In this document: positions 1 through 64,000 of the stretch, piece by piece
Layout: each line of letters opens with the position of its first letter
Numbering within the stretch: the first letter of the stretch is position 1
Source of the DNA: Anaeromyxobacter dehalogenans 2CP-1
GTDB taxonomy: Bacteria > Myxococcota > Myxococcia > Myxococcales > Anaeromyxobacteraceae
Assembly: GCF_000022145.1 (NCBI RefSeq)
Contig: NC_011891.1
Location: 496,001-560,000 of the forward strand
Direction: 5' to 3'
Length of the DNA stretch: 64,000 bases
Notes under the pieces: model-generated
Told to the model about the DNA's origin: nothing
The model's database searches: none
What the model saw: the letters and a program-made list of their open reading frames with translations, nothing else
Program-made: the position numbers and the translations under genes

Positions 1-482
1 GTCGGCGTGCCCCAGCTGAAGGCCGTGTCGGTCGTGAAGGTGTTCGTCGCCACGTCGAACTGCGTCGCCGTGAAGCGCTTCTGCTTCAGCGCGGCGATCC
101 CGGCGGTGTACGGCTGGCCGTCGACCGTCACGTTGAAGGTCAGCGTGGAGTCGAACGTGCCGGCCGCGGTGCCCGCGACGCTCACGACCGTGATGTTGGA
201 GATCTGCAGCTTGGAGGTGGCCGGGTCGAGGCCGTCGGAGAAGTTGTTGTAGATGGCCTGGTGCTGCCCACCGGCGGAGCCGTGGCACACCGAGCACGAC
301 TCGGGCTTGGCGGTGGCAGTGAGGTCCTGGCCCGGCTGGCCGGGCTGACCGGGCTGGCCGGGCTGGCCATCCTGGCCGGCAGGACCCTGGGGACCGACGT
401 CGCCGTCAGAACCCTTGCACCCAGCAAGCGCGAGCACGCCGGCGAAGAACAGCGCGCCGCTGTACCGCATGACATTTTGCAT
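1..482 (-). CDS. Partial collagen-like lipoprotein c-type cytochrome (N-terminal part)
   Basis: The first 160 codons of a minus-strand gene lie here; its 3' end is outside the window. The N-terminus reads MQNVMRYSGALFFAGVLALAGC, a lipoprotein signal peptide with an LAGC lipobox, so the mature protein should be lipid-anchored in the envelope. A short collagen-like Gly-X-Y stretch (DVGPQGPAGQDGQPGQPGQ) follows, then CSVCH at about residues 62-66, a CxxCH heme c attachment motif. The layout resembles OmcA/MtrC-like multiheme cytochromes used in extracellular electron transfer, but only one heme motif is visible. GGGAG lies 9 nt before the ATG at 482. Lipobox, collagen repeat and heme motif are seen directly; the multiheme family assignment is inference. 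Confidence 0.8.
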   Translation of the reverse strand, partial: MQNVMRYSGALFFAGVLALAGCKGSDGDVGPQGPAGQDGQPGQPGQPGQPGQDLTATAKPESCSVCHGSAGGQHQAIYNNFSDGLDPATSKLQISNITVVSVAGTAAGTFDSTLTFNVTVDGQPYTAGIAALKQKRFTATQFDVATNTFTTDTAFSWGTP

Positions 483-1231
483 GGCGTGAAGCTCCCAAGC
501 GTGGATAGGGCAATATCGCCCCCGAATCCGATCGCGGCGCGAGTCTACCAAGGCGAAACGGATTGGCCAGACGATTGTCCATCTTTCAGTCGGCGATCCG
601 CGTCGCCTCCACAATCCATCGGGATTCCGTGCGCTTCGGACCTGCGGCATCGTGCCCGGGTCGGCGAGATGGGGGTGGGCGCTTTTGTCCTGGCAGCAAT
701 CTGGATGTGCGCTTCGGATGACCGCAATCAACCGTGATCGGCCGCAACGGGATGGCCGGCGGCCGGATCGCGGACCGCGTACGAGCCCTGATCTCGCGGC
801 GTTTTGGCGCGATCGTCACGGCGGGCGCCCCGCGGCGATCCGCCGCGGGCATTGCGCCGCATGCGCGCAATCGCGCGGCGCTGCGCGGGCGCGTTCCCTC
901 CCGAGCCAGGCAATCGAGGCGAAACCCGGAGTGGCCACGGCGCGGTGCGCGCCCGGCCGTGCACGCACCGGAGCGCCCGGCGTGGCGGCCGGGCGGCGGG
1001 TGGTCATGGCCCCGGCGCCGACAGGATTGCGCAGATCTCTCGCAGCCATTTCGCGCGCGCCAATCGCGACCTGACGCGGGCGGCCAATGCGTGCCGCCGC
1101 TCCGGACCGCGGCCGGCCGCCGGGGCCCCCGGGCGACGCCCTCCGCCCGCCCGCTCCCCCGCCAGCCGGGGAGGCCGGAGACGGAGGCGTCGGGCAGGCG
1201 GTCGGCTTAAGATGCCGCGCCAGAGGGCCCC
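483..1231. other. Intergenic region, no supported gene
   Basis: About 750 bases between the divergent cytochrome and histidine kinase genes. Frames here encode only Arg/Ala/Pro-rich peptides typical of non-coding high-GC DNA, so I call no gene. The part nearest the cytochrome (about 483-720) is less GC-rich and probably holds its promoter. The 12-mer GTGCGCTTCGGA occurs at 629-640 and again at 707-718, 78 bp apart in the same orientation. I could not fit a GEMM (c-di-GMP) riboswitch here. Confidence 0.5.
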
Positions 1232-2134
1232 TTGAAGCTCCGCCACGTCCTTCCGCTCATCATCGGCTTCGTCTTCGTGCCCGCCGCGCTCATGCTGACG
1301 GTGGGGATCCTGATCCTCGTCTACGGCTCGGTGGCCCGGGACTACCTGTTCGGCATCCTGATCGTGTCGCTGGTCGGCACCACCATCATCGGCAGCGCGG
1401 CCACGCTGGCGGTGCTGTTCCGCGAGGCCCGGGTCGCGAAGCTGCAGACCGACTTCGTGAACAAGGTGAGCCACGAGCTCCGCACCCCGCTCACCTCGAT
1501 CCGCATGTTCGTGGAGACGCTCCAGCTCGGCCGCCTGCAGGACCCGCAGCGGCAGCGCGAGGCGCTCGAGATCGTCGCCGAGGAGACCGCGCGGCTCTCC
1601 GGCCTCATCAACCGCCTGCTCGACTGGGCGCGGATGGAGTCCGGCCGGCGCGTCTACGAGCTCTCCCGGCAGCCCCTCGGCCCGGTGCTCGACGCCGCGC
1701 TGGCGGCGTTCGAGCCGCAGCTGCTGCACCACCCGGTGCAGCTGGAGCGGGACCTCCCGCCGCGGCTGCCCTCGGTGATGGCGGACCGCTCGGCGCTGGT
1801 CGAGGCGGTGCTGAACCTGCTCAACAACGCGTTCAAGTACACCGGGCCGGACAAGCGGATCCGGCTCTCGGCCGTGGCGAGCGGGCCCACCGTGACCATC
1901 GCGGTGACCGACAACGGGCCCGGGATCCCGCTGCGCGACCAGAAGCACGTGTTCGACAAGTTCTACCGGGCCTCCGACCCGCTCCGGCGCACGGTGGAGG
2001 GCACCGGGCTCGGCCTGGCGATGGTGAAGCACATCGTGGTCGGGCACGGCGGCAAGGTGTCGGTGGAGAGCGAGCCCGGGTGCGGCGCGACGTTCCGCAT
2101 CGCGCTGCCGGTGGCCGGAGGGGCCCATGGCTGA
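1232..2134 (+). CDS. Membrane sensor histidine kinase
   Basis: A 300-residue kinase beginning with TTG. Two hydrophobic helices lie near residues 5-32 and 38-64 with almost no periplasmic loop between them, so sensing is probably within the membrane or through a partner. The HisKA H-box VSHELRTPL puts the phospho-accepting His at 81. The catalytic domain has an N-box (LNLLNNAFKY, about 195-203), G1 box DNGPGI (227-232) and G2 box GTGLGL (257-262), all intact. The last 8 nt overlap the downstream response regulator, so the two form a cognate, translationally coupled pair. The signal cannot be read from the sequence. Start choice is the main uncertainty, since no strong SD precedes the TTG. Confidence 0.92.
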   Translation: MKLRHVLPLIIGFVFVPAALMLTVGILILVYGSVARDYLFGILIVSLVGTTIIGSAATLAVLFREARVAKLQTDFVNKVSHELRTPLTSIRMFVETLQLGRLQDPQRQREALEIVAEETARLSGLINRLLDWARMESGRRVYELSRQPLGPVLDAALAAFEPQLLHHPVQLERDLPPRLPSVMADRSALVEAVLNLLNNAFKYTGPDKRIRLSAVASGPTVTIAVTDNGPGIPLRDQKHVFDKFYRASDPLRRTVEGTGLGLAMVKHIVVGHGGKVSVESEPGCGATFRIALPVAGGAHG

Positions 2135-2819
2135 GCGGATCCTGGTGATCGAGGACGACCCCTCCATCCTGCGGGGCCTGCAGCTCAACCTCGGGATGGA
2201 GGGCTACACCGTCCGGTCCGCGACGGACGGCGAGACCGGGCTGCAGCTGGCGCGCACCGAGCAGCCGGATCTCGTGGTGGTGGACGTGATGTTGCCACGC
2301 ATGGGCGGGCTGGAGGTGATCCGCGAGATCCGCAAGGAGGATCCCGAGCTCCCCATCCTCATCCTGTCGGCGAAGAACCAGGAGACCGACAAGGTGGCCG
2401 GGCTGCAGCTCGGCGCCGACGACTACCTGGGCAAGCCGTTCGGGCTCAAGGAGCTGCTGGCGCGCATCGACGCGCTGCTGCGCCGGCGCCGCGCGCGCGG
2501 CGAGGGCGTGCAGCCGAAGGCGATCCGCAGGGTGGGGGGCATCGAGCTCGATCTGGACGCGCGGCGCGCGCTGGTGGACGGCCGCGCCCTCGAGCTGACC
2601 AGCCGCGAGTTCGACCTGCTCGCGTTCTTCGTCACCCACCCGGACCGCGTCTACTCGCGCGAGCAGCTCATGGAGGCGGTGTGGGGCTCGCGCTACTTCG
2701 GCACGGCCCGCACCGTGGACAACTTCGTGGCCCGGCTCCGCGCCCACATCGGCGACGACGCCGAGCAGCCGCGCCACCTCGAGACGGTCCGCGGCATCGG
2801 CTACAGATTCAATGTTTGA
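2127..2819 (+). CDS. OmpR/PhoB-family response regulator
   Basis: A 230-residue two-component regulator. The receiver domain (1-120) has the acidic pocket E9-D10-D11, phospho-acceptor D53 in VVVDVMLP, S81 and K103 in LGKPF. A winged-helix domain of the OmpR/PhoB type occupies about 135-230, with the usual LTSREFDLLAF and RTVDNFVARLR segments and the ending GIGYRFNV. It overlaps the upstream histidine kinase by 8 nt, which should be its partner. Phosphorylation is expected to control DNA binding. The stop is only 12 bp from the convergent selA stop, leaving little room for a terminator. Confidence 0.95.
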   Translation: MAERILVIEDDPSILRGLQLNLGMEGYTVRSATDGETGLQLARTEQPDLVVVDVMLPRMGGLEVIREIRKEDPELPILILSAKNQETDKVAGLQLGADDYLGKPFGLKELLARIDALLRRRRARGEGVQPKAIRRVGGIELDLDARRALVDGRALELTSREFDLLAFFVTHPDRVYSREQLMEAVWGSRYFGTARTVDNFVARLRAHIGDDAEQPRHLETVRGIGYRFNV

Positions 2820-2831
2820 GGGCAGCCGGCT

Positions 2832-4307
2832 TCAGACGGCCAGCGCGGCCCGCACCGCCGCGACCAGGGCCTCGTCCTCGGCCGGCAGCACGGTCCGCGG
2901 GTCGAGCACCACGCGATCCTCCTCGATGCGGCCGACCACCGGCGGCTCCCCGCGGCGCAGCCGGGCGGCGAGCGCGTCCGGCGGGCCGGGGAGGGCGAGG
3001 ACGGAGGTGGGGAGGGTGACCTCGGGCAGCGAGCCGCCGCCCACCGCGGAGCGGCTCGGGCGCACCGCGCAGCCGGCGCCGGCGGCGCCCAGCACCGCGA
3101 GCCAGCCGCGCGCCCGCGCCTCGAGCGCCTCCGGCGCCGCCGCGATGGCGCGCCACACCGGCACCTTCTCGAGCGCCTCGCCGCGCTCGTAGTGCGCGAG
3201 CGTGGCCGAGAGCGCCGCGAGCGTCACCTTGTCCACCCGGAGCGCGCGCATGAGCGGGTGGCGCTTCACGCGCGCGATCGCCTCGCGCGTGCCGCACAGG
3301 ATCCCGGACTGCGGGCCGCCCAGGAGCTTGTCGCCGGAGAAGCACACCAGGTCCGCGCCGGCGCGGATCCGCTCCTGCACGGTGGGCTCGATCCCCAGGC
3401 CGAACGGCGCCGTCTCGAGGAGCGTGCCCGAGCCCAGGTCGTCCACCACCCACAGCGCGCGACGGCGGCCCAGGTCCACCAGCTCCTCGAGCGGCGTGTC
3501 GTGGACGAACCCGGACAGCCGGAAGTTGGACCGGTGCACCGCCAGCAGGATGCGCGTGCGCGGGCCGACCGCCGCCTCGTGATCGCGCAGGTAGGTGCGG
3601 TTCGTGGTCCCGACCTCGACGAGCGCGGCCCCGGAGCGGCGCAGCACGTCCGGGATGCGGAAGCCGCCGCCGATCTCGACGAGCTGCCCGCGGGACACGA
3701 TCACCTCGGGGAGGCCCGGCTCCGCCTCGCCGCGGCCGGGTGCGGCCAGCGGGCGCACCCCCGCCTCCCCGCCGCCCGACCGATCCGGCGGCGCGTCCAT
3801 CAGCGCGGCGAGCGCGAGCATGACCGCCGAGGCGTTGTTGTTCACCGCCACCGCCGCCTCGGCGCCGGTCAGCCGGCACAGCGGCGCCTCGGCGTGACCG
3901 TACCGGTCGCCCCGCTCGCCGGCCACCAGGTCGTACTCGAGGTTGGTGTAGCCCCGGGCCGCCCGGCCCATGGCCGCGATGGCGTCATCGGACAGCGGCG
4001 CCCGACCCAGGTTGGTGTGGATCACGACGCCGGTGGCGTTGACCACCGGCCGGAGCGACCCGCGGGCGTCCTCGCGGAGCCGGTCCAGCAGCCCTGCCTC
4101 GATCGCCTCGGGGGAGGGGCAGGGGTCCCCCGCCAGCACCGCCGCCCGGTGGCGGTCGAGCTCGGCCCGGACGGCCTCGAGGACCGCGCCGTGCCCGAGC
4201 TTCTCGACCATGCCGGCCTGATCCGCCGCCTCCACCAGCCGATCCGTCCGCGGGAGCCCTCGCAAGGCCGCGCCGGCGGGCCCGGGGGCGAATTTTGGAG
4301 TGGTCAT
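2832..4307 (-). CDS. selA: L-seryl-tRNA(Sec) selenium transferase SelA
   Basis: SelA converts Ser-tRNA(Sec) to Sec-tRNA(Sec) using selenophosphate, with PLP as cofactor. This 491-residue protein has the family's fold-type I PLP core: VVNATGVVIHTNLGRAPLS near the N-terminus, TNLEYDL, and FSGDKLLGGPQ with the PLP-binding Lys near residue 323. Length fits the family (about 460-500). I chose the ATG at 4307, which has GGAG at a good distance; an upstream in-frame TTG at 4340 would add 11 residues. It is divergent from nuoL across about 80 bp. selB lies about 12 kb away in the same orientation. No selC tRNA or selD was found here, so they must be elsewhere. Confidence 0.95.
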   Translation of the reverse strand: MTTPKFAPGPAGAALRGLPRTDRLVEAADQAGMVEKLGHGAVLEAVRAELDRHRAAVLAGDPCPSPEAIEAGLLDRLREDARGSLRPVVNATGVVIHTNLGRAPLSDDAIAAMGRAARGYTNLEYDLVAGERGDRYGHAEAPLCRLTGAEAAVAVNNNASAVMLALAALMDAPPDRSGGGEAGVRPLAAPGRGEAEPGLPEVIVSRGQLVEIGGGFRIPDVLRRSGAALVEVGTTNRTYLRDHEAAVGPRTRILLAVHRSNFRLSGFVHDTPLEELVDLGRRRALWVVDDLGSGTLLETAPFGLGIEPTVQERIRAGADLVCFSGDKLLGGPQSGILCGTREAIARVKRHPLMRALRVDKVTLAALSATLAHYERGEALEKVPVWRAIAAAPEALEARARGWLAVLGAAGAGCAVRPSRSAVGGGSLPEVTLPTSVLALPGPPDALAARLRRGEPPVVGRIEEDRVVLDPRTVLPAEDEALVAAVRAALAV

Positions 4308-4387
4308 GTCCGCATGCTCCGGGAGGTTTTCGGCCGACAAGACCCTTGCTAGAGCGGCTCTATGAAGGTAATCCTTCGCCCCACTCT

Positions 4388-6418
4388 ATGCCCTCGATCG
4401 TACCCTCTCCCGCTGCGGCAGAGTCCTATCTGTGGGCCATCATCCTGTTCCCGCTCGCGGGCGCCATCGTCAACGGTCTCACCGGCCGCAGGCTCGGTCG
4501 CGGGAACGTGACGGTGATCGCGATCGGCGTGATGGTGGGCGCGTTCCTCGTCTCGTCGGTCGCGTTCTACCACGCGCTGACGGGCACCGTGCTCCGCTTC
4601 CGCGGTGATCCCTGGATCCAGGTGACCGGCGCCGACGGGCGCACGATCATCTCGATCGGCTGGGGCCTGCTCGTGGACCGCCTGTCGGCGACGATGATCA
4701 TGGTCGTCACCGGCGTGGGCACGCTCATCCACGTCTACTCGGCGTCGTACATGTCGCACGAGGACGACGCGGGCTACGCGCGCTTCTTCACGTACCTGAA
4801 CCTGTTCGTCGCGGCGATGCTCACGCTCGTCCTCGGCGACTCGCTCATCCTCACCTTCGTCGGGTGGGAGGGCGTGGGCCTCTGCAGCTACCTGCTGATC
4901 GGGTTCTGGTACACCGACCCGGCCAAGGCGTACGCCGGCCGCAAGGCGTTCGTCACCAACCGCATCGGCGACTTCGGGTTCCTCATCGGGGTGTTCGCGC
5001 TGTTCTCGATCTTCGGGACGGTGGGCTACGCCGACCTCTCCGCGATCGCGCACGGCGTGGACCCCTCCGCGGCGATCCAGACCGGCGTGTTCGCCGGCCG
5101 CACCTACCAGGCGGCCGTCACGTTCGCGCTGATCGGCCTGTTCGTGGGCGCGTGCGGCAAGAGCGCCCAGCTGCCGCTCTACGTGTGGCTCCCCGACGCG
5201 ATGGCCGGCCCGACGCCGGTCTCCGCCCTGATCCACGCCGCCACCATGGTGACCGCCGGCGTGTACCTGGTGGCGCGCAACGCGTACCTGTTCTCGCTCG
5301 CCCCCGCCGCCATGGCCACGGTGACGCTGGTGGGCGCGCTCACCGCGCTGTTCGCGGCGCTGATCGCGTTCGTCCAGACCGACATCAAGAAGGTCCTCGC
5401 CTACTCCACGGTGAGCCAGCTCGGCTTCATGTTCATCGGCGTCGGCGTCGGCGCCTGGTGGGCCGGCGTGCTGCACCTCGTCACCCACGCGTTCTTCAAG
5501 GCATGCCTGTTCCTCGGTGCCGGCTCGGTCATGCACGGCATGAACGAGGACACCGACATCCGGAACATGGGCGGCCTGGCGAAGAAGATGCCGCACACCG
5601 CGGCGACGTTCGGCATCGCCACCCTGGCCATCACCGGCTTCGTGCCGCTGTCCGGCTTCTTCTCGAAGGACGCCATCCTCGGGAACGCGCTGTTCAGCCA
5701 CAACCCGGCCTGGCACCAGGTCGGCCAGATCGCGTACGTGCTCGGCTCGCTCGCCGCGCTCGGCACCGCGTTCTACATGTCGCGCCTGTTCTTCCTGACC
5801 TTCACCGGCAAGCCGCGCACCGCGGCGGCCGCGCACGCGCACGAGTCCTCGCCGGTCATGTACGTGCCGCTGTGGGTGCTCGCGATCCTCTCGATCGTGG
5901 CGCTGCTGCTCGGCCTCCCCGGCCACGGCCCGCTCGCCGAGGTGTTCGCGCGCTACACCGAGCCGGTGTTCGCCGCCGGCACCGAGCGGCTCCACGAGGT
6001 CGGCCACCTGCACGCCGGCGCGCACCCGGCCTGGCCGTTCGCGGTGGCCTGGGGCCTCGCGGCGGTGGGCACGCTCGTCGCGTTCCTCATGTACGCGGGC
6101 GCGCTCCGCTCCGCCCCGGCCGCCCTGGCCCGCACGTTCCCGCGCCTGTACCAGCTCGCGGTGGACAAGTTCCGGGTGGACGAGCTGTACCAGATGGTCG
6201 TCATCGAGCCGCTCAAGACCGCCGCCTACCTGCTCTGGCGCATCGTGGACGTGTTCGCCATCGACGGCCTGGTGGTGAACGGCGTGGCGCGGCTGGTGGG
6301 CTACGCGGGGGCGGTGCTCCGGCTGGCCCAGAACGGCGACGTGCAGCGCTACGCCGCGATCATGGTGGTCGCCGCCGCCGTCATCCTCTGGACCGTGGTC
6401 GGCGCAGGAGGGCGCTAG
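4388..6418 (+). CDS. nuoL: NADH-quinone oxidoreductase subunit L
   Basis: The largest antiporter-like membrane subunit of respiratory complex I, involved in proton pumping. The 676-residue product is built of many transmembrane helices and contains the family core around residues 257-295 (LPLYVWLPDAMAGPTPVSAL then IHAATMVTAGVYLV), with the conserved Lys/His relay region following (DIKKVLAYSTVSQLG). The C-terminal extension (about 560-676) includes the lateral-helix region expected of NuoL. The ATG at 4388 is preferred because translation from 4295 would add an unrelated, non-hydrophobic leader. nuoM follows after 3 nt, then nuoN, so the three form an operon; the remaining nuo genes are not in the window. 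Confidence 0.96.
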   Translation: MPSIVPSPAAAESYLWAIILFPLAGAIVNGLTGRRLGRGNVTVIAIGVMVGAFLVSSVAFYHALTGTVLRFRGDPWIQVTGADGRTIISIGWGLLVDRLSATMIMVVTGVGTLIHVYSASYMSHEDDAGYARFFTYLNLFVAAMLTLVLGDSLILTFVGWEGVGLCSYLLIGFWYTDPAKAYAGRKAFVTNRIGDFGFLIGVFALFSIFGTVGYADLSAIAHGVDPSAAIQTGVFAGRTYQAAVTFALIGLFVGACGKSAQLPLYVWLPDAMAGPTPVSALIHAATMVTAGVYLVARNAYLFSLAPAAMATVTLVGALTALFAALIAFVQTDIKKVLAYSTVSQLGFMFIGVGVGAWWAGVLHLVTHAFFKACLFLGAGSVMHGMNEDTDIRNMGGLAKKMPHTAATFGIATLAITGFVPLSGFFSKDAILGNALFSHNPAWHQVGQIAYVLGSLAALGTAFYMSRLFFLTFTGKPRTAAAAHAHESSPVMYVPLWVLAILSIVALLLGLPGHGPLAEVFARYTEPVFAAGTERLHEVGHLHAGAHPAWPFAVAWGLAAVGTLVAFLMYAGALRSAPAALARTFPRLYQLAVDKFRVDELYQMVVIEPLKTAAYLLWRIVDVFAIDGLVVNGVARLVGYAGAVLRLAQNGDVQRYAAIMVVAAAVILWTVVGAGGR

Positions 6419-6421
6419 CTC

Positions 6422-8050
6422 GTGAACCTGCTCACCGTCGTCACCTTCCTCCCGCTCCTGGGCGCGCTCGCGATGGTGCTCGTCCCGCGGGACGAGCCGT
6501 CGCAGCACCGGGCGCTGGCGCTGGTCGCCTCGCTCGTCACCTTCGCGCTGTCGCTGGGGCTCTGGTTCGGGTTCGACGCGAGCCCGGGCGCGCCCGAGTT
6601 CCAGTTCGAGCTCATGGTCCCGTGGATGCCCACCATCGGCATCGGGTTCCACGTCGGCATCGACGGCGTCGCGCTGCTCCTGTTCATGCTCACCACCGTG
6701 CTGATGCCGGTGGTGGTGCTCTCCGCCTGGAAGGCGGTGGGCGACCGCGTGAAGGAGTTCATGATCGCGCTGCTGGTGCTCGAGAGCGCCATGCTCGGCA
6801 CGTTCATCGCGCTCGACCTGGTGCTCTTCTACGTGTTCTGGGAGGCGATGCTCATCCCGATGTACCTGCTCATCGGGATCTGGGGCTCGCAGAACCGCCT
6901 CTACGCGACCGTGAAGTTCTTCGTGTACACGTTCGCGGCCAGCGTGCTGATGCTGCTCGCCATCCTGTACGTGTACTTCCACGACGGCGGCACGTTCGAC
7001 TACGTCGAGGCCCGGCGCGCGCTGGCGGTGACGCCCGGCGCCGCGAGCTGGCTGTTCCTCGCGTTCGCGCTGGCGTTCGCGGTCAAGGTGCCGATGTTCC
7101 CGTTGCACACCTGGCTGCCGGACGCGCACACCGAGGCGCCCACCGCCGGCTCGGTGATCCTGGCCGGCGTGCTCCTGAAGATGGGCACGTTCGGCTTCTT
7201 CCGCTACGCGCTGCCGCTCTTCCCGGAGGCGGCGCTGCAGCACCGCAACCTGGTCGCGGTGCTGGCGGTCATCGGGATCATCTACGGCGCGCTCATGTCG
7301 CTCGTGCAGACCGACATGAAGCGGCTGGTGGCCTACTCCTCGGTCTCGCACCTCGGCTTCGTGATGCTGGGCCTGATGGCCCTCTCCGCCGAGGGGATGA
7401 CCGGGTCGGTCTACCAGATGCTGAACCACGGCGTGTCCACCGGCGCGCTGTTCCTCCTCGTCGGCATGCTCTACGAGCGGCGCCACACCCGCCTCATCTC
7501 CGAGTACGGCGGCATCGCCAAGCGCGTGCCGGTGATCGCGGCGGCGTTCGTGATCGTGACGCTCTCCTCGATCGGCCTCCCCGGCACCAACGGGTTCGTG
7601 GGCGAGTTCCTGATCCTGTCCGGCACCTGGCTCTCGCGCCTGGGCGGGTCGGCGGTGTTCGCCACGGTCGCGGCGCTGGGCGTCATCCTGGGCGCGGTCT
7701 ACATGCTGCTGCTGGTGGAGAAGGTCTTCTTCGGGCCGAACCAGAACCCGCAGAACCACCGCCTCCCGGACCTCTCCGTCCGCGAGGGCTTCGTGCTCGC
7801 CCCGATGATCGCGCTGATCGTGGTGATGGGCCTGCTGCCCGGACCGTTCCTGGCGCCGGCCAAGCCGGCGGTGGACCGCCTCATCCAGCGCTTCCAGGTG
7901 GCCGAGGCGCGCCTCGGCAAGGGCCCGCAGGTCGGCACCGCGGTCCCGGCGGTGATGGTGCGCGCGCCCGCGCCGGCCCCGGCGGCGGAGCCCGCCCCGC
8001 TGCCCGCGCCGGCGCCGGTCCCGCTCCAGCAGCCCGGAGGGAATTACTGA
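6422..8050 (+). CDS. nuoM: NADH-quinone oxidoreductase subunit M
   Basis: Second antiporter-like subunit of complex I, in the cytoplasmic membrane. Translation starts at GTG 6422, three nt after nuoL stops. The 542-residue product has about 14 hydrophobic segments. The family signature [20 protein letters not shown] sits near residue 220, and the charged-helix motif [15 protein letters not shown] near 300. The last 40 or so residues are an unusual Ala/Pro-rich tail ([20 protein letters not shown]), longer than in typical NuoM and probably a flexible cytoplasmic or periplasmic extension. nuoN starts one nt after the stop codon, so expression is surely coupled. Confidence 0.96.
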
Positions 8051-8051
8051 C

Positions 8052-9527
8052 ATGAGCGGCTTCCCGACCCAGGACTTCGTCGCGCTGGTCCCGGTGGCGA
8101 TCCTCACGATGGGGGCGCTGGTCCTGCTGATGACCGAGGTGTTCCTCACCTCGGGCCGGCGGGCCTACCAGGCCTACCTGACCATGGTGTTCGCGGCCGC
8201 CGCCGCGGGATACGCCGCCTGGATGCCGGTGCCCGGCAACGTGTTCGGGCGCCAGGCGGTGGTGGACAGCTTCTCGGCCTTCGTCACGGTGGTGCTCTGC
8301 GCCGGCCTGGCGCTTTCCGCCCTGGTGGGCCAGAGCTGGCTGAACGCCCGCAACTCCGAGCGCGGCGAGTTCTACGCGCTGGCGCTGTTCGGCACCGCCG
8401 GCATGGTGCTGCTGGGCATGGCCACCGACCTCCTCATCGCGTTCATCGCGGTCGAGGTGATGAGCCTCTCCACCTACTGCCTCGCCGCCTTCCTGCGGCG
8501 CGGCAAGAAGCCCGCCGAGGCGGCGTTCAAGTACGTGGTGCTCGGCTCGATCTCGTCGGCGCTGCTGCTCTACGGGTCGGCGCTGCTCTACGGCGCGTCG
8601 GGCTCGACGCTGTTCTCGGTGCTGCCGCGCGGCCAGGGCTCGGCGCTGTACCTCGCCGGCATCGCGCTGGTGGCCGGCGGCGTCGCCTTCAAGATCGCCG
8701 CGGTCCCGTTCCACGCCTGGACCCCGGACGTCTACGAGGGCGCGCCCACCCCGGTGACCGCGTTCATGGCCGCGGGCGTGAAGACCGCCGCGTTCGCGGT
8801 GCTGGTCCGCCTGTTCCTGGCCACCGAGAGCGGCTCGGCCGCCATGTCCACCTCGCTCGGCACGGTGCTCTCCGCCCTGGCCGTGCTGACGATGATCTTC
8901 GGCAACCTGCTCGCGCTGCCGCAGCGCAGCGTGAAGCGGATGCTGGCGTACTCGTCGATCGGCCACGCCGGCTACCTGCTGGTGGGCGTGGTCTCCGCGG
9001 TGGTGGCGGGCGCGCGCGACAAGGCGCTCGCGGGCCTGCTGTTCTACCTCGCGGCCTACACCGCCACCGTCATCGGCGCGTTCGCGGTGGTCGGGGCGCT
9101 GGAGCGGCGGACCCGGGGCGACTTCGAGCCGGCCGACGCGTGGGACCTGGACCGCTTCGCCGGCCTGGCGCGGCGCCGCCCGGCGCTCGCGTTCGCCATG
9201 GCGGTGTTCCTGTTCTCGCTCGCGGGCGTCCCGCCCACCGCCGGCTTCATCGGCAAGTTCTACATCTTCAAGGCGGCCATGGGCGCCGGGCTCTACGGCC
9301 TGGCCGTGCTGGGCGTGCTCACCAGCGTGCTCGGCGCGTACTACTACCTGCGCGTCGTCCTCTACATGTACTTCCTGCCGTCCAAGGACGAGGCCGGCGA
9401 GGTGGTGCTCTCGGCCCCGTCGCTCACCATCGCGCTCGCCGCGGCGGTGGCGGTGGTGGTCCTGCTCGGCGTCGTGGCCGACCCGATGGTCCGGCTGGCC
9501 CAGGCGGCGAGCGCCATCATCCTGTAG
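8052..9527 (+). CDS. nuoN: NADH-quinone oxidoreductase subunit N
   Basis: Third antiporter-like subunit of complex I. The 491-residue membrane protein has the NuoN/Mrp core [20 protein letters not shown] around residue 212 and the following [13 protein letters not shown] helix, then [18 protein letters not shown] near 295. Its ATG begins one nt after the nuoM stop, completing the nuoLMN cluster. A GC-rich inverted repeat sits 23 nt past the stop and may end the transcript. Together L, M and N form the distal proton-pumping half of the membrane arm; having them apart from a full nuoA-K set implies a second nuo locus elsewhere. Confidence 0.96.
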
Positions 9528-9550
9528 CGGCGGCGCACGCCTCACCTCAC

Positions 9551-9582
9551 GCGCGGCGGCCGGGGCGACCGGGCCGCCGCGC
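9551..9582. terminator. GC-rich inverted repeat between convergent nuoN and receiver gene
   Basis: Arms GCGCGGCGGCC (9551-9561) and GGCCGCCGCGC (9572-9582) form an 11-bp perfect stem around a 10-nt loop, between the nuoN stop and the convergent minus-strand receiver gene. No T-run follows on either side, so it may be a weak bidirectional terminator or an mRNA-end stabilising hairpin. Confidence 0.5.
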
Positions 9583-9632
9583 CGTCGTCTCCGGGCGGCG
9601 CGCCGCGGGGGCGGAGGGGTGGGTGGGCCGGG

Positions 9633-9974
9633 CTACTGCGCGGCGCGTCCCGCGTCTGCGAGCTCGGCCGCGCGGAACGGCTTCGGCAGCGCGGTGGCGG
9701 CCGGGTGCCGGCGGGCGGCCTGCTCGAGCACGTCGGCGTAGGGGCCGGTCATGACCGGGCGCGCGCCCGCGGCGGTCGCCGCCGCGAGCACCTCGTCGGC
9801 CCCGGCCATGTGGGCGTCCACCAGGCAGCAGTCGACGCCGCCCGCGGCGAGCCGCGCGAGCGCCTCGTCGGCGCTCACGCACACCTCGACCCGGTGCCCG
9901 TCCAGCCGGAGCGCGATCGCGAGGGCCTCCCGGAAGTTCCGATCCGCATCCACGAGCAGGAAGCACTGCGCCAT
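9633..9974 (-). CDS. Small stand-alone receiver-domain protein
   Basis: A 113-residue protein that is almost only a CheY-like receiver: acidic residues in LLVDADRNF, the likely phospho-acceptor Asp in CCLVDAHMAG, the TG of VMTGPY in the Thr/Ser position, and the conserved Lys in LPKPFR. It lacks any output domain, so it would act by protein-protein contact or as a phosphate sink. The ATG at 9974 is chosen since it starts right at the beta-1 strand (MAQCFLLVDAD). It lies downstream of the NtrC-type regulator and kinase, in the same orientation, but beyond a 309-nt gap containing a strong terminator-like hairpin. A partner kinase could be the multi-GAF kinase upstream, by inference only. Confidence 0.75.
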   Translation of the reverse strand: MAQCFLLVDADRNFREALAIALRLDGHRVEVCVSADEALARLAAGGVDCCLVDAHMAGADEVLAAATAAGARPVMTGPYADVLEQAARRHPAATALPKPFRAAELADAGRAAQ

Positions 9975-9989
9975 GGGGACGCTTCCGGG

Positions 9990-10065
9990 AGAAAAGAAAA
10001 AGAAGTGCAAAGCGCAGCTGAAGTGGCGGGGGGGGACCTACTTCAACAGGCTGCTTTGCACTTCT
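9990..10065 (-). terminator. Long hairpin with U-rich tail in the leader of the receiver gene (terminator or attenuator)
   Basis: On the minus strand, AGAAGTGCAAAGC pairs perfectly with GCTTTGCACTTCT (10065-10053 with 10013-10001). The stem continues through short AGC/GCT and TGAAGT/ACTTCA pairings, interrupted by small bulges, and closes on a loop with eight consecutive C. It is followed at once by a T-rich run (TTTTCTTTTC, plus 9991-10000) and then the receiver gene's ATG 16 nt further on. This is the shape of an intrinsic terminator placed in a 5' leader. The A/T-rich tail contrasts sharply with the surrounding DNA. Confidence 0.65.
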
Positions 10066-10283
10066 CCCTGTCCCGAAGAGCAATGACGATGCCAGCCCGG
10101 TCGCGGATGCCTGCCCTGGAGGATAGGCCCTCTATCCGGGCACTTGCCCGCCTGGCCGGCGGAGCCACTCCGGGACCGCATCCCTCGAAGGTCCGGGGCG
10201 TGATTTCGTAGGTGCAAGATGGCGTTGCAAAAGTGAAACGGGCCCCGGGCGCGGATGCCTCCCGGGTCCGGCGGAGCTCCCCG
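10066..10283. other. Non-coding remainder of the gap behind the NtrC-type regulator
   Basis: No gene seen. A small inverted repeat GGATAG/CTATCC lies at 10121-10137. A TGCAA...TTGCA pair near 10213-10230 resembles half of a sigma-54 site, but the -24 GG and the spacing are wrong. Confidence 0.4.
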
Positions 10284-11708
<1,425 letters not shown>

Positions 11709-11721
11709 GCGTCCCGGAATG

Positions 11722-14700
11722 TCAGCCAATCCCCGCCTCCTTTTCAACCGGGCCGCCGTCCTCCCCCGCGAGCGGGGTGAGCGGGAAGCGCAGCGCGAAG
11801 GCGGTTCCGGCGCCGGGCCGGCTGGTCACGGTCACCTCGCCGCCGTGCCCCTCGACGATCCGCCGCACCACCGCCAGCCCGAGGCCGGTCCCGCTCGCCT
11901 TGGTGGTGAAGAACGGCTCGAAGATGCGGCCGCGGACCTCGTCGGGGATGCCCGCGCCGGTGTCCTCCAGCTCGAGCACCGCGGCGTCCCCATCGCGCCG
12001 CAGCCGGACGGTGAGCCGGCCCCCGCGCGGCATGGCCTGCACCGCGTTCACCGCCACGTTCACCACCGCCTGCCGCACCAGGCGCGCGTCCATGGGCACC
12101 TGCGGCAGCGCCGGGTCCACCTCGCGCTGGATCTGGATCGGCTGGCCGTTCTGCGCGAGCGCGGTGGCGAGCGCCTCCTCCACCACCCGGTCCAGCGGCT
12201 CGGGGCGCACCTCCGGCGTGGACGGGCGGGCGAAGTCGAGCAGGTCGCCCACGATCCGGTTCAGCCGGTCCGCCTCCTCGCCCACGATGTCGAGCAGCAT
12301 CCGGGCGTCGCCCTGGGGGCGCAGCATGCGCCGGAGCGAGCCGAGCGAGTTGAAGATGACGCCGAGCGGGTTGCGCACCTCGTGCGCGACCACCGCCGAC
12401 AGCTCGCCGAGCGCCGCGAGCCGCTCCTGCTGGATGAGCTGGCGCTGCGCGTGAGCCAGCTCGGCGTAGCTGCGGCGCAGGTCCTCGTAGAGCCGCGCGT
12501 TCTCCGCCGCGACCGCGAGCTGGTTCGCGATGGCGGCCCCGCGCTCGATCTCCGCCGGGCTGAAGCGCCGCGGCCCGCGGGTCTCCAGGATCACCGCGGC
12601 GCCGATGTAGCGGTCGCGCACCAGCAGCGGCAGCCCGAGCATGGCGCGGATGGACGGGTCGAGCGCCAGGTCCTCGCGCACCCGCGGATCGCGCGCCGCG
12701 TCCTCGATGGCGATCGGCTCCCGGCGCTCGAACACCAGGGCGGCGAGGCGCGGGGCGGCGGGCTCGACCGGCACGTCCACGCCCACCGCGGCCTGCGGCA
12801 ACCCCCACGCCGCCCGCACCTGGAGCTGCTCGCCGCCCGGGGAGGTCAGCGCGATGACCGCGCGCGGCGCATCCACGATGCGCGCCAGGTTCCGCACCCC
12901 CGCGTCGAGCACCTGCTCGAAGTCGAGCGTGGCCACCAGCGAGCGGCCCACCTCGTGGAGCAGCCCCAGCTCCTCGGCGCGCCGGCGGGTCTCGGAGTAG
13001 AGCCGCGCGTTGTCCACCGCCACCGCCAGCTGGCTGGCGATGGCCATGGCGCGCGACAGCTCGCCGGGCGAGAACGTCCGGTCCGTGGTGGCGGCGGCCA
13101 CCAGCGCCACGCCCACCGGCTGGTCGCGCACGTGGAGCGGCACCGCCAGCAGCGCCCGGTCCGGCACGCCGGGCTCGGCGAGCCGCCCGGCGATCGGGGT
13201 CCGCGCCTCGAGCGCGTCGCGCGCCAGCGACCGCTCGGCGAGCGGGACCGAGGCCGGCCCGATGGGCGCGCCGCGGGTGGCCGCGCGCCGCAGCTCGCGC
13301 CGCCGGTAGTCGTCGAGCAGGATGGTGCAGTCGGAGCCCTGCAGCGTCTGCTTCAGGTGCTCGGCGCCGGCGGAGAGCACCTCCTCGAGGTCGAGGGACG
13401 AGGACACCACCCGCGCCACGTCGATGACGGTGGAGAGCTCGTGCAGGCGCCCGCGGGCCTCGGCGTACAGCCGGGCGTTCTCGATCGCCACCGCGAGCTG
13501 GTTCGCCACCGCCGTGACCCGCTCCACCTCGGCCGGCGTGAAGCGGCGCGGCCGCTCGGTGTCCACCACGACCAGCACGCCCAGCGGCTCGCCGCGCAGC
13601 AGCAGCGGCGCCACGATGGCGGCGCGCGCCCGGTGGTACTCGACCAGCAGCCGGTTGAGCCCGGCGGGCTCGGCGTCGACGTCCTCCACCACGAACGTGC
13701 GCCGCTCGCGCACCGAGCGCCAGCTCAGCCCCTCGCCGCCGGCGAGCGCGTCGGAGGCCCGCTCCAGCGCGGCGGGGCCGCCCGGGCTGACGGCGGCGGC
13801 GCGCAGCGAGAGGTGGACGGGGTCGTACAGGTGGACCACGCCGACGCCGGCGCCGAGCAGCCGCCGCGCCGCCACCACGCCCTCGGAGAGGACGTGGTCG
13901 AGGTCGAGGGAGCCCGCCACCGTGCGGCTCATCTCGTTCAGCAGCGACAGGTCCTCGACCCGGCGGCTGGCCTCGGCGTACAGCTCGGCGTTCTCCAGCC
14001 CGACCGCCAGCTCGCCGGCGAGCGCGTTCGCCAGCGCCAGCTCCGGATCCGAGAAGCTGCGCCCCGCGTCGTCGAAGAGGAACAGGACGCCGCGCGTGGC
14101 CTGGCGCGAGGTGAGCGGGACCACCAGCAGCGCGGTGGGGGGCAGGCCCTCGCGGCCGCAGAGCGCGCTGCGCGGGTCGCGCGAGGCGTCCTCGGTCCAG
14201 GCCGGCGCGCCGCGGCGCAGCGCGTCCTCCGCCAGCAGGTCCTGGCCCGCCGGGATGCGCAGCGCCTCGGCGCGCAGCGGCCCGCCCCAGCCGCCCACGC
14301 CGCGCAGGCAGCGCTCCTGCGGGTCCACCAGCAGCACCGCGGCGCCGCGGCAGGAGAGGGCGCTCGCCACCTCGCGGCAGCCGTCGTCGAGCAGCGCCGG
14401 CACGTCCCCGGGCGCGTTCCCGAAGATGCGCAGCGCGAGCGCGTGCACCGCCTCCAGATCCGACAGGCGCCGGCGGACGTCGGCGAACAGGCGCGCGTTC
14501 TCGACCGCCACGCCGATCTGCACCGCCATCGCCGAGAGCAGCGTCACCTCGCGATCGGCGAACGGGCGCGCGGTGCGGCGCCCGAGCACGATCGAGCCCA
14601 CCGCGGACTGTCCCTTCGCGAGCAGCGGGACCGCCATGGCCTCCCGCAGCCCCTCGGCCTGCGCCACCTGGACCGCGGTGGGGTCGGCGTCGTCCGGGTA

Positions 14701-16305
14701 CCGCGCCGGCGCGCAGCGCTTCACCGCCAGCCCGGGCAGCGACTCGCCCAGCCCGAGCCGCGCGGCGCGCCGCAGCGTCTCGGACGAGAGGCCGTGGCCG
14801 GCGACCAGCGCGAGCCGCTCACCCTCGCGGACGAACGCCGCGCCGGTGTCGGCCTGGAACGTCTCCACCACCCGGCGCAGCGAGGTGTCGAGCAGCAGCA
14901 CCGGGTCGAGCTGCGCGCTGCCCATCGCCACGTCGTTGATGAGCGTGAGCTCGGCCACCCGGCGGCGGAGCGCGCCCAGCAGCCCCTGCGTCTCGACCGC
15001 GCTGGCCACGTGCGGGCCGACGGCGCCGAGCAGCCCGAGCCAGGGCCGCACCGCCTCGAGGTCCTCGCGGAACGCGGCCACCATGACGCCGACCGCGCGC
15101 CCGCGGGCCACCAGCGGCACCCAGATGCCGGCGCGGATCCCCTGGGCGCGGAGCGCGTCGGCGCCGGACTCGGCGTCGTCCACCGGCACGGCGCGCGCCG
15201 CGCGGTCTCGCAGCACCTCGCCGATGCGCGCGGTGACGGGCACGCGCTGCAGCCGCGCCTGCACGTCGGGGCTCGTCCCGCTCGCGAACGTGCGGACGAG
15301 CTCGCGGCCACCCTCCTCCACCAGGTACACGGCCACCACCGCGCAGCCGGTGGCGGAGGTCAGCACGGTGGTGACCTCGCCGAAGAACGTGTCGAGGTCG
15401 GCGGCGTCCCCCGCCAGCCGTCCGACCCGGTTCAGGAGCGCCAGGTCGGCGTTGTGGCGGGAGAGGTCGGCGATGGTCCGCGCCGCGTCGAGCGCCGCGG
15501 CGAGCTGCGCGCCGAACAGCCGGAGCGCGCCCAGGTCCTCGCTCCGCAGCCAGCGCGCCGCGATGAGCAGCCCCAGCGCCGGGCCGGCGCGCGTGTCCAC
15601 CCGGACCGCGACGGCGCGGGCGATGCCGATGGCGGCGATGGCCTCGCGGGTCGCCGCGGCGCGCGCCTCGGGAACGAACGCGGCCGCCTCGTTGGGGAGG
15701 TCGTCGGAGTAGGCCGCGCCCGCGTCCCACGCCGAGCGGAACATGGGCGGCCAGCGCCCGGGCTGCCCGTCCAGCGGTCGCTCCAGCGCGCGCTCCAGCC
15801 GCGCGGCCGCAGCGGGCGGCAGCGCCGACCAGTCCACCCGCAGCCCGTCGCCGTCGGGCCGCGCGAGCAGCACGAGCGCCGACAGCTCGTCGGCGGCGCC
15901 GCGCAGCCGCTCCAGCACCGCCGCCTCGCTGGGCTCGCGCTGGAGCGCCGCGCCCAGCGCCGCGAGCGCCTCCAGGCGCGGCCGCCGGGTCGCCTGCGCG
16001 GTCGCGTCGCGCACCTCCAGGACGACGTCGGCGCCGTGCACCCGGACGCGCAGCTCCACCGGCCGCCGGGTGCCGTCCGGCAGGAGGACGCCGACCTCGT
16101 ACTCGGCCGGCGCCGCCTCGCCGCGCAGGCGCCGCTCGTGCCGCTCCACCACCCGCGCCACGTCCTCGGGCGCGACCAGGTCGAGCACGTCCAGCCCCAC
16201 CATGTCCGGCACGGTGCGGCCGGCGAGGGCCGCCGCGCCCTCGCTCGCGTGCACGATCTTCCGATCGCGCAGCACCAGCGAGCCGGCCTGGAACCGCTCC
16301 GCCAT
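11722..16305 (-). CDS. Giant PAS/multi-GAF sensor histidine kinase
   Basis: A 1,527-residue soluble kinase with no transmembrane helix. An N-terminal PAS-like region (1-100) is followed by seven GAF-like modules beginning near residues 108, 285, 450, 615, 783, 955 and 1108; the first is the weakest match. Each of the later ones opens with a helix of the type LLNEMSRTVAGSLDLDHVL and ends with a helix of the type VAIENARLY. HisKA follows, with the H-box VAHEVRNPL (His near 1308), then HATPase with DTGAGI (near 1450) and GTGLGL (near 1475). The ATG at 16305 overlaps the selB stop by one nt (TGATG), so the kinase is translationally coupled to selB. The NtrC-type regulator follows. Ligands are unknown; GAFs commonly bind nucleotides, bilins or heme. 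Confidence 0.9.
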   Translation of the reverse strand: MAERFQAGSLVLRDRKIVHASEGAAALAGRTVPDMVGLDVLDLVAPEDVARVVERHERRLRGEAAPAEYEVGVLLPDGTRRPVELRVRVHGADVVLEVRDATAQATRRPRLEALAALGAALQREPSEAAVLERLRGAADELSALVLLARPDGDGLRVDWSALPPAAAARLERALERPLDGQPGRWPPMFRSAWDAGAAYSDDLPNEAAAFVPEARAAATREAIAAIGIARAVAVRVDTRAGPALGLLIAARWLRSEDLGALRLFGAQLAAALDAARTIADLSRHNADLALLNRVGRLAGDAADLDTFFGEVTTVLTSATGCAVVAVYLVEEGGRELVRTFASGTSPDVQARLQRVPVTARIGEVLRDRAARAVPVDDAESGADALRAQGIRAGIWVPLVARGRAVGVMVAAFREDLEAVRPWLGLLGAVGPHVASAVETQGLLGALRRRVAELTLINDVAMGSAQLDPVLLLDTSLRRVVETFQADTGAAFVREGERLALVAGHGLSSETLRRAARLGLGESLPGLAVKRCAPARYPDDADPTAVQVAQAEGLREAMAVPLLAKGQSAVGSIVLGRRTARPFADREVTLLSAMAVQIGVAVENARLFADVRRRLSDLEAVHALALRIFGNAPGDVPALLDDGCREVASALSCRGAAVLLVDPQERCLRGVGGWGGPLRAEALRIPAGQDLLAEDALRRGAPAWTEDASRDPRSALCGREGLPPTALLVVPLTSRQATRGVLFLFDDAGRSFSDPELALANALAGELAVGLENAELYAEASRRVEDLSLLNEMSRTVAGSLDLDHVLSEGVVAARRLLGAGVGVVHLYDPVHLSLRAAAVSPGGPAALERASDALAGGEGLSWRSVRERRTFVVEDVDAEPAGLNRLLVEYHRARAAIVAPLLLRGEPLGVLVVVDTERPRRFTPAEVERVTAVANQLAVAIENARLYAEARGRLHELSTVIDVARVVSSSLDLEEVLSAGAEHLKQTLQGSDCTILLDDYRRRELRRAATRGAPIGPASVPLAERSLARDALEARTPIAGRLAEPGVPDRALLAVPLHVRDQPVGVALVAAATTDRTFSPGELSRAMAIASQLAVAVDNARLYSETRRRAEELGLLHEVGRSLVATLDFEQVLDAGVRNLARIVDAPRAVIALTSPGGEQLQVRAAWGLPQAAVGVDVPVEPAAPRLAALVFERREPIAIEDAARDPRVREDLALDPSIRAMLGLPLLVRDRYIGAAVILETRGPRRFSPAEIERGAAIANQLAVAAENARLYEDLRRSYAELAHAQRQLIQQERLAALGELSAVVAHEVRNPLGVIFNSLGSLRRMLRPQGDARMLLDIVGEEADRLNRIVGDLLDFARPSTPEVRPEPLDRVVEEALATALAQNGQPIQIQREVDPALPQVPMDARLVRQAVVNVAVNAVQAMPRGGRLTVRLRRDGDAAVLELEDTGAGIPDEVRGRIFEPFFTTKASGTGLGLAVVRRIVEGHGGEVTVTSRPGAGTAFALRFPLTPLAGEDGGPVEKEAGIG

Positions 16306-18254
16306 CAGCGTCCCTCGCCGCGCAGCACCCGCTTCTCGCCCACCCGCAGCGTGACCTTCTCGCGGTCGAAGAACTCGGCCAGCGGGATGACGTGCTTGCG
16401 GGTCGCGCCCACCAGGTCCTTGAACTCCTGGGTGGTGATCTGGCGGCGTTCCCGCAGCCAGGCCACCAGCTTCGTCTCGAGCGTCTTCACCGCCGCCGCG
16501 TCGAAGTACAGCTCCGACGAGACGCGCAGCGCGCGCCCCTCCGCGGCGAGCAGCTTCAGGACGGCCTGCACGTCCGGGGCGCTCGCGCCCACCGCGCCTG
16601 GCAGCTCGGCCAGCCACGGCGGGGTGAGCCCGCCCTTGGCCAGCGCGGCGGCGACCTTCTCCTTGAGCGCGCCGCCGGCGCTCTCGCCGCTCGCGGCCGC
16701 GTGGCCCTTCTCGCGGACCGCGTCGCCCTCCACCACCAGCTCGCCCCGCTCGGCGGCGTGCGCCAGCAGCCGCTGGAACAGCCGCGGATCGGTCACCGGC
16801 GGCAGCTTCCCGCGCAGCGCCTCGCGCCCCATGCCGGCCGCGAGCGGGTGGTCGCGGTGGAACGCGGCCACCGCCGCGGCCATCCGGCGGGTCAGCTCCT
16901 GCGCGACCGTCCCGGCCACGTAGGCGCGCCGCTCGCGGTCGAACAGCACCGCGCCGCCGCGCGCGCCCAGCCGGTCCAGCGTCGCCTGCGCGGCCTTCGG
17001 GGAGAGCGCGGTGCGCCCCACCAGCGCGGGCAGGTCGAGGCCGGCCGGTCCGGCCATGGCGAGCACCGTGGCGAGGCGCGCCTCCGGGTCGGCGCCGGCG
17101 AGGACCGTGAGCTGCGCGAGCGAGTCCGGCCGCCCGCGGCGGCGCTTCGGCGCGGCCACCGCGAGCACCCGCCCGCCGCCGACCGTCTTGCCGCGCCCCT
17201 CCAGCACCGCGAACCCGCGCAGGATGAAGCGCTGCCCCGGCAGCGCCGCGGCCGGCTCCGCCAGCCGGAGCTGCGCGTGAGCGGTGGCGCCGGGCGCGAG
17301 CTCGGCGCGATCGAGGAGCGAGATGACCGCCGGGACCTGCGCCGTGCCCACGTGCAGGAGCAGCTTGGCGCGGTGGCGGAGCGGCTTCGGGGCGGCCGCG
17401 AGCAGCGTCAGCTCCGCGTCGACGATGGACGACGGCGGCACGACCCCGGGGTGGACCAGCACCTGACCGCGGCGGATGGCGGCGGGCTCGATGCCGGGCA
17501 GGTTCACCGCCGTGCGCTGGCCGGCGAGCGCGCGCGGGGTGGGCTTGCCGTGCACCTGGACCGAGCGGACCCGCAGCCCGTCGCCGCCGGGCGAGGCGGG
17601 CAGGAGCGCGGCGGCGTCGCCCTCGGCGATCTGCCCGGAGAGCAGCGTGCCGGTGACCACGGTCCCGAAGCCCTTCATCGAGAACGCGCGGTCGATGGGC
17701 AGGAACAGCGGGCCGTCGGTGGGCCGCTCCGGCACCTCGGCGGCGAGCGCGGCCAGCGCGGCGCGCAGCGCGTCCAGCCCCTCCCCCGTCGCGGAGGAGA
17801 CGGGGACGATGGGCGCGCCCTCCAGGAACGTGCCGCGCGTCACCTCGCGTACGTCCTGCTCGAGCAGCGGCAGCCAGTCCGCGCCCAGCTCCGGCAGCAG
17901 GTCGGCCTTGGTGACGGCGACCAGCCCCCGCGGCACGCCCAGCAGCCGGCAGATGTCGAGGTGCTCGCGGGTCTGGGGCATCACCCCCTCGTCCGCCGCG
18001 ATCACGAGCACCACCAGGTCGATGCCGCCCGCGCCGGCCGCCATGGAGCGGACGAAGCGCTCGTGGCCGGGCACGTCCACCACGCCGGCCACCGAGCCGT
18101 CGGGCAGCGCCAGGTGCGCGAAGCCCAGCTCGATGGTGATGCCGCGCCGCTTCTCGTCGCGCAGCCGGTCGGTGTCGATGCCGGTGAGCGCCCGGACGAG
18201 CGAGGTCTTCCCGTGATCGATGTGGCCGGCCGTGCCGATGACGACGCGCTTCAT
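16305..18254 (-). CDS. selB: Selenocysteine-specific elongation factor SelB
   Basis: SelB delivers Sec-tRNA(Sec) to the ribosome at UGA codons marked by a SECIS element. The 649-residue protein has an EF-Tu-like GTPase domain (G1 [12 protein letters not shown] at 7-18, G2 [10 protein letters not shown]3 DVPGHERF, G4 TKAD), then beta-barrel domains II-III, and a C-terminal set of winged-helix repeats (about 390-649) that bind SECIS. Length fits the family. It is flanked on the same strand by a phosphoribosyltransferase gene 20 nt upstream and a histidine kinase gene whose start overlaps its stop. selA is 12 kb away. No selenoprotein gene was recognised in the window. Confidence 0.96.
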
Positions 18255-18274
18255 GGCTCTCCGGCCGCGACCGG

Positions 18275-18976
18275 CTAGACCCCGACCTCGCCCGGATCCA
18301 CGGCCGCGCCCAGCTGGTCGAGCTGGTAGTCCCAGGCGAACAGGATGAGCTCGTCGGTCTCGAACGCGTGGAAGTCGGGCCGGGCGCCGCTCGGGCGCAC
18401 CACCAGCACCGCGGTGCGCACCTCGCGGGCGCCCGCCTTGCGCGCCGCCGCGCGCGCCTTCGCGAGCGTGGCGCCGGTCGCGGCCACGTCGTCCACCACC
18501 AGCACGCGGCGCCCGGTCAGCGGCGGCAGCTCGGAGGCGGGGGCGCCGGGGCCGCCCGCGTCGCGGCGGCGCTTCTCGATGCGGACCGGCTGGAACTCGG
18601 CGCCGAGCGCGGCGGCGAGCGCCCCGCCCACGAACACGCCGCCCTTGGCGATCCCGACCACCACGTCGGGCCGGTAGGACTCGTGGATGCGCGCCGCGAG
18701 GTTGCGGGCCACCTCGCCGAACGCGGCCCAGCCGATCTCGCGCATGGCCTTCTTGGGCGCGCGGCGGAGGTGGGCGGGCGCGGCGAGCCGGTCCATCGCG
18801 AAGCCGTCGGCGACGCCCATGCCGAGCGGCTGCTCCGGACGGCGCTTCACCTTGGCCCGGGGCGCGGCGCGCTTGCGGGGCGCGGCCTTGCGCGGCGCGG
18901 CGGCGCCGGCGCGCGCGGCCTTGCCGCGGGAGCGCGGACGCCTGCGGACGGTCTTCCTCTTCGTGGCGGAAGCGAT
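18275..18976 (-). CDS. Phosphoribosyltransferase with a basic N-terminal tail
   Basis: The C-terminal 180 residues form a type I phosphoribosyltransferase: the PRPP-binding motif VLVVDDVAATGATL is clear, preceded by VVVGIAKGGVFVGGALA. Such enzymes transfer phosphoribose to a purine or related base; substrate cannot be assigned. About 50 residues rich in Lys, Arg, Ala and Pro (ATKRKTVRRRPRSRGK and on) come first and resemble a histone-like nucleic-acid-binding tail. No ATG, GTG or TTG begins this tail: a strong GGAGG lies 6 nt before an ATC at 18976, giving (M)ASATKRK. The fallback start is ATG 18820, which gives 181 residues without the tail. selB begins 20 nt downstream. Confidence 0.75.
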   Translation of the reverse strand: MASATKRKTVRRRPRSRGKAARAGAAAPRKAAPRKRAAPRAKVKRRPEQPLGMGVADGFAMDRLAAPAHLRRAPKKAMREIGWAAFGEVARNLAARIHESYRPDVVVGIAKGGVFVGGALAAALGAEFQPVRIEKRRRDAGGPGAPASELPPLTGRRVLVVDDVAATGATLAKARAAARKAGAREVRTAVLVVRPSGARPDFHAFETDELILFAWDYQLDQLGAAVDPGEVGV

Positions 18977-19056
18977 GATGTCCCTCCGGGACTCGGGCCG
19001 CGGGCGGCCCGTGACGGGCGCCCGGAATCTACCACGCGGCGGGGCGGATGGCGCCG

Positions 19057-19944
19057 CTACCGGTCCTGCGCGTCCCGCTCCGCCAGCCGCCGGGCGATGT
19101 CGCGGAGCTCCGCCTCGCCGATCACGTAGCGCTGGCGGCAGAACTCGCAGGAGATGACCGCTTGCTTCTCCTCGGCGAGCACCTGCGCGATGCCCTCCCG
19201 CCCGAGCGCGGACACCGCGGCGCGGGCCCGCTCCGGGCTGCAGCCGCACCGGTAGGCGATCTCCTCGTCGGCGAGCACCTCGAAGCCGTCCCCCGCCACG
19301 TCCCGGATGACCTCCTGTGCGGGGGCGCCGCGCGCCAGCGCGGCCCGGAGCGCGCCGGAGGCGAGCCGCTCGCGCGCCGCCTGGACCGCGGCCGCGTCGC
19401 CGTCGGGCAGCTTCTGCAGGAGCAGCCCGCCCACGTCGGCGAGCGGCTCGCCCTCGCGGCCCACCACCGCCAGGTCGAGCGCCGTCTCCACCTGCTCGCT
19501 CGCGGCGAACCAGCGGCGCAGGTCCTCGGCCACGTCGAGCGCCTCGAGCTCCACCGCGCTCCGGTAGTACTGGCCGCTCCCCGGGTCGCGCAGCACCGAC
19601 AGGAACCCGGAGCCGCCCAGGGCGGCGCGCGCCGCGCGGGCGGGATCGCCGGGGAAGTGGACCGCCGGGCGGCGCACGTAGCCGCGCACGTTGCCGTCGC
19701 GGTCGGCGTCCACGAAGATCCCGCCCACCGGGCCGTCGCACTCGATCTGCAGGTTGACGCGGCCCTGCTCCTTCTGCAGGGCGCCGAGCAGCGCCCCGGC
19801 CGCAAGCCCCTGGGCGAACAGGTGGGCGCTCGTCGGGTAGAGCCCGTGGAGCACGCGCGCCATGCGGGCGGTGTCGCCCACGCGAACGAAGACGGCGCGG
19901 AGCCCGCGCTGCGGGAGGAGGCCACGGCAGAGGCGGTCGGTCAT
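19057..19944 (-). CDS. hslO: Hsp33 redox-regulated chaperonin
   Basis: Hsp33 is a cytoplasmic holdase activated by oxidative unfolding of its C-terminal zinc centre. The 295-residue protein carries the four zinc cysteines in the canonical CxC and CxxC arrangement: C233 and C235 (YRCGC) and C266 and C269 (SCEFC). The N-terminal domain has the usual substrate-binding region (NLQIECDGPVGGIFVDAD). It is the gene upstream of the phosphoribosyltransferase-selB block on the same strand, separated by 80 nt. It adds to the oxidative and redox-stress character of the region. Confidence 0.95.
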   Translation of the reverse strand: MTDRLCRGLLPQRGLRAVFVRVGDTARMARVLHGLYPTSAHLFAQGLAAGALLGALQKEQGRVNLQIECDGPVGGIFVDADRDGNVRGYVRRPAVHFPGDPARAARAALGGSGFLSVLRDPGSGQYYRSAVELEALDVAEDLRRWFAASEQVETALDLAVVGREGEPLADVGGLLLQKLPDGDAAAVQAARERLASGALRAALARGAPAQEVIRDVAGDGFEVLADEEIAYRCGCSPERARAAVSALGREGIAQVLAEEKQAVISCEFCRQRYVIGEAELRDIARRLAERDAQDR

Positions 19945-20087
19945 CGGCCGGATTCTGTTCGGAAAGCGCGCGGCGCGCCACCCCGCCCCTCGACGGCGCG
20001 CCGCTCACGCGCCGCGACGCCGCGGGCCGAGCGGCCCTGGATCCACGCACCCGCGAGCGCAGGCGGCGCCAGAGGGAGTCGCAGGGC

Positions 20088-20660
20088 TCAGTCGGCCATG
20101 GTGGCGAGCAGGGCGAGCGCGAGCTGCGGCAGCGGGGGCGGCTCGTTCGCGGCGTCGCCGATGAGCTGCACGCTGGCGCGCGAGCTGGACGGGAAGGAGG
20201 CGCCGCGGCGCAGGCACGCCGCGTCGCCGCGGAGCTGGCCCGGCGCCTTGAGGCGCTTCGCGTCCACGGTGCAGTCGCCGAAGCGGGCCGAGAGCCGCTT
20301 GCCGTCGAGGTCGAAGCGGAAGCGGATGCCGTAGAACAGCCCCTCGCCGTGCGTCGCGCTGCCCTTCTGCGTGAGCACCAGGTTCACGTTCGCCCCGGTG
20401 AGCCGGCCCTCGCGGATCTCCAGCGCGATGTTGCGGCCGGCGAGATCGCCGGCCCAGGTGCCGTCCTCTCGCCGGGTGAGGTTCACGGTCGGTCCCACGA
20501 TGCGGCCCTCGTCGAACGCGGCGCTCGTCCCCATGGTGCCCCAGGCCAGGACGCGGACCTCGCCGGAGGGCTCGAAGGGCACGTCCTGGGCGCGCGCGGC
20601 GGCGGCCGCGAGCAGGCCGGCGCACAGGGCGGAGAGGCGCAGCAGGGTGGGGGTACGCAT
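20088..20660 (-). CDS. Hypothetical exported protein
   Basis: A 190-residue protein with a clear Sec signal peptide (MRTPTLLRLSALCAGLLAAA then ARA-Q, cleavage near residue 24), so probably periplasmic. The mature part has beta-rich text (VNLTRREDGTWAGDLAGRNI, VNLVLTQKG, GIRFRFDLDGKRLSARF) and two Cys (in GDCTVDAK and DAACLRR) that could form a disulfide. I recognise no family. It follows the epimerase gene after 26 nt on the same strand and probably belongs to that operon. Confidence 0.75.
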   Translation of the reverse strand: MRTPTLLRLSALCAGLLAAAAARAQDVPFEPSGEVRVLAWGTMGTSAAFDEGRIVGPTVNLTRREDGTWAGDLAGRNIALEIREGRLTGANVNLVLTQKGSATHGEGLFYGIRFRFDLDGKRLSARFGDCTVDAKRLKAPGQLRGDAACLRRGASFPSSSRASVQLIGDAANEPPPLPQLALALLATMAD

Positions 20661-20686
20661 GGGGCGACGATAACGCGGCCCTGCCC

Positions 20687-21634
20687 TCACAGCACGCTGC
20701 GGATGGTCTCGCGCATGGAGAAACGGGGGGCCCACCCCGCCTCCCGGGCGAAGCGCGAGCCGTCCACCACGCAGAGGTACTGGATGTGGTCCACCTCGTC
20801 CGGCGGGAAGCTGGTCAGGCGCGCGTCGAACAGCCGCCGGACGAGCGGACGGATGAGCGGGTGCGGGACCGGCACCGGGCCGCGCCCCAGCTCGCGCAGC
20901 ACGGCCGAGAGCGGCACCTCGCCCGGACCGGACACGTTGAAGACGCCGCGCAGCCCGGGCCGGAGCGCGAGGACGAGCGCCCGGCAGACGTCCTCCTCGT
21001 GGATGAGCTGCAGCATGGGGTCGAAGCCCATCACCGTGAGCGGCGACTCGAGGCGCAGGTAGTTGCTGGGCGCGTTGCGCACGGTCGGGCCGACGATGTT
21101 CACCGGACGTACGATGACCGTCTCCAGCTCCGGGTGGCGCCACATGAACGACTGCGCGTACATGTCCACCTCGACGAGATCGCGCACGTCGCTGGCCCGG
21201 TCGGCGCCCATGAGCGGCGTCTCCTCGGGCAGGAAGTTCGAGTTCTGCGGGCGCGGCCCGTAGACGTTCGCCGAGGAGAGCACCACCACCTTCTTGACCC
21301 GGTGGCGCACGCACAGCTCGAGCAGCCGCTGCGTGCCCACCACGTTGAAGCTGTGGGCCTCGCTGAACGGCATGCGCGGGTCGTGCATGATGCCCATGTG
21401 GATCACCGCGTCCACGCGCCGGCGGCGGAACGCGTCCTCGGCGCGCGCCTTGCGCAGGTCGGCCTGGTGGTGCTCGATGTCCTTGGGCTTGCCCGGGAAC
21501 GCCCGCCGGTCGAGGCCCACCACCTGCGCCTCGGTGTGCAGGTGCTTGGCGACCGCGCGCCCGAGGTTGCCGGAGATCCCGGTGACGAGGACCGTGCGCG
21601 GCATGCCGGGGAAGGTGACGGGATCGGCGGGCAT
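20687..21634 (-). CDS. NAD-dependent epimerase/dehydratase family protein
   Basis: An extended SDR of 315 residues. The N-terminal Rossmann motif GISGNLG (TGxxGxxG type) binds NAD(P). The catalytic Tyr-x-x-x-Lys is not intact: in the expected position are VVLSSANVYGPRP and then VDMYAQSFMW, with no Lys after the Tyr, so it may be an atypical or non-catalytic SDR. The start at ATG 21634 lies 5 nt beyond the stop of the acyltransferase gene; an internal ATG at 21604 would begin right at the Rossmann strand. The acyltransferase pairing suggests a lipid or cell-envelope role, by inference. Confidence 0.85.
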   Translation of the reverse strand: MPADPVTFPGMPRTVLVTGISGNLGRAVAKHLHTEAQVVGLDRRAFPGKPKDIEHHQADLRKARAEDAFRRRRVDAVIHMGIMHDPRMPFSEAHSFNVVGTQRLLELCVRHRVKKVVVLSSANVYGPRPQNSNFLPEETPLMGADRASDVRDLVEVDMYAQSFMWRHPELETVIVRPVNIVGPTVRNAPSNYLRLESPLTVMGFDPMLQLIHEEDVCRALVLALRPGLRGVFNVSGPGEVPLSAVLRELGRGPVPVPHPLIRPLVRRLFDARLTSFPPDEVDHIQYLCVVDGSRFAREAGWAPRFSMRETIRSVL

Positions 21635-21639
21635 GTTCG

Positions 21640-22494
21640 CTACCAGTAGACGTGCTCGCGCTCGGCCAGGCCGCGCGCGAGCAGCCCCCGCACCGCCCCC
21701 TCCACCTCCGCCACCTTGCGCTCGAGCGCCTCGTCTTCCTCGTCGGGCGAGCCCTGGAAGCGCATCGGGGCGCCGAAGTGGATGTGGTAGCGCGAGGGCA
21801 GCGGGAACGGCAGGAGGGTGGGGGTGATGGGGAAGGCCGGGAACGAGAGCAGCTTCGCGAGGGGCTTCAGGTCGAAGAGCGCCGGCGCCTGCTCCTCCGC
21901 GCCCACCACGCCGATGGGCACCACCGGCGCGCCGGACTCGAGCGCGAGCCGCAGGAACCCGGCCCCGAAGCGCTGCAGCTGGTAGCGCTGGCTGAACGGC
22001 TTGTTGAGCCCGCGCACGCCCTCCGGGAAGACCAGGATCGCCTCGCCCGCCGCGAGCAGGCGCCGGCAGTTCTCCGGCGTCCCGACGATCTGCCCGCAGC
22101 GGGCCATGAACGTGGAGACGAAGGGGAGCGTCGGCACCCAGCGCTCCACCAGCGCCCGCACCGCGCGCGGCGGGTCGAGCTCGATGAGGCAGGCGACCTC
22201 GATCATGGCCGCGTCGAAGGGGAGCTGGCCGGAGTGGTTCGACACGAGCACCACCCGGCCCTCGGTCGGCAGGTTCTCGAGGCCGTGGACCTGGACCCGG
22301 AAGTACTTGCGGTACAGCCACAGCAGCGGCGCGATGGCGGCCACCGCGTATTCGCTGTCGAAGCCGTAGGGGTCGACCCCGTACTCGTTGCGCGGCGGGG
22401 TGAGCTTCTCCAGCCGGCCGCGCGTCCCGGGGCCGCCGAGCGCGAAGGTCCAGGCGCGGAGCCGTGCCTTGATCGCCTCGGACAGCTCGGCCAT
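21640..22494 (-). CDS. 1-acylglycerol-3-phosphate-type acyltransferase
   Basis: A 284-residue PlsC-like acyltransferase. The first motif reads NHSGQLPFD (the His and Asp of the catalytic pair, with spacing wider than the classic HX4D), and the glycerophosphate-binding motif FPEGVRGLNK is clear, followed by VVPIGVVGAEEQ. It should transfer an acyl chain to a glycerol phosphate or a related acceptor at the inner face of the membrane. The gene begins a minus-strand cluster with the epimerase and exported protein, and is divergent from the large TPR protein gene across 141 bp. Confidence 0.88.
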   Translation of the reverse strand: MAELSEAIKARLRAWTFALGGPGTRGRLEKLTPPRNEYGVDPYGFDSEYAVAAIAPLLWLYRKYFRVQVHGLENLPTEGRVVLVSNHSGQLPFDAAMIEVACLIELDPPRAVRALVERWVPTLPFVSTFMARCGQIVGTPENCRRLLAAGEAILVFPEGVRGLNKPFSQRYQLQRFGAGFLRLALESGAPVVPIGVVGAEEQAPALFDLKPLAKLLSFPAFPITPTLLPFPLPSRYHIHFGAPMRFQGSPDEEDEALERKVAEVEGAVRGLLARGLAEREHVYW

Positions 22495-22635
22495 GCCCCG
22501 GTCCTATCACGTGCGCGGCCCCGACGGGACGGCGGCGGTGTCGCCTTGAATGGGGCGCGGCGCCGGTGTTACGGTCGCGAGAATCCTGGGGATTCCTGGA
22601 TCCACACCACGAGCCCCGCTGCCCCGGACGACGCC

Positions 22636-25600
22636 ATGAGGGTCACCTGCCCGCACTGCAAGGCCGCGTACAAGATCGATGACGCGCGGGTCACGCCGGC
22701 CGGCGTCAAGGTCCGCTGTCCCAGATGTCACCAGTCCTTCCCGGTGCGTCGACCGGACGACGAGGCCGCCGCCGTCCCCCTGCCCGGGGGAGAGGCGGCG
22801 TCCGCCGCCGGGGTGCCGCTCCCCGCGCCGCCCTCCGCGACGACCGGCGGGATCCCGCTGCCACCCCCGTCCGGCACCGGCAGCACGTCCGGCACCGGCA
22901 GCACGTCCGGCACCGGCAGCATCCCGCTCCCGCCGCCCGACGCGGCCCAGGCCGGCGAGCCCTCTGCCTTCGCGCTCGGGCCCGCACCGGAGGCGCCGTC
23001 GCCATTCGCGTTCGGGCCCGCACCGGAGGCGCCGTCGCCGTTCGCGCTCGGCCCCGCGCCCGAGCCTGCCCTCACCGGTGCGGCCGGCACGCCCGCGCCG
23101 GTGGAGCTGCCCGCGCCCGCCGGCGCGGACGATGCGCCGCTCGGGTTCGGCGAGGTGGACTTCTCGGGCGGGACGGCGGCGCCGCCGTCCGGCGACACGC
23201 CGGACGCGCTCGACGCCGGGCCGGCTCCGGTGGACGACGCCGACATCGTGGTGGACGAGCCCGGGCCCGACGCGGATCCGTTCGCGGGCGCCGCGGCCGG
23301 GGTCCCGTTCGCCGCCGCGCCCGCGGGCGGCCTGGGCATGGGCGGCCCGGGCGGCCCGAGCGGCGCGGCGCGCGCCGGCGCCAGCGAGGAGCTGGAGATG
23401 CTCTTCGGCGACGCGGCGCGGCCGGCCCCGGCGACGGGCGGCGACGGCTACCAAGTGCGCCGCCGCTCGGGCAAGGTGTTCGGCCCGTTCAGCGAGGCCC
23501 AGATCGCCGAGATGCTCTCGAAGGGCGAGCTGCTCGGCAACGAGGACGTGTCCGCCGACGGCGCCACGTTCGAGGCGCTCTCGGCGGTGCCCGCGTTCGC
23601 GGCCGAGCTGGAGCGGCTCGCGGCGCAGGAGGCCGCGCACGCGCCGCCGGTCGCCGCGGCCCGCCCGCCCGGCGGGCAGCCGTTCGGCGATCGGATGGCC
23701 GCGGCCAAGGTGGTGGAGGGGGAGCGCGAGCCGCTGGCCCGGCGCCTCGCGAAGCCGCTCGCGGCCGGCCTCGCCGTCGCCGCGGTGCTGGCGATCGGCG
23801 TGGGAGCCGGGCTCACCGGCCACGGCTGGTTCTTCACCGGTCACCTGCGCGGCGGCGACGCGAAGGTGCTCGCCCCGAAGCTCGCCGGCGCGCGCGCCGC
23901 CCTCGCCCGCGGCGACCACGCCTCGGAGCGGAGCGCGCTCGACCTCGCCGCCCAGGCGGTGGCGGCCGACGCCGGGTCGGCGGAGGCCGCGGCGCTCCAC
24001 GCCATGGCCGTGGCCGCGCTGGAGCGGCGCCACGCGGCGCCCGGCCCCGCGCTCGACCAGGCCCGCCGCGCGGCGGAGGCGCTGGAGCGCGACGACCCGG
24101 GCAGCCTCCCGGCGCTGGAGGCGCGCCTGGCGGTGGCGCTCGCGACCGCCCCGGGCGCCGGCACCGCCGCGGCCGAGGCCGCGCTGGGCGCGGCGCTCGC
24201 CCGGGCGAGGCCGGACCCGCAGGCGTTCGCGCTGCTCGGAGAGGCGGCGCTGGCGCGCGGCGACGCGGTGAAGGCGGCCGCCGCGTTCCAGCGGCTGGGC
24301 GGCCTGGAGCAGGGGCCGCGCGCGCCCATGGGGCTCGCCCGCGCCGCGCTCCTGCGTGGCAAGCCCGACGAGGCGCGGCCGACGCTCGAGAAGCTCGCCG
24401 CCGCCGACGCGGCCTACCTGCCGGCCCGCCTCGAGCTGGCGGTGCTGGCCGAGGCGGCCGGCGACGTGGGGGGCGCGCGGACGCACCTCGCGCCGGTGCT
24501 CGCCGACGCGGCCCAGCCGCGCCTCGCGCCGCTGGAGCGGGGCCGGGCGCGCATGGTGGAGGCGGCGCTGCTCGACCGCTCGGCGGCCACCGCGGCGGAC
24601 GCGGAGAAGGCGCTGCTCGCGGCGCTCGACGCGGACCCGCGCCTCGCGGCCGCCCGCGCCGCGCTGGTGCGGCAGCGGCTGCGCCGCGGCGACGCGGCCG
24701 GGGCGGTGGCGGCCTCCGACCCGGTGGCGGCGGAGGCGGCGTCCGACCCGGAGCTGGCGGCGGCGCGGGTGCGTGCCCTGGCGCTCGCCGGGCGCGCGCT
24801 CGACGCGGCCCAGCTCGCGGACCAGGCGCTGCGCGCTGCGCCGGGGACGCCCGCGCTCCTCGTGGCCAAGGCGGTGGCGCTCTCGGCGGCCGGCAAGCCG
24901 CAGGAGGCGGCGGCGCTCTATGGCGAGGCGCTGGCGCGCGACGCGGAGGCGGTGGAGCCGCGGGTGGCGCTCGGGCGGCTCGCGCTCGCGCGCGGCGACC
25001 TCCCCGCGGCCCGCGAGGCGCTCGCGCAGGCGGTGGAGAAGGGGCCGCGCGACCCGGCCGCGCACGCCGCGCTCGGTGAGCTCCGCGCCGCCGACGGCGA
25101 CGCGGCCGGCGCCGAGGCGGCGTACCGGGCGGCGCTGGCGCTCGACGCCGAGCACGCCGCGGCGGTGCTCGGCCTGGCCCGCCTCGCCCAGGCGCGCGGC
25201 GACGTGGCGGCGGCGCGCGACGGCCTGGTCCGGGCGCTCGCGCTCGAGCCGCGGAGCGCCGAGGCGCAGCTCGCGCTGGGGACGTTGGAGTGGTCGGCGC
25301 GCGACCTGGCGAAGGCCGAGGCGGCGCTCGCGATCGCGGTGGACCTGCAGCCGCGCAACGCGGCCGCGCTCACCCGCCTCGGCGCGGTGAAGCTGGAGCG
25401 GGGCGACGCCGAGGCGGCGGTGAAGCTGCTCGGCGCCGCCACCAGCGAGGCGCCCGGCGCCGGCGAGGCGCAGCTCTGGTTCGGGCGCGCCCTCCTCGCG
25501 CGCGGCGAGACGCCCGCCGCGCTGGTGCGGCTCCGCAAGGCGGTGGAGCTCTCGCCCGGCGCGGCCGAGCCGCGGCTCGAGCTCGGCCAGGCGCTGGAGC

Positions 25601-26127
25601 GGTCGGGGGCGCTGCAGGAGGCGATCGACGCCTACCAGGCCGCCGCCGCGGCCGCCCCGGCGCTGCCCGACCCGCACGAGCGGACGGCGCTGCTCTACAC
25701 CGCGAACGGGCGCTGCGACCTGGCGCTCGCGCCGCTCGCGCGGGCCATCGAGCTCGCGCCGCGCGCCACCCGGCTGCGCGTCGAGCTGGGCGAGTGCCAG
25801 GGCAAGCTGGGCAAGCACGCCGACGCGGTGCGGACGCTCCGCGCCGCGCAGCGGGCCGACCCCGCCGCGGCGCAGGTGCTGTACCCGCTCGCGCGGGAGG
25901 TGCACCAGGCGGACGGGGCGCGCGCTGCGCTGCCGCTGTACGAGCGGGCCGCGCGCGAGGACCCGAAGAACGCGATGCCGCACTACTTCCTCGGGTACGC
26001 GTACAAGGAGCGCAGCCAGCGCGAGCGCGCCATCCAGGCGTTCCGCACGTTCCTGGCGCTGAAGCCCGACGCGCCGGAGCGCCGGGACATCGAGGCGGAG
26101 ATCGAGGACCTGGGCGGCGCGCGCTGA
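22636..26127 (+). CDS. Zinc-ribbon/GYF/TM protein with long TPR region
   Basis: A 1,163-residue protein. Residues 1-38 form a zinc ribbon (C5, C8, C28, C31: CPHC and CPRC) of the MJ0042 type seen at the start of many myxobacterial proteins. A Pro/Ala/Gly-rich linker (40-265) contains exact DNA-level repeats. A GYF_2-like domain spans about 271-325 (YQVRRRSGKVFGPFSEAQI). One transmembrane helix lies near 371-395. The rest (about 405-1155) is a long run of TPR-like helices and should be periplasmic. The ZnR-GYF-TM order matches the cytosolic half of the myxobacterial gliding protein GltJ/AgmX; function here is unknown. A weak promoter-like pair (TTGAAT, 17 nt, TTACGG) lies at 22546-22574. Confidence 0.85.
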   Translation: MRVTCPHCKAAYKIDDARVTPAGVKVRCPRCHQSFPVRRPDDEAAAVPLPGGEAASAAGVPLPAPPSATTGGIPLPPPSGTGSTSGTGSTSGTGSIPLPPPDAAQAGEPSAFALGPAPEAPSPFAFGPAPEAPSPFALGPAPEPALTGAAGTPAPVELPAPAGADDAPLGFGEVDFSGGTAAPPSGDTPDALDAGPAPVDDADIVVDEPGPDADPFAGAAAGVPFAAAPAGGLGMGGPGGPSGAARAGASEELEMLFGDAARPAPATGGDGYQVRRRSGKVFGPFSEAQIAEMLSKGELLGNEDVSADGATFEALSAVPAFAAELERLAAQEAAHAPPVAAARPPGGQPFGDRMAAAKVVEGEREPLARRLAKPLAAGLAVAAVLAIGVGAGLTGHGWFFTGHLRGGDAKVLAPKLAGARAALARGDHASERSALDLAAQAVAADAGSAEAAALHAMAVAALERRHAAPGPALDQARRAAEALERDDPGSLPALEARLAVALATAPGAGTAAAEAALGAALARARPDPQAFALLGEAALARGDAVKAAAAFQRLGGLEQGPRAPMGLARAALLRGKPDEARPTLEKLAAADAAYLPARLELAVLAEAAGDVGGARTHLAPVLADAAQPRLAPLERGRARMVEAALLDRSAATAADAEKALLAALDADPRLAAARAALVRQRLRRGDAAGAVAASDPVAAEAASDPELAAARVRALALAGRALDAAQLADQALRAAPGTPALLVAKAVALSAAGKPQEAAALYGEALARDAEAVEPRVALGRLALARGDLPAAREALAQAVEKGPRDPAAHAALGELRAADGDAAGAEAAYRAALALDAEHAAAVLGLARLAQARGDVAAARDGLVRALALEPRSAEAQLALGTLEWSARDLAKAEAALAIAVDLQPRNAAALTRLGAVKLERGDAEAAVKLLGAATSEAPGAGEAQLWFGRALLARGETPAALVRLRKAVELSPGAAEPRLELGQALERSGALQEAIDAYQAAAAAAPALPDPHERTALLYTANGRCDLALAPLARAIELAPRATRLRVELGECQGKLGKHADAVRTLRAAQRADPAAAQVLYPLAREVHQADGARAALPLYERAAREDPKNAMPHYFLGYAYKERSQRERAIQAFRTFLALKPDAPERRDIEAEIEDLGGAR
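22869..22922 (+). repeat. Three tandem 18-nt repeats in the linker
   Basis: GTCCGGCACCGGCAGCAC occurs three times in tandem (the last copy ends in AT), encoding SGTGST repeats. This in-frame minisatellite should vary in copy number between strains. Confidence 0.9.
22977..23048 (+). repeat. Two tandem 36-nt repeats in the linker
   Basis: Two near-identical 36-nt units encode GPAPEAPSPFAF and GPAPEAPSPFAL, followed by a decayed third (GPAPEPA). The near-identity at DNA level suggests recent duplication. Confidence 0.85.
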
Positions 26128-26170
26128 CCCGTGCCGCCCGGACGGGGCGGAGCGGCGCGCCAGGTCTTCG

Positions 26171-26219
26171 TTGACAGCCGCGACGGTCCGCTCTAGGGGT
26201 GCTCCGCAATGCGGAGTAC
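26171..26219 (+). promoter_or_regulatory. Candidate promoter and MarR operator
   Basis: TTGACA at 26171-26176, 17 nt, then TAGGGG at 26194-26199 (a weak -10) form a sigma-70-type promoter. An inverted repeat with core CTCCGCAATGCGGAG sits at 26199-26219 and includes the ATG of the MarR gene (26209). The predicted transcription start would be within a few nt of that ATG, giving a leaderless message and letting the repressor block its own start. The palindrome is seen; the use by this MarR is inference. Confidence 0.55.
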
Positions 26220-26760
26220 CCCCGCCCGCCCCGGCCCCGGCCCGGCCGCCGACGCCCGCCGCGTCCGCGAGCTGCTGGTGCGCCTGTCGCGCCGCGGCTC
26301 GCTCCGCGATCCGATCGGCGGCAGCGGCCACGGGCTCGACCTCTCCCCGGTGCAGGTGCACGCGCTGCTCTGGCTCGGCCTGGGCGGCGCGCTCACCATG
26401 GGCGAGCTGGCGCGGCACGTGGCGGTGACCGAGAAGACCATCACCGGCGTGGTGGACCGGCTGGAGCGCGACGGGCTGGTGCAGCGCGCGCGCAGCCGCG
26501 ACGATCGCCGGGTGGTGCGGGTGTCGCTCGCCGCGCGCGGCGAGGCGGCCTGGCGCGCGCTCGACGCGGAGATCTCGGCGCGCCTGGAGGGCCTGCTCGC
26601 GCTGCTGGAGCCGCGCGACCGGCGCGACCTGGTCCGCATCCTGGTCCGGCTGGACGAGCGGCTCGGGCCGGCGGCGGAGGCCGCCGCCCCGGGGCCGGCG
26701 CGCGCGCGGCCGCCCCGCGGCGCGGGCGGAAGGCAACACGAACGGCGGGAGGACGCATGA
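26209..26760 (+). CDS. MarR-family transcriptional regulator
   Basis: A 183-residue winged-helix repressor. The core includes LSPVQVHALLWLG, the recognition region GELARHVAVTEKTITGVVDR and the wing RARSRDDRRVVRVSL, all typical of MarR. The C-terminus adds an Ala/Pro/Arg-rich tail. The stop overlaps the start of the TolC-like gene (ATGA), so the regulator and an efflux component are co-translated. MarR proteins often sense phenolic or toxic compounds and control efflux. A palindrome overlaps the start codon, and the predicted leader is extremely short. Confidence 0.92.
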   Translation: MRSTPARPGPGPAADARRVRELLVRLSRRGSLRDPIGGSGHGLDLSPVQVHALLWLGLGGALTMGELARHVAVTEKTITGVVDRLERDGLVQRARSRDDRRVVRVSLAARGEAAWRALDAEISARLEGLLALLEPRDRRDLVRILVRLDERLGPAAEAAAPGPARARPPRGAGGRQHERREDA

Positions 26761-28127
26761 ACGCACTGATCACCGCGGCGCTGGCGCTGGCGCTCGCGCA
26801 GACGCCCGGGACCCCTTCGACGCCCGCGCCCGCGCCGGCGACGCCGCCCGCGCCCGACGCAGCGCCGGTCGCCGCCCCCGCGCCGGTCGCGCTGCCGGTG
26901 CTCACGCTCGACGACGCGCTCGCCGCTGCCGCCGCGCAGAACCTGGATCTCAAGGCGGCGCAGGCGCGGCTGCGCCAGGCCGACGAGCTCTCCTGGAAGG
27001 CGTGGTCCGGGTACCTGCCGCAGGTCACCGCCAGCGGCACCTACACGCGCAACGAGACCGAGGCGGTGCTGCCGGCCGGCTCGCTCGGACCCGGCTCTCC
27101 GAAGATCACCATCCAGGCGCAGGACCAGCTGAACGGGCTGGTCGAGGCGACCCAGGCGCTGCTCGCGCCGCAGCTCCTGTTCGCCATCCCCAACGCGAGC
27201 CGGGCCGAGGAGATCGCCCGGCTGAACGTGGAGACGGCGCGGCGCGAGGTGCTGTTCGGGGTGGCGCAGGCGTACTACGGCGCCGCCTCGCTGCGGCGGG
27301 CCATGGAGGTGTCCGAGCGGCTGCTCGAGATCGCCGCGCGGCAGGAGAAGGACGCCCGGGTGCGCTACCAGGCAGGCGCCATCGCCAAGGTGGGCCTGCT
27401 GCGCGCCGAGATCGACCGGGCCCGCGCCGAGCAGGACGTGAAGCGCTCGCAGAACGCGTTCGCCTCCGCGCGCATCGCGCTCGCGACGCTGCTCGACCGC
27501 CGGCCGGACTTCGACGTGGTCGATCCGCCCGAGCCGGTGCTGGCCGGCGACGCGGACGCGCTGGTCGCGGCGGCGCTGCGGGATCGCCCCGACGTGCAGG
27601 CGGCCCGCCTCAACGTGGAGCTGCAGCGCGGCGCCCGGAACCAGGCGGTGGCGCGGTACCTGCCGAACCTGGGCGCGTTCGGCCGCTACACGCTCGCGAA
27701 CGAGGCCGGCTTCACCGGCACGAACCACGCCTGGGCGGCGGGCCTGGCGCTGCAGTGGAAGGTGCTCGACGGCGGCCTGCGCGAGTCGGACATCCGCGAG
27801 GCGAACGCGAAGATCGACGAGGCGAACGCGTCGAGCGGGAGCGCCGAGCTGAAGGCGCGGCAGGAGGTGGAGCAGGCCTACCTCGACCTGGAGAGCGCCC
27901 GCGCCAACGCCGCGAAGGCGAAGGAGCAGCGCGACCTCGCCGCCGAGAACCAGCGCCTGGTGGACGTCGCGTTCCGGGCCGGCACCGCGACCGCGGTGGA
28001 GCAGGCGGACGCGACCGCCCAGCTCCGCACCGCCGAGGTCGGCCAGATCACCGAGTCGCTGACCGCGCAGCTCGCGGCGCTGCGGGTGCTGAAGGCGGCC
28101 GGCGCGTTCCACCCGACCCGGCGCTGA
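26757..28127 (+). CDS. TolC-family outer-membrane efflux protein
   Basis: A 456-residue outer-membrane channel component for type I secretion or RND/MFS efflux. A short signal peptide (MNALITAALALALAQ) precedes an Ala/Pro-rich spacer. Two internally related helical repeats follow, with LTLDDALAAAAAQNLDLKAA opening the first and AAALRDRPDVQAARLNVELQ opening the second, as in TolC. The ATG overlaps the MarR gene's stop. No inner-membrane pump or adaptor is adjacent, so it must work with a pump encoded elsewhere. A REP-like element pair lies directly downstream. Confidence 0.92.
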   Translation: MNALITAALALALAQTPGTPSTPAPAPATPPAPDAAPVAAPAPVALPVLTLDDALAAAAAQNLDLKAAQARLRQADELSWKAWSGYLPQVTASGTYTRNETEAVLPAGSLGPGSPKITIQAQDQLNGLVEATQALLAPQLLFAIPNASRAEEIARLNVETARREVLFGVAQAYYGAASLRRAMEVSERLLEIAARQEKDARVRYQAGAIAKVGLLRAEIDRARAEQDVKRSQNAFASARIALATLLDRRPDFDVVDPPEPVLAGDADALVAAALRDRPDVQAARLNVELQRGARNQAVARYLPNLGAFGRYTLANEAGFTGTNHAWAAGLALQWKVLDGGLRESDIREANAKIDEANASSGSAELKARQEVEQAYLDLESARANAAKAKEQRDLAAENQRLVDVAFRAGTATAVEQADATAQLRTAEVGQITESLTAQLAALRVLKAAGAFHPTRR

Positions 28128-28131
28128 GCGT

Positions 28132-28234
28132 CCCTCGACTCCGCGCGGCCTCGAGGCCGCGCTACGCTCGGGATGAGCGACATTGCCGCTCACCCTGAGC
28201 GTAGGCGAGCCGAAGGCTCGCCGGAGTCGAAGGG
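28132..28234. repeat. Inverted pair of GTAG-headed REP elements (BIME-like)
   Basis: Two copies face each other around ACATTGC. Copy A, read on the minus strand, is GTAG (28165-28162), the perfect palindrome GCGCGGCCTCGAGGCCGCGC (28143-28162), then GGAGTCGAGGG. Copy B, on the plus strand, is GTAG (28201-28204), the hairpin GGCGAGCCGAAGGCTCGCC (28204-28222), then GGAGTCGAAGGG. Both share GAGCGTAG, a hairpin whose stem differs between copies, and a GGAGTCGA tail: the plan of REPs mobilised by RAYT transposases. A lone tail CGGAGTCGAAGG recurs at about 28249-28260. The pair could also stabilise or end the tolC-like mRNA. Confidence 0.8.
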
Positions 28235-28261
28235 TCGGGACGAGCGGACGGAGTCGAAGGA

Positions 28262-29533
28262 CTACCGCGCCTCGTCGCGGAGCCGGGCGCGCTCGAGCGC
28301 CTGCGCCACGATCTGCGCCACCGTGAGCACGAAGCGCTTCTCGTCGGCGTCGAGGTCGCGCGGGTGCGCGAACCCGAGGCCCAGCGCGCCGACCGTGCGG
28401 CCGTCGCAGCGGAGCGGCACCGCCGCCCAGGCGCGGTCGCCCACCCGGAGCGCGAGCTCGGCGGCGTTCGGGTAGGAGTGCGCCAGCGCCTCGGGGTTGG
28501 AGACCCAGATCGCGGTCTGGATGCGGTAGGCCTCGGCGAGCAGCGCCGGCGAGTCCGCCCGCAGCTCGCGCAGGTCGATGGTCAGGTCGTCCGCCCAGCC
28601 CTGGCAGTGCAGCACCTCGAGCACGCTCGCGCCGGGCGCGGCGCGGACCACCATGGCGGTGGCCGGCTCCAGCACCGAGAGCCCGTTCTCCACCGCCACC
28701 CGCGCGATGGCCTGCGGCGCAAGCACCGAGGCGAGGCTGGCCGAGACCGACTCGATCCGCCGCAGCCGCAGCACCCCGCGCTGCGCCTCGACGCGGTCGT
28801 GCCGCTCGCGGTCCGCCTCCTCCAGCGCGGCCCCGCGCCCGGCCTTCTCGACCTGGTACCAGCGCGCGTTGTCGAGCGCGAGCGCGGCCGGCTCGGCCAG
28901 CGCCTCGGCGAACAGCAGGTCCGACTCGTCCAGGCCCGGGAGCATGGCCGAGCGGATGAGCGTGATGGAGCCGATGACCCGGTCGCGCGCGACGAGCGGC
29001 ACCGAGAGGAGCGAGTTGGGCTTGATGGCGCGCAGCACCGCCAGGTGGCGCTCGCCGTGGGTGGCCCACTCCATCACCTCGGTCGTCACCTGCCGGAACA
29101 GGCGCGGGGCGCGGTCGCGGATGGTCTGCGCGCCGGGGGTGGCCCAGCCCGGCCCGAACGCGATCGAGCGCATCTCCTGGGCGAGCGGCGCCTTGGTCGG
29201 ATCGCCGTGCGCGACCTCGACGCGGCGCGGGATCCCGTCGCCGTCGATGAGGTCCACGAAGCACCAGTCGGCGAACCGCGGCACCACCGCCGAGACCAGC
29301 ACGCGCAGCGTCTGCCGGAAGTCGAGCGCCGCCTGCAGGAACGCGCGCTCGATGGGGATCTCCGGCTCCCGCTTGCCCTCGGCCAGCGCGCGCTCCGCGC
29401 GCTGCGCCTGCGTGAGGCTCGCCAGGTCCCCCGGCGCGGGGGCGGGCTCGTCGGCGACCGCCGGGACGTGGATCACCCCGCCGGCGTGGCCCGTCCCGCC
29501 CATCGCCGCCGCCCGTGCGTCGTGAGACCGCAT
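28262..29533 (-). CDS. Tandem GAF-domain protein
   Basis: A 423-residue cytoplasmic protein with two GAF-like domains, about 70-235 and 255-420, joined by a charged helix (LEEADRERHDRVEAQ). The first domain has SLLSVPLVARDRVIGSITL and ends in ALALDNARWY; the second has AWAAVPLRCDGRTVGALGLG. There is no kinase, HTH, GGDEF or EAL domain, so it would act as a sensor or scaffold partner. It lies just downstream, on the same strand, of the FHA-GGDEF-like gene, 118 nt away, and the two may function together in nucleotide signalling. Ligand unknown. Confidence 0.8.
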   Translation of the reverse strand: MRSHDARAAAMGGTGHAGGVIHVPAVADEPAPAPGDLASLTQAQRAERALAEGKREPEIPIERAFLQAALDFRQTLRVLVSAVVPRFADWCFVDLIDGDGIPRRVEVAHGDPTKAPLAQEMRSIAFGPGWATPGAQTIRDRAPRLFRQVTTEVMEWATHGERHLAVLRAIKPNSLLSVPLVARDRVIGSITLIRSAMLPGLDESDLLFAEALAEPAALALDNARWYQVEKAGRGAALEEADRERHDRVEAQRGVLRLRRIESVSASLASVLAPQAIARVAVENGLSVLEPATAMVVRAAPGASVLEVLHCQGWADDLTIDLRELRADSPALLAEAYRIQTAIWVSNPEALAHSYPNAAELALRVGDRAWAAVPLRCDGRTVGALGLGFAHPRDLDADEKRFVLTVAQIVAQALERARLRDEAR

Positions 29534-29651
29534 GATCTGGATGCCTCCGGATCGCCGCCGCCCGGAGCCGTCGGGCGGCGCCGCGTCGCGGGCGCCGCCG
29601 GGCTCGCCGGGGAGCGGAACGGCGCGAGGATCGCAGGCCCTCCCCCCAGCG

Positions 29652-30632
29652 TCAAGGCGCCGCGCCGCCGCGCGTCATGGCCGCTTGCGCCGGATCAGGC
29701 CGCCCCTCGGCTGGCGCCATCGGGAGCGCGACCACGGTGTTGCGGCCCGCCTGCTTCGCGAGCTGGAGCGCCCGCCCGGCCGACTCCATCACCTCGCGCT
29801 GCGTGCGCCCCTCGGCGACCTCGGCCACGCCCACCGAGACCTTCACGCCGATGGAGGCCGCCTCGCCGCCGTCCTGCGGCTGCCACGCGCAGCGGCTCCG
29901 CGCCACCGCGCGCCGGATGCGCTCGCCGAGCGCCCGGCCGCCCGCGAGCGTCGTCTCCCGGGCGATGACCGCGAACGCCGCGCCGCCGGCGCGCGCGAGC
30001 ACGTCCTCGCGCCGGAGCGCGCCGCGGAGCACGAACGCGACCATCTTCAGCGCCTCGTCGCCGGCGGCCTGGCCGTGCGCCTCGTTCACGGCCCGGAACC
30101 GGTCCACGTCCACGAGCAGCACCGACATGGACCGGCCGTGCCGCTGCGCCGCGGCGAGCTCGGCGGCGAGCCGGTCGTCGAGGTGGCGCCGGTTGAACAC
30201 GCCGGTGAGCGGGTCGAGCAGCGCGATCTCGGCGAGCTTCATCTGCCAGCGCGCCTCGAGCTCGTCGGCCCAGGCGAACTTCAGCACGGTCGCGCCGCCC
30301 AGGCTGACCCGGCCGCCGTCGGCGAGCCGCACCTCGCCCTCGGCGCGCGCGCCGTCCACGTAGGTGCCGTTCGCGCTGCCCAGGTCGCGCAGCAGCGCGC
30401 CCTCGCCCTCGACGCGGATGGCCGCGTGGCGGCGTGACACGCCGTCGTCGTGGATGGGGAGGTCGCAGTCGTCGCGCCGGCCGATGACGAGCTCGCGGTC
30501 CGAGGCCAGCGGGTAGATGTCCCCGAGCTGCGGGCCGGCCAGCACGAGCAGGAAGGCGTGGCGCCGCCCCGCCGCGCAGGGCGTGGTCGGCAGTGTCGTC
30601 CAGGTGCGCTCGCTCCGTCGCTCGACCGGCAA
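29652..30632 (-). CDS. FHA domain plus degenerate GGDEF domain protein
   Basis: A 326-residue protein. An FHA domain (about 25-115; ELVIGRRDDCDLPI, then SRRHAAI and GSANGTYVDG) should bind phospho-Thr peptides. The C-terminal GGDEF domain (about 130-300) starts with LLDPLTGVFNRR, but its signature reads GGAAF (near 217-221) instead of GGDEF/GGEEF, which removes the catalytic acidic residues. The c-di-GMP inhibitory-site motif RxxD (RRED) is intact five residues upstream. It is therefore probably a c-di-GMP receptor, not a synthase. I chose TTG 30632, preceded by GGAGG at 4 nt; an upstream start at 30716 is possible. Confidence 0.85.
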   Translation of the reverse strand: MPVERRSERTWTTLPTTPCAAGRRHAFLLVLAGPQLGDIYPLASDRELVIGRRDDCDLPIHDDGVSRRHAAIRVEGEGALLRDLGSANGTYVDGARAEGEVRLADGGRVSLGGATVLKFAWADELEARWQMKLAEIALLDPLTGVFNRRHLDDRLAAELAAAQRHGRSMSVLLVDVDRFRAVNEAHGQAAGDEALKMVAFVLRGALRREDVLARAGGAAFAVIARETTLAGGRALGERIRRAVARSRCAWQPQDGGEAASIGVKVSVGVAEVAEGRTQREVMESAGRALQLAKQAGRNTVVALPMAPAEGRPDPAQAAMTRGGAAP

Positions 30633-30735
30633 GTGGCCTCCCGCGCCGCCGCGGATTCTACCCGCACGTGGGTCTCCGGCCCGCGTCCCTTGGCCGCGGG
30701 TTGAACGGGCGGTCACCTCGCGTTACGCGACCGGC

Positions 30736-31638
30736 GTGATCCGCTACGGGCCGGCGGGCTGGGAGTACCGGGACTGGGCCGGCGTGGTCTACCCGCCGGG
30801 CGAGGGCAAGCGCTTCGATCGCCTGGCGTATCTGGCACCCTGGTTCTCGACCGTCGAGGTGGACGCGACGTTCTACCGGCCGTTCCCGGCGGCGGTGGCG
30901 GCGCGCTGGTGCGAGCGGGTGCGCGAGGTCCCCACCTTCCGCTTCGGCGCCAAGATCTGGCGCCGGTTCACGCACGAGCGCGAGGCGTACGGCGCCGAGG
31001 AGGTCGCGCAGGCGCGGGCGGCGCTCGATCGCCTGCACGAGGAGGGCAGGCTCGGCGCGGCGCTGCTCCAGTTCCCGTGGTCGTTCAAGCGGAGCGAGGC
31101 GTCGGAGGAGTGGCTGCGCGGGCTGTTCCGCGCGTTCGCCGGCCTGCCGCTCGCGCTCGAGGTGCGCCACGCCTCGTGGGACGACCCGGAGGTCCTCGAG
31201 GAGCTGGCCGCGGCGGGCGTGGCGCTCGTGAACGTGGACCAGCCGCGCTTCCAGCGCTCGCTCGCGCCGGCCGCGCGGGTCACGGCGCCGGTGGCCTACG
31301 TGCGCGTGCACGGCCGCAACCACCGCGACTGGTTCCGCAAGGGCGCGCCGCGCGACGCGCGCTACGACTACCTCTACGGCGCCGACGAGCTCGCGCCGTG
31401 GGCCGGGCGCATCGCCGAGATGGCCGACTCGCCGCGCGCACCCGACGTGTACGTCGTCACGAACAACCACTTCCGCGGCCAGGCGCCCGCCAACGCGAAG
31501 ATGCTCGAGGCGATGGTGGAGCACCGCCGCGTGGCGGTGCCGCCGCCGCTCCTCGCCGCCTACGAGGCCGCGCTCGCGCCGTTCGCCGCGCCCGCCGGGG
31601 ACGCGGCCACCGGGAACTCGGCCACCACCGGCGCGTGA
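30736..31638 (+). CDS. DUF72 (YecE-like) family protein
   Basis: A 300-residue protein of the DUF72 family, a TIM-barrel-like fold of unknown biochemical role. Typical segments are IRYGPAGWEYRDWAGVVYPP at the start, FSTVEVDATFYRPF, LLQFPWSFK, ALEVRHASW, and VYVRVHGRNHRDWF in the second half, then VVTNNHFRGQAPANA. The GTG at 30736 is chosen since it begins at the first conserved strand. It is divergent from the FHA-GGDEF gene. The last 79 nt overlap the convergent xthA gene, so both proteins end in Ala/Gly-rich tails encoded by the same DNA. Confidence 0.9.
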   Translation: MIRYGPAGWEYRDWAGVVYPPGEGKRFDRLAYLAPWFSTVEVDATFYRPFPAAVAARWCERVREVPTFRFGAKIWRRFTHEREAYGAEEVAQARAALDRLHEEGRLGAALLQFPWSFKRSEASEEWLRGLFRAFAGLPLALEVRHASWDDPEVLEELAAAGVALVNVDQPRFQRSLAPAARVTAPVAYVRVHGRNHRDWFRKGAPRDARYDYLYGADELAPWAGRIAEMADSPRAPDVYVVTNNHFRGQAPANAKMLEAMVEHRRVAVPPPLLAAYEAALAPFAAPAGDAATGNSATTGA

Positions 31639-32354
31639 TCGCTCGTGCCGAAGTCGGCCAGCACCCGGCAGCGCGTGGCGCTGGCCGCGAGCGACGCGCT
31701 CGCCAGCACGTAGTCGATGCGCCAGCCGATGTTCCGCTGGCGGAGGTTGCGCCACGGCGCCCACCAGGTGAACAGCCCCTCGTTGGCGGGATCGAGCGCG
31801 CGCCCCACGTCCACCAGGCCGCGCGACAGGATGCGCTCGAACAGCGCCCGCTCCTCCGGGAGCTGGCCGATGGCGCCCGCCTTTCGCTCCTTCGGGTGAA
31901 CGTCCAGGTCGGTGCGCGCGACGTTCAGGTCCCCGCAGAGCACCAGGCGCCGCCCGGAGGCCTGCGCGTCGGCGGCGAAGCGCTCCATCGCCTCGAGGAA
32001 GCGGAGCTTGGCGGCGAGGTCCTTCCCGCCGTTCGGGACGTAGATCGACGCCACCGTGACGCCGCCCAGCTCGCAGGTGGCGATGCGGGTCTCGAGGTCG
32101 AACGGCGGGTGGACGAAGGCCGGCCGCTCGGGTGCGATCGCCTTGCGCACCAGCAGCGCCACGCCGGAGTAGGCGGTCTCGCCGTGCCACAGGCACCAGT
32201 AGCCCTCGAGCTCGCAGAGCGAGGGCGGGACCTTCGACGGAGGCGCCTTGATCTCCTGCAGGCAGACGACGTCGGGGCCCTCGCGGGCGATGAACTCGCC
32301 CACCTGCGCCTCGCGCGCGCGGATGCCGTTCACGTTCCAGGTGCCGATCTTCAC
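31560..32354 (-). CDS. xthA: Exodeoxyribonuclease III
   Basis: ExoIII is the main AP endonuclease and 3'-repair exonuclease in base excision repair. The 264-residue protein has the full EEP-nuclease set: MKIGTWNVNGIRAR (catalytic Asn), CLQEIKAP (metal Glu), YSGVALLVRK, GGVTVASIYVPNG, LVLCGDLNVAR (Asp/Asn), and the terminal SDHAPVVAEF with the catalytic Asp-His. The length fits. The C-terminal 26 codons overlap the convergent DUF72 gene. Confidence 0.96.
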   Translation of the reverse strand: MKIGTWNVNGIRAREAQVGEFIAREGPDVVCLQEIKAPPSKVPPSLCELEGYWCLWHGETAYSGVALLVRKAIAPERPAFVHPPFDLETRIATCELGGVTVASIYVPNGGKDLAAKLRFLEAMERFAADAQASGRRLVLCGDLNVARTDLDVHPKERKAGAIGQLPEERALFERILSRGLVDVGRALDPANEGLFTWWAPWRNLRQRNIGWRIDYVLASASLAASATRCRVLADFGTSDHAPVVAEFPVAASPAGAANGASAAS

Positions 32355-32634
32355 GCGGTCCCCTCCCGGCCTCCTGTCTAAGGGCCCGGCGGGCGGATGT
32401 CACCGGGCACGGGCGCGCTCCACCTGAGGCCGAGGGCGGCCGGGCGGGGCTGACAGCGCCGCCCATTCGCGTGGAGCCCTGCTGCGGCGCACGCTGGCTG
32501 CCTGCGCCGGGCAGACTCGTCCCTGCGCTGCTCGACGTGCCGACGGGCACGCCTGCGCTGCTCGGTCCTCGTGTGCCCGGCTCGGCGACGCCATCGTGTG
32601 CCTCGCGACGGGCCCCACGCGAACGGGAGGCGCG
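32355..32634. other. Upstream region of the leader peptide and fusion gene
   Basis: No gene seen. CCTGCGCTGCTCG occurs twice about 30 nt apart (near 32521-32565). The last bases hold the GGGAGG SD (32625-32630) of the short leader ORF. Confidence 0.4.
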
Positions 32635-32685
32635 ATGAGATCCCGCCGCCGGGCGCGGCCGCGCTTGATACACATGGAGGAGTGA
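32635..32685 (+). CDS. 16-codon Arg-rich leader peptide
   Basis: MRSRRRARPRLIHMEE starts at ATG 32635, with GGGAGG 4-5 nt upstream. Six of 16 residues are Arg, and it uses AGA and ATA, codons very rare in DNA this GC-rich. Its stop codon overlaps the GTG start of the phosphatase/glycohydrolase fusion (GTGA at 32682-32685). The fusion gene's own SD spacing is poor, so its translation probably depends on ribosomes ending this leader. The ORF and overlap are seen; coupling and any sensing of charged tRNA are inferred. Confidence 0.6.
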   Translation: MRSRRRARPRLIHMEE

Positions 32686-34541
32686 CCGACCTGTCCCGCG
32701 CCCTGGAAGCCGCCCTCCGCGCCGCCCGCGCCGCGGCCGACCTGCTGCGGGCGGAGCTGTTCCGGGCCGGCGGGCCCCGGGGCGAGCCGGGGCACTGCCC
32801 CGCGGACGAGCAGGCGGAGGACCTCATCCGCGCCGTGCTCGAAGCGGAGTTCCCGGGCGACGGCTTCGTGGGTGAGGAGCGGCCCGAGCGCAACCGGCCG
32901 CCGGCCCTGCCGGGCGGCCGGTGCTGGCTCGTCGATCCGAACGACGGGACCGCCGACTTCCAGCGCGGTCACCGCGGCGCCTCGGTGTCGATCGGCCTGG
33001 TGCAGGGCGGCGTGCCGGTGCTCGGGGTGGTGCTCGCCCACACCGCGCCGCACGGCGGGGAGGATCTGCTCGCCTGGGCCGAGGGGCAGGGGCCGGTGCG
33101 GCGGAACGGGGCGCCGCTCCCGCCCGTCTCCGCGGCGCCGCTCCGGGCCGGCGACGTGGTGCTCGTGTCCTCGTCGGCGGCGAAGCGGGCGCGCGGCAAC
33201 GCCGAGGCGGTGCAGCCGGCGCGCTTCCGGCCGCTCACCAGCATCGCCTACCGGCTCGCGCTCGTCGCGACCGGCGAGGCTCGCGGCGCCATCTCGCTGC
33301 ACCGACCCCGCGCGCTCGACATCGCGGCCGGGCACGCGCTCGTCCGCGGCGCGGGCGGCGTGCTCCTCGACGAGGCCGGGCGCGAGGTGCGCTACGGGCC
33401 GGCGGGCGAGGGGCGGGTGGCGTTCTGCTTCGGCGGCGCGCCCCTGGTGGCCGCGCGGCTGGCGAGCCGGAGCTGGGTCGAGGCGCAGGCGTACGGGCCC
33501 GGGGCGCCCGGCCTGTGCGCGCCGCTCGCCGGGCGCGCCGTGCGCGAGGACGGGCTGCTCCGTCGCGGGCAGGGCGCGCTGCTGGGACAGCTCGCCGGCG
33601 ACGCGCTGGGCGGGCAGGTGGAGTTCTCCGGCGCGGCGCGGATCGCCGCCGCTTACCCCGACGGCGTGCGCGACCTCGCCGACGGCGGCCACTGGAGCAC
33701 GCTCGCCGGGCAGCCGACCGACGACTCCGAGCTGGCGCTGGCGCTCGCGCGCACCGTGATCGCGTTCGGGCGCTTCGACGCGGCGCGGGTGGCGGAGGCC
33801 TACGCCGACTGGCTCGGCTCCGAGCCGTTCGACGTCGGCCGGACCGTGGACGCGGCGCTCCGGCCGGCGCTGAGGATCCGGGCCTCGGGCGCGCCGGCCG
33901 AGCAGGTGGCCGAGGCGGCCCGCGCCGCCGCGCCGCGCGGGAGCCTCGCGAACGGCGCGCTGATGCGCGTCTCGCCGCTCGGGATCGCCGGCCACGCCGC
34001 GCCCGCGGCCGAGGTGGCCGCCTGGGCGCGCGCCGACGCCGCGCTCACCCACCCGGCCGCGCCGTGCCAGGACGCGAGCGCGGTGTTCGCGGCCACGGTC
34101 GCCTTCGCCATCGCGACCGGCGCGTCCGCCGCCGAGGTGGCGGATCGCGGCGAGGCGCTCGCCGCCGAGCTGGGCTGCGGCGCGGAGGTGCGCGAGGCGC
34201 TCGCGGCGGCGCGGACCGGCCCGCCGGAGGACTTCGAGGCGAGCGCCGGGCTCGTGACCATCGCCCTGCAGAACGCGTTCTTCCAGCTCCGCCACGCGCC
34301 GGATCTGGAGGCCGGGCTGGTGGACACCGTCGGCCGCGGCGGCGACACCGACACGAACGCGGCCATCGCCGGCGCGCTGCTCGGCGCCGCGCACGGCGTG
34401 CTCGCCGTCCCGGAGCGCTGGCGTCGGGCCGTGCTGAGCTGCTGGCCGGTGGAGGGCGCGCCCGGCGTCCGCCGCCCGCGCCCGCCGGTCTGCTGGCCGG
34501 GCGACGCGCTCATCCTGGCGGAGCGGCTGCTGGGGCTGTGA
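32682..34541 (+). CDS. Inositol-phosphatase-like / ADP-ribosylglycohydrolase fusion
   Basis: A 619-residue fusion. Residues 1-280 are an inositol monophosphatase-family domain with metal ligands GEE (64-66), DPNDGT (85-90) and DIAAGHALVRGAGG (near 212). Residues 295-619 are a DraG-type ADP-ribosylglycohydrolase: LGQLAGDALGG, then TDDSE (near 345) and GGDTDTNAAIAGALLG (near 552), the Mg-binding acidic sites. The first domain would remove a phosphate from a sugar, inositol or nucleotide; the second would hydrolyse an ADP-ribosyl bond. Start GTG 32682 overlaps the leader's stop. The combination suggests step-wise processing of an ADP-ribose-related compound, by inference only. Confidence 0.88.
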   Translation: MTDLSRALEAALRAARAAADLLRAELFRAGGPRGEPGHCPADEQAEDLIRAVLEAEFPGDGFVGEERPERNRPPALPGGRCWLVDPNDGTADFQRGHRGASVSIGLVQGGVPVLGVVLAHTAPHGGEDLLAWAEGQGPVRRNGAPLPPVSAAPLRAGDVVLVSSSAAKRARGNAEAVQPARFRPLTSIAYRLALVATGEARGAISLHRPRALDIAAGHALVRGAGGVLLDEAGREVRYGPAGEGRVAFCFGGAPLVAARLASRSWVEAQAYGPGAPGLCAPLAGRAVREDGLLRRGQGALLGQLAGDALGGQVEFSGAARIAAAYPDGVRDLADGGHWSTLAGQPTDDSELALALARTVIAFGRFDAARVAEAYADWLGSEPFDVGRTVDAALRPALRIRASGAPAEQVAEAARAAAPRGSLANGALMRVSPLGIAGHAAPAAEVAAWARADAALTHPAAPCQDASAVFAATVAFAIATGASAAEVADRGEALAAELGCGAEVREALAAARTGPPEDFEASAGLVTIALQNAFFQLRHAPDLEAGLVDTVGRGGDTDTNAAIAGALLGAAHGVLAVPERWRRAVLSCWPVEGAPGVRRPRPPVCWPGDALILAERLLGL

Positions 34542-34563
34542 GGGGAGCGCGACATCCGCCCGC

Positions 34564-37500
34564 TCACCCCTCCGGCACCACCAGACGGCTGCGGCCGGCG
34601 GAGACGCGCTCGACGGTGACCTGCACGCCGATGCGCTCGTGCAGCTCGGGGACGTGGGAGATGACGCCCACGGTGCGGCCGGTCTGGCGCAGCCCCTCGA
34701 GCGCGGCCATGGCGTGCTCGAGCGTGTCGCGGTCGAGCGTCCCGAAGCCCTCGTCGATGAACAGCGTCCGCGCGTGCGCGGCGCGGGTGGAGAGCGAGGC
34801 GAGGCCGAGCGCGAGCGCGAGCGCGAGCGAGACCAGGAACAGCTCGCCGCCCGAGAGGCCGTTCACGGTGCGCACCTCGTCGCCGAGGTCGTGGTCCACG
34901 ACCTGGATCTCGAGGTCGGCGCCGGGGACGCGCATCAGCTCGTAGCGGCGGGCGAGGTCGCGCAGGTGGACGTTGGCGGCCGCGAGCAGGCCGTCGAGCG
35001 CGAGCCCCTGGGCGTAGCGCCGGAAGCGGCTGCCGTCGGCGGAGCCGATCACCTTGGCGAGCCGCTCCCACCGGTCCGTCGCGGCGCGCGCGGCCTCGAG
35101 CGCGCCGGACACCTCTTCGTGCCGGGCGCGGGCGTCCTCGTCGCGCCGCAGGTCGAGCGTCACCTGCGAGTGCTCCTCGCCGAGGCGCGTCGCCTCGCGC
35201 TCGGCGCCGGCGTGGCGGGCGCGGGCGCCCGCGGCGTCGCAGCCGGGGCGGCTGCCGCCGTGCGCCTCGACCTGCCGGCGGCGCTCGTCGCGCACCGCGG
35301 CGGCGGCCTGCGCGGCCCCGGCGCAGGCCTCGAGATCGGCGCGCGCCTGCGCGGCCCACGCATGGCCGCGGGCGAGTCGGACCTCCAGCGCGGGCCGATC
35401 GACGCCGAGCGCCGTGAGCGCGGCGGCGAGCGTCGCGCCGGCGCGGGCCGCGTCGGCGTCGGCGGCGTCGCGCGCGGTCGCGCCGGCCCGGGCGGCCTCC
35501 GCGGCGGCGGCGTGCGCACGGTCCGCGTCCGCGCGCGAGGCGCGAGCCCGCTCGTGCGCGGCCCGGGCGCGCTCGAGCGCCTCGCGCAGCGCGCCCTCCA
35601 CCTCGTCCGCCGGCTTCCCGGCGAGCACGGCGCGCCGCTCGGCCTCGGCCCGCTCGCGCGCGGCGCGCGCCTCCGCGGCGGTCTCCTCGGCGCGCGCGGC
35701 GCGGGCGCCCCGCTCGCCGGCGAGCGCCGCGGCCTTCTCCGCGCCGGCGGCGCGCGCGGCGACGTCCGCCGCGGCCGCGTCGCGCGCCCGGACCTGCGCG
35801 GCGTGCGCCTCGGCGCGCGCGGCGCAGCCGGCCCGGAACGCCTCGGGTCCTCGCCGCGCCGCCTCCGGCCAGTCCGGCAGGAACCCGAGCGCGGGGGCGA
35901 GCTCGGCCTCGATCCGCCCGAGCGCGGCCGCGTGTCGCGCGGCCGCGGCCTCGTGCGCCGTCACCGCGGCGGCGGCGTCGTCCCGGGCCTTCTCGAGCGC
36001 GCGCTGCCGCGCCCGCGCCGCCTCGTGCGCCTCGCGGGCCGCGTCCACCTCCGCGCGCGCGGCGCGCTCCGCCTCGGCGGCGCCGCGCGCCGCCTCCAGC
36101 GCGGCCTTCGCGGCCTCGAGCGCGGCCTTCGCGTCGCGCCCGCGGGCCTCGACGGCGGCGGCGGCCTCCTCGGCGCGCCCCGGCAGCTCGACGCCGCCGG
36201 CCGCCGGCGCCGCCAGCCGGGCGCGGAGCGCGTCGTACTCGGCCGCGTGGTGCGCGCGATCGACCTCGGCCTGCGCCTCGGCCCGCCGCGCCGCCTCGAC
36301 CCGCGCCGCGAGCTCCGAGGCGCGCGCCGCGACCGCCTCGCGCTCGCGGGTGGCCCCGCGCACCGCCTCCTCCGCCTCGGCCGCGGCCGCGCGCTGCGCC
36401 TCGAGCAGCGCCGGGAGCGGCGCGCCGTGCGCGTACGGGTGCTCGGCGGCGCCGCAGAGCGGGCAGGGCTCGCCGTCCACGAGGTCGGCGCGCCGGTCGG
36501 CGAGGCCGAGCGTCAGCTCCACCCGCCGCAGCGCCGCGCGGGCCTGCGCGGCCCCCGCCTCGGCCGCCCGCACCGCCGCCTCGGCCGCCGCGTGCGTGCG
36601 CTGCGTCGCCACCTGCTCCGCGCCGCCAGCGGCCGCCTCCGTCCGCGCCTGCTCGCGGCGGGCCGTCGCCACGGCCGCGGCCTGGGCCGCCTTCCACGCC
36701 TCGCCGAGGAGCGCGCGCAGGTCGCCGAGCCGGGCCACCTCGGTGGTGAGCGCCGCCGCGTCGGCGCCGGCGGCCGTCCGGGCGGCGTCCGCGAGCGCCG
36801 CGCGGGCCGCTTCGAGGCGCCGGGCCGCCGCCTCCGCGCCGCGGGCCTCCGCGGCGAGCGCGCGCGCCGCCTCCGCGTCGGCCTCGCGCGCGGCGCGCAG
36901 CCCGGCCTCGGCCTGCGCGGCGCCGGCGCACTCCGCCGCGTGCTCCGCGAGCCGCGCCGCCCACCGGTTCCACTCCGCCGCGAGCGGCGCCTCGGCCGCG
37001 TGCGCCGCGAGCCACGCCTCGGCCGCGTCGCGCGCCGTCGCCGCCGCCTCGCGGGCGCGCGCCGCCGCGTCCGCCTCGGCCGCCGCCTGCGCCTGCTCCG
37101 CGCGCGCGGTCGCGAGCGCCGCCCCCGCGTCGGCCTCCGCGCGGCGCGCGGCCGCGAGCGACTCGTCCCGCCGGCGCGCCTCGGCCAGCTCCGGCCGCGC
37201 CCGCGCCTCCGCGGCGTCCGCCGCCTCGAGCGCAGCGCGCGCGTCCGCCTCGCCGCGCGCCGCGGCGGCGGCGCCCACCTCCGCCCGCCCGAGCGCGACC
37301 TGCGCCTCCGCCGCCCGCGCCTCCACGCCGGTCCGCGCCTGCTCGGCCCGGACCGCCTCGGCGAGCGCCGCCCGGTGCGGCTCGGCCGCCTCGACCTCGG
37401 CCAGCTCGGCGCGGAGCGCGGCCCCCTCCTCCACCGCGCGCGCCGCGCGGGCGAGCTCCGCCTCCGAGCGCTCCAGCCCGTCGCGCAGCTCCGCGTCCCG

Positions 37501-38307
37501 CTGGTGCCAGCGGACCTCGGCCTCCGCGGCACGCGCCGCCGCCTTCGCCTCCTCGAGCGCCCGCGCCAGCTCCGCCTGCCGCGCCTGGAGCGCGGCGCGG
37601 GCCTCGGCGTCCAGCACCTTCACGCCGCCCAGCTCGCCTTCGAGCCGCTCGCGGACCTCGAGCTCGCGCCCGAGGCGCTGGTGCGCCGCCTGCGAGAGCC
37701 GCCCGTACACGGCGGTGCCGGTGACGCGCTCGAGGATGGCGGCGCGCACGTCGGCGTCGGCGCGCAGGAAGTTGGTGAACTCGAACTGCGGCAGGACCAC
37801 CGCCCGCTTCAGCTCGTCGAAGGTGAACCCGATGGCGCGCTCGTTGAAGGCCACCGCCTGCGTGACCTTCTCGGCCAGCACCTCGCCGGTGTCGAGGTCC
37901 TCGACCGTCATGGCCTGCGCCTGGAACGCGCCCTCCACCCGGTCGCGCGCGCGGCGCACGCGCCAGCGCGCCAGGTACCGGCGCCCGTCCATGCCCTGGT
38001 ACTCGACCTCTGCGGTGGCGCCGGCGGTGCCGCGCGACACGAGGGCGCGGACGTCGTTCATGTCGAGGGTCTCGCCCTCCTCCGACCAGCCCACCATGAC
38101 GCGCTTGCCGGCGGCGCGGTCGCGCAGGCGCGGGGTCTTGCCGTAGAGCGCCAGGCAGAGGGCGTCGAGCAGGGTGGACTTGCCCGAGCCGGTGGGACCG
38201 GCGATGGAGAAGATGCCCGCGCCGGCGATGGGCGCGCGGTCGAGCCGCAGCTCGAACTTGCCGTAGAGGCTGGCGAGGTTCTCGCCGCGGATGGCCAGGA
38301 TCCTCAC
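34564..38307 (-). CDS. sbcC: DNA repair ATPase SbcC (Rad50-like)
   Basis: The large ATPase of the SbcCD nuclease that cleaves DNA hairpins and blocked ends. The 1,247-residue protein has Walker A GPTGSGKST (37-45), long Ala/Glu/Arg-rich coiled coils either side of a zinc hook CPLC (near 614-617), the ABC signature LSGGE (near 1150) and Walker B TLFIDEGFG (near 1180). Translation starts at GTG 38307, overlapping the sbcD stop by 4 nt (GTGA). The coiled coils are extremely Ala/Arg/Glu-biased, which creates many long spurious frames on the other strands. Confidence 0.95.
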   Translation of the reverse strand: MRILAIRGENLASLYGKFELRLDRAPIAGAGIFSIAGPTGSGKSTLLDALCLALYGKTPRLRDRAAGKRVMVGWSEEGETLDMNDVRALVSRGTAGATAEVEYQGMDGRRYLARWRVRRARDRVEGAFQAQAMTVEDLDTGEVLAEKVTQAVAFNERAIGFTFDELKRAVVLPQFEFTNFLRADADVRAAILERVTGTAVYGRLSQAAHQRLGRELEVRERLEGELGGVKVLDAEARAALQARQAELARALEEAKAAARAAEAEVRWHQRDAELRDGLERSEAELARAARAVEEGAALRAELAEVEAAEPHRAALAEAVRAEQARTGVEARAAEAQVALGRAEVGAAAAARGEADARAALEAADAAEARARPELAEARRRDESLAAARRAEADAGAALATARAEQAQAAAEADAAARAREAAATARDAAEAWLAAHAAEAPLAAEWNRWAARLAEHAAECAGAAQAEAGLRAAREADAEAARALAAEARGAEAAARRLEAARAALADAARTAAGADAAALTTEVARLGDLRALLGEAWKAAQAAAVATARREQARTEAAAGGAEQVATQRTHAAAEAAVRAAEAGAAQARAALRRVELTLGLADRRADLVDGEPCPLCGAAEHPYAHGAPLPALLEAQRAAAAEAEEAVRGATREREAVAARASELAARVEAARRAEAQAEVDRAHHAAEYDALRARLAAPAAGGVELPGRAEEAAAAVEARGRDAKAALEAAKAALEAARGAAEAERAARAEVDAAREAHEAARARQRALEKARDDAAAAVTAHEAAAARHAAALGRIEAELAPALGFLPDWPEAARRGPEAFRAGCAARAEAHAAQVRARDAAAADVAARAAGAEKAAALAGERGARAARAEETAAEARAARERAEAERRAVLAGKPADEVEGALREALERARAAHERARASRADADRAHAAAAEAARAGATARDAADADAARAGATLAAALTALGVDRPALEVRLARGHAWAAQARADLEACAGAAQAAAAVRDERRRQVEAHGGSRPGCDAAGARARHAGAEREATRLGEEHSQVTLDLRRDEDARARHEEVSGALEAARAATDRWERLAKVIGSADGSRFRRYAQGLALDGLLAAANVHLRDLARRYELMRVPGADLEIQVVDHDLGDEVRTVNGLSGGELFLVSLALALALGLASLSTRAAHARTLFIDEGFGTLDRDTLEHAMAALEGLRQTGRTVGVISHVPELHERIGVQVTVERVSAGRSRLVVPEG

Positions 38308-39563
38308 CGCGCCCCCTCCTCCGACTCGACCTCCTGGAGCAGCGCGCGGAACGCCTCCAGGAGCGCGTCGGGCGGCGGCCCGCCGTAGTCGGCGTCGTAC
38401 TTCCGCCGGAAGACCTCCTCCGGCACGAGGTCGCCGAGCGCGCGCCGCTCGCCGTCGCCCAGCGCGCGGCCGGTGCCGGCGAGCGTGGTGGCGATGCGCA
38501 CGAGGCGCGCCTCCTTGCCCGCGAGCGCCTGGTCGAGCAGCGCGCGCAGCGCCGGCTCGGGCCGCTCCAGCCGCACCTTCACCTCGAGGAGCGGCCGCAG
38601 CGCGTCCGGCCCGTCGCCGCGCGCCGGCAGCGCCTCGAGCGCGGCGAGCACCTCGGGGAGCGGCGCCGGCGCCTCGGCGTCCGGCACCGAGACGAGCTCC
38701 ACGAACCGCGGGACGCGCAGCACCCGCTGCGCGCGCACCGCCTCACCGTCCAGGTCGGCCACCACCACGCCGTGGCGGTAGCCGCGCTCGGCGAACGAGA
38801 GCGGCAGCACCGAGCCCGAGTAGCGCACCGTCTCGCGGCCGCCCACCGCCTGCGCGAGGTGCAGGTGGCCGAGCGCGACGTAGGCGAGGTCGGCCGGGAA
38901 CGCGTCGGCGGGCACCGCGGCCTGGTTGCCCACCGCGAGCCGCCGCTCGGAGAGCTCCGAGATCTTCCCGCCCACCGCATAGAGGTGGCCGGTGGCGAGG
39001 AGCGCCTCGCCCGGCGCGCGCCTCGCTCGCGCCCGCTCCAGCGCGGCGGCGTAGAAGCGGCGCGTGGCCTCGGCGGCGTCGTCGTCGGCCGCGCCCGCGC
39101 CCGCGCCCAGATCGGCGGCGCGCAGGTACGGCACCGCCGCCACCCAGGCCGCCCGCCGGCCCGCCGCGTCCTCCAGCGGCACGAGCAGCCGCTCCAGATC
39201 CGGCGCGCCGGCGGCGGCGCGCGGCACGCCGCCCACCACGTGCAGCCGGCCCATCTCGCGCAGCAGCGGGTCCACCGCGTCGAGCCGCGAGGCGGAGTCG
39301 TGGTTCCCGCCCACCACCACGAGCTGCAGCCGCGGCAGGCGCCGCCAGGCCTCGGCCAGGAAGCGATACCAGAGCGCCTGCGCGCCCGCGGGCGGGTTGG
39401 AGGCGTCGAACACGTCACCCGCCACGATGACCGCGTCCACCGCCTCGGCTTCGACGGTGTCGAGCAGCCACGCCACGAAGCGCTCGTGCTCGGGGCCGCG
39501 GTCCACGCCGTGCAGCGCGTGGCCGAGGTGCCAGTCGGCGGTGTGGAGGATGCGGATGGCCAC
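38304..39563 (-). CDS. sbcD: Exonuclease subunit SbcD (Mre11-like)
   Basis: The Mn-dependent nuclease subunit that pairs with SbcC. The 419-residue protein starts with ILHTADWHLGH, then VIVAGDVFDASNPP, VVVGGNHDSASRLD and YVALGHLHLAQ: the four metallophosphoesterase motifs (DxH, GD, GNHD, GHxH). GTG 39563 starts exactly at the first strand; the frame extends upstream but with Arg-rich non-conserved text. It overlaps sbcC by GTGA, so the two are co-translated. Confidence 0.95.
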   Translation of the reverse strand: MAIRILHTADWHLGHALHGVDRGPEHERFVAWLLDTVEAEAVDAVIVAGDVFDASNPPAGAQALWYRFLAEAWRRLPRLQLVVVGGNHDSASRLDAVDPLLREMGRLHVVGGVPRAAAGAPDLERLLVPLEDAAGRRAAWVAAVPYLRAADLGAGAGAADDDAAEATRRFYAAALERARARRAPGEALLATGHLYAVGGKISELSERRLAVGNQAAVPADAFPADLAYVALGHLHLAQAVGGRETVRYSGSVLPLSFAERGYRHGVVVADLDGEAVRAQRVLRVPRFVELVSVPDAEAPAPLPEVLAALEALPARGDGPDALRPLLEVKVRLERPEPALRALLDQALAGKEARLVRIATTLAGTGRALGDGERRALGDLVPEEVFRRKYDADYGGPPPDALLEAFRALLQEVESEEGAR

Positions 39564-39811
39564 GAACGCCAGGAGGATACGCGCCGGTCGGACATGCGCC
39601 GTCCGCGTCCGGCGGCGGCGGGTCCGGGGCCGCTCACGCCAAAGACCGTGTCGGACGAGGTGGGCGGGCGGCGCCTTCCGCACGCGCCGTGCGGATCGGG
39701 GCCGAGATTCCGCACCGGACGTGTGCACCGGACGGAGCCGGGGCCCGTGTGGACGTCACGCGCGTCCGGCGGCGACGTTCCGTACTGGGTCGGGGGGCAA
39801 GGAGGCAGGGC

Positions 39812-40087
39812 ATGGGTGCACGAGCGCAGACGAGGTCCGAGCGGCTGCGGCGGCGGCTGCAGGCGGAGCGGGTGCACCTGGTGATCGAGTACGTGACGCT
39901 GGCCGACGGGAGCTGGGCCGCGCTGTGCGGCATGCCCGAGGCGATCGCGCTGGGGGCGACCTACGCCGAGGCGCGCGAGCGGCTCTGCGCGGAGCTCGGC
40001 GAGCGCATGGGCCGCGCGGCGCTCGAGGCCGCGACGGTGGTGGAGGACGTGCCCTTCGGCGCCGAGGAGCTGGGGATGGCGTACTGA
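39812..40087 (+). CDS. HicB-like small protein, no HicA partner
   Basis: A 91-residue protein preceded by an excellent SD (AAGGAGG, about 6 nt spacing). Residues about 23-65 (VIEYVTLADGSWAALCGMPE then AIALGATYAEARERL) resemble the HicB antitoxin core, in which a strand-turn-strand ending at a Pro-Gly/Cys region is followed by G-x-T-x-x-EA. The degraded hairpin and lack of a HicA gene on either side suggest an orphan or a regulator using the same fold. The upstream 248 nt includes GCACCGGACG twice near 39712-39734. HicB similarity is by eye and moderate. Confidence 0.7.
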   Translation: MGARAQTRSERLRRRLQAERVHLVIEYVTLADGSWAALCGMPEAIALGATYAEARERLCAELGERMGRAALEAATVVEDVPFGAEELGMAY

Positions 40088-40110
40088 GCCATCACCCTTG
40101 GTGAACAGGG

Positions 40111-40461
40111 CTAGCCCTTCACCTCGGGCAGGCGCGCGCCGCGCCAGGCGAGCATCCCGCCCGCGAGCTGCGCGGCCTCGAAGCCGCCGCGCTCCAGCAG
40201 GCGCACCGCCGGCACGCTGCGGTGCCCGGACAGGCAGATCGCCACCACGGGCCGGGCCGGGTCGAGCTTCAGCGCGTCGAGGCGCGAGCGCAGCTCCCCG
40301 ATCGGCACGTTCACCGCGCCGCGGATGCGCCCCTGCGCGAACTCGGCCGCGGTGCGGACGTCCACGAGCTGGGGCGCCGGGCGCCCGCGCAGCCGATCGT
40401 TCAGCTCGACCGCCGAGACCTCGGCTACGCTGCCGAACGGGAACCACCAGGGGACCTTCAT
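40111..40461 (-). CDS. Rhodanese-like sulfurtransferase
   Basis: A single-domain rhodanese of 116 residues. LVDVRTAAEFAQGRIRGAVN is the N-terminal signature and the active-site Cys is in VAICLSGHRS, the loop that carries persulfide sulfur; it ends with LAGGMLAWRGARLP. It should act in the cytoplasm in sulfur transfer or thiol chemistry. Its ATG (40461-40459) overlaps the proposed ATG of divergent chrA within the same CATG, which leaves no conventional promoter space unless chrA starts later. Confidence 0.92.
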   Translation of the reverse strand: MKVPWWFPFGSVAEVSAVELNDRLRGRPAPQLVDVRTAAEFAQGRIRGAVNVPIGELRSRLDALKLDPARPVVAICLSGHRSVPAVRLLERGGFEAAQLAGGMLAWRGARLPEVKG

Positions 40462-41854
40462 GGCGCGTGAGAGCCGCGGGCCGCCGCAGGGGTTCGCGCC
40501 GCCCGGCGGCGGCGGGGCCGTGCGGGGCGGCGGGAATCCGGGCGGCGGCGGCCGGGTTGGGCCGGGCGTGGGTGCGCACGCGACCCCTCCGCCGGGCGCG
40601 GCGCCGGCGACCCTGTCCCGGCGCCCGCGCCCGACGCTGCCCGCCCTCGCGCGCGCCTCCGCCTGGCTCGGCCTGACCGGCTTCGGCGGCGGCCTCTCGG
40701 TGCTCGGGACGATGCACGACCTGCTGGTCGAGCGCCGCCGGTGGCTCACCGACCGGGAGTTCACCGTCACCGCCACCGTCTCGCAGATGCTGCCCGGCGG
40801 CGCGGCCGCGAACGCGCTCGCGTACACCGGCCTGCGCTTCCACGGGCCCGCCGGCGCGGTGGCGGCGTACGCCGCGTTCATCGCGCCCGGCGCGATCGGG
40901 GTCACCGCGCTCGCGGCGCTCTACGTGCGGCTCGGCGTGACGCCCACCGCGGCGCCGCTCCTGGCCGGGCTGAACGCGGCGGTGGTCGGCATCGTGGCGT
41001 CGATCACGCTGCAGATGCTCCGCGCCGCGGTGCAGCGCCCCTGGCAGATGGGCGTGGCCGCGGCGACGCTCCTGTTCTCGCTCGGCGCGGCCGCCTCGGC
41101 CGGCGAGATGGCGGCGCTCGGGATCGGCGCGGGGCTGGTGCTCGACCTCGGCGTGAAGCGGATGCGGCTCGCGCGCTTCCAGCGGCGGGCCCGGCGCCCG
41201 CCGCCGCCGGTGGCGCTGCCCGACGAGGGGATGCCGCTGCCCGCGCCCGAGCGCGACGACGACCCGCCGGCCACTCCCGCCGACGCGCCGCCGCGGCTGC
41301 CGGCGCTCGCGCTCCTCTCCGTCCCCGCGCTCGGCGCGCTGGGCGCCATGGCGCTCCTGTTCCTGCGCGCCGGGTTGGGCGCCTACGGCGGCGGCTTCGC
41401 CATCATCCCGCACCTGCAGGCCTCGGTGCTCGCCGAGCACTGGATCGGCCCGCGGCAGTTCGCCGACGCGGTCGCGATCGGCAAGCTCACGCCCGGCCCG
41501 GTGCTGCTGATGGCGACGTTCATCGGGTACCTCGTCCACGGGATCGCCGGCGCCGCGGTCGCCACCGCGGCGGTGTTCGCCGGCCCCCTCGCGCTGGTGC
41601 TCGCGGTCGGCGCCTGGCTCGCGCGCGTGCGGTCGCGACGGCCGGTGCGGGCGGCGCTCCGCGGGCTCACGCCCGCGGTGGTGGGGCTCATGGCGGCGGC
41701 GGCGCTGGCGCTGGGGCGCTCGCTGGAGGGCCGCGTCGAGCTCGCGATCGCGGCGGCGTCGCTGCTCACGCTGGTGCGGTTCCGGGTGAACCCGGTGCTG
41801 GTGATGGCGCTCGGCGGCGGGGTGCGGCTGGCGCTGTCACTCGCGGGGCTGTAG
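40460..41854 (+). CDS. chrA: Chromate transporter ChrA (two-domain)
   Basis: A 464-residue membrane protein with two chromate-transporter repeats, the family's long form. Repeat one opens with ASAWLGLTGFGGGLSVLG and has SQMLPGGAAANALAYTGLRF; repeat two opens with LFLRAGLGAYGGGFAIIPHL and has AIGKLTPGPVLLMATFIGY. Each repeat has about six helices, joined by a Pro/Arg/Asp-rich loop. It exports chromate and confers resistance in characterised members; sulfate transport is an alternative. The first 36 residues are Gly/Pro-rich and not conserved; GTG 40568 is an alternative start that would leave a promoter between it and the rhodanese gene. Confidence 0.92.
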   Translation: MARESRGPPQGFAPPGGGGAVRGGGNPGGGGRVGPGVGAHATPPPGAAPATLSRRPRPTLPALARASAWLGLTGFGGGLSVLGTMHDLLVERRRWLTDREFTVTATVSQMLPGGAAANALAYTGLRFHGPAGAVAAYAAFIAPGAIGVTALAALYVRLGVTPTAAPLLAGLNAAVVGIVASITLQMLRAAVQRPWQMGVAAATLLFSLGAAASAGEMAALGIGAGLVLDLGVKRMRLARFQRRARRPPPPVALPDEGMPLPAPERDDDPPATPADAPPRLPALALLSVPALGALGAMALLFLRAGLGAYGGGFAIIPHLQASVLAEHWIGPRQFADAVAIGKLTPGPVLLMATFIGYLVHGIAGAAVATAAVFAGPLALVLAVGAWLARVRSRRPVRAALRGLTPAVVGLMAAAALALGRSLEGRVELAIAAASLLTLVRFRVNPVLVMALGGGVRLALSLAGL

Positions 41855-41908
41855 CCGCCGCGCGCGGCGACGTGCCACGCACCTCGCCCGGGAGCCGGGG
41901 CCTACCAT

Positions 41909-41924
41909 CGTCGGACCACCGACG
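41909..41924 (+). promoter_or_regulatory. Small hairpin touching the NosL-gene RBS
   Basis: CGTCGG-ACCA-CCGACG forms a 6-bp stem with a 4-nt loop. Its last base is the first G of the GGAG (41924-41927) ahead of the NosL-like ATG at 41935. It may be an operator or may hide the RBS. Confidence 0.4.
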
Positions 41925-41934
41925 GAGCCCTGCG

Positions 41935-42432
41935 ATGTCCCCCCTGCGATCCCTCCTCCTGCTCGCCGCGCTCACCACCCTCGCCGCGCCGGTCCAGCCA
42001 GGCGCCGCCGGCGCCCCTGGCGCCGCCGCCGCGACATCCCCGGGCCCGAAGGACCGCTGCGCCGTCTGCGGCATGCTGGTCGCGAAGTTCCCGCAGTGGG
42101 TCGCCTCGATCCGCTACCGCGACGGCGAGGTGGCGTTCTTCGACGGCGTGAAGGACCTGCTCACCTACTGGCACGACCTGCCGCGCCACGCGCCGGGCCG
42201 CGCGCAGGGCGACGTCGCCGCCATCTCCGTGACCGACTACTACTCGACCCGGCCCATCGACGGCCGGGCGGCGTTCTACGTGATCGGCGGCGACGTGCGC
42301 GGGCCGATGGGCGCTGAGCTGGTCGCGTTCGCGCGCGAGGGCGACGCCAAGGCGTTCCTGAACGAGCACCGCGGCGAGCGGATCCTCCGCTTCGACGACG
42401 CCACGCCCGCGGTGCTGGAGGCGCTGCGGTGA
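41935..42432 (+). CDS. NosL-family copper-binding protein
   Basis: A 165-residue exported protein. A Sec signal peptide (1-20 or so) is followed by an Ala/Pro/Gly spacer and the NosL metal motif CAVCGM (C42, C45, M47). Later segments match NosL: FFDGVKDLLTYWHDL, ISVTDYYSTRPIDGR, GGDVRGPMGAELVAF. NosL binds Cu(I) and helps mature the Cu centres of nitrous oxide reductase, but related proteins occur outside nos clusters. No nosZ is in the window. This is the first gene of a five-gene operon in which every junction is a GTGA overlap. Confidence 0.9.
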   Translation: MSPLRSLLLLAALTTLAAPVQPGAAGAPGAAAATSPGPKDRCAVCGMLVAKFPQWVASIRYRDGEVAFFDGVKDLLTYWHDLPRHAPGRAQGDVAAISVTDYYSTRPIDGRAAFYVIGGDVRGPMGAELVAFAREGDAKAFLNEHRGERILRFDDATPAVLEALR

Positions 42433-42713
42433 GCCTGCGGCGCTCCGACCGGTTCCTGGCGGCGCTCGCCGTGGCCGCCGTGCTCGGGGCGGCCGCGCTC
42501 GCCGACGCGCGCGCGCGGCGGGCCGTGGCCCGGCCGGCGGCGGAGGAGCGGGCGCGCCTGGTGGCGCGGCTCGGGCTGACCGATCCGTGCCTGTTCAACG
42601 ACGCGCGCTACACCCGCCACCTCTCCCAGGCCGACCGCTTCGCGCCGTTCCAGGACCACCCGCGCGCGCTCGAGCACTTCCCTTCGGGCTCGCTCACCGC
42701 GGGGGCGCGGTGA
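42429..42713 (+). CDS. Small membrane-anchored protein of the NosL operon
   Basis: A 94-residue protein with an N-terminal hydrophobic anchor or signal (FLAALAVAAVLGAAALA). The C-terminal half has a compact, motif-like segment (LTDPCLFNDARYTRH, then QDHPRALEHFPSGS) with one Cys and several His, which could bind metal. I recognise no named family. Its GTG start overlaps the NosL stop and its own stop overlaps the permease start, so it is an integral part of the operon, not a chance ORF. Confidence 0.8.
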   Translation: MSLRRSDRFLAALAVAAVLGAAALADARARRAVARPAAEERARLVARLGLTDPCLFNDARYTRHLSQADRFAPFQDHPRALEHFPSGSLTAGAR

Positions 42714-43858
42714 GGCTGCGCGCCGCGCTGGAGCGGCAGCGCTCGCTCCTCGACTTCGCGCTGGGCGCGCTCGGCCGCCGGCGCGGGAAGACCCTCGCGC
42801 TCGTCGCGGTGCACGCGCTGCTGGTGTTCGCGCTCGCCTCGGTGCTGCTCTTCACCGGCGGCCTGCGCGAGCAGGTGCGGGAGGCGCTCCGGGGGGCGCC
42901 GGACCTGGTGGTGCAGCGCATGGCGGCGGGGCGGCACGAGCAGGTGCCGGCCGGCTGGGTGGAGACGCTCGGCGCGCTGCGCGGCGTGTCGGCCGCGCGC
43001 GGCCGGCTGTGGGGCTACTACTTCGAGCCGGTGAGCGGCGCGAACCTCACCGTGATGGTGCCGGACGGCGGCTGGGCCACCCCGGGCGGCGCGGTGGCCG
43101 GGCCGGGCGTGGCGCGGGTGCTCGGCCTGAAGGAGGGGGATCGCCTCCCGCTGCGCACCTATGACGGCGAGGCGCTCGACCTCGGGGTCGCGGCGATCGC
43201 GTCGCCCGCGGTGGAGCTGGTCGCGTCCGATCTCCTGCTCGTCTCGGAGGGCGACTACCGCGCGCTGTTCGGCGCCGAGCCGGGGCGGTTCACCGACGTG
43301 GCGGTGGCGGTCCCGAACCCGGACGAGGTGACGAGGCTGGCCGAGAAGATCGTCCGCATGTTCCCCGACGCGCGGGTGGTGACGCGCGCCGAGATGATCC
43401 GCACCTACGACGCCGTGCTCGACTGGCGCAGCGGGCTCGCCGCCGCGGTGCTCGCCGGCGCGGTGCTGGCGTTCGCGATCCTGGCCTGGGACCGGGCCAG
43501 CGGGCTCTCCGCCGAGGAGCGCCACGAGCTCGGCCTCCTGAAGGCGCTCGGCTGGGACCCCCGCGACGTGCTCGCGGCGAAGGCGTGGGAGGGCGCCGCG
43601 GTGTCGCTCTCCGCCTTCGCGGTGGGCGCGCTCGCCGCGTACGCGCACGTGGTCCTGGGCGGCGCGGCGCTGCTCCGCCCGATCCTGGAGGGCTGGGCGG
43701 CGCTCTACCCGGACCTGCGCCCCGCGCCGCCGGTCGAGCCGCTGGCGCTCGGGACGCTGTTCTTCCTCACGGTGATCCCCTACGTGGCGGCGACGGTGGT
43801 CCCCTGCTGGCGGGCCGCCACGGTGGACCCCGACGCGCTCATGCGGGGGGACGCGTGA
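42710..43858 (+). CDS. FtsX/MacB-type ABC transporter permease
   Basis: A 382-residue permease of the FtsX class: an N-terminal helix (LALVAVHALLVFALASVLLF), a periplasmic domain of about 200 residues, and three C-terminal helices including the GLLKALGWDPRDVLAAKAWE region that contacts the ATPase. FtsX-type permeases (LolCE, MacB, FtsX) do mechanical or extraction work at the membrane instead of ordinary import. One gene only is present, so it probably forms a homodimer. GTG 42710 overlaps the previous stop. Confidence 0.9.
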   Translation: MRLRAALERQRSLLDFALGALGRRRGKTLALVAVHALLVFALASVLLFTGGLREQVREALRGAPDLVVQRMAAGRHEQVPAGWVETLGALRGVSAARGRLWGYYFEPVSGANLTVMVPDGGWATPGGAVAGPGVARVLGLKEGDRLPLRTYDGEALDLGVAAIASPAVELVASDLLLVSEGDYRALFGAEPGRFTDVAVAVPNPDEVTRLAEKIVRMFPDARVVTRAEMIRTYDAVLDWRSGLAAAVLAGAVLAFAILAWDRASGLSAEERHELGLLKALGWDPRDVLAAKAWEGAAVSLSAFAVGALAAYAHVVLGGAALLRPILEGWAALYPDLRPAPPVEPLALGTLFFLTVIPYVAATVVPCWRAATVDPDALMRGDA

Positions 43859-44541
43859 TCCAGCTCCGCGAGGTCACCAAGGTGTTCGACGAGGGCCGGC
43901 CCGGCGCGCTCGCCGCGGTGGACCGCGTCACGCTGGAGGTGGCCGGCGGCGCGGTGACCGTGCTGGTGGGGCCGAGCGGCTCCGGCAAGACCACGCTGCT
44001 CACGCTGCTCGGCGCGATGGCACGGCCCACCGAGGGGCGCATCTTCCTCGACGGCCGCGAGCTCACCAGCCTGCCCGAGCACTTCCTGGCGGCGCTGCGC
44101 CGGCGGACGTTCGGCTTCGTGTTCCAGCAGAACCACCTCCTGCCCGCGCTCACCGCGCTCGAGAACGTGATGCTGCCCGCCTTGCCCTCGGGCGAGCCGC
44201 GCCGCGCGGTGGAGGCCCGGGCGCGGGCGGCGCTGGCGCGGCTCGGGGTGGAGGCGCGCGCCGGGGTCCGCGCCGGCCGGCTCTCCGGCGGCGAGGCGCA
44301 GCGCGTCGCGCTGGCGCGCGCGCTGGCGGACGATCCGAAGGTGATCGTCGCCGACGAGCCGACCGCGCACCTCGACAGCGCCCGGGCCCGCGCGCTCATG
44401 GAGATCGTGCGGGGGCTGAAGGCGGAGGGGAGGACCGTGGTCGTCGCGAGCCACGATCCCATCGTGTACGCCGCGGACTGCGTGGACCGCGTGGTGCGCA
44501 TGCGCGACGGCCGGATCGTGACCCCCGGGGCCGAGCCGTGA
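43855..44541 (+). CDS. ABC transporter ATPase (LolD/MacB-type)
   Basis: A 228-residue ATPase. Walker A is GPSGSGKTT, the Q-loop is FVFQQNHLLP, the signature is LSGGEAQ, Walker B is VIVADEP and the H-loop is VVASHDP. It resembles the LolD/MacB/FtsE group that pairs with FtsX-type permeases, and its partner is the preceding gene. GTG 43855 overlaps the permease stop; its own stop overlaps the next gene. Confidence 0.94.
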   Translation: MIQLREVTKVFDEGRPGALAAVDRVTLEVAGGAVTVLVGPSGSGKTTLLTLLGAMARPTEGRIFLDGRELTSLPEHFLAALRRRTFGFVFQQNHLLPALTALENVMLPALPSGEPRRAVEARARAALARLGVEARAGVRAGRLSGGEAQRVALARALADDPKVIVADEPTAHLDSARARALMEIVRGLKAEGRTVVVASHDPIVYAADCVDRVVRMRDGRIVTPGAEP

Positions 44542-45530
44542 TCCTGAGCCCGCCGGTGCTGGCGCTGCAGGCGGGGGCGGCGGCGTCGAGCGGCTTCCTG
44601 CTGGTCGCGCTGCGCTGGGCGGCGCCGGTGGTCCGGCGCTGGGATCCGGCGAGCGGGAGCCGCGCCCAGCTCCGCCTGGAGCGCCGGGCGCTGCTGGTGG
44701 GCGTGCTGGTGCGGACCGCGCTCGCGGTGCAGCTCGCCTCGCTGGCGCTCTTCGTCCACGCCTCCGACGCGCTCGCGCCCATGTTCACCGGCGCCATGTG
44801 CGCGGCCGGCACGCTCTCGGCGAGCCGGTACGGCTGGCCGGCGCTCGCGGTCCAGGTCGCGGCCACCGTGCTCGCGGGGGCATGGCTCGCGCTCGATCGC
44901 GCCGACGGGCTCGCGCCCGATCAGCCGCTGGTGCGCGTGAAGCACGCGCTGCTCCCGGCCGTGGCGATCCCGGTCGTGGCCGGGGCGGCGCTGCAGGCGG
45001 CGCACTTCCTCGCGCTCCGGCCCGAGATCATCACCTCGTGCTGCGGCAGCCTGTTCGGGCGGGAGGGGCGCGGCGGGTGGGCGGGGCTGGCCTGGCTGCC
45101 GCCCCGCGCCGCCGGCGCGCTCCTGGTCGCGCTCCCCGGCGCGGCGGCGCTGGCGGCGCTCGCCCTGCGCCGGACCGGGCGCGGCGCCTCGGCGGTGGCC
45201 GCGCTCTCGGGGCTGGCGGGGCCGGCCGCGGCCGCGGGGGTGATCGCCTGGTTGTCACCGTACGTGTACGAGGCGCCGGGACACCGCTGCCCGTTCTGCC
45301 TGCTGCAGCCGGAGCAGGGCTGGGTGGGCTACCCGCTCCACGCGGCCGTCCTGGTCGGCTGCGTGGCCGGCGTCGCGGTGGGCGTGCTCCAGCCGTTCCG
45401 CCGCGTCCCCTCGCTCGCCGGCCCGCTCCCGGCGCTCCAGCGGCGCCTCGCCGGCGCCGCGGCGCTGGCCTGGACCGCGCTGCTCGCTGGCGCCGCCGCG
45501 CTGGTGGCGGCCTCCGGTCTCCGCGCCTGA
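44538..45530 (+). CDS. Cysteine-bearing polytopic membrane protein of the NosL operon
   Basis: A 330-residue protein with about eight hydrophobic segments. Potential metal or redox sites are C88, the Cys pair SCCGS (168-169) and a CPFC motif (251-254, in HRCPFCLLQPEQ). No named family is recognised. As last gene of the NosL-small protein-FtsX permease-ATPase operon, it may shuttle electrons or thiols across the membrane for metal handling (inference). GTG 44538 overlaps the ATPase stop. Its 3' 276 nt overlap the tail of the convergent M41-like gene. Confidence 0.82.
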   Translation: MILSPPVLALQAGAAASSGFLLVALRWAAPVVRRWDPASGSRAQLRLERRALLVGVLVRTALAVQLASLALFVHASDALAPMFTGAMCAAGTLSASRYGWPALAVQVAATVLAGAWLALDRADGLAPDQPLVRVKHALLPAVAIPVVAGAALQAAHFLALRPEIITSCCGSLFGREGRGGWAGLAWLPPRAAGALLVALPGAAALAALALRRTGRGASAVAALSGLAGPAAAAGVIAWLSPYVYEAPGHRCPFCLLQPEQGWVGYPLHAAVLVGCVAGVAVGVLQPFRRVPSLAGPLPALQRRLAGAAALAWTALLAGAAALVAASGLRA

Positions 45531-46106
45531 GGGGACCGCACGCCTGCCCCGCCGCACCGCGCGCCCCACCTCCGCGGTGGCGCGCGGGCCGCTCAGGGTC
45601 CGGTCCCGCAGCAGCGCGCGCGCGAGCCCGGCCACCGCGGTGCGCACCACCGGGTCGCCGAGGAGCCGCTCCACGCGGCGGCGCATGCGACGCAGGTAGG
45701 CGCGCTGCGCGGCGGCGCCCCGGTGCAGGCGCGCGGTGAAGCGGAGCGCGATGCGCGCATCGTCCTCCGAGCCGGGGGCGAAAGGTGCGAGGCGGCGGCC
45801 GGTGCGGGCGTCCACCGCCACGAGGCCGCGGCCCAGCGCGGCCGCGTCCTGCGCCACGCTGCCGGCGAGCGCCACCGCCACCGCGGCGCGCACCGCGCGA
45901 TCGACGGCGCGGCGCGAGCGCGCGGGCCGGGCGCGGTAGCGGTACTCGCAGGAGCCGCCCACGTCCCCGCGGCGGGTGATGGTGACGTGGCGGAGCTCGA
46001 ATCCCTCGAGGAGCGCCACCACCGCGTGCCCGGCCTCGTGCCAGGCGCGCAGCTCGAGCGCGCCGGGGGGCGCGGGGCGGAAACGGGGCGGGACCGCGGC
46101 GGTCAC
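45255..46106 (-). CDS. M41-like protein with a HEAGH zinc motif
   Basis: A 283-residue frame starting at GTG 46106 with GAGG 6 nt upstream. The key feature is WHEAGHAVVALLEGFELRHV near residue 21, which matches the zinc-binding motif of FtsH-type M41 peptidases, followed by VAVALAGSVAQDAA and SEDDARIALRF, also as in M41. No AAA domain is present, so it is a detached peptidase-like domain. Recognisable sequence ends near residue 190; the remaining frame is Arg-rich and runs 276 nt into the convergent membrane-protein gene, so the natural C-terminus may be a long overlap or the frame may be damaged. Confidence 0.65.
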   Translation of the reverse strand: MTAAVPPRFRPAPPGALELRAWHEAGHAVVALLEGFELRHVTITRRGDVGGSCEYRYRARPARSRRAVDRAVRAAVAVALAGSVAQDAAALGRGLVAVDARTGRRLAPFAPGSEDDARIALRFTARLHRGAAAQRAYLRRMRRRVERLLGDPVVRTAVAGLARALLRDRTLSGPRATAEVGRAVRRGRRAVPSGAETGGRHQRGGASEQRGPGQRRGAGEAPLERRERAGERGDAAERLEHAHRDAGHAADQDGRVERVAHPALLRLQQAERAAVSRRLVHVR

Positions 46107-46230
46107 GGGAGCCTCGCCGACAGGATCGCACCGCGACGCGCCCGGGTCGCCAGGCCGCTCGGGTGGTGGTGAGGGCGGGCGAGCAGGCGCGCGGTCGCGC
46201 CAAGCGTGGATCGAGAGGCCCGGGACGATC

Positions 46231-46261
46231 GAAGGGCCGCCGTGCAACGTGGCGGCCCTTC
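46231..46261 (+). terminator. Strong hairpin upstream of dmeF
   Basis: GAAGGGCCGCC (46231-46241) and GGCGGCCCTTC (46251-46261) form an 11-bp perfect stem around GTGCAACGT, followed by TTGG. It looks like an intrinsic terminator on the plus strand although the nearest plus-strand gene ends about 700 nt upstream, so it may end an unrecognised short RNA. Confidence 0.55.
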
Positions 46262-46493
46262 TTGGCTCGGGGGACTTCCCGTGCCGCGCGTGCCGTGTAC
46301 GGGCCTCGAACCAGCGCCCGGACAGGAGGAGGGACGCCTCCTCGCAATCGGCCCTCACGGCGGACCGCCGCAGTTCGGCGCGCGGTCCCCGAGCTGGTTC
46401 CAGGCTACGCCGTCCCCGCGGCCCCGGCGGCGGTCCTGCGGGCTCGCCCGTTCGACCCGGATCCGGCGCCGCGGGCGCTATACTGCCGCCCCC
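46262..46493 (+). promoter_or_regulatory. Leader and promoter region of dmeF
   Basis: No gene seen. AGGAGG/CCTCCT form a small hairpin at 46324-46342. TATACT at 46479-46484 is a good -10 only 10 nt before the dmeF ATG, which implies a nearly leaderless message from that promoter; no convincing -35 is in place. I tested the region for a NiCo riboswitch and could not fit one. Confidence 0.45.
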
Positions 46494-47567
46494 ATGCACC
46501 TCGAGGACCTCGGACCCTGGAAGCACGGCCACGCGTTCGGCACGGCGGTGGAAGCGAGCGGCGAGCGGCGCACGCGCTGGGTGGTGGCGCTCACGCTCGC
46601 GATGATGGTGGGCGAGATCGCCGCCGGGATGGTGTACGGCTCGATGGCGCTGCTCGCCGACGGCTGGCACATGGGCACGCACGCGGCGGCGCTCGGCGTG
46701 GCGGCGTTCGCCTACGCCTACGCGCGGCGGCACGCCGCCGACCCGCGCTACAGCTTCGGCACCGGCAAGGTGGGCGCGCTGGGCGGGTTCGCGAGCGCGG
46801 TCGGCCTGGCGGTGGTGGCGCTGCTCGTGCTCGGGGAGAGCGCCGTCCGCCTCGCCTCGCCGGTCGCGATCCGCTTCGACCAGGCCATCGGCGTCGCGGT
46901 GCTCGGGCTGCTCGTGAACCTGTTCAGCGCGTTCCTGCTGCGCGACGAGGACCACGGGCACGCGCACGGCCACGGCGATCACGAGGACCACGACGACCAC
47001 CCCGTGCACGACCACGGCGCGCACGGTCACGCGCACCACGACCACGACCACGACGCGCACGCTCACGCGGTCCACGACCCCGAGCTGGACCTGGAGGCCG
47101 AGCTCGGCATGGACGAGCACCGGGACCACAACCTGCGCGCGGCCTACCTGCACGTGCTCGCCGACGCGCTCACCTCGGTGCTCGCGATCGTGGCGCTGCT
47201 CGCGGGCCGGGTGCTCGGCTGGACCTGGATGGACCCGGTGATGGGGATCGTCGGCGCGCTGGTGATCGCGCGCTGGTCGGTGGGCCTGCTGCGCGACACC
47301 GGCGCGGTCCTGCTCGACGCCGAGGTCGCGGAGGGACGCCGCGCCGCCATCCGCGCCGCGCTCGAGCAGGGCGAGGACCGGGTGGCGGACCTGCACCTGT
47401 GGCGGGTGGGCCCGCGCCACCTCGCCGCGATCGTGTCGGTGGTCGCGACCGCGCCGCGCGCGCCCGCCGAGTACAAGGAGCGGCTGCACGCGTTCCCGGA
47501 CCTGGTGCACCTCACGGTCGAGGTGCACGCCTGCGAGGCAGCGCCCGGCGCCCGGGCCGCGCGCTGA
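46494..47567 (+). CDS. dmeF: CDF-family divalent metal efflux transporter DmeF
   Basis: A 357-residue cation-diffusion facilitator that exports Co, Ni or related divalent metals in exchange for protons. The N-terminus MHLEDLGPWKHGHAF and the metal-site helix ALLADGWHMGTHAAALG are characteristic of DmeF; the second metal helix is YLHVLADALTSVLAIVALL. A long His/Asp/Glu-rich loop between helices IV and V (residues about 157-200) should bind metal. ATG 46494 is chosen; upstream translation is not conserved. It ends immediately (0 nt) next to the stop of the convergent hemerythrin-like gene. Confidence 0.92.
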   Translation: MHLEDLGPWKHGHAFGTAVEASGERRTRWVVALTLAMMVGEIAAGMVYGSMALLADGWHMGTHAAALGVAAFAYAYARRHAADPRYSFGTGKVGALGGFASAVGLAVVALLVLGESAVRLASPVAIRFDQAIGVAVLGLLVNLFSAFLLRDEDHGHAHGHGDHEDHDDHPVHDHGAHGHAHHDHDHDAHAHAVHDPELDLEAELGMDEHRDHNLRAAYLHVLADALTSVLAIVALLAGRVLGWTWMDPVMGIVGALVIARWSVGLLRDTGAVLLDAEVAEGRRAAIRAALEQGEDRVADLHLWRVGPRHLAAIVSVVATAPRAPAEYKERLHAFPDLVHLTVEVHACEAAPGARAAR

Positions 47568-48092
47568 CTACCGCGGGCCGGGCCGCGCCTCGGCCTGCTT
47601 CGCGGACTGCTCCAGCGCCGCCTCGGCGGTGCGCAGCACCCGCGGCCCGTCGTTGTACGCGGCCACCTTCACCGGCGGATACGCGGCCATGCGCGCCACG
47701 ATCTCCTGCGCGCGGGCCGCGAGCAGGCGGTCGCAGGTGGCGTAGAGGCCGTCCGGCGCCTCCTCCAGCAGGTTGTGCGGCGCGAGGATCTTGCGGATCT
47801 CGCCGATGAGCGCGTGCGTCGGGGTGGGGACGAGCAGCGACGCGATGGCGCCGTGCTCGATGCGCAGGCGGCGCGCGAGCGGGAGCGGCTCGCCGCCCTG
47901 CGCCTCGCGCGCGGCCGGGAGCAGCACCTTCTCCTCCAGCGCGATGTGGCGCAGCAGGCCGGCGCGGAACGCGTCGTAGGGCGGACGGTCGATCGCCGCC
48001 GGGTCGGCCGCGGCGCGGGTGAGCAGGCCGTCCAGCCGCAGGTGGTCGTCGGAGAGGAACCGCTCGATCCGGCCGGCCTCGCGCGCGCTCAC
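47568..48092 (-). CDS. Hemerythrin HHE-domain protein
   Basis: A 174-residue four-helix protein with hemerythrin-type ligands: FLSDDHLRLD (His), LLRHIALEEKVLLPA (His and Glu), RIEHGAI (His-Gly) and then ILAPHNLLEE (His and Glu). Such proteins bind a di-iron centre and sense or carry O2 or NO. GTG 48092 overlaps the preceding gene's stop (GTGA). It is the last gene in the TetR-DUF6448 operon. Confidence 0.88.
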   Translation of the reverse strand: MSAREAGRIERFLSDDHLRLDGLLTRAAADPAAIDRPPYDAFRAGLLRHIALEEKVLLPAAREAQGGEPLPLARRLRIEHGAIASLLVPTPTHALIGEIRKILAPHNLLEEAPDGLYATCDRLLAARAQEIVARMAAYPPVKVAAYNDGPRVLRTAEAALEQSAKQAEARPGPR

Positions 48093-48562
48093 GGTGACTC
48101 CTCGTCGTCCTCGTCGGACGCCTCGCCCATGAGCTGTCGGTGCTGGGCCTCGCGGACGATGCGGTCCACCAGCGGGAACGCGGCGCCGGCCAGCTCGGGA
48201 TCGTCCCGGCCGGCGTCGCCGTCGTGCCCGGCCGTGAGCAGCGCCAGCAGCAGCCAGTCCTGCTCCGAGATGGGCAGGTACGCCTCCGGCCGGTACCCGT
48301 CCGCCGAGGCGCGGAACGGCTCGAGATCGCCGTGCGCCGGGCGGAGCACCACGAAGCGCCCGCGCTCGAGCTCGCGGTGCGCCTCCAGGAGCCACTCCCG
48401 GCGCGCCGAGTCGCGCACCCGCGCCGCCCCCAGCCGGCCGGCGTCGGGACGGCCGAGGGCGGCCCAGGCGGCCGCCGCGTCCGGGGCGAGCGGCTTGCCG
48501 TTGGGATGGGTCGCCGCGCCGGCGGCGTAGCGGGTGACGACCTCGGCGGCCGGGGTGGGCAT
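48089..48562 (-). CDS. Unrecognised protein in the TetR operon
   Basis: A 157-residue soluble protein, no signal peptide or membrane helix. I recognise no family. It has a plain globular composition (EWLLEAHRELERGRFVVLRP; YLPISEQDWLLLALLTAGHD) and an acidic tail (EASDEDDEESP). It starts 9 nt after the DUF6448 gene ends and its stop overlaps the hemerythrin-like start, so co-expression is certain and a role with these partners is likely. Confidence 0.72.
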   Translation of the reverse strand: MPTPAAEVVTRYAAGAATHPNGKPLAPDAAAAWAALGRPDAGRLGAARVRDSARREWLLEAHRELERGRFVVLRPAHGDLEPFRASADGYRPEAYLPISEQDWLLLALLTAGHDGDAGRDDPELAGAAFPLVDRIVREAQHRQLMGEASDEDDEESP

Positions 48563-48571
48563 GCAGGACCT

Positions 48572-49297
48572 CTAGTGAGCGTGGTGCGTGTCCGCAGCCG
48601 GCTTCACGGGGGCCCTGGCGGGCGCGCGGCCGTGGGCGGCGTGCGGGTCGGCCGCGGGCGCCTGGGCGCCGGGCTTCGCGTGCGCGGCGTGCGGATCCGC
48701 GGCGCCGGCGTCGGCGTGCCCGGCGTGGGCACCACCCTGGGTGGCGGCGGCGTTCACGCCCTCGGCCCAGTGCACGAGCGGCACGTAGGCGGCCACCCAG
48801 CGGCGGCCTGCGGCCACGTCGTCGGCGGGCGCCTTCTCGGCGGCGAGCCGGGTCCAGTGCTTCTCCAGGCCCTGGTGCACCGCCGCCTGGAGCAGCCGCT
48901 CCACCTCGGCCGGATCGCCCTTCGCGATGGCGCGGTCCATCGCGACCACGGCGGGGTCGAGGTCGGCGCCGGCGGGCTTGAGCCCGGTGTACGGCGCGCC
49001 CTCGCCGGCGCGGTGCACGCGGACCAGGGTCTCGAGGAACCAGGTGTCGGCGACGTCGCGGGCCTCGCCGCCGGCCTTGCGCGCGGCGCGGGTCTTCGCG
49101 AAGGCCGCCTTGATCTCGGCCTCGTCCGCGGGCTGCACCCAGGCCAGCACCGGGGACAGCTTGCCGGACTCGAGGGCCGCCTTCGCGGCCACCACCACCG
49201 GGCCGTCGAGCGTGTCGCAATGCGCGCGGGCGGCGGCGGGGGCGAGCAGCGCGGCGAGCGCGAGGGAGAGGAGGGGAACGAGCTTCTTCGGGGTCAT
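48572..49297 (-). CDS. DUF6448 exported protein with His-rich tail
   Basis: A 241-residue periplasmic protein with a signal peptide ending in AARA. The mature start HCDTLDGPVVVAAKAALESG is characteristic of DUF6448. The body is helical (WFLETLVRVHRAGEGAPYTG; AVHQGLEKHW). The last 60 residues are rich in His and Ala (HAGHADAGAADPHAAH and on, ending THHAH), a probable metal-binding tail. The start ATG 49297 is 5 nt after the TetR stop. Its location next to a hemerythrin-like gene suggests a redox or metal-stress operon. Confidence 0.85.
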   Translation of the reverse strand: MTPKKLVPLLSLALAALLAPAAARAHCDTLDGPVVVAAKAALESGKLSPVLAWVQPADEAEIKAAFAKTRAARKAGGEARDVADTWFLETLVRVHRAGEGAPYTGLKPAGADLDPAVVAMDRAIAKGDPAEVERLLQAAVHQGLEKHWTRLAAEKAPADDVAAGRRWVAAYVPLVHWAEGVNAAATQGGAHAGHADAGAADPHAAHAKPGAQAPAADPHAAHGRAPARAPVKPAADTHHAH

Positions 49298-49302
49298 GTG
49301 CT

Positions 49303-49974
49303 TCACCTTTCGTCTGTCCGTCGTGACCGGGGGGCCCGCGGAGGACGGCGCTCCGCGGCGGCTGCGCGGCCGTCGGGCCGGCGCAGGAAGGTCTCGAGCG
49401 TGCGCCAGACGCGCTCGACGAGCTCGGGGGGGCGGCTGGCGGCGCCGGGGGAGTGGGCGAGCGCGAGCAGCGCGCCGAGCACCAGCACCTGCGCCTCGTC
49501 GATCCCGGCCGCCGGCGAGAGGCCGCCCGCGCGGCGCGCCTCCTCGAGGCAGCCGCGCACGAACGCGGTGGACCGGCGGCGGAACGCCTCGAGGCGCGCG
49601 GCCCCGGCCCCGTCGCCCACCAGGCCGACGTCGTCCGAGGCGAACACGCGGGCGATGGCCGGGTTGGCCCGGATGACCGCCACGCGCTGCCGGAAGAACG
49701 CGCCCAGCCGCGCCAGGGGCTCCGCCGCCTCGGGTGGGAAGCCCTCGAACAGCAGCTCCTCCATCCGGTCGATGGCGGCCGCCGCGATGGCGTCCTTGGT
49801 GGGGAAGTGGCGGAACAGCGCCGCGTCGGAGACGCCGACCTCCCGCGCGATGGCGAGCGCGGTGAAGTGGGCGGCGCCCTGGGCGGCGATCACGCGCAGC
49901 GCGGCGTCCGCGATCTCGCGGCGACGATCGGTCCCGGGCTTGCGCGCGCTGCGGCTGGCGGAGGAGCTCTGCAC
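49303..49974 (-). CDS. TetR-family transcriptional regulator
   Basis: A 223-residue repressor. The N-terminal HTH reads REIADAALRVIAAQGAAHFT, then ALAIAREVGVSDAALFRHFP, the canonical TetR DNA-binding region. The C-terminal ligand domain is not assignable. GTG 49974 is the first gene of the operon with the DUF6448, unknown and hemerythrin-like proteins. A strong palindrome begins 8 nt upstream and is probably its own operator. Confidence 0.93.
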   Translation of the reverse strand: MQSSSASRSARKPGTDRRREIADAALRVIAAQGAAHFTALAIAREVGVSDAALFRHFPTKDAIAAAAIDRMEELLFEGFPPEAAEPLARLGAFFRQRVAVIRANPAIARVFASDDVGLVGDGAGAARLEAFRRRSTAFVRGCLEEARRAGGLSPAAGIDEAQVLVLGALLALAHSPGAASRPPELVERVWRTLETFLRRPDGRAAAAERRPPRAPRSRRTDER

Positions 49975-49981
49975 CCCGCTG

Positions 49982-50005
49982 ATGTAAGTGAGTGCTCACT
50001 AACAT
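49982..50005. promoter_or_regulatory. Likely TetR operator
   Basis: ATGTAAGTGAG and CTCACTAACAT are inverted repeats separated by TG; 10 of 11 positions match, and the inner AGTGAG/CTCACT is perfect. It lies 8 nt upstream of the TetR start. It is strikingly AT-rich for this DNA. The palindrome is observed; its use by the adjacent TetR is inferred. Confidence 0.75.
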
Positions 50006-50075
50006 GCAACGAGGAGACGACGTCCCGGTGGGGCCGCCCCGGAGGAACGTGACGCGGGTGAGATCGACCGCGCGG

Positions 50076-50786
50076 CTACAGGTGCGCGATGCGGGGCGGC
50101 TCCTCGTCGTGGGGGTGCGCCTCGTCGCGATCGCGCAGGCGCCGCTCCCAGGAGCGCGTCACCACCTCGCGCGAGCCGAGCCCCACCGCCAGCGCCAGCG
50201 CCAGGACGATGCCGCCGAACAGGATCGAGAACGAGATGGTGACGAGCGCGCCACCCACCCCGAGGTGCTGCAGCGCCATGGCGCCGCCCAGCACCGTCAC
50301 CAGCCAGCGCGCGCCGGTGGCGAGCAGCCGGGCGGAGCGGATCTGCATGTTCACCGCGCTCACCAGCACGCTCGCCTCTACCCACCGCGAGAGCGCCACC
50401 GCCGCGGCGAACAGCACGCCCGCCACGATGACGCTCGGCGTGTACGTGAGCACCCGCTCCGCGAGCGCGCTGGTCCAGCGCGACTCGACCGAGGTCAGGC
50501 TGAGCGCGAGGCCCACCGCGAACGTGAGCCAGAACGTGAAGCGGGTGGCCGCGGTGACGAGCGAGGGCAGGCGCGAGCGATCCTCGGCCGGCGCCCACCG
50601 GCGCAGGAGCCGGTCGAGCTGGACCGCCTTCAGGATCCGGCGGACCAGCCGTGCGCAGGCCCACGCGAGCGCGAGCGACAGCAGCGCGAACACGAGCGTG
50701 GCGAGCAGGCCGGGCACCAGCCGGGCGGCGTTGACGGCGAGCCGCTGGAACGACTCGCGGAGGGTGATCGCGACCGCTTCCCACAT
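50076..50786 (-). CDS. Mechanosensitive-channel-like membrane protein
   Basis: A 236-residue membrane protein with about five helices and a conserved small-residue-rich helix near the end (GGIVLALALAVGLGSREVV), which resembles the pore-lining TM3 helix of MscS and the conserved TM-helix proteins. It ends without the beta-rich MscS cytoplasmic cage, so it would be a short, cage-less relative. A charged C-terminus follows (RRLRDRDEAHPHDEEPPRI). It faces away from the otsA/otsB gene; both could serve in osmotic stress. Confidence 0.8.
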   Translation of the reverse strand: MWEAVAITLRESFQRLAVNAARLVPGLLATLVFALLSLALAWACARLVRRILKAVQLDRLLRRWAPAEDRSRLPSLVTAATRFTFWLTFAVGLALSLTSVESRWTSALAERVLTYTPSVIVAGVLFAAAVALSRWVEASVLVSAVNMQIRSARLLATGARWLVTVLGGAMALQHLGVGGALVTISFSILFGGIVLALALAVGLGSREVVTRSWERRLRDRDEAHPHDEEPPRIAHL

Positions 50787-50989
50787 GACCGGCCTCCTCT
50801 CTGCGGGGGACGACCACCGTAGCGCCCGGAGGGCGGCCGGTCAAAGCACCCCCGGTCCGCCTGCGCCCCTCACGAGGTTCATTTGGGACACCAACGGACC
50901 GGGCTGGTAGGATCGACGTCACCGCGACCGGTTGCCGCGCCCCGGGCGCGCCGGGCGCGGATCTCCGGCTCCTGCGAAGGAAAGGTGCG

Positions 50990-53161
50990 ATGTCGCGCGT
51001 GGTGATCGTATCGAACCGGCTGCCCGTCACCGTGGAGCGCGCGGGCGAGGCCGTTCGCGTGGTGCCCAGCGTGGGAGGCCTCGCCACGGGCCTGCGGCGG
51101 CCGCACGAGCAAGGCGGCGGGCCCTGGGTCGGCTGGCCGGGCGACCTGGCCGGGCTGGATCCCGAGCAGCAGGCGCGCGTGGAGGCGCGGCTCTCGGACC
51201 TGCGGCTCGCGCCGGTGCACCTCACCTCCGAGGAGGTGCAGCGCTACTACCAGGACTACTCGAACGCGCTGCTCTGGCCGGTGTTCCACTCGTTCCCCGG
51301 CGAGGTGCCGCTGGAGATGGGCGGCGCCGCCGAGTACGAGCGGGTCAACGGGCGCTTCGCCGACGCGGTCGCAGCCACCGCGCGGCCGGGCGACGTGATC
51401 TGGATCCACGACTACCAGCTGCTCCGGCTGCCGGCGCTCCTGCGCGAGCGGCTCCCCGAGGCGCGCATCGGCTTCTTCCTGCACATCCCCTTCCCGTCGT
51501 CCGACCTGTTCCGCGTGCTCCCGCAGCGCGAGGCGCTGCTCGAGGGCATGCTCGGCGCGGATCTGATCGGGTTTCACACAGCGTCGTACATGCGCCACTT
51601 CTCCTCGTCGGTCCTGCGCGTCCTGGGCGCCTGGACCGACGTGGACCGCATCCGCTGGCGCGGGCGCGAGGTCCGCATCGGCGTGTTCCCGATGGGCGTG
51701 GACGCGGCCGACTTCGCCGGCACCGCGCACGGCGCCGACATGGACGAGGAGGTCCGCGCGCTCCGCCGGGACGGGAGCCGGCTCATCGTGGGGATCGACC
51801 GGCTCGACTACACGAAGGGCATCCCCCGCCGCCTGCTCGCCTACGAGCGGCTGCTCCGCGAGCACCCGGAGCTGCGCGGCAAGGTGCGGCTGGTGCAGGT
51901 GGCGGTCCCGTCGCGCACCGAGGTGGGCGCATACCAGGAGTTCCGGGACCAGGTCGACGGGCTGGTGGGCCGCATCCACGGCGCGTTCGCCACGCCGACC
52001 TGGTCGCCCATCCACTACCTCTCGCGCGGGCTCGACCGCGCGCAGGTGGTGGCGCTGTACCGCGCCGCCGACGTCATGCTGGTCACGCCCATCCGCGACG
52101 GGATGAACCTGGTCGCGAAGGAGTTCGTGGCCGTGCGCGACGACGGCGACGGCGTGCTGGTGCTGTCCGAGTTCACCGGCGCGGCGGCCGAGCTGGCCGA
52201 GGCGGTGCAGGTGAACCCGTACGACGAGGCGGGCACCGCGGCGGCGATCCAGCGCGCGCTGGAGATGCCGGAGGACGAGCGGCGCACGCGCATGACCGGG
52301 CTGCGGCGGCGCGTCACGCGCTACGACGTCCACTGGTGGGCGCGGACGTTCCTCGAGCGGCTGCGCGAGGCCCCCGCGCCGGTGCGGCCGCAGGGGCTGG
52401 AGGTGTCGCCGCGCGCGGCCGTCCAGGACGCGCTCTCCCGGCTCCGCGCGGCGCCGCACGCGACGCTGCTGCTCGACTACGACGGCACGCTGGTGCCGTT
52501 CGCGCCCACCCCCGAGCTGGCGCGGCCGGACCGCGAGCTGCGCGACCTGCTGCGCGACCTCGCCCGCCACCCGCGCCTCGCCGTGCACCTCGTCACCGGG
52601 CGCCAGCGCGACACGGTGGACCGCTGGTTCGGGGACCTCGGCATCGGCCTCCACGCGGAGCACGGCTTCTGGTCGAAGCTGCCCGGCAACGGCTGGCAGC
52701 TCGCCGCCCCGGTGTCCACCGCCTGGCGCGAGCCGGCCCGCGCCATCCTGGAGGAGTTCGCCGCGCGCACGCCGGGGTCGCTCGTGGAGGAGAAGTCGGC
52801 CGGGTTCGCCTGGCACTACCGCACCGCCGACCCCGACTTCGGGGCGGCGCAGGCGCACGACCTCATGCTCCACCTCTCCACGGTGCTGTCGAACGCGCCG
52901 GTGGAGATCCTGCCCGGCGCCCTGGTGGTCGAGGTACGTCCGCAGGGCGTGGACAAGGGCAAGGTGGTCGCCCGCGCCGCCGCCGCCTCGCCCGAGGGAA
53001 GCCTGCTCGCCGCCCTCGGGGATGACCGGACCGACGAGGACATGTTCGCGGCCCTGCCGGACGGCGCCATCGCGGTCCACGTCGGGCCGTCGCCGAGCCG
53101 CGCCCCGCTGCGCCTCGCCGGCGTGCCGGAGTCACGGGCGTTCCTGCGCGGGTTGCTGTAG
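50990..53161 (+). CDS. otsA: Bifunctional trehalose-6-phosphate synthase/phosphatase
   Basis: A 723-residue fusion making trehalose from UDP- or GDP-glucose and glucose-6-phosphate. Residues 1-470 are a GT20 synthase: [54 protein letters not shown]. Residues 480-723 are a HAD phosphatase: [12 protein letters not shown], then [13 protein letters not shown] and [10 protein letters not shown]. This arrangement is like the plant-type TPS-TPP fusion. ATG 50990 has AAGGAAAGG upstream. The 3' end of the gene itself carries the repeat word GTGCCGGAGTCACGG (53123-53137, encoding VPESR), which is then amplified in the downstream array. Trehalose is an osmo- and desiccation protectant. Confidence 0.95.
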
Positions 53162-53645
53162 GGCGGCCGGGCCCCGGCTGGGCGGCTCAACGTCCCGGGA
53201 GCCTGGCGAGCCTGCGCCGGCGTGCCGGAGTCACGCCGGCGGGAGCCCCGGGTGCCGGGAGCCCCGTGCGCCGGCGCGCCGGAGTCGTCACGCGCCGGCG
53301 GCCGGCGGGGCCGGGGTGCCGGAGTCACGGGGCCGGGATCCCCGGGTGCCGGAGTCAAGGCCGGAGCCCCGGGTGCCGGAGTCAGGCCGGTGTGCCGGAG
53401 TCACGGGGCCGGGGTGCCGAGGCCGGGGGGGCCGGGGTGCCGGAGTCACGCGGGTCCGGCGGGCCGGGGGCCGGGGTGCCGGAGTCACGGGGCCGGGGTG
53501 CCGGAGTCCTCACGCGGGGCCGCGCCGGCGCGAGCCCCGGGTGCCGGAGTCAAGGCCGGGGAGGCCGGGGTGCCGGAGTCACGCGGGTCCGGCGGGCCGG
53601 GGTGCCGGAGTCGTCACGGGCCGGCGTGCCGGGGTGCCGGAGTTG
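53123..53645 (+). repeat. Irregular GTGCCGGAGT repeat array
   Basis: The 10-mer GTGCCGGAGT occurs 13 times, at 53123 (inside the synthase/phosphatase gene), 53222, 53316, 53346, 53373, 53392, 53437, 53476, 53498, 53541, 53570, 53602 and 53634, all in one orientation. It is usually followed by CACGG or CAAGG and separated by GGGCCGGGG-type filler. Spacing varies from 19 to 99 nt and is not a multiple of three, so no reading frame is kept. It fills nearly the whole gap to the next gene, which otherwise holds no gene. Too irregular for CRISPR. Confidence 0.85.
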
Positions 53646-53765
53646 CGGACGGGGGCTGCAGACCGGCTGCGCCGGATGGGAGGCCCCATTCGCGGGCCTC
53701 CGCCGTGACACACCCATCACACGTCCCGCATAGGCAAGTGGGCCTTCCGACGACGAGGTGCCCAC

Positions 53766-54629
53766 GTGCTGTATCCCGAGCTGTTCAGGTCCCTGGAGCG
53801 CGCCCGCTGGAGCCTCGAGGACGACGTCCCCTGGTCGAGCTTCGATCCGACCGCGCTCTCCGACGAGCAGGCGCTCACGGTCAAGATGAACGCCATCACC
53901 GAGTGGTCGGCGCTGCCCGCGACCGAGATGTTCCTGCGCGACAACCGGCACGACAGCGACTTCTCGGCGTTCATGTCGATCTGGTTCTACGAGGAGCAGA
54001 AGCACGCGCTCGTGCTCATGGAGTACCTGCGCCGCTTCCGCCCCGACCTCGTTCCCACCGAGGACGAGCTGCACGCCGTCCGGTTCGAGTTCGACCCGGC
54101 GCCCGCGCTGGAGACGCTCGCGCTGCACTTCTGTGGCGAGATCCGGCTCACCCAGTGGTACCGCCGCGCCGCCGAGTGGCACACCGAGCCGGTGCTGAAG
54201 CAGGTGTACGGCCTCATCTCGCAGGACGAGGGGCGCCACGGTGGCGCCTACCTCCGGTACATGCGGCAGGCGATCGAGCGGCACGGCGACGCTGCGCGCG
54301 CGGCGTTCGCGAAGCTCGGCGTCCTCATGGCGAGCAGCGGCCGCAGCGGCAAGCCGCTCCACCCGACCAACCTGCACGTCAACCAGCGGCTCTTCCCGCG
54401 CGACACGGTGCAGAGCCGGCTGCCCGACCCGGGCTGGCTCGACCGCTGGCTCGACGGCCAGATCCGCTTCGACGAGGGCTGCGAGCGGCGGGTGGTGCGG
54501 ACCATGCTGCGCAGCCTGTCGGCGCTCCTCGGCGAGAGCTTCGAGACCGTCCGCGACCTGAACCGCTACCGGAAGTCGCTCGCGGGCGCGGCGGCGCCGG
54601 CGGCGAGCGCCGCGCCCATGCACGCCTGA
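53766..54629 (+). CDS. Ferritin-like acyl desaturase-type di-iron protein
   Basis: A 287-residue helical protein of the acyl-ACP desaturase/ferritin-like group. Probable di-iron ligands are EWSALPATEMF (Glu), FYEEQKHALV (E-E-x-x-H), FCGEIRLTQWY (Glu) and ISQDEGRHGG (D-E-x-x-H), two repeats as expected. It would desaturate or hydroxylate fatty acids or a related substrate with O2 and reduced ferredoxin. GTG 53766 has GAGGTG upstream. It lies between the repeat array and an aldo/keto reductase gene on the opposite strand. Confidence 0.85.
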   Translation: MLYPELFRSLERARWSLEDDVPWSSFDPTALSDEQALTVKMNAITEWSALPATEMFLRDNRHDSDFSAFMSIWFYEEQKHALVLMEYLRRFRPDLVPTEDELHAVRFEFDPAPALETLALHFCGEIRLTQWYRRAAEWHTEPVLKQVYGLISQDEGRHGGAYLRYMRQAIERHGDAARAAFAKLGVLMASSGRSGKPLHPTNLHVNQRLFPRDTVQSRLPDPGWLDRWLDGQIRFDEGCERRVVRTMLRSLSALLGESFETVRDLNRYRKSLAGAAAPAASAAPMHA

Positions 54630-54638
54630 GCCCGCCGC

Positions 54639-55604
54639 TCAGCGTCCGCCAGCGCCCTCGAGCCGCGCCACGTCGTCCGGCGTGAGCGCGACCTCGACGG
54701 CGCCGGCCATGTCCCGCACCTGCGCCGCGCTCGTCGCGCTGGCGATGGGCGCGGTGACGCGCGGGCTCCGCAGCTGCCACGCGAGCGCGACCTGCGCCAC
54801 GGTCGCGCCGTGCGCCCGGGCCACCTCGCGCGCAGCGGCCAGCACCGCCTTGGCGCCCGGGTCGGCGAGGAGCGCGTTCACCTTGCCGGCGCGGGCGGTG
54901 GGCGGGGGCAGGCCCGGGCCGTACTTGCCGGTGAGGAAGCCTGAGGCGAGCGCGTAGTAGGTGCACACGCCCAGCCCGCGCGCCGCGCACAGGTCGGCGA
55001 GCGCGCCCTCGTAGCCGCCGCGCGAGACCAGGTTGTACTCGGGCTGCAGCACCGCGAACCGCGCCAGGCCGGCGCGCGCCGAGAGGTCGAGCGCGGCCGC
55101 GAGGCGCGGCGCCGCGTAGTTGGAGGCGCCGAGGTGGCGCACCTTGCCCGCCCGCACCAGCCGGTCGAACGCCCCGAGCGTCTCCTCGAGCGGCGTGGCC
55201 GCGTCGTCGCGGTGCGCGTAGTACAGGTCGATCCGCTCGACCCCGAGCCGCCGCAACGAGCCGTCGCACGCGTGCAGGATCTTCTCCGCGGAGAGCCCGG
55301 CCGCCGAGTCCGGGCCGCCCATGCCGACCTTGGTGGCGATCACCACCTCGTCGCGGCAGCGCCGCTCGCGCAGCCACGCGCCGAGGACCTCCTCCGACTC
55401 GCCGCCGCGGTGGCCCGGCACCCAGGCGCTGTACACGTCGGCGGTGTCCACGAAGTTGCCGCCCGCCTCGCGGTAGGCGTCGAGGACGGCGAAGCTGGCG
55501 GCGCGGTCTGCGGTCCAGCCGAACACGTTGCCGCCCAGGCAGACGGGAAAGACGGACAGGTCGGTGGCGCCGAGGCGGCGCCGCTGCGGGATCGAGGAGG
55601 TCAT
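54639..55604 (-). CDS. Aldo/keto reductase
   Basis: A 321-residue NADPH-dependent oxidoreductase with a TIM barrel. The catalytic Asp-Tyr region is FVDTADVYSAWVPGHRGGES, the Lys is in VIATKVGMGG, and the His is in IDLYYAHRDD, followed by VRHLGASNYAAPRL. It is of the YajO/Tas-like subgroup. Substrates are small aldehydes or ketones. It converges on the desaturase gene, with 9 nt between stops. Confidence in the family is high, none on substrate. Confidence 0.93.
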   Translation of the reverse strand: MTSSIPQRRRLGATDLSVFPVCLGGNVFGWTADRAASFAVLDAYREAGGNFVDTADVYSAWVPGHRGGESEEVLGAWLRERRCRDEVVIATKVGMGGPDSAAGLSAEKILHACDGSLRRLGVERIDLYYAHRDDAATPLEETLGAFDRLVRAGKVRHLGASNYAAPRLAAALDLSARAGLARFAVLQPEYNLVSRGGYEGALADLCAARGLGVCTYYALASGFLTGKYGPGLPPPTARAGKVNALLADPGAKAVLAAAREVARAHGATVAQVALAWQLRSPRVTAPIASATSAAQVRDMAGAVEVALTPDDVARLEGAGGR

Positions 55605-55687
55605 GATGTGGGGGATCTAACCGCGCGCCGGCCCGCGTTCACCCGCGCGTGTGCGCGCACCTCCGCGCGCGGCCGGCCGCGCCGCAA

Positions 55688-56359
55688 TCAGCCGCGCGCG
55701 GCCTCGAGCTCGTAGAACGGCAGGCCGGCCCGGCGCGCCGCCCACAGGCCCGCGCCCACCTGCACGAAGTGCCGCGCCAGCCGCCGCCGGTACCAGGCGC
55801 CGGTGCGCCGGTGCATCGCGGTGTCAGTGCGCTCGAGGTCCACCACCGTCTCGAGGTCGCCGCGGGTGATCACCTCGAGGTAGAGGAGCCCGCGGCACAT
55901 CGCGCCCAGGTTGTCGATGGCCCGCGCCGCGGCGCGGTCGTCGAGGTAGTGCAGGACCCCGTGGCACACGACGAGGTCGAAGCGCTCGCGCGCCCGCCAC
56001 CGCGAGATGTCGCGCTGCTCGTGCCCGTAGCGCGCGCAGGCGTAGGGCGACACGTCCACGGAGCGGTAGGCGACGGCGGGCCGATGCCTGCGCAGCCACG
56101 CCCGCCACAGCCCGGTCCCCGCGCCGACGTCGAGCACCGAGCGGACGTCCACCCCCAGCCAGCCAGCGAGCCCGCACACCCCGCTCGCCAGCCGCGCGAT
56201 CTCCGCCGCCGAGTGGACGCGGTCCTTCCCCCGGTAGTGCCGCCGGTAATAGGCGGCGTCGAAGCGCCCGGGCGCGTCCGGCGACGCGCGGCGGGCGGAC
56301 GCGGCCGCGGGCGGTGGGGCGGGGCGAGCGGGACGGCGGCGCGGCGCGCGGGGCGGCAT
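55688..56359 (-). CDS. Class I SAM-dependent methyltransferase
   Basis: A 223-residue methyltransferase. The SAM-binding motif I is VLDVGAGTGLWRAWL; motif II region is YRSVDVSPYACARYG; DLVVCHGVLHYLDD follows, typical of class I enzymes. The N-terminal 30 residues are Arg/Pro/Ala-rich (RAPRRRPARPAPPPAAASAR). ATG 56359 is chosen because upstream text is unconserved. The target (small molecule, lipid or protein) is not clear. The 63-residue small gene begins 45 nt upstream on the same strand. Confidence 0.85.
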   Translation of the reverse strand: MPPRAPRRRPARPAPPPAAASARRASPDAPGRFDAAYYRRHYRGKDRVHSAAEIARLASGVCGLAGWLGVDVRSVLDVGAGTGLWRAWLRRHRPAVAYRSVDVSPYACARYGHEQRDISRWRARERFDLVVCHGVLHYLDDRAAARAIDNLGAMCRGLLYLEVITRGDLETVVDLERTDTAMHRRTGAWYRRRLARHFVQVGAGLWAARRAGLPFYELEAARG

Positions 56360-56403
56360 GGGCGAGAGAGAACGGCCGGCACGCCGCGGCGTCAAGCGCG
56401 CCG

Positions 56404-56595
56404 TCACACGTCCAGCGTCGGCGCCCCACCGTCGAGCAGCGCCGCGATCATGCGGACGCGCCGCTCGGCGCGGCGGCGGCACGCGGGATCGAGCGAGCGG
56501 TCCAGGGCGGCCCGCACCTCGTGCACCGGGTCGCCCAGGCGGCGGTTGCCGGTGATGGGGCCGCAGGGGCCGGGGGTCTTCATCCGTTCGCGCAT
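56404..56595 (-). CDS. Small 63-residue protein
   Basis: A short ORF missed by size filters, starting at ATG 56595 with a perfect SD (GGAGGT, 7 nt spacing). It starts MRERMKTPGPCGPITGNRRL and its C-terminal half is a charged helix (EVRAALDRSLDPACRRRAER). Two Cys are present. The region just upstream is much lower in GC than its surroundings, consistent with a promoter. I recognise no family. Confidence 0.6.
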   Translation of the reverse strand: MRERMKTPGPCGPITGNRRLGDPVHEVRAALDRSLDPACRRRAERRVRMIAALLDGGAPTLDV

Positions 56596-56706
56596 CGTTG
56601 CACCTCCATGTTTCGACCTGAACGCAATATCAGGATGGTCTGACATCGAGGTGCCCGCCTCGACGCGGGGCTGGCGCCCCCGGCCAAACGGAGCGATCCA
56701 GTTCAC

Positions 56707-57501
56707 ATGCCCGAGCCCACCCAGCGCGAGCGCCGCCCTCTCCGCGGCGGCGACCTCGCGGCCATCGTGCTCGCGCTGGCCGTCGCCGGCGCCATCGCCT
56801 ACTTCTGGGTCCAGCGCCGCCCCGCGGCGCCAGCGACCCCTCCCGCGGTGCCGGAGCAATCCGCCCCCGCGGCGACGCCGTCGACCGCGCCGCCTTCGGC
56901 CGCGGTCCAGGCCGACCCGGCGCAGGTGAAGACGCTCCTCGAGGCAGCGTCGGCGGATCCGGAGTACCGCCGCTGGCTCGGCGCCGGCGGCGACCTCGTC
57001 CGGCTCTGGGCGGTGCTCACCGACAACCTGGCCGAGGGCGTCTCGCCGCGGAAGCAGCTCCCGTTCCTGGTGCCGGAGCAACCGTTCTCGGTGACGGAGC
57101 AGGGCGGCCGGCGCGTGATCGCCTCCGCGTCGTACGCGCGCTACGACCGATTCGGCGACGCGGTGGCGTCCATCGACGCGAAGGCGATGGCCGCCGCCTA
57201 CCGCGCGCTGCGGCCCGCCGTCGAGACCGCGTACCGGCTGCTCGGCTACCCGGACGCCGTGCTCGACCGCGTCACCGCGCGGGCGCTCCACCGGCTCGAG
57301 TCGGCGCCGCACCCTGGGGGGCCGGTCGAAGTGGTCCCGCACGCGGAGCCCGGGGCCGGATGGGCCTACGCGGATCCGGCGCTCGAGCACCTGGGCGCCG
57401 TGGAGAAGCACCTCGTGCGCCTGGGCCCGCGCAACGCCAGCAAGGTGCAGGCGAAGGCGCGCGAGATCCGGGAGGCGCTGGGGCTCCGGGAGCCGCGGTA
57501 G
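56707..57501 (+). CDS. DUF3014 membrane-anchored protein
   Basis: A 264-residue protein with one N-terminal helix (LAAIVLALAVAGAIAYFWVQ), a Pro/Ala linker, and a periplasmic-side domain. Segments such as VRLWAVLTDNLAEGVSPRKQ, RRVIASASYARYDRFGDAVA and AYRALRPAVETAYRLLGYPD match DUF3014. Function is unknown. It is divergent from the 63-residue small gene. Directly after it comes the second repeat array. The gene body also contains GTGCCGGAG within VPE codons, the possible seed of that array. Confidence 0.85.
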   Translation: MPEPTQRERRPLRGGDLAAIVLALAVAGAIAYFWVQRRPAAPATPPAVPEQSAPAATPSTAPPSAAVQADPAQVKTLLEAASADPEYRRWLGAGGDLVRLWAVLTDNLAEGVSPRKQLPFLVPEQPFSVTEQGGRRVIASASYARYDRFGDAVASIDAKAMAAAYRALRPAVETAYRLLGYPDAVLDRVTARALHRLESAPHPGGPVEVVPHAEPGAGWAYADPALEHLGAVEKHLVRLGPRNASKVQAKAREIREALGLREPR

Positions 57502-57545
57502 CCGCCTGGCGGGCCGCGGGGGCGCGCGCGGGCGCGGGGCCGCCG

Positions 57546-57845
57546 TGGTGCCGGACACGCGCCGTGGTGCCGGACACGCGCCGTGGTGCCGGACACGCGC
57601 CGCGGTGCCGGACACGCGAACCCGCCGGCCCCCCGGAGACCCACGGTGCGGGAGACGGATCCCGGCGGTGCCGGAGACGTCCCGGCGGTGCCGGAGACGG
57701 GTCCCGCGGGGACCCACGGTGCCGGAAACGGACCCCCGCGGTGCCGGAGACGGACCCCGGTGCCGGAGACGGGTCCGGTGCCGGAGACGGGTCCCGGTGC
57801 CGGCCGCCGGTGGCGCCGTGAGGCCGCCGGTGCCGGAGACGCGGG
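57546..57845 (+). repeat. GTGCCGGA repeat array 2
   Basis: GTGCCGGA occurs 11 times between 57548 and 57845. The first four (57548, 57567, 57586, 57605) form an exact 19-nt tandem (GCCGTGGTGCCGGACACGC); the later ones (57668, 57688, 57719, 57741, 57760, 57778, 57830) read GTGCCGGAGACGG or close to it with 18-52 nt spacing, plus variants at 57646 and 57797. It is non-coding by composition and fills the gap behind the DUF3014 gene. It shares GTGCCGGA with the array at 53 kb but has GAC/CAC in place of GTC. Confidence 0.85.
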
Positions 57846-57919
57846 TGGTCCGCGGCTGACGGCCCTCGTGGGTGGCGCGAAGCTTGCCCGGCAACCGTTC
57901 CGCCGCTACACAGCCCCGC

Positions 57920-59419
57920 ATGCCGCAGCGCCCGGAAGCCGCCCGCGCGGGTCCCGTCGCGGGGCCGGACGCCACCCGCTCCGCGCCTCCGGGGCCGGCG
58001 CTCGCGCTGCGCGGCGCCGGGCGCGCCTACGGAGCCGTGCGCGCCCTCCGGCCGCTCACGCTGGAGATCCGCCGCGGCGAGCGCGTCGCGCTCCTCGGCC
58101 CGAGCGGCGCCGGGAAGTCCACGCTGCTCCGCCTGCTCGACACCTCGCTCGCGCCGTCGGAGGGCGTGGTGGAGGTGCTGGGGCAGCCGATCGCCGCCGC
58201 CGACGCCCGCCGCCTCCGCGCCCTGCGGGCGCGCATCGGGACCGTGCACCAGCAGCTGCTCCTCGTCCCGCAGGCCACCACCATGCAGAACGTGGTGGCC
58301 GGGCGGCTCGGCCGCACCTCGCTCGCGCGCACGCTCGCCGCGCTCGTCTCGCGGCGCGAGGCGGCGCGCGTCCGGGCGTTGCTCGACGACGTCGGCATCG
58401 GGGACAAGATCTTCGAGCGGGTGGACCGGCTCTCTGGCGGCGAGCAGCAGCGCGTCGCCATCGCGCGGACGCTCTACCAGGACCCGGAGCTGATCCTCGC
58501 CGACGAGCCGCTCGCCTCGGTGGACCCGGCCCGCGCCGCCGACATCGCCGCGCTCCTCACGCGCGCGTTCGCGGGCCGGACGCTGGTGGTCTCCACGCAC
58601 CGCATCGAGCCGCTCCTCGCCCATGTCGATCGCGTGATCGGCCTGCGCGAGGGCACGCTCGCCTTCGACAAGCCGGCCGCGTCGCTCACGCTGCGCGACC
58701 TCGGCGAGCTGTACGAGGCGCGGCGCGGCGCGGCCGACCCGGCGCGCGCGCCGGCGGCCCGGCCGCCCTCCGATCCCGACCTCGCGCCCGGCGGAGCGCT
58801 GCGCATCGGCGCGTCCAGCACGCCCGGCGAGCACCTCCTCCCGCCGCTCGTCCGCGCGTTCGCGCGCGCCTACCCGGGGACGCGGGTGAGCCTGAGCCTG
58901 AGCGACTCGGCGGCGGTGACCGAGCAGGTGCGCGCGGGGGCGCTCGACCTCGGGTTCGTGGGCGCTCGCGAGGACGATCCCGCGCTCGCTTACGAGGACG
59001 TGGCCCGGGACGAGATCGTGCTCGTGGCCGCGCCGGCGCTGGAGCTGCCGCCCGAGCCGCTGCCGCTCGAGGTCGCGGCGCGGCTGCCGCGCGTCGATCG
59101 CGAGCCCGGCTCCGGCACGCGCGCGGTGGTGGAGCAGCACCTCGCGAACATGGGCGCCGCGCTCGACCCGGCCGCGGCGGTGCTGGAGGCGGGCGCGCTC
59201 GTCGCGCTCAAGGCGGCGGTGGTGTCGGGCATGGGCGTCGCGTTCGTGTCGCGCCGCGCGGTGGGCGACGATCTGCGCAGCGGGCACGTGCGGGTGGTGC
59301 GCGTGGAGGGGCTCAGCATCCCGCGCCACGTGTTCGCGGTGGCGCGGCGGAGCCCCGGGCCGAGCGCCGCGGCGCGCGCGTTCCTCGAGGTCGCGCGCGC
59401 CGAGGTGCCGCCGGCGTGA
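57920..59419 (+). CDS. ABC ATPase (PhnC-like) fused to a LysR-type effector domain
   Basis: A 499-residue fusion. Residues 25-270 are a PhnC-type importer ATPase: Walker A GPSGAGKST (near 59), Q-loop VHQQLLL, signature LSGGEQQ (near 171), Walker B ILADEPL (near 191), and STHRIE. Residues 293-499 are a LysR substrate-binding domain: LRIGASSTPGEHLLPPLVRA, ALDLGFVGARED, and REPGSGTR, VVSGMGVAFVSRR. There is no HTH. The LysR part would be cytoplasmic and might sense the transported anion and gate transport. Start ATG 57920 is preferred over GTG 57872. The permease gene overlaps by GTGA. Confidence 0.9.
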   Translation: MPQRPEAARAGPVAGPDATRSAPPGPALALRGAGRAYGAVRALRPLTLEIRRGERVALLGPSGAGKSTLLRLLDTSLAPSEGVVEVLGQPIAAADARRLRALRARIGTVHQQLLLVPQATTMQNVVAGRLGRTSLARTLAALVSRREAARVRALLDDVGIGDKIFERVDRLSGGEQQRVAIARTLYQDPELILADEPLASVDPARAADIAALLTRAFAGRTLVVSTHRIEPLLAHVDRVIGLREGTLAFDKPAASLTLRDLGELYEARRGAADPARAPAARPPSDPDLAPGGALRIGASSTPGEHLLPPLVRAFARAYPGTRVSLSLSDSAAVTEQVRAGALDLGFVGAREDDPALAYEDVARDEIVLVAAPALELPPEPLPLEVAARLPRVDREPGSGTRAVVEQHLANMGAALDPAAAVLEAGALVALKAAVVSGMGVAFVSRRAVGDDLRSGHVRVVRVEGLSIPRHVFAVARRSPGPSAAARAFLEVARAEVPPA

Positions 59420-61146
59420 GCCAGGCCGCCTTGCACGAGCGCCCGCCGCTCCCGCTCCTGCTCCGCTGGCCGGGCCTCGTGCTCGCCGCCGTGCTGGGGA
59501 TCGCCTGGCGCATGTCGGAGGGGAGCCTCGGGGCCCTGCTCGCGCCCGAGGCCCGGTCGGCCGCGGCGGAGTTCGCGCGCGGCTTCTGGCCGCCGGCGCA
59601 CTCGCCTGCGTTCCTCCGCTTCCTGGCCCGGCCGCTCGCCGAGACCGTCGCCATCGCGTTCGCCGGCATGACGCTCGCGCTCGTGCTCGCCGCGCCGCTC
59701 GCGTACCTCGCGACCGCGCCGGACGTCGGCCGGGTCCGGGGCGACGCGCCGGGGCCGCTGCGCCGAGCGGCGTGGATCGGTGCGCGCACGGTGCTCAACC
59801 TGATGCGCTCCGTCCCGGAGCTGGTCTGGGCGCTCGTGTTCGTGCGCGCGCTCGGGCTCGGGCCGGCCGCAGGGGTGGCGGCCATCGGGATCGGGTACGC
59901 GGGCGTGGTCGGGAAGGTGTTCGCCGAGATCTGGGAATCCTCGCCCTGCGCGCCGGCCCGCGCGCTCGCCGCCGCCGGGGCGCCGCCGCGCCGCGCCTTC
60001 GCGCTGGCGGTGCTGCCCGGGTCGGCGCCGCTGCTCGCCTCCTACGCGCTCTACCGGCTCGACTGCGCGCTCCGGGCCTCGGCGGTGCTGGGGCTGGTGG
60101 GGGCGGGCGGGATGGGCGTGCAGCTCGAGCTGTCGCTCAAGATGTTCGCGTACGACGAGGTGGCGACGCTGGTGCTGGCGCTGTTCGCGGTGGTGGCCGC
60201 GGTGGACCTCCTCTCCGCCTGGGCCCGCCGGCGCCTCGCGGAGAGCCGCGGGCTCTATCCGGCCGGCCCGGGCGCGCTCCGCTGGCGCGCGGCGATCCTG
60301 GGCACCTGGCTCGCGCTCGCCGCCGGCGCGGCCGCGTACCTCGAGCTGCCGCTCGGCGAGCTGTTCTCCGGGGCCACGCTGCGGAGCGCGGCAGCCTTCT
60401 TCGGCTCGATGTTCCCGCCCGACCTCTCGCCCGGCTTCCTGCGCGGGCTCGCCCCCGCCGTGGCCGAGACGCTGGCGGTGAGCGTGCTCGGGAGCGCCCT
60501 CGCGTCGGTCCTCGGGCTCGGCCTCGCGCTGGCCGCGGTCCACCCCGGCGCGCGCGGCCTGGCCGGCGCGCCGGGCGACTCGCGCCTGCGGGCCGGGGCG
60601 CGGCTCGCGGTCACGGCGGGCGCCCGCGGCGCCATGAACCTGCTCCGGACGCTGCCGGAGCTGCTGTGGGCGCTCGTCGCGATCTTCGCGGTGGGCCTGG
60701 GCCCGTTCGCGGGCGCGCTCGCGCTCGGCATCCACAACGCCGGCGTGCTCGGGCGGCTCTACGCCGAGGCGCTCGAGGAGGTGCCGCCCGGCCCGGTGGC
60801 GGCGCTCCGCGGCGCCGGGGCGCGCCCGCTCGCGGCGACGCTGCTCGGCGCGCTGCCGCAGGCCTGGCCGCAGCTCGTCGCGTACACGCTCTACCGGTGG
60901 GAGGTGGCGGTCCGCGCCTCGGCGGTGCTCGGCGTGGTGGGGGCGGGCGGCATCGGCGCGCTCCTGCACGTCTCGCTCAACCTGTTCCAGCACCACCGCA
61001 CGCTCACGCTGGTCGCCGCCATCGTGCTGCTCGTCACCGCGGTGGACCTGTTCTCCGGCTGGCTCCGGGCCCGCATCCTGGCGGGCCCCGCGAGCCGCGC
61101 CGCGCCGCGCGCCGGCTGCGCGCCCGGGCTCGCGAATGCGACTTGA
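59416..61146 (+). CDS. Fused PhnE-type ABC permease (two tandem domains)
   Basis: A 576-residue protein with two permease units, each with about six helices, which in PhnE-type systems are normally one gene used twice. Unit one has NLMRSVPELVWALVFVRALG and unit two NLLRTLPELLWALVAIFAVG, the typical PhnE region; each unit ends with ASAVLGLVGAGGMG or ASAVLGVVGAGGIG, near-identical EAA-like segments. It forms the membrane channel for the preceding ATPase and the following binding protein. GTG 59416 overlaps the ATPase stop. Confidence 0.93.
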   Translation: MSQAALHERPPLPLLLRWPGLVLAAVLGIAWRMSEGSLGALLAPEARSAAAEFARGFWPPAHSPAFLRFLARPLAETVAIAFAGMTLALVLAAPLAYLATAPDVGRVRGDAPGPLRRAAWIGARTVLNLMRSVPELVWALVFVRALGLGPAAGVAAIGIGYAGVVGKVFAEIWESSPCAPARALAAAGAPPRRAFALAVLPGSAPLLASYALYRLDCALRASAVLGLVGAGGMGVQLELSLKMFAYDEVATLVLALFAVVAAVDLLSAWARRRLAESRGLYPAGPGALRWRAAILGTWLALAAGAAAYLELPLGELFSGATLRSAAAFFGSMFPPDLSPGFLRGLAPAVAETLAVSVLGSALASVLGLGLALAAVHPGARGLAGAPGDSRLRAGARLAVTAGARGAMNLLRTLPELLWALVAIFAVGLGPFAGALALGIHNAGVLGRLYAEALEEVPPGPVAALRGAGARPLAATLLGALPQAWPQLVAYTLYRWEVAVRASAVLGVVGAGGIGALLHVSLNLFQHHRTLTLVAAIVLLVTAVDLFSGWLRARILAGPASRAAPRAGCAPGLANAT

Positions 61147-61180
61147 GCCCGGCCCGGAAGCGAGAGGGGAGGTGAGCCGC

Positions 61181-61219
61181 GTGCAACGCATCGAGCAGCG
61201 CGTCCCGCTCGACGCCTGA
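61181..61219 (+). CDS. 12-codon leader peptide upstream of the binding-protein gene
   Basis: A tiny ORF starts at GTG 61181 with a strong SD (GGGGAGGTG, about 7 nt upstream) and encodes MQRIEQRVPLDA. It is followed by a hairpin and the substrate-binding-protein gene. It may be a leader for attenuation or an accident of composition. Confidence 0.35.
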   Translation: MQRIEQRVPLDA

Positions 61220-61234
61220 GGCCGAGAGGCCCGC

Positions 61235-61250
61235 GGGGCGAGTTCGCCCC
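61235..61250 (+). promoter_or_regulatory. Hairpin between permease and binding-protein genes
   Basis: GGGGCG-AGTT-CGCCCC forms a 6-bp stem and 4-nt loop. It sits between the permease stop and the binding-protein start and could balance expression of the two. Confidence 0.4.
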
Positions 61251-61321
61251 GGCACGTTCGCAGCAGCCCGAATGCTTCTCACCTCCGGCGCGCCCGCGCC
61301 GGTACCACCGGAGCGTCCTTC

Positions 61322-62173
61322 ATGCACCGCATCGCCGCCCTCGCCGTCGCCGCCGTCCTGCTCTTCCCGCCCGCCGCGCGCGCGCTCGACGCGCTGCGGG
61401 TCAGCGCCATCCCCGACGAGTCGCCCACCGAGCTGCAGCGAAAGTTCGAGCCGCTCGGCAAGTACCTCGAGAAGCAGATCGGCATCCCGGTGAAATTCGT
61501 GCCGGTGACCGACTACGCCGCCACGGTCGAGGGCCTCGCCGCCGGCAAGCTCGACATGGTCTGGTACGGCGGCTTCACGTTCGTGCAGGCGCGGCGCCGC
61601 ACCGGGAACGCCATCCCGCTCGTGCAGCGCGCCGAGGACGCCCGCTTCCACTCCAAGTTCATCGTGCCCTCGGCGTCCAAGGCGCAGTCGCTGAAGGACC
61701 TGAAGGGCGGGAGCTTCGCGTTCGGCTCGGTGAGCTCGACGTCCGGCCACCTCATGCCGCGCTACTTCCTGCTCCAGACCGGCATCGATCCCGACACGGA
61801 CTTCGGCAAGGTCGCGTACTCCGGCGCGCACGACGTGACCGCGAAGTGGGTGGAGGCCGGCAAGGTGGACGCCGGCGCGCTGAACGAGTCGATCTGGCAG
61901 CGGCTGGTGGACGAGAAGAAGATCGACACCAGCAAGGTCCGCGTCCTGTGGACCACGCCCGAGTACCAGGACTACAACTGGACCGTCCGCGGCGACCTCG
62001 ACCCGAAGCTCGTCGAGATGCTCCGCGCCGCGTTCCTCGCGCTCGATCCCGCGAAGCCCGAGGACAAGGCCATCCTCGACCTGCAGCGCGCCAGCCGCTT
62101 CATCCCCACCTCGCCCGACGCGTACAAGAACATCGAGCAGGCCGCGAAGTCGGCGGGGCTCATCAAGGACTGA
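61322..62173 (+). CDS. Phosphonate/selenate-type periplasmic binding protein
   Basis: A 283-residue ABC substrate-binding protein of the PhnD family, with a signal peptide ending in ARA-L. Features include LRVSAIPDESPTELQRKFEP, then YLEKQIGIPVKFVPVTDYAA, KLDMVWYGGFTFVQA, and GSFAFGSVSSTSGHLMPRYF, where the SSTSGH loop binds the anion in relatives. Close relatives are annotated as putative selenate, phosphonate or phosphite binders; the presence of selA and selB in this window makes a selenium oxyanion attractive, by inference. GGAG is 8 nt before the ATG. It completes the ATPase-LysR/PhnE-PhnE transporter. Confidence 0.9.
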   Translation: MHRIAALAVAAVLLFPPAARALDALRVSAIPDESPTELQRKFEPLGKYLEKQIGIPVKFVPVTDYAATVEGLAAGKLDMVWYGGFTFVQARRRTGNAIPLVQRAEDARFHSKFIVPSASKAQSLKDLKGGSFAFGSVSSTSGHLMPRYFLLQTGIDPDTDFGKVAYSGAHDVTAKWVEAGKVDAGALNESIWQRLVDEKKIDTSKVRVLWTTPEYQDYNWTVRGDLDPKLVEMLRAAFLALDPAKPEDKAILDLQRASRFIPTSPDAYKNIEQAAKSAGLIKD

Positions 62174-62228
62174 GGTCGGGCGGCCCGTGCGCGCGGCGCG
62201 GTCCTCGGGCCCGGCGCGTGCCCGGACT

Positions 62229-62708
62229 TCATCCGCGACCCGGCGGCGACGAGATTGGGTCCGTGCCCAGCGCGCGAAGGCACGCTCGATACTCCTCGCC
62301 GCAACGCTCCTCGGCAGGCTTCCCGGCGTAGACGTCGCGCGGCACACGATGGCCCGGATGCTCGGCCTCGTACCTTGCGTGGAGCTCGCAGCTGCATGCC
62401 AAGTACGCGATCGTTGCTGCCAGGAACGCTTGCTCCTGACGTGAATGCGGAGCGCCGATGAACATGAGCGCTGGGCGCGCGCCCAGCTTGACCGTGGTCC
62501 GCGTCCCCTCAACGATCGTGCCCACGTGCCGCGTGACGGTGTGCCAGGCGGGAAGACCCTCATCGCGAAGCAGGCGCAGCGCCTTCACCACCGCACCCCT
62601 GAACTCCGGACTCCCGTACACCTCGACGCGGCCCACGCGCTCGATCCCACGCCGGACTGCACGTATGACATCCAAGGCGCCGATCATAGAGTGCAGCGGA
62701 TTGACCAT
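62229..62708 (-). CDS. Hypothetical protein
   Basis: A 159-residue soluble protein of unknown family. The first part looks helical (LHSMIGALDVIRAVRRGIER), followed by FRGAVVKALRLLRDEGLPAW; the C-terminal half has three Cys and several His (CSCELHARYEAEHPGHRVPR). Its start is ATG 62708 with AGAGGA upstream; ATG 62687 is an alternative. It sits at the edge of a lower-GC zone that includes the RAYT gene and may be part of acquired DNA. Confidence 0.6.
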   Translation of the reverse strand: MVNPLHSMIGALDVIRAVRRGIERVGRVEVYGSPEFRGAVVKALRLLRDEGLPAWHTVTRHVGTIVEGTRTTVKLGARPALMFIGAPHSRQEQAFLAATIAYLACSCELHARYEAEHPGHRVPRDVYAGKPAEERCGEEYRACLRALGTDPISSPPGRG

Positions 62709-63150
62709 CCCGTCGTCCTCTCAGGTAAGCGTGCGGATGCCGGGTACGTTCGTGAGACACATCAACTGCTGCCGCGAGTGCGCGCGTTCCCGTCGTTTTC
62801 CGCTCTCCAGCCGGCCCTGCACTGATCGTATGACACGGACGGACCACGGAGGTCCTGGACGCTGAACGTGAGTACCGCCGGGATGGCGCTCAACGCGATG
62901 CGAAGCTCCCAGGAGAGGCGCGTCCAGAACATGCACGAGGTACGAGGTAATGGGGTAATGGTGCCGGAGTCCGCGTAGCAAACCAAGGGCGAGCAAGGGT
63001 GCCGGAGTTCGCGCGACCACGTGACCGCGTGTGAATCGGCGGAAGTGGTACGCGCCGCGACCGCAGGTCCGTCCTGCGGACGGATGGACGCGAGGTTCGC
63101 GAGGAGTTCGGCGGTCGATCGTTGGTATCGGACTTGCGTGAAGGCCCAGG
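62709..63150. other. Lower-GC non-coding region upstream of the RAYT gene
   Basis: No supported gene. GC is clearly lower here than in most of the window, a mark of transferred or degraded DNA. It contains two repeat words listed separately and probably the promoter of the transposase gene. Confidence 0.5.
62961..63013 (+). repeat. Two GTGCCGGAGT words next to the RAYT gene
   Basis: GTGCCGGAGTCCGCG at 62961 and GTGCCGGAGTTCGCG at 62999 differ by one base, share the array word of 53 kb, and lie 140-190 nt upstream of the transposase start. Between them is GCGTAG (62973-62978), the REP head word; GCGTAG and CGGAGTTCG together resemble a decayed REP whose hairpin is lost. Confidence 0.65.
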
Positions 63151-63819
63151 ATGGCCCGCGTCCCCAGGTTCGCGCTCGTCGAGCGCGATTCGTCAAATCA
63201 CTGCACCTGGCGGGCGCACGATCTCGAGTTCGTCTTCGAGGAGCCGGGCGCGCGCGACGAGTTCCTGGAACTCCTGGGTCGGTACAAGGAGCGCTACGGC
63301 GTCGAGATCCGGTCGTACTGCCTGATGGGCACCCACCCGCACGTCACCTGCACGTGCCGCCAGGAGCAGGCGCAGTTCAGCCGCTTCTGGCAGGTCGTGA
63401 ACGGGCAGTTCGCGCGCTGGTACAACAAGGTGAGGAACCGACGCGGTCAGGTCGTGATGGAGCGGATGCGCACGCCACGCATCCAGGAGGGCGGCGCGCA
63501 TCAGCTCACCGTGATGCGGTACGGCGACCTGAACCCGGTGCGCGCCGGGCTCGTGAAGAGTCCAAAGGACTGGAAGTGGTCGAGCTACCGGCACTATGCG
63601 TTCGGCGAGCCGAACCCACTCATCACCGACGCGCCGGAGTACCTTGCGCTCGGGAAGACGGCTCCGGAGCGCCGAAAGGCTTACCAGACGCTGTTCGCGT
63701 TGCCGTTATCCGAGTCGCTTCGCACGCGGCGCGTAGAGCTCGTCAGCTTCCCTTTCGTCGGCGACGCGAGCTGGGTGAGGCGCCGACTCGAGCTCGCAGG
63801 GCTTTCGCCACCGGACTGA
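63151..63819 (+). CDS. REP-associated tyrosine transposase (RAYT), IS200/Y1-like
   Basis: A 222-residue HUH single-strand nuclease of the Y1_Tnp/RAYT type. The HUH motif is LMGTHPHVTC (H62, H64); the catalytic Tyr is probably Y124 in VMRYGDLNPVRAGLV, followed by the family signature WKWSSYRHYAFGE. No terminal repeats or TnpB were found, as expected for domesticated RAYTs. RAYTs nick and move REP elements that have a GTAG-type tetranucleotide by a hairpin. Such elements (28.1-28.2 kb) and array words are present here. ATG 63151 has AAGG about 7 nt before it. Confidence 0.92.
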   Translation: MARVPRFALVERDSSNHCTWRAHDLEFVFEEPGARDEFLELLGRYKERYGVEIRSYCLMGTHPHVTCTCRQEQAQFSRFWQVVNGQFARWYNKVRNRRGQVVMERMRTPRIQEGGAHQLTVMRYGDLNPVRAGLVKSPKDWKWSSYRHYAFGEPNPLITDAPEYLALGKTAPERRKAYQTLFALPLSESLRTRRVELVSFPFVGDASWVRRRLELAGLSPPD

Positions 63820-63853
63820 CGTCGCGACGCGGGGCCGGGCGCCGCACGCGTGA

Positions 63854-63874
63854 GGTTCCACGAAACGTGGAACC
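63854..63874. repeat. Perfect hairpin downstream of the RAYT gene
   Basis: GGTTCCACG-AAA-CGTGGAACC forms a 9-bp stem with a 3-nt loop 34 nt after the transposase stop. It may be the gene's terminator or a structure used by the transposase. It resembles myxobacterial parS halves, but the spacing is wrong. Confidence 0.6.
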
Positions 63875-63921
63875 CGGGCACCGCTGTCGGTTCGCTCCCG
63901 TCATCCGCCACGCGACGCGCA

Positions 63922-64000
63922 TCATCCCCTCAGCTCTAGATAGAGGCCCGCGGCGAACACGGCGAAGCCCGCCAGCGCGAGGACGGCCCCGAACGCGGCC
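63922..64000 (-). CDS. C-terminal end of a membrane protein (partial)
   Basis: The last 25 codons of a minus-strand gene that enters from the right edge. They encode one hydrophobic helix (AVLALAGFAVFAAGLYLELR) then Gly and a TGA stop. The gene's identity cannot be told from this fragment. Confidence 0.5.
   Translation of the reverse strand, partial: AAFGAVLALAGFAVFAAGLYLELRG

Follow-up and report, generated by a model that had tools for sequence, protein, structure and literature searches.

A widely scattered inositol-phosphatase and ADP-ribosylglycohydrolase fusion protein in Anaeromyxobacter dehalogenans 2CP-1, preceded by a repeat end that resembles an arginine-rich leader peptide

Genomic context

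The window analyzed here is a stretch of 64,000 nucleotides, positions 496001-560000 of the single 5,029,329-bp contig of Anaeromyxobacter dehalogenans 2CP-1, and all coordinates below are window positions. A single open frame on the forward strand (32682..34541) encodes a 619 aa protein that joins an inositol-phosphatase-like half to a DraG-like ADP-ribosylglycohydrolase (ARG) half, hereafter the fusion. Its GTG start matches the position at which the orthologues begin. An xthA-like exodeoxyribonuclease III gene (31560..32354, reverse strand) is divergent from the fusion gene, while an sbcC-like gene (34564..38307, reverse strand) and an sbcD-like gene are convergent with it; these three names were judged from sequence. 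No Nudix, vWA, WYL or ADP-ribosyltransferase partner was found in the window, where the fusion stands alone.

Two further features lie between the xthA-like gene and the fusion gene. The first is a copy of a palindromic, MITE-like repeat of about 190 bp (32450..32639), with arms at 32441-32479 and 32610-32648. The second is a 16-codon ORF on the forward strand (32635..32685), with its ATG at 32635 and its TGA at 32683-32685, whose product MRSRRRARPRLIHMEE includes six Arg residues and whose codons include one AGA and one ATA. An SD-like GGGAGG (32625..32630, forward strand) is located 4 bases 5' of this ATG, within the right inverted arm of the repeat, and the TGA is overlapped by the GTG start of the fusion gene at 32682 (GTGA). 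The original prediction had described this small ORF exactly as it is found, and had suggested in addition that it could be a regulatory leader peptide, a role that the evidence in the next section does not support. Neither a sigma-70-like promoter nor a terminator-like site was detected upstream of the fusion gene (32350-32760 scanned); the terminator scan bears on transcriptional attenuation, and a purely translational mechanism lies outside its reach. A TANNNT motif is present 6 bases 5' of the GTG in two orthologous loci (L007 and L009); the window's own motif is weak, and a leaderless start is not claimed.

The upstream reading frame and the palindromic repeat

An arginine-sensing leader would let Arg-tRNA charging govern translation of the leader and gate the fusion gene through the GTGA overlap. 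The parts of such a device exist, with an SD-like site, an ATG, six Arg codons and a stop that overlaps the next start. The existence of the ORF is unremarkable, however. Dinucleotide shuffling of the upstream region gives an SD and an ATG-initiated mini-ORF that stops near the start codon in 6.5% of cases, and in 16% when GTG and TTG starts are also allowed. Its Arg share of 0.375 does favor a leader, as just 0.5% of the chance ORFs from the shuffles equal or exceed it.

The SD-like site and the start codon belong to the repeat. Thirteen full-length copies of the element (at least 95% identity) are present in this genome, together with fragments and four further copies that have a near-identical core and different outer arms. 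Matches were found in 17 of the 24 genomes of the family (E <= 1e-10). Across the copies compared (L054-L069), the repeat family has a near-invariant core of about 134 bp and two kinds of outer arm. All full copies terminate in GGGAGGCGC followed by one variable base and (A/G)T, usually (A/G)TGAG, and since every full copy ends the same way, the SD-plus-start arrangement is a property of the repeat. The right inverted arm of this mobile-looking palindrome, placed beside the fusion gene, yields a short Arg-rich ORF that runs into the gene start by chance. Similar Arg-containing mini-ORFs are read from the ends of other copies, with lengths of 8, 15, 20 and 25 codons and 2, 4, 5 and 7 Arg codons respectively, or the reading continues into longer frames. 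One copy (L065) has its right end 3 codons before MLIDLDLCVGCKACVSACK..., the apparent start of a 4Fe-4S ferredoxin-type protein, and the SD-like site and start of that copy may affect a real gene there.

The element is predicted to fold as RNA into a long hairpin (-128.3 kcal/mol versus -107.0 for shuffles, z -4.7), with the SD-like site base-paired within it. Among 17 aligned copies, three arm pairs are changed on both sides with pairing kept, all of them in the four variant-arm copies. Possible 3-bp TGA/TCA repeats flank only some copies, and the window contains no Rfam match. With its many copies, its inverted ends and a relative that lacks it at this locus, the repeat looks like a MITE-type element or a structured repeat.

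That relative is Anaeromyxobacter sp. PSR-1, whose fusion protein has 94% identity to that of the window. The other relatives compared are four genomes designated G001 (5,013,479 bp, 94% protein identity), G003 (68%), and G022 and G023 (58-59%). Repeat matches elsewhere in these genomes number one of near full length in G001, three in PSR-1 and many in G003. At the PSR-1 locus about 185 bases are missing, the SD-like site and ATG of the leader among them, and the region adjoining the xthA-like gene continues directly into GAGATCCCGCC... The bases downstream are retained, with CGG at the position of the ATG, so PSR-1 has no start. Nothing similar to the leader was found at the G003, G022 or G023 loci. 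The leader is accordingly not conserved, as the repeat is absent from the PSR-1 locus and the three distant relatives have nothing similar. Its length is the same in G001, a point in favor of function, and five of its 16 residues there are Arg, versus six in the window. The two copies differ by five bases in three codons, and all three codon changes are non-synonymous, versus 57 synonymous and 36 non-synonymous changed codons in the fusion gene. The peptide shows no visible constraint; the small number of changes makes this slight evidence when taken singly, but it agrees with the rest.

Leader conservation, selected codon enrichment and a downstream terminator or alternative pairing would each mark an amino-acid-responsive attenuator, and none of them was found here. 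An arginine-sensing leader whose start and SD are the end of a multi-copy repeat, absent from a close relative, changing only non-synonymously, with its SD predicted to be paired and no terminator in the scanned region, is very improbable, and we judge the ORF to be a by-product of the repeat-element end with no regulatory role. Repeat ends with a built-in SD-like site and start can fabricate convincing, even codon-biased, leader peptides, and this deserves caution when such peptides are proposed.

The fusion protein

The N-terminal half contains a PF00459 inositol-phosphatase (IMPase) domain (residues 8-238, 32703..33395, forward strand; E 6.6e-33), with GEE (65-66), DPNDGT (85-90) and D213. 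The C-terminal half contains a PF03747 ARG domain (residues 298-579, 33573..34418, forward strand; E 3.6e-53), with E314, T346-D348, D384, H457, D555, D557 and T558. The IMPase motifs and the ARG metal residues (E314, T346, D347, D348, D555, D557, T558) are all intact in the window protein. An AlphaFold (AF2) model of the two halves together is confident (pLDDT 94.4, pTM 0.93). The structural neighbors of its C-terminal part are Tri1, DraG and ARH3 (Z 34-39), and those of its N-terminal part are SuhB and IMPase (Z about 30; SuhB 30.8). The presence of both hydrolases on one chain, as originally predicted, is thus borne out by the single frame, the Pfam and PDB matches and the predicted fold.

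Both active sites are preserved in most of about 40 orthologues. The ARG motifs are lost in four of these (L044, L046, L049 and L139), the IMPase motif is lacking in three others (L140-L142), and one more (L037) has DPNSGT. The two halves decay independently, and their reactions need not be coupled. A search of freely accessible literature found no paper that speaks of an ADP-ribosylglycohydrolase and an inositol monophosphatase as fused. The protein is real and occurs in scattered lineages over a wide range, and we provisionally take it to be undescribed.

Distribution and origin

Of 299 genomes sampled in the neighborhood of an Acetobacteraceae member, a profile search found the fusion in 11, and of 301 Chloroflexota genomes in 15, a few of these matches being partial. 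Among Myxococcota, nine genomes have it at full length and two have copies cut by contig ends. Named matches include Sorangium cellulosum, Roseomonas, a Planctomyces MAG and an acidobacterial MAG, and the fusion also occurs on plasmids of Azospirillum, Rhodobacter and Pseudomonas luteola. Phage records and PADLOC gave no match to it.

A tree of the ARG domain groups the fusions together, with two label changes, and places stand-alone ARGs from Myxococcota and elsewhere mostly outside. In the tree of the IMPase domain, two IMPases that stand alone on Pseudomonas plasmids group with the P. luteola fusion and so nest within the fusion clade, and the ARG half would seem to have been lost on these plasmids. 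The two genes (L145, 5932-6720; L146, 5917-6726) have no annotated ARG neighbor, and the Pseudomonas/Stutzerimonas plasmids that carry them are conjugative or mobilizable. The topologies are consistent with one fusion event, or a near single origin, in trees that were quickly built, have SH-aLRT support only and include some long branches. The original prediction was to fall if the leader were not conserved or not translated and the two domains occurred separately in close relatives, and this has come about by half. The leader is not conserved, and each domain does occur alone, ARG in other Myxococcota and elsewhere and IMPase on Pseudomonas plasmids, yet most members of the fusion clade have the two domains joined.

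Genes near the fusion in other genomes

No operon partner of the fusion is conserved across phyla, and its neighbors are lineage-specific. In four alphaproteobacterial genomes the fusion gene directly follows MerR and vWA genes, and in Roseomonas there is an ATGA overlap. A Nudix hydrolase gene lies directly downstream in Limobrevibacterium, in Rhodobacter sp. CZR27 and in a further genome (G351). At three alphaproteobacterial loci (L051, 6812-7429; L121; L147, 7686-8288), the Nudix protein encoded directly 3' of the fusion belongs to a subfamily sharing EPTNH(Y/F)GGY. In four other genomes, all from the Acetobacteraceae sample (L122, L123, L125 and L127), this position is occupied by a 2OG-Fe(II) oxygenase gene. 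On plasmids, WYL regulators, an HD protein, a RecB-like nuclease and a restriction endonuclease are found near the fusion. The A. dehalogenans genome yielded no KptA-type 2'-phosphotransferase in a search whose positive controls matched in three genomes. A search of it for DraT gave no match, and the control genomes gave none either.

Possible function

According to a review, Asp97 is crucial in DraG and has no counterpart in ARH1 or ARH3, while Tyr212 and an ExxA motif serve DraG in adenine recognition (PMC7050489). With DraG numbering anchored by the D97N entry 2woe, Asp97 corresponds to D384 in the window fusion and is D in 31 of 34 fusions. Tyr212 corresponds to L524 and is Trp in 28 of the 34, and Glu121 of the ExxA motif corresponds to R419, with R or K in 17. 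We read the C-terminal half as DraG-like because the binuclear-metal residues and the DraG-type Asp are intact, and an ADP-ribose-type substrate is a reasonable supposition. The substrate is possibly other than ADP-ribosyl-arginine or ADP-ribose, since the adenine-binding residues of DraG are not kept.

The reading that we prefer, and to which we give about an even chance, has the C-terminal half taking off a group of the ADP-ribosyl type and the N-terminal half acting on a phosphate of the resulting product or of something derived from it. The DraG-like half would most likely cleave an ADP-ribosyl-type conjugate at its glycosidic bond. The N-terminal half, as a metal-dependent phosphomonoesterase, would strip phosphate from the released or modified nucleotide or sugar, or from a later breakdown product. 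Some alphaproteobacterial loci may contribute a Nudix hydrolase to this breakdown. The fusion would then act like the couplings of ARG domains and phosphatases that have been proposed to reverse ADP-ribosylation imposed from outside. A chain that combines DraG-like and inositol-phosphatase-like halves, and that several phyla keep with both sites, suggests a substrate of the ADP-ribose type that is phosphorylated or processed further.

Rather less probable is an accident of history that placed on one chain two domains with unrelated metabolites as substrates. The N-terminal half would be a general sugar-phosphate or nucleotide-phosphate phosphatase resembling CysQ, HisN or SuhB, and the C-terminal half would have a housekeeping role as a glycohydrolase or riboside hydrolase. 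Independent loss of motifs from either half speaks for this account, as do the stand-alone occurrence of both domains, the want of an operon conserved across phyla and the altered adenine contacts. Against it, the fused form with both sites intact endures over several phyla, the joint structure is predicted with confidence, and the Nudix, vWA and WYL neighbors that some lineages have are suggestive of ADP-ribose chemistry.

We consider it improbable that the substrates are small NAD(P) derivatives and not modified proteins, with the phosphatase removing the 2'-phosphate of NADP or phospho-ADP-ribose and the glycohydrolase clearing by-products such as alpha-NAD, O-acetyl-ADP-ribose or ADP-ribose-1''-phosphate. 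ARH3 does act on O-acetyl-ADP-ribose (PMC7050489), a basic residue stands in place of the adenine-reading Glu, and relatives of IMPase include an NADP phosphatase. The match of the fusion to that phosphatase (NCBIfam NF010678) is weak, however, at E 0.0033; the genome is without a KptA to make phosphorylated ADP-ribose, and the Asp that ARH3 lacks is kept.

More doubtful still is the idea that the fusion acts as an eraser of a modification outside the reach of DraG and ARH enzymes, namely an ADP-ribosyl-like group with an extra phosphate or a non-adenine base. On the single chain, the phosphatase half would trim the phosphate and the DraG-like half would cut the glycosidic bond. The R or K at the place of Glu121 and the Trp or Leu for Tyr212 would fit such a substrate.

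Comparison with known enzymes and systems

DraG, as represented by the R. rubrum 2woc and Azospirillum 3g9d structures, shares its fold and binuclear-metal residues with the C-terminal half of the fusion. DraG has no fused phosphatase, whereas the fusion is a phosphatase and glycohydrolase chain, and it scores 134.3 bits against the DraG equivalog TIGR02662, below the cut-off of 337. An ADP-ribosyl-type bond is plausible as the target, and the nucleotide recognized may differ from plain ADP-ribose. The nearest relatives of the ARG half by tree, the stand-alone ARGs of other Myxococcota (L101-L109), are single-domain proteins outside the fusion clade.

The N-terminal half has the fold of the SuhB/CysQ/HisN superfamily and its intact metal motifs GEE, DPxDGT and D..AGH. 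The fusion differs in its distinctive DPNDGT and its attached glycohydrolase, and it falls below every IMPase equivalog cut-off (HisN, 68.7 versus 275 bits; CysQ, 67.5 versus 229 bits). The nearest relatives of this half, the stand-alone IMPases of the Pseudomonas plasmids, are likewise single-domain proteins, placed inside the fusion clade.

The closest parallel at the level of systems is the coupling of ARG domains to phosphatases, which has been proposed to undo viral ADP-ribosylation and in which nucleases, vWA proteins and either Nudix or WYL regulators also take part (PMC9503650, section 3.8). The phosphatases of these systems are of the rhodanese-type, calcineurin-like, HD or HAD kinds, and the main text of that paper makes no mention of inositol. 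ARG and phosphatase occur there on one chain or in adjacent genes, and in the fusion they share one chain. A Nudix, vWA or WYL gene adjoins some other orthologues of the fusion but is absent in the window, which has no chaperone-like or nuclease gene of such systems alongside the fusion either. From these likenesses, the fusion appears to be one more phosphatase variant of the ARG-phosphatase theme.
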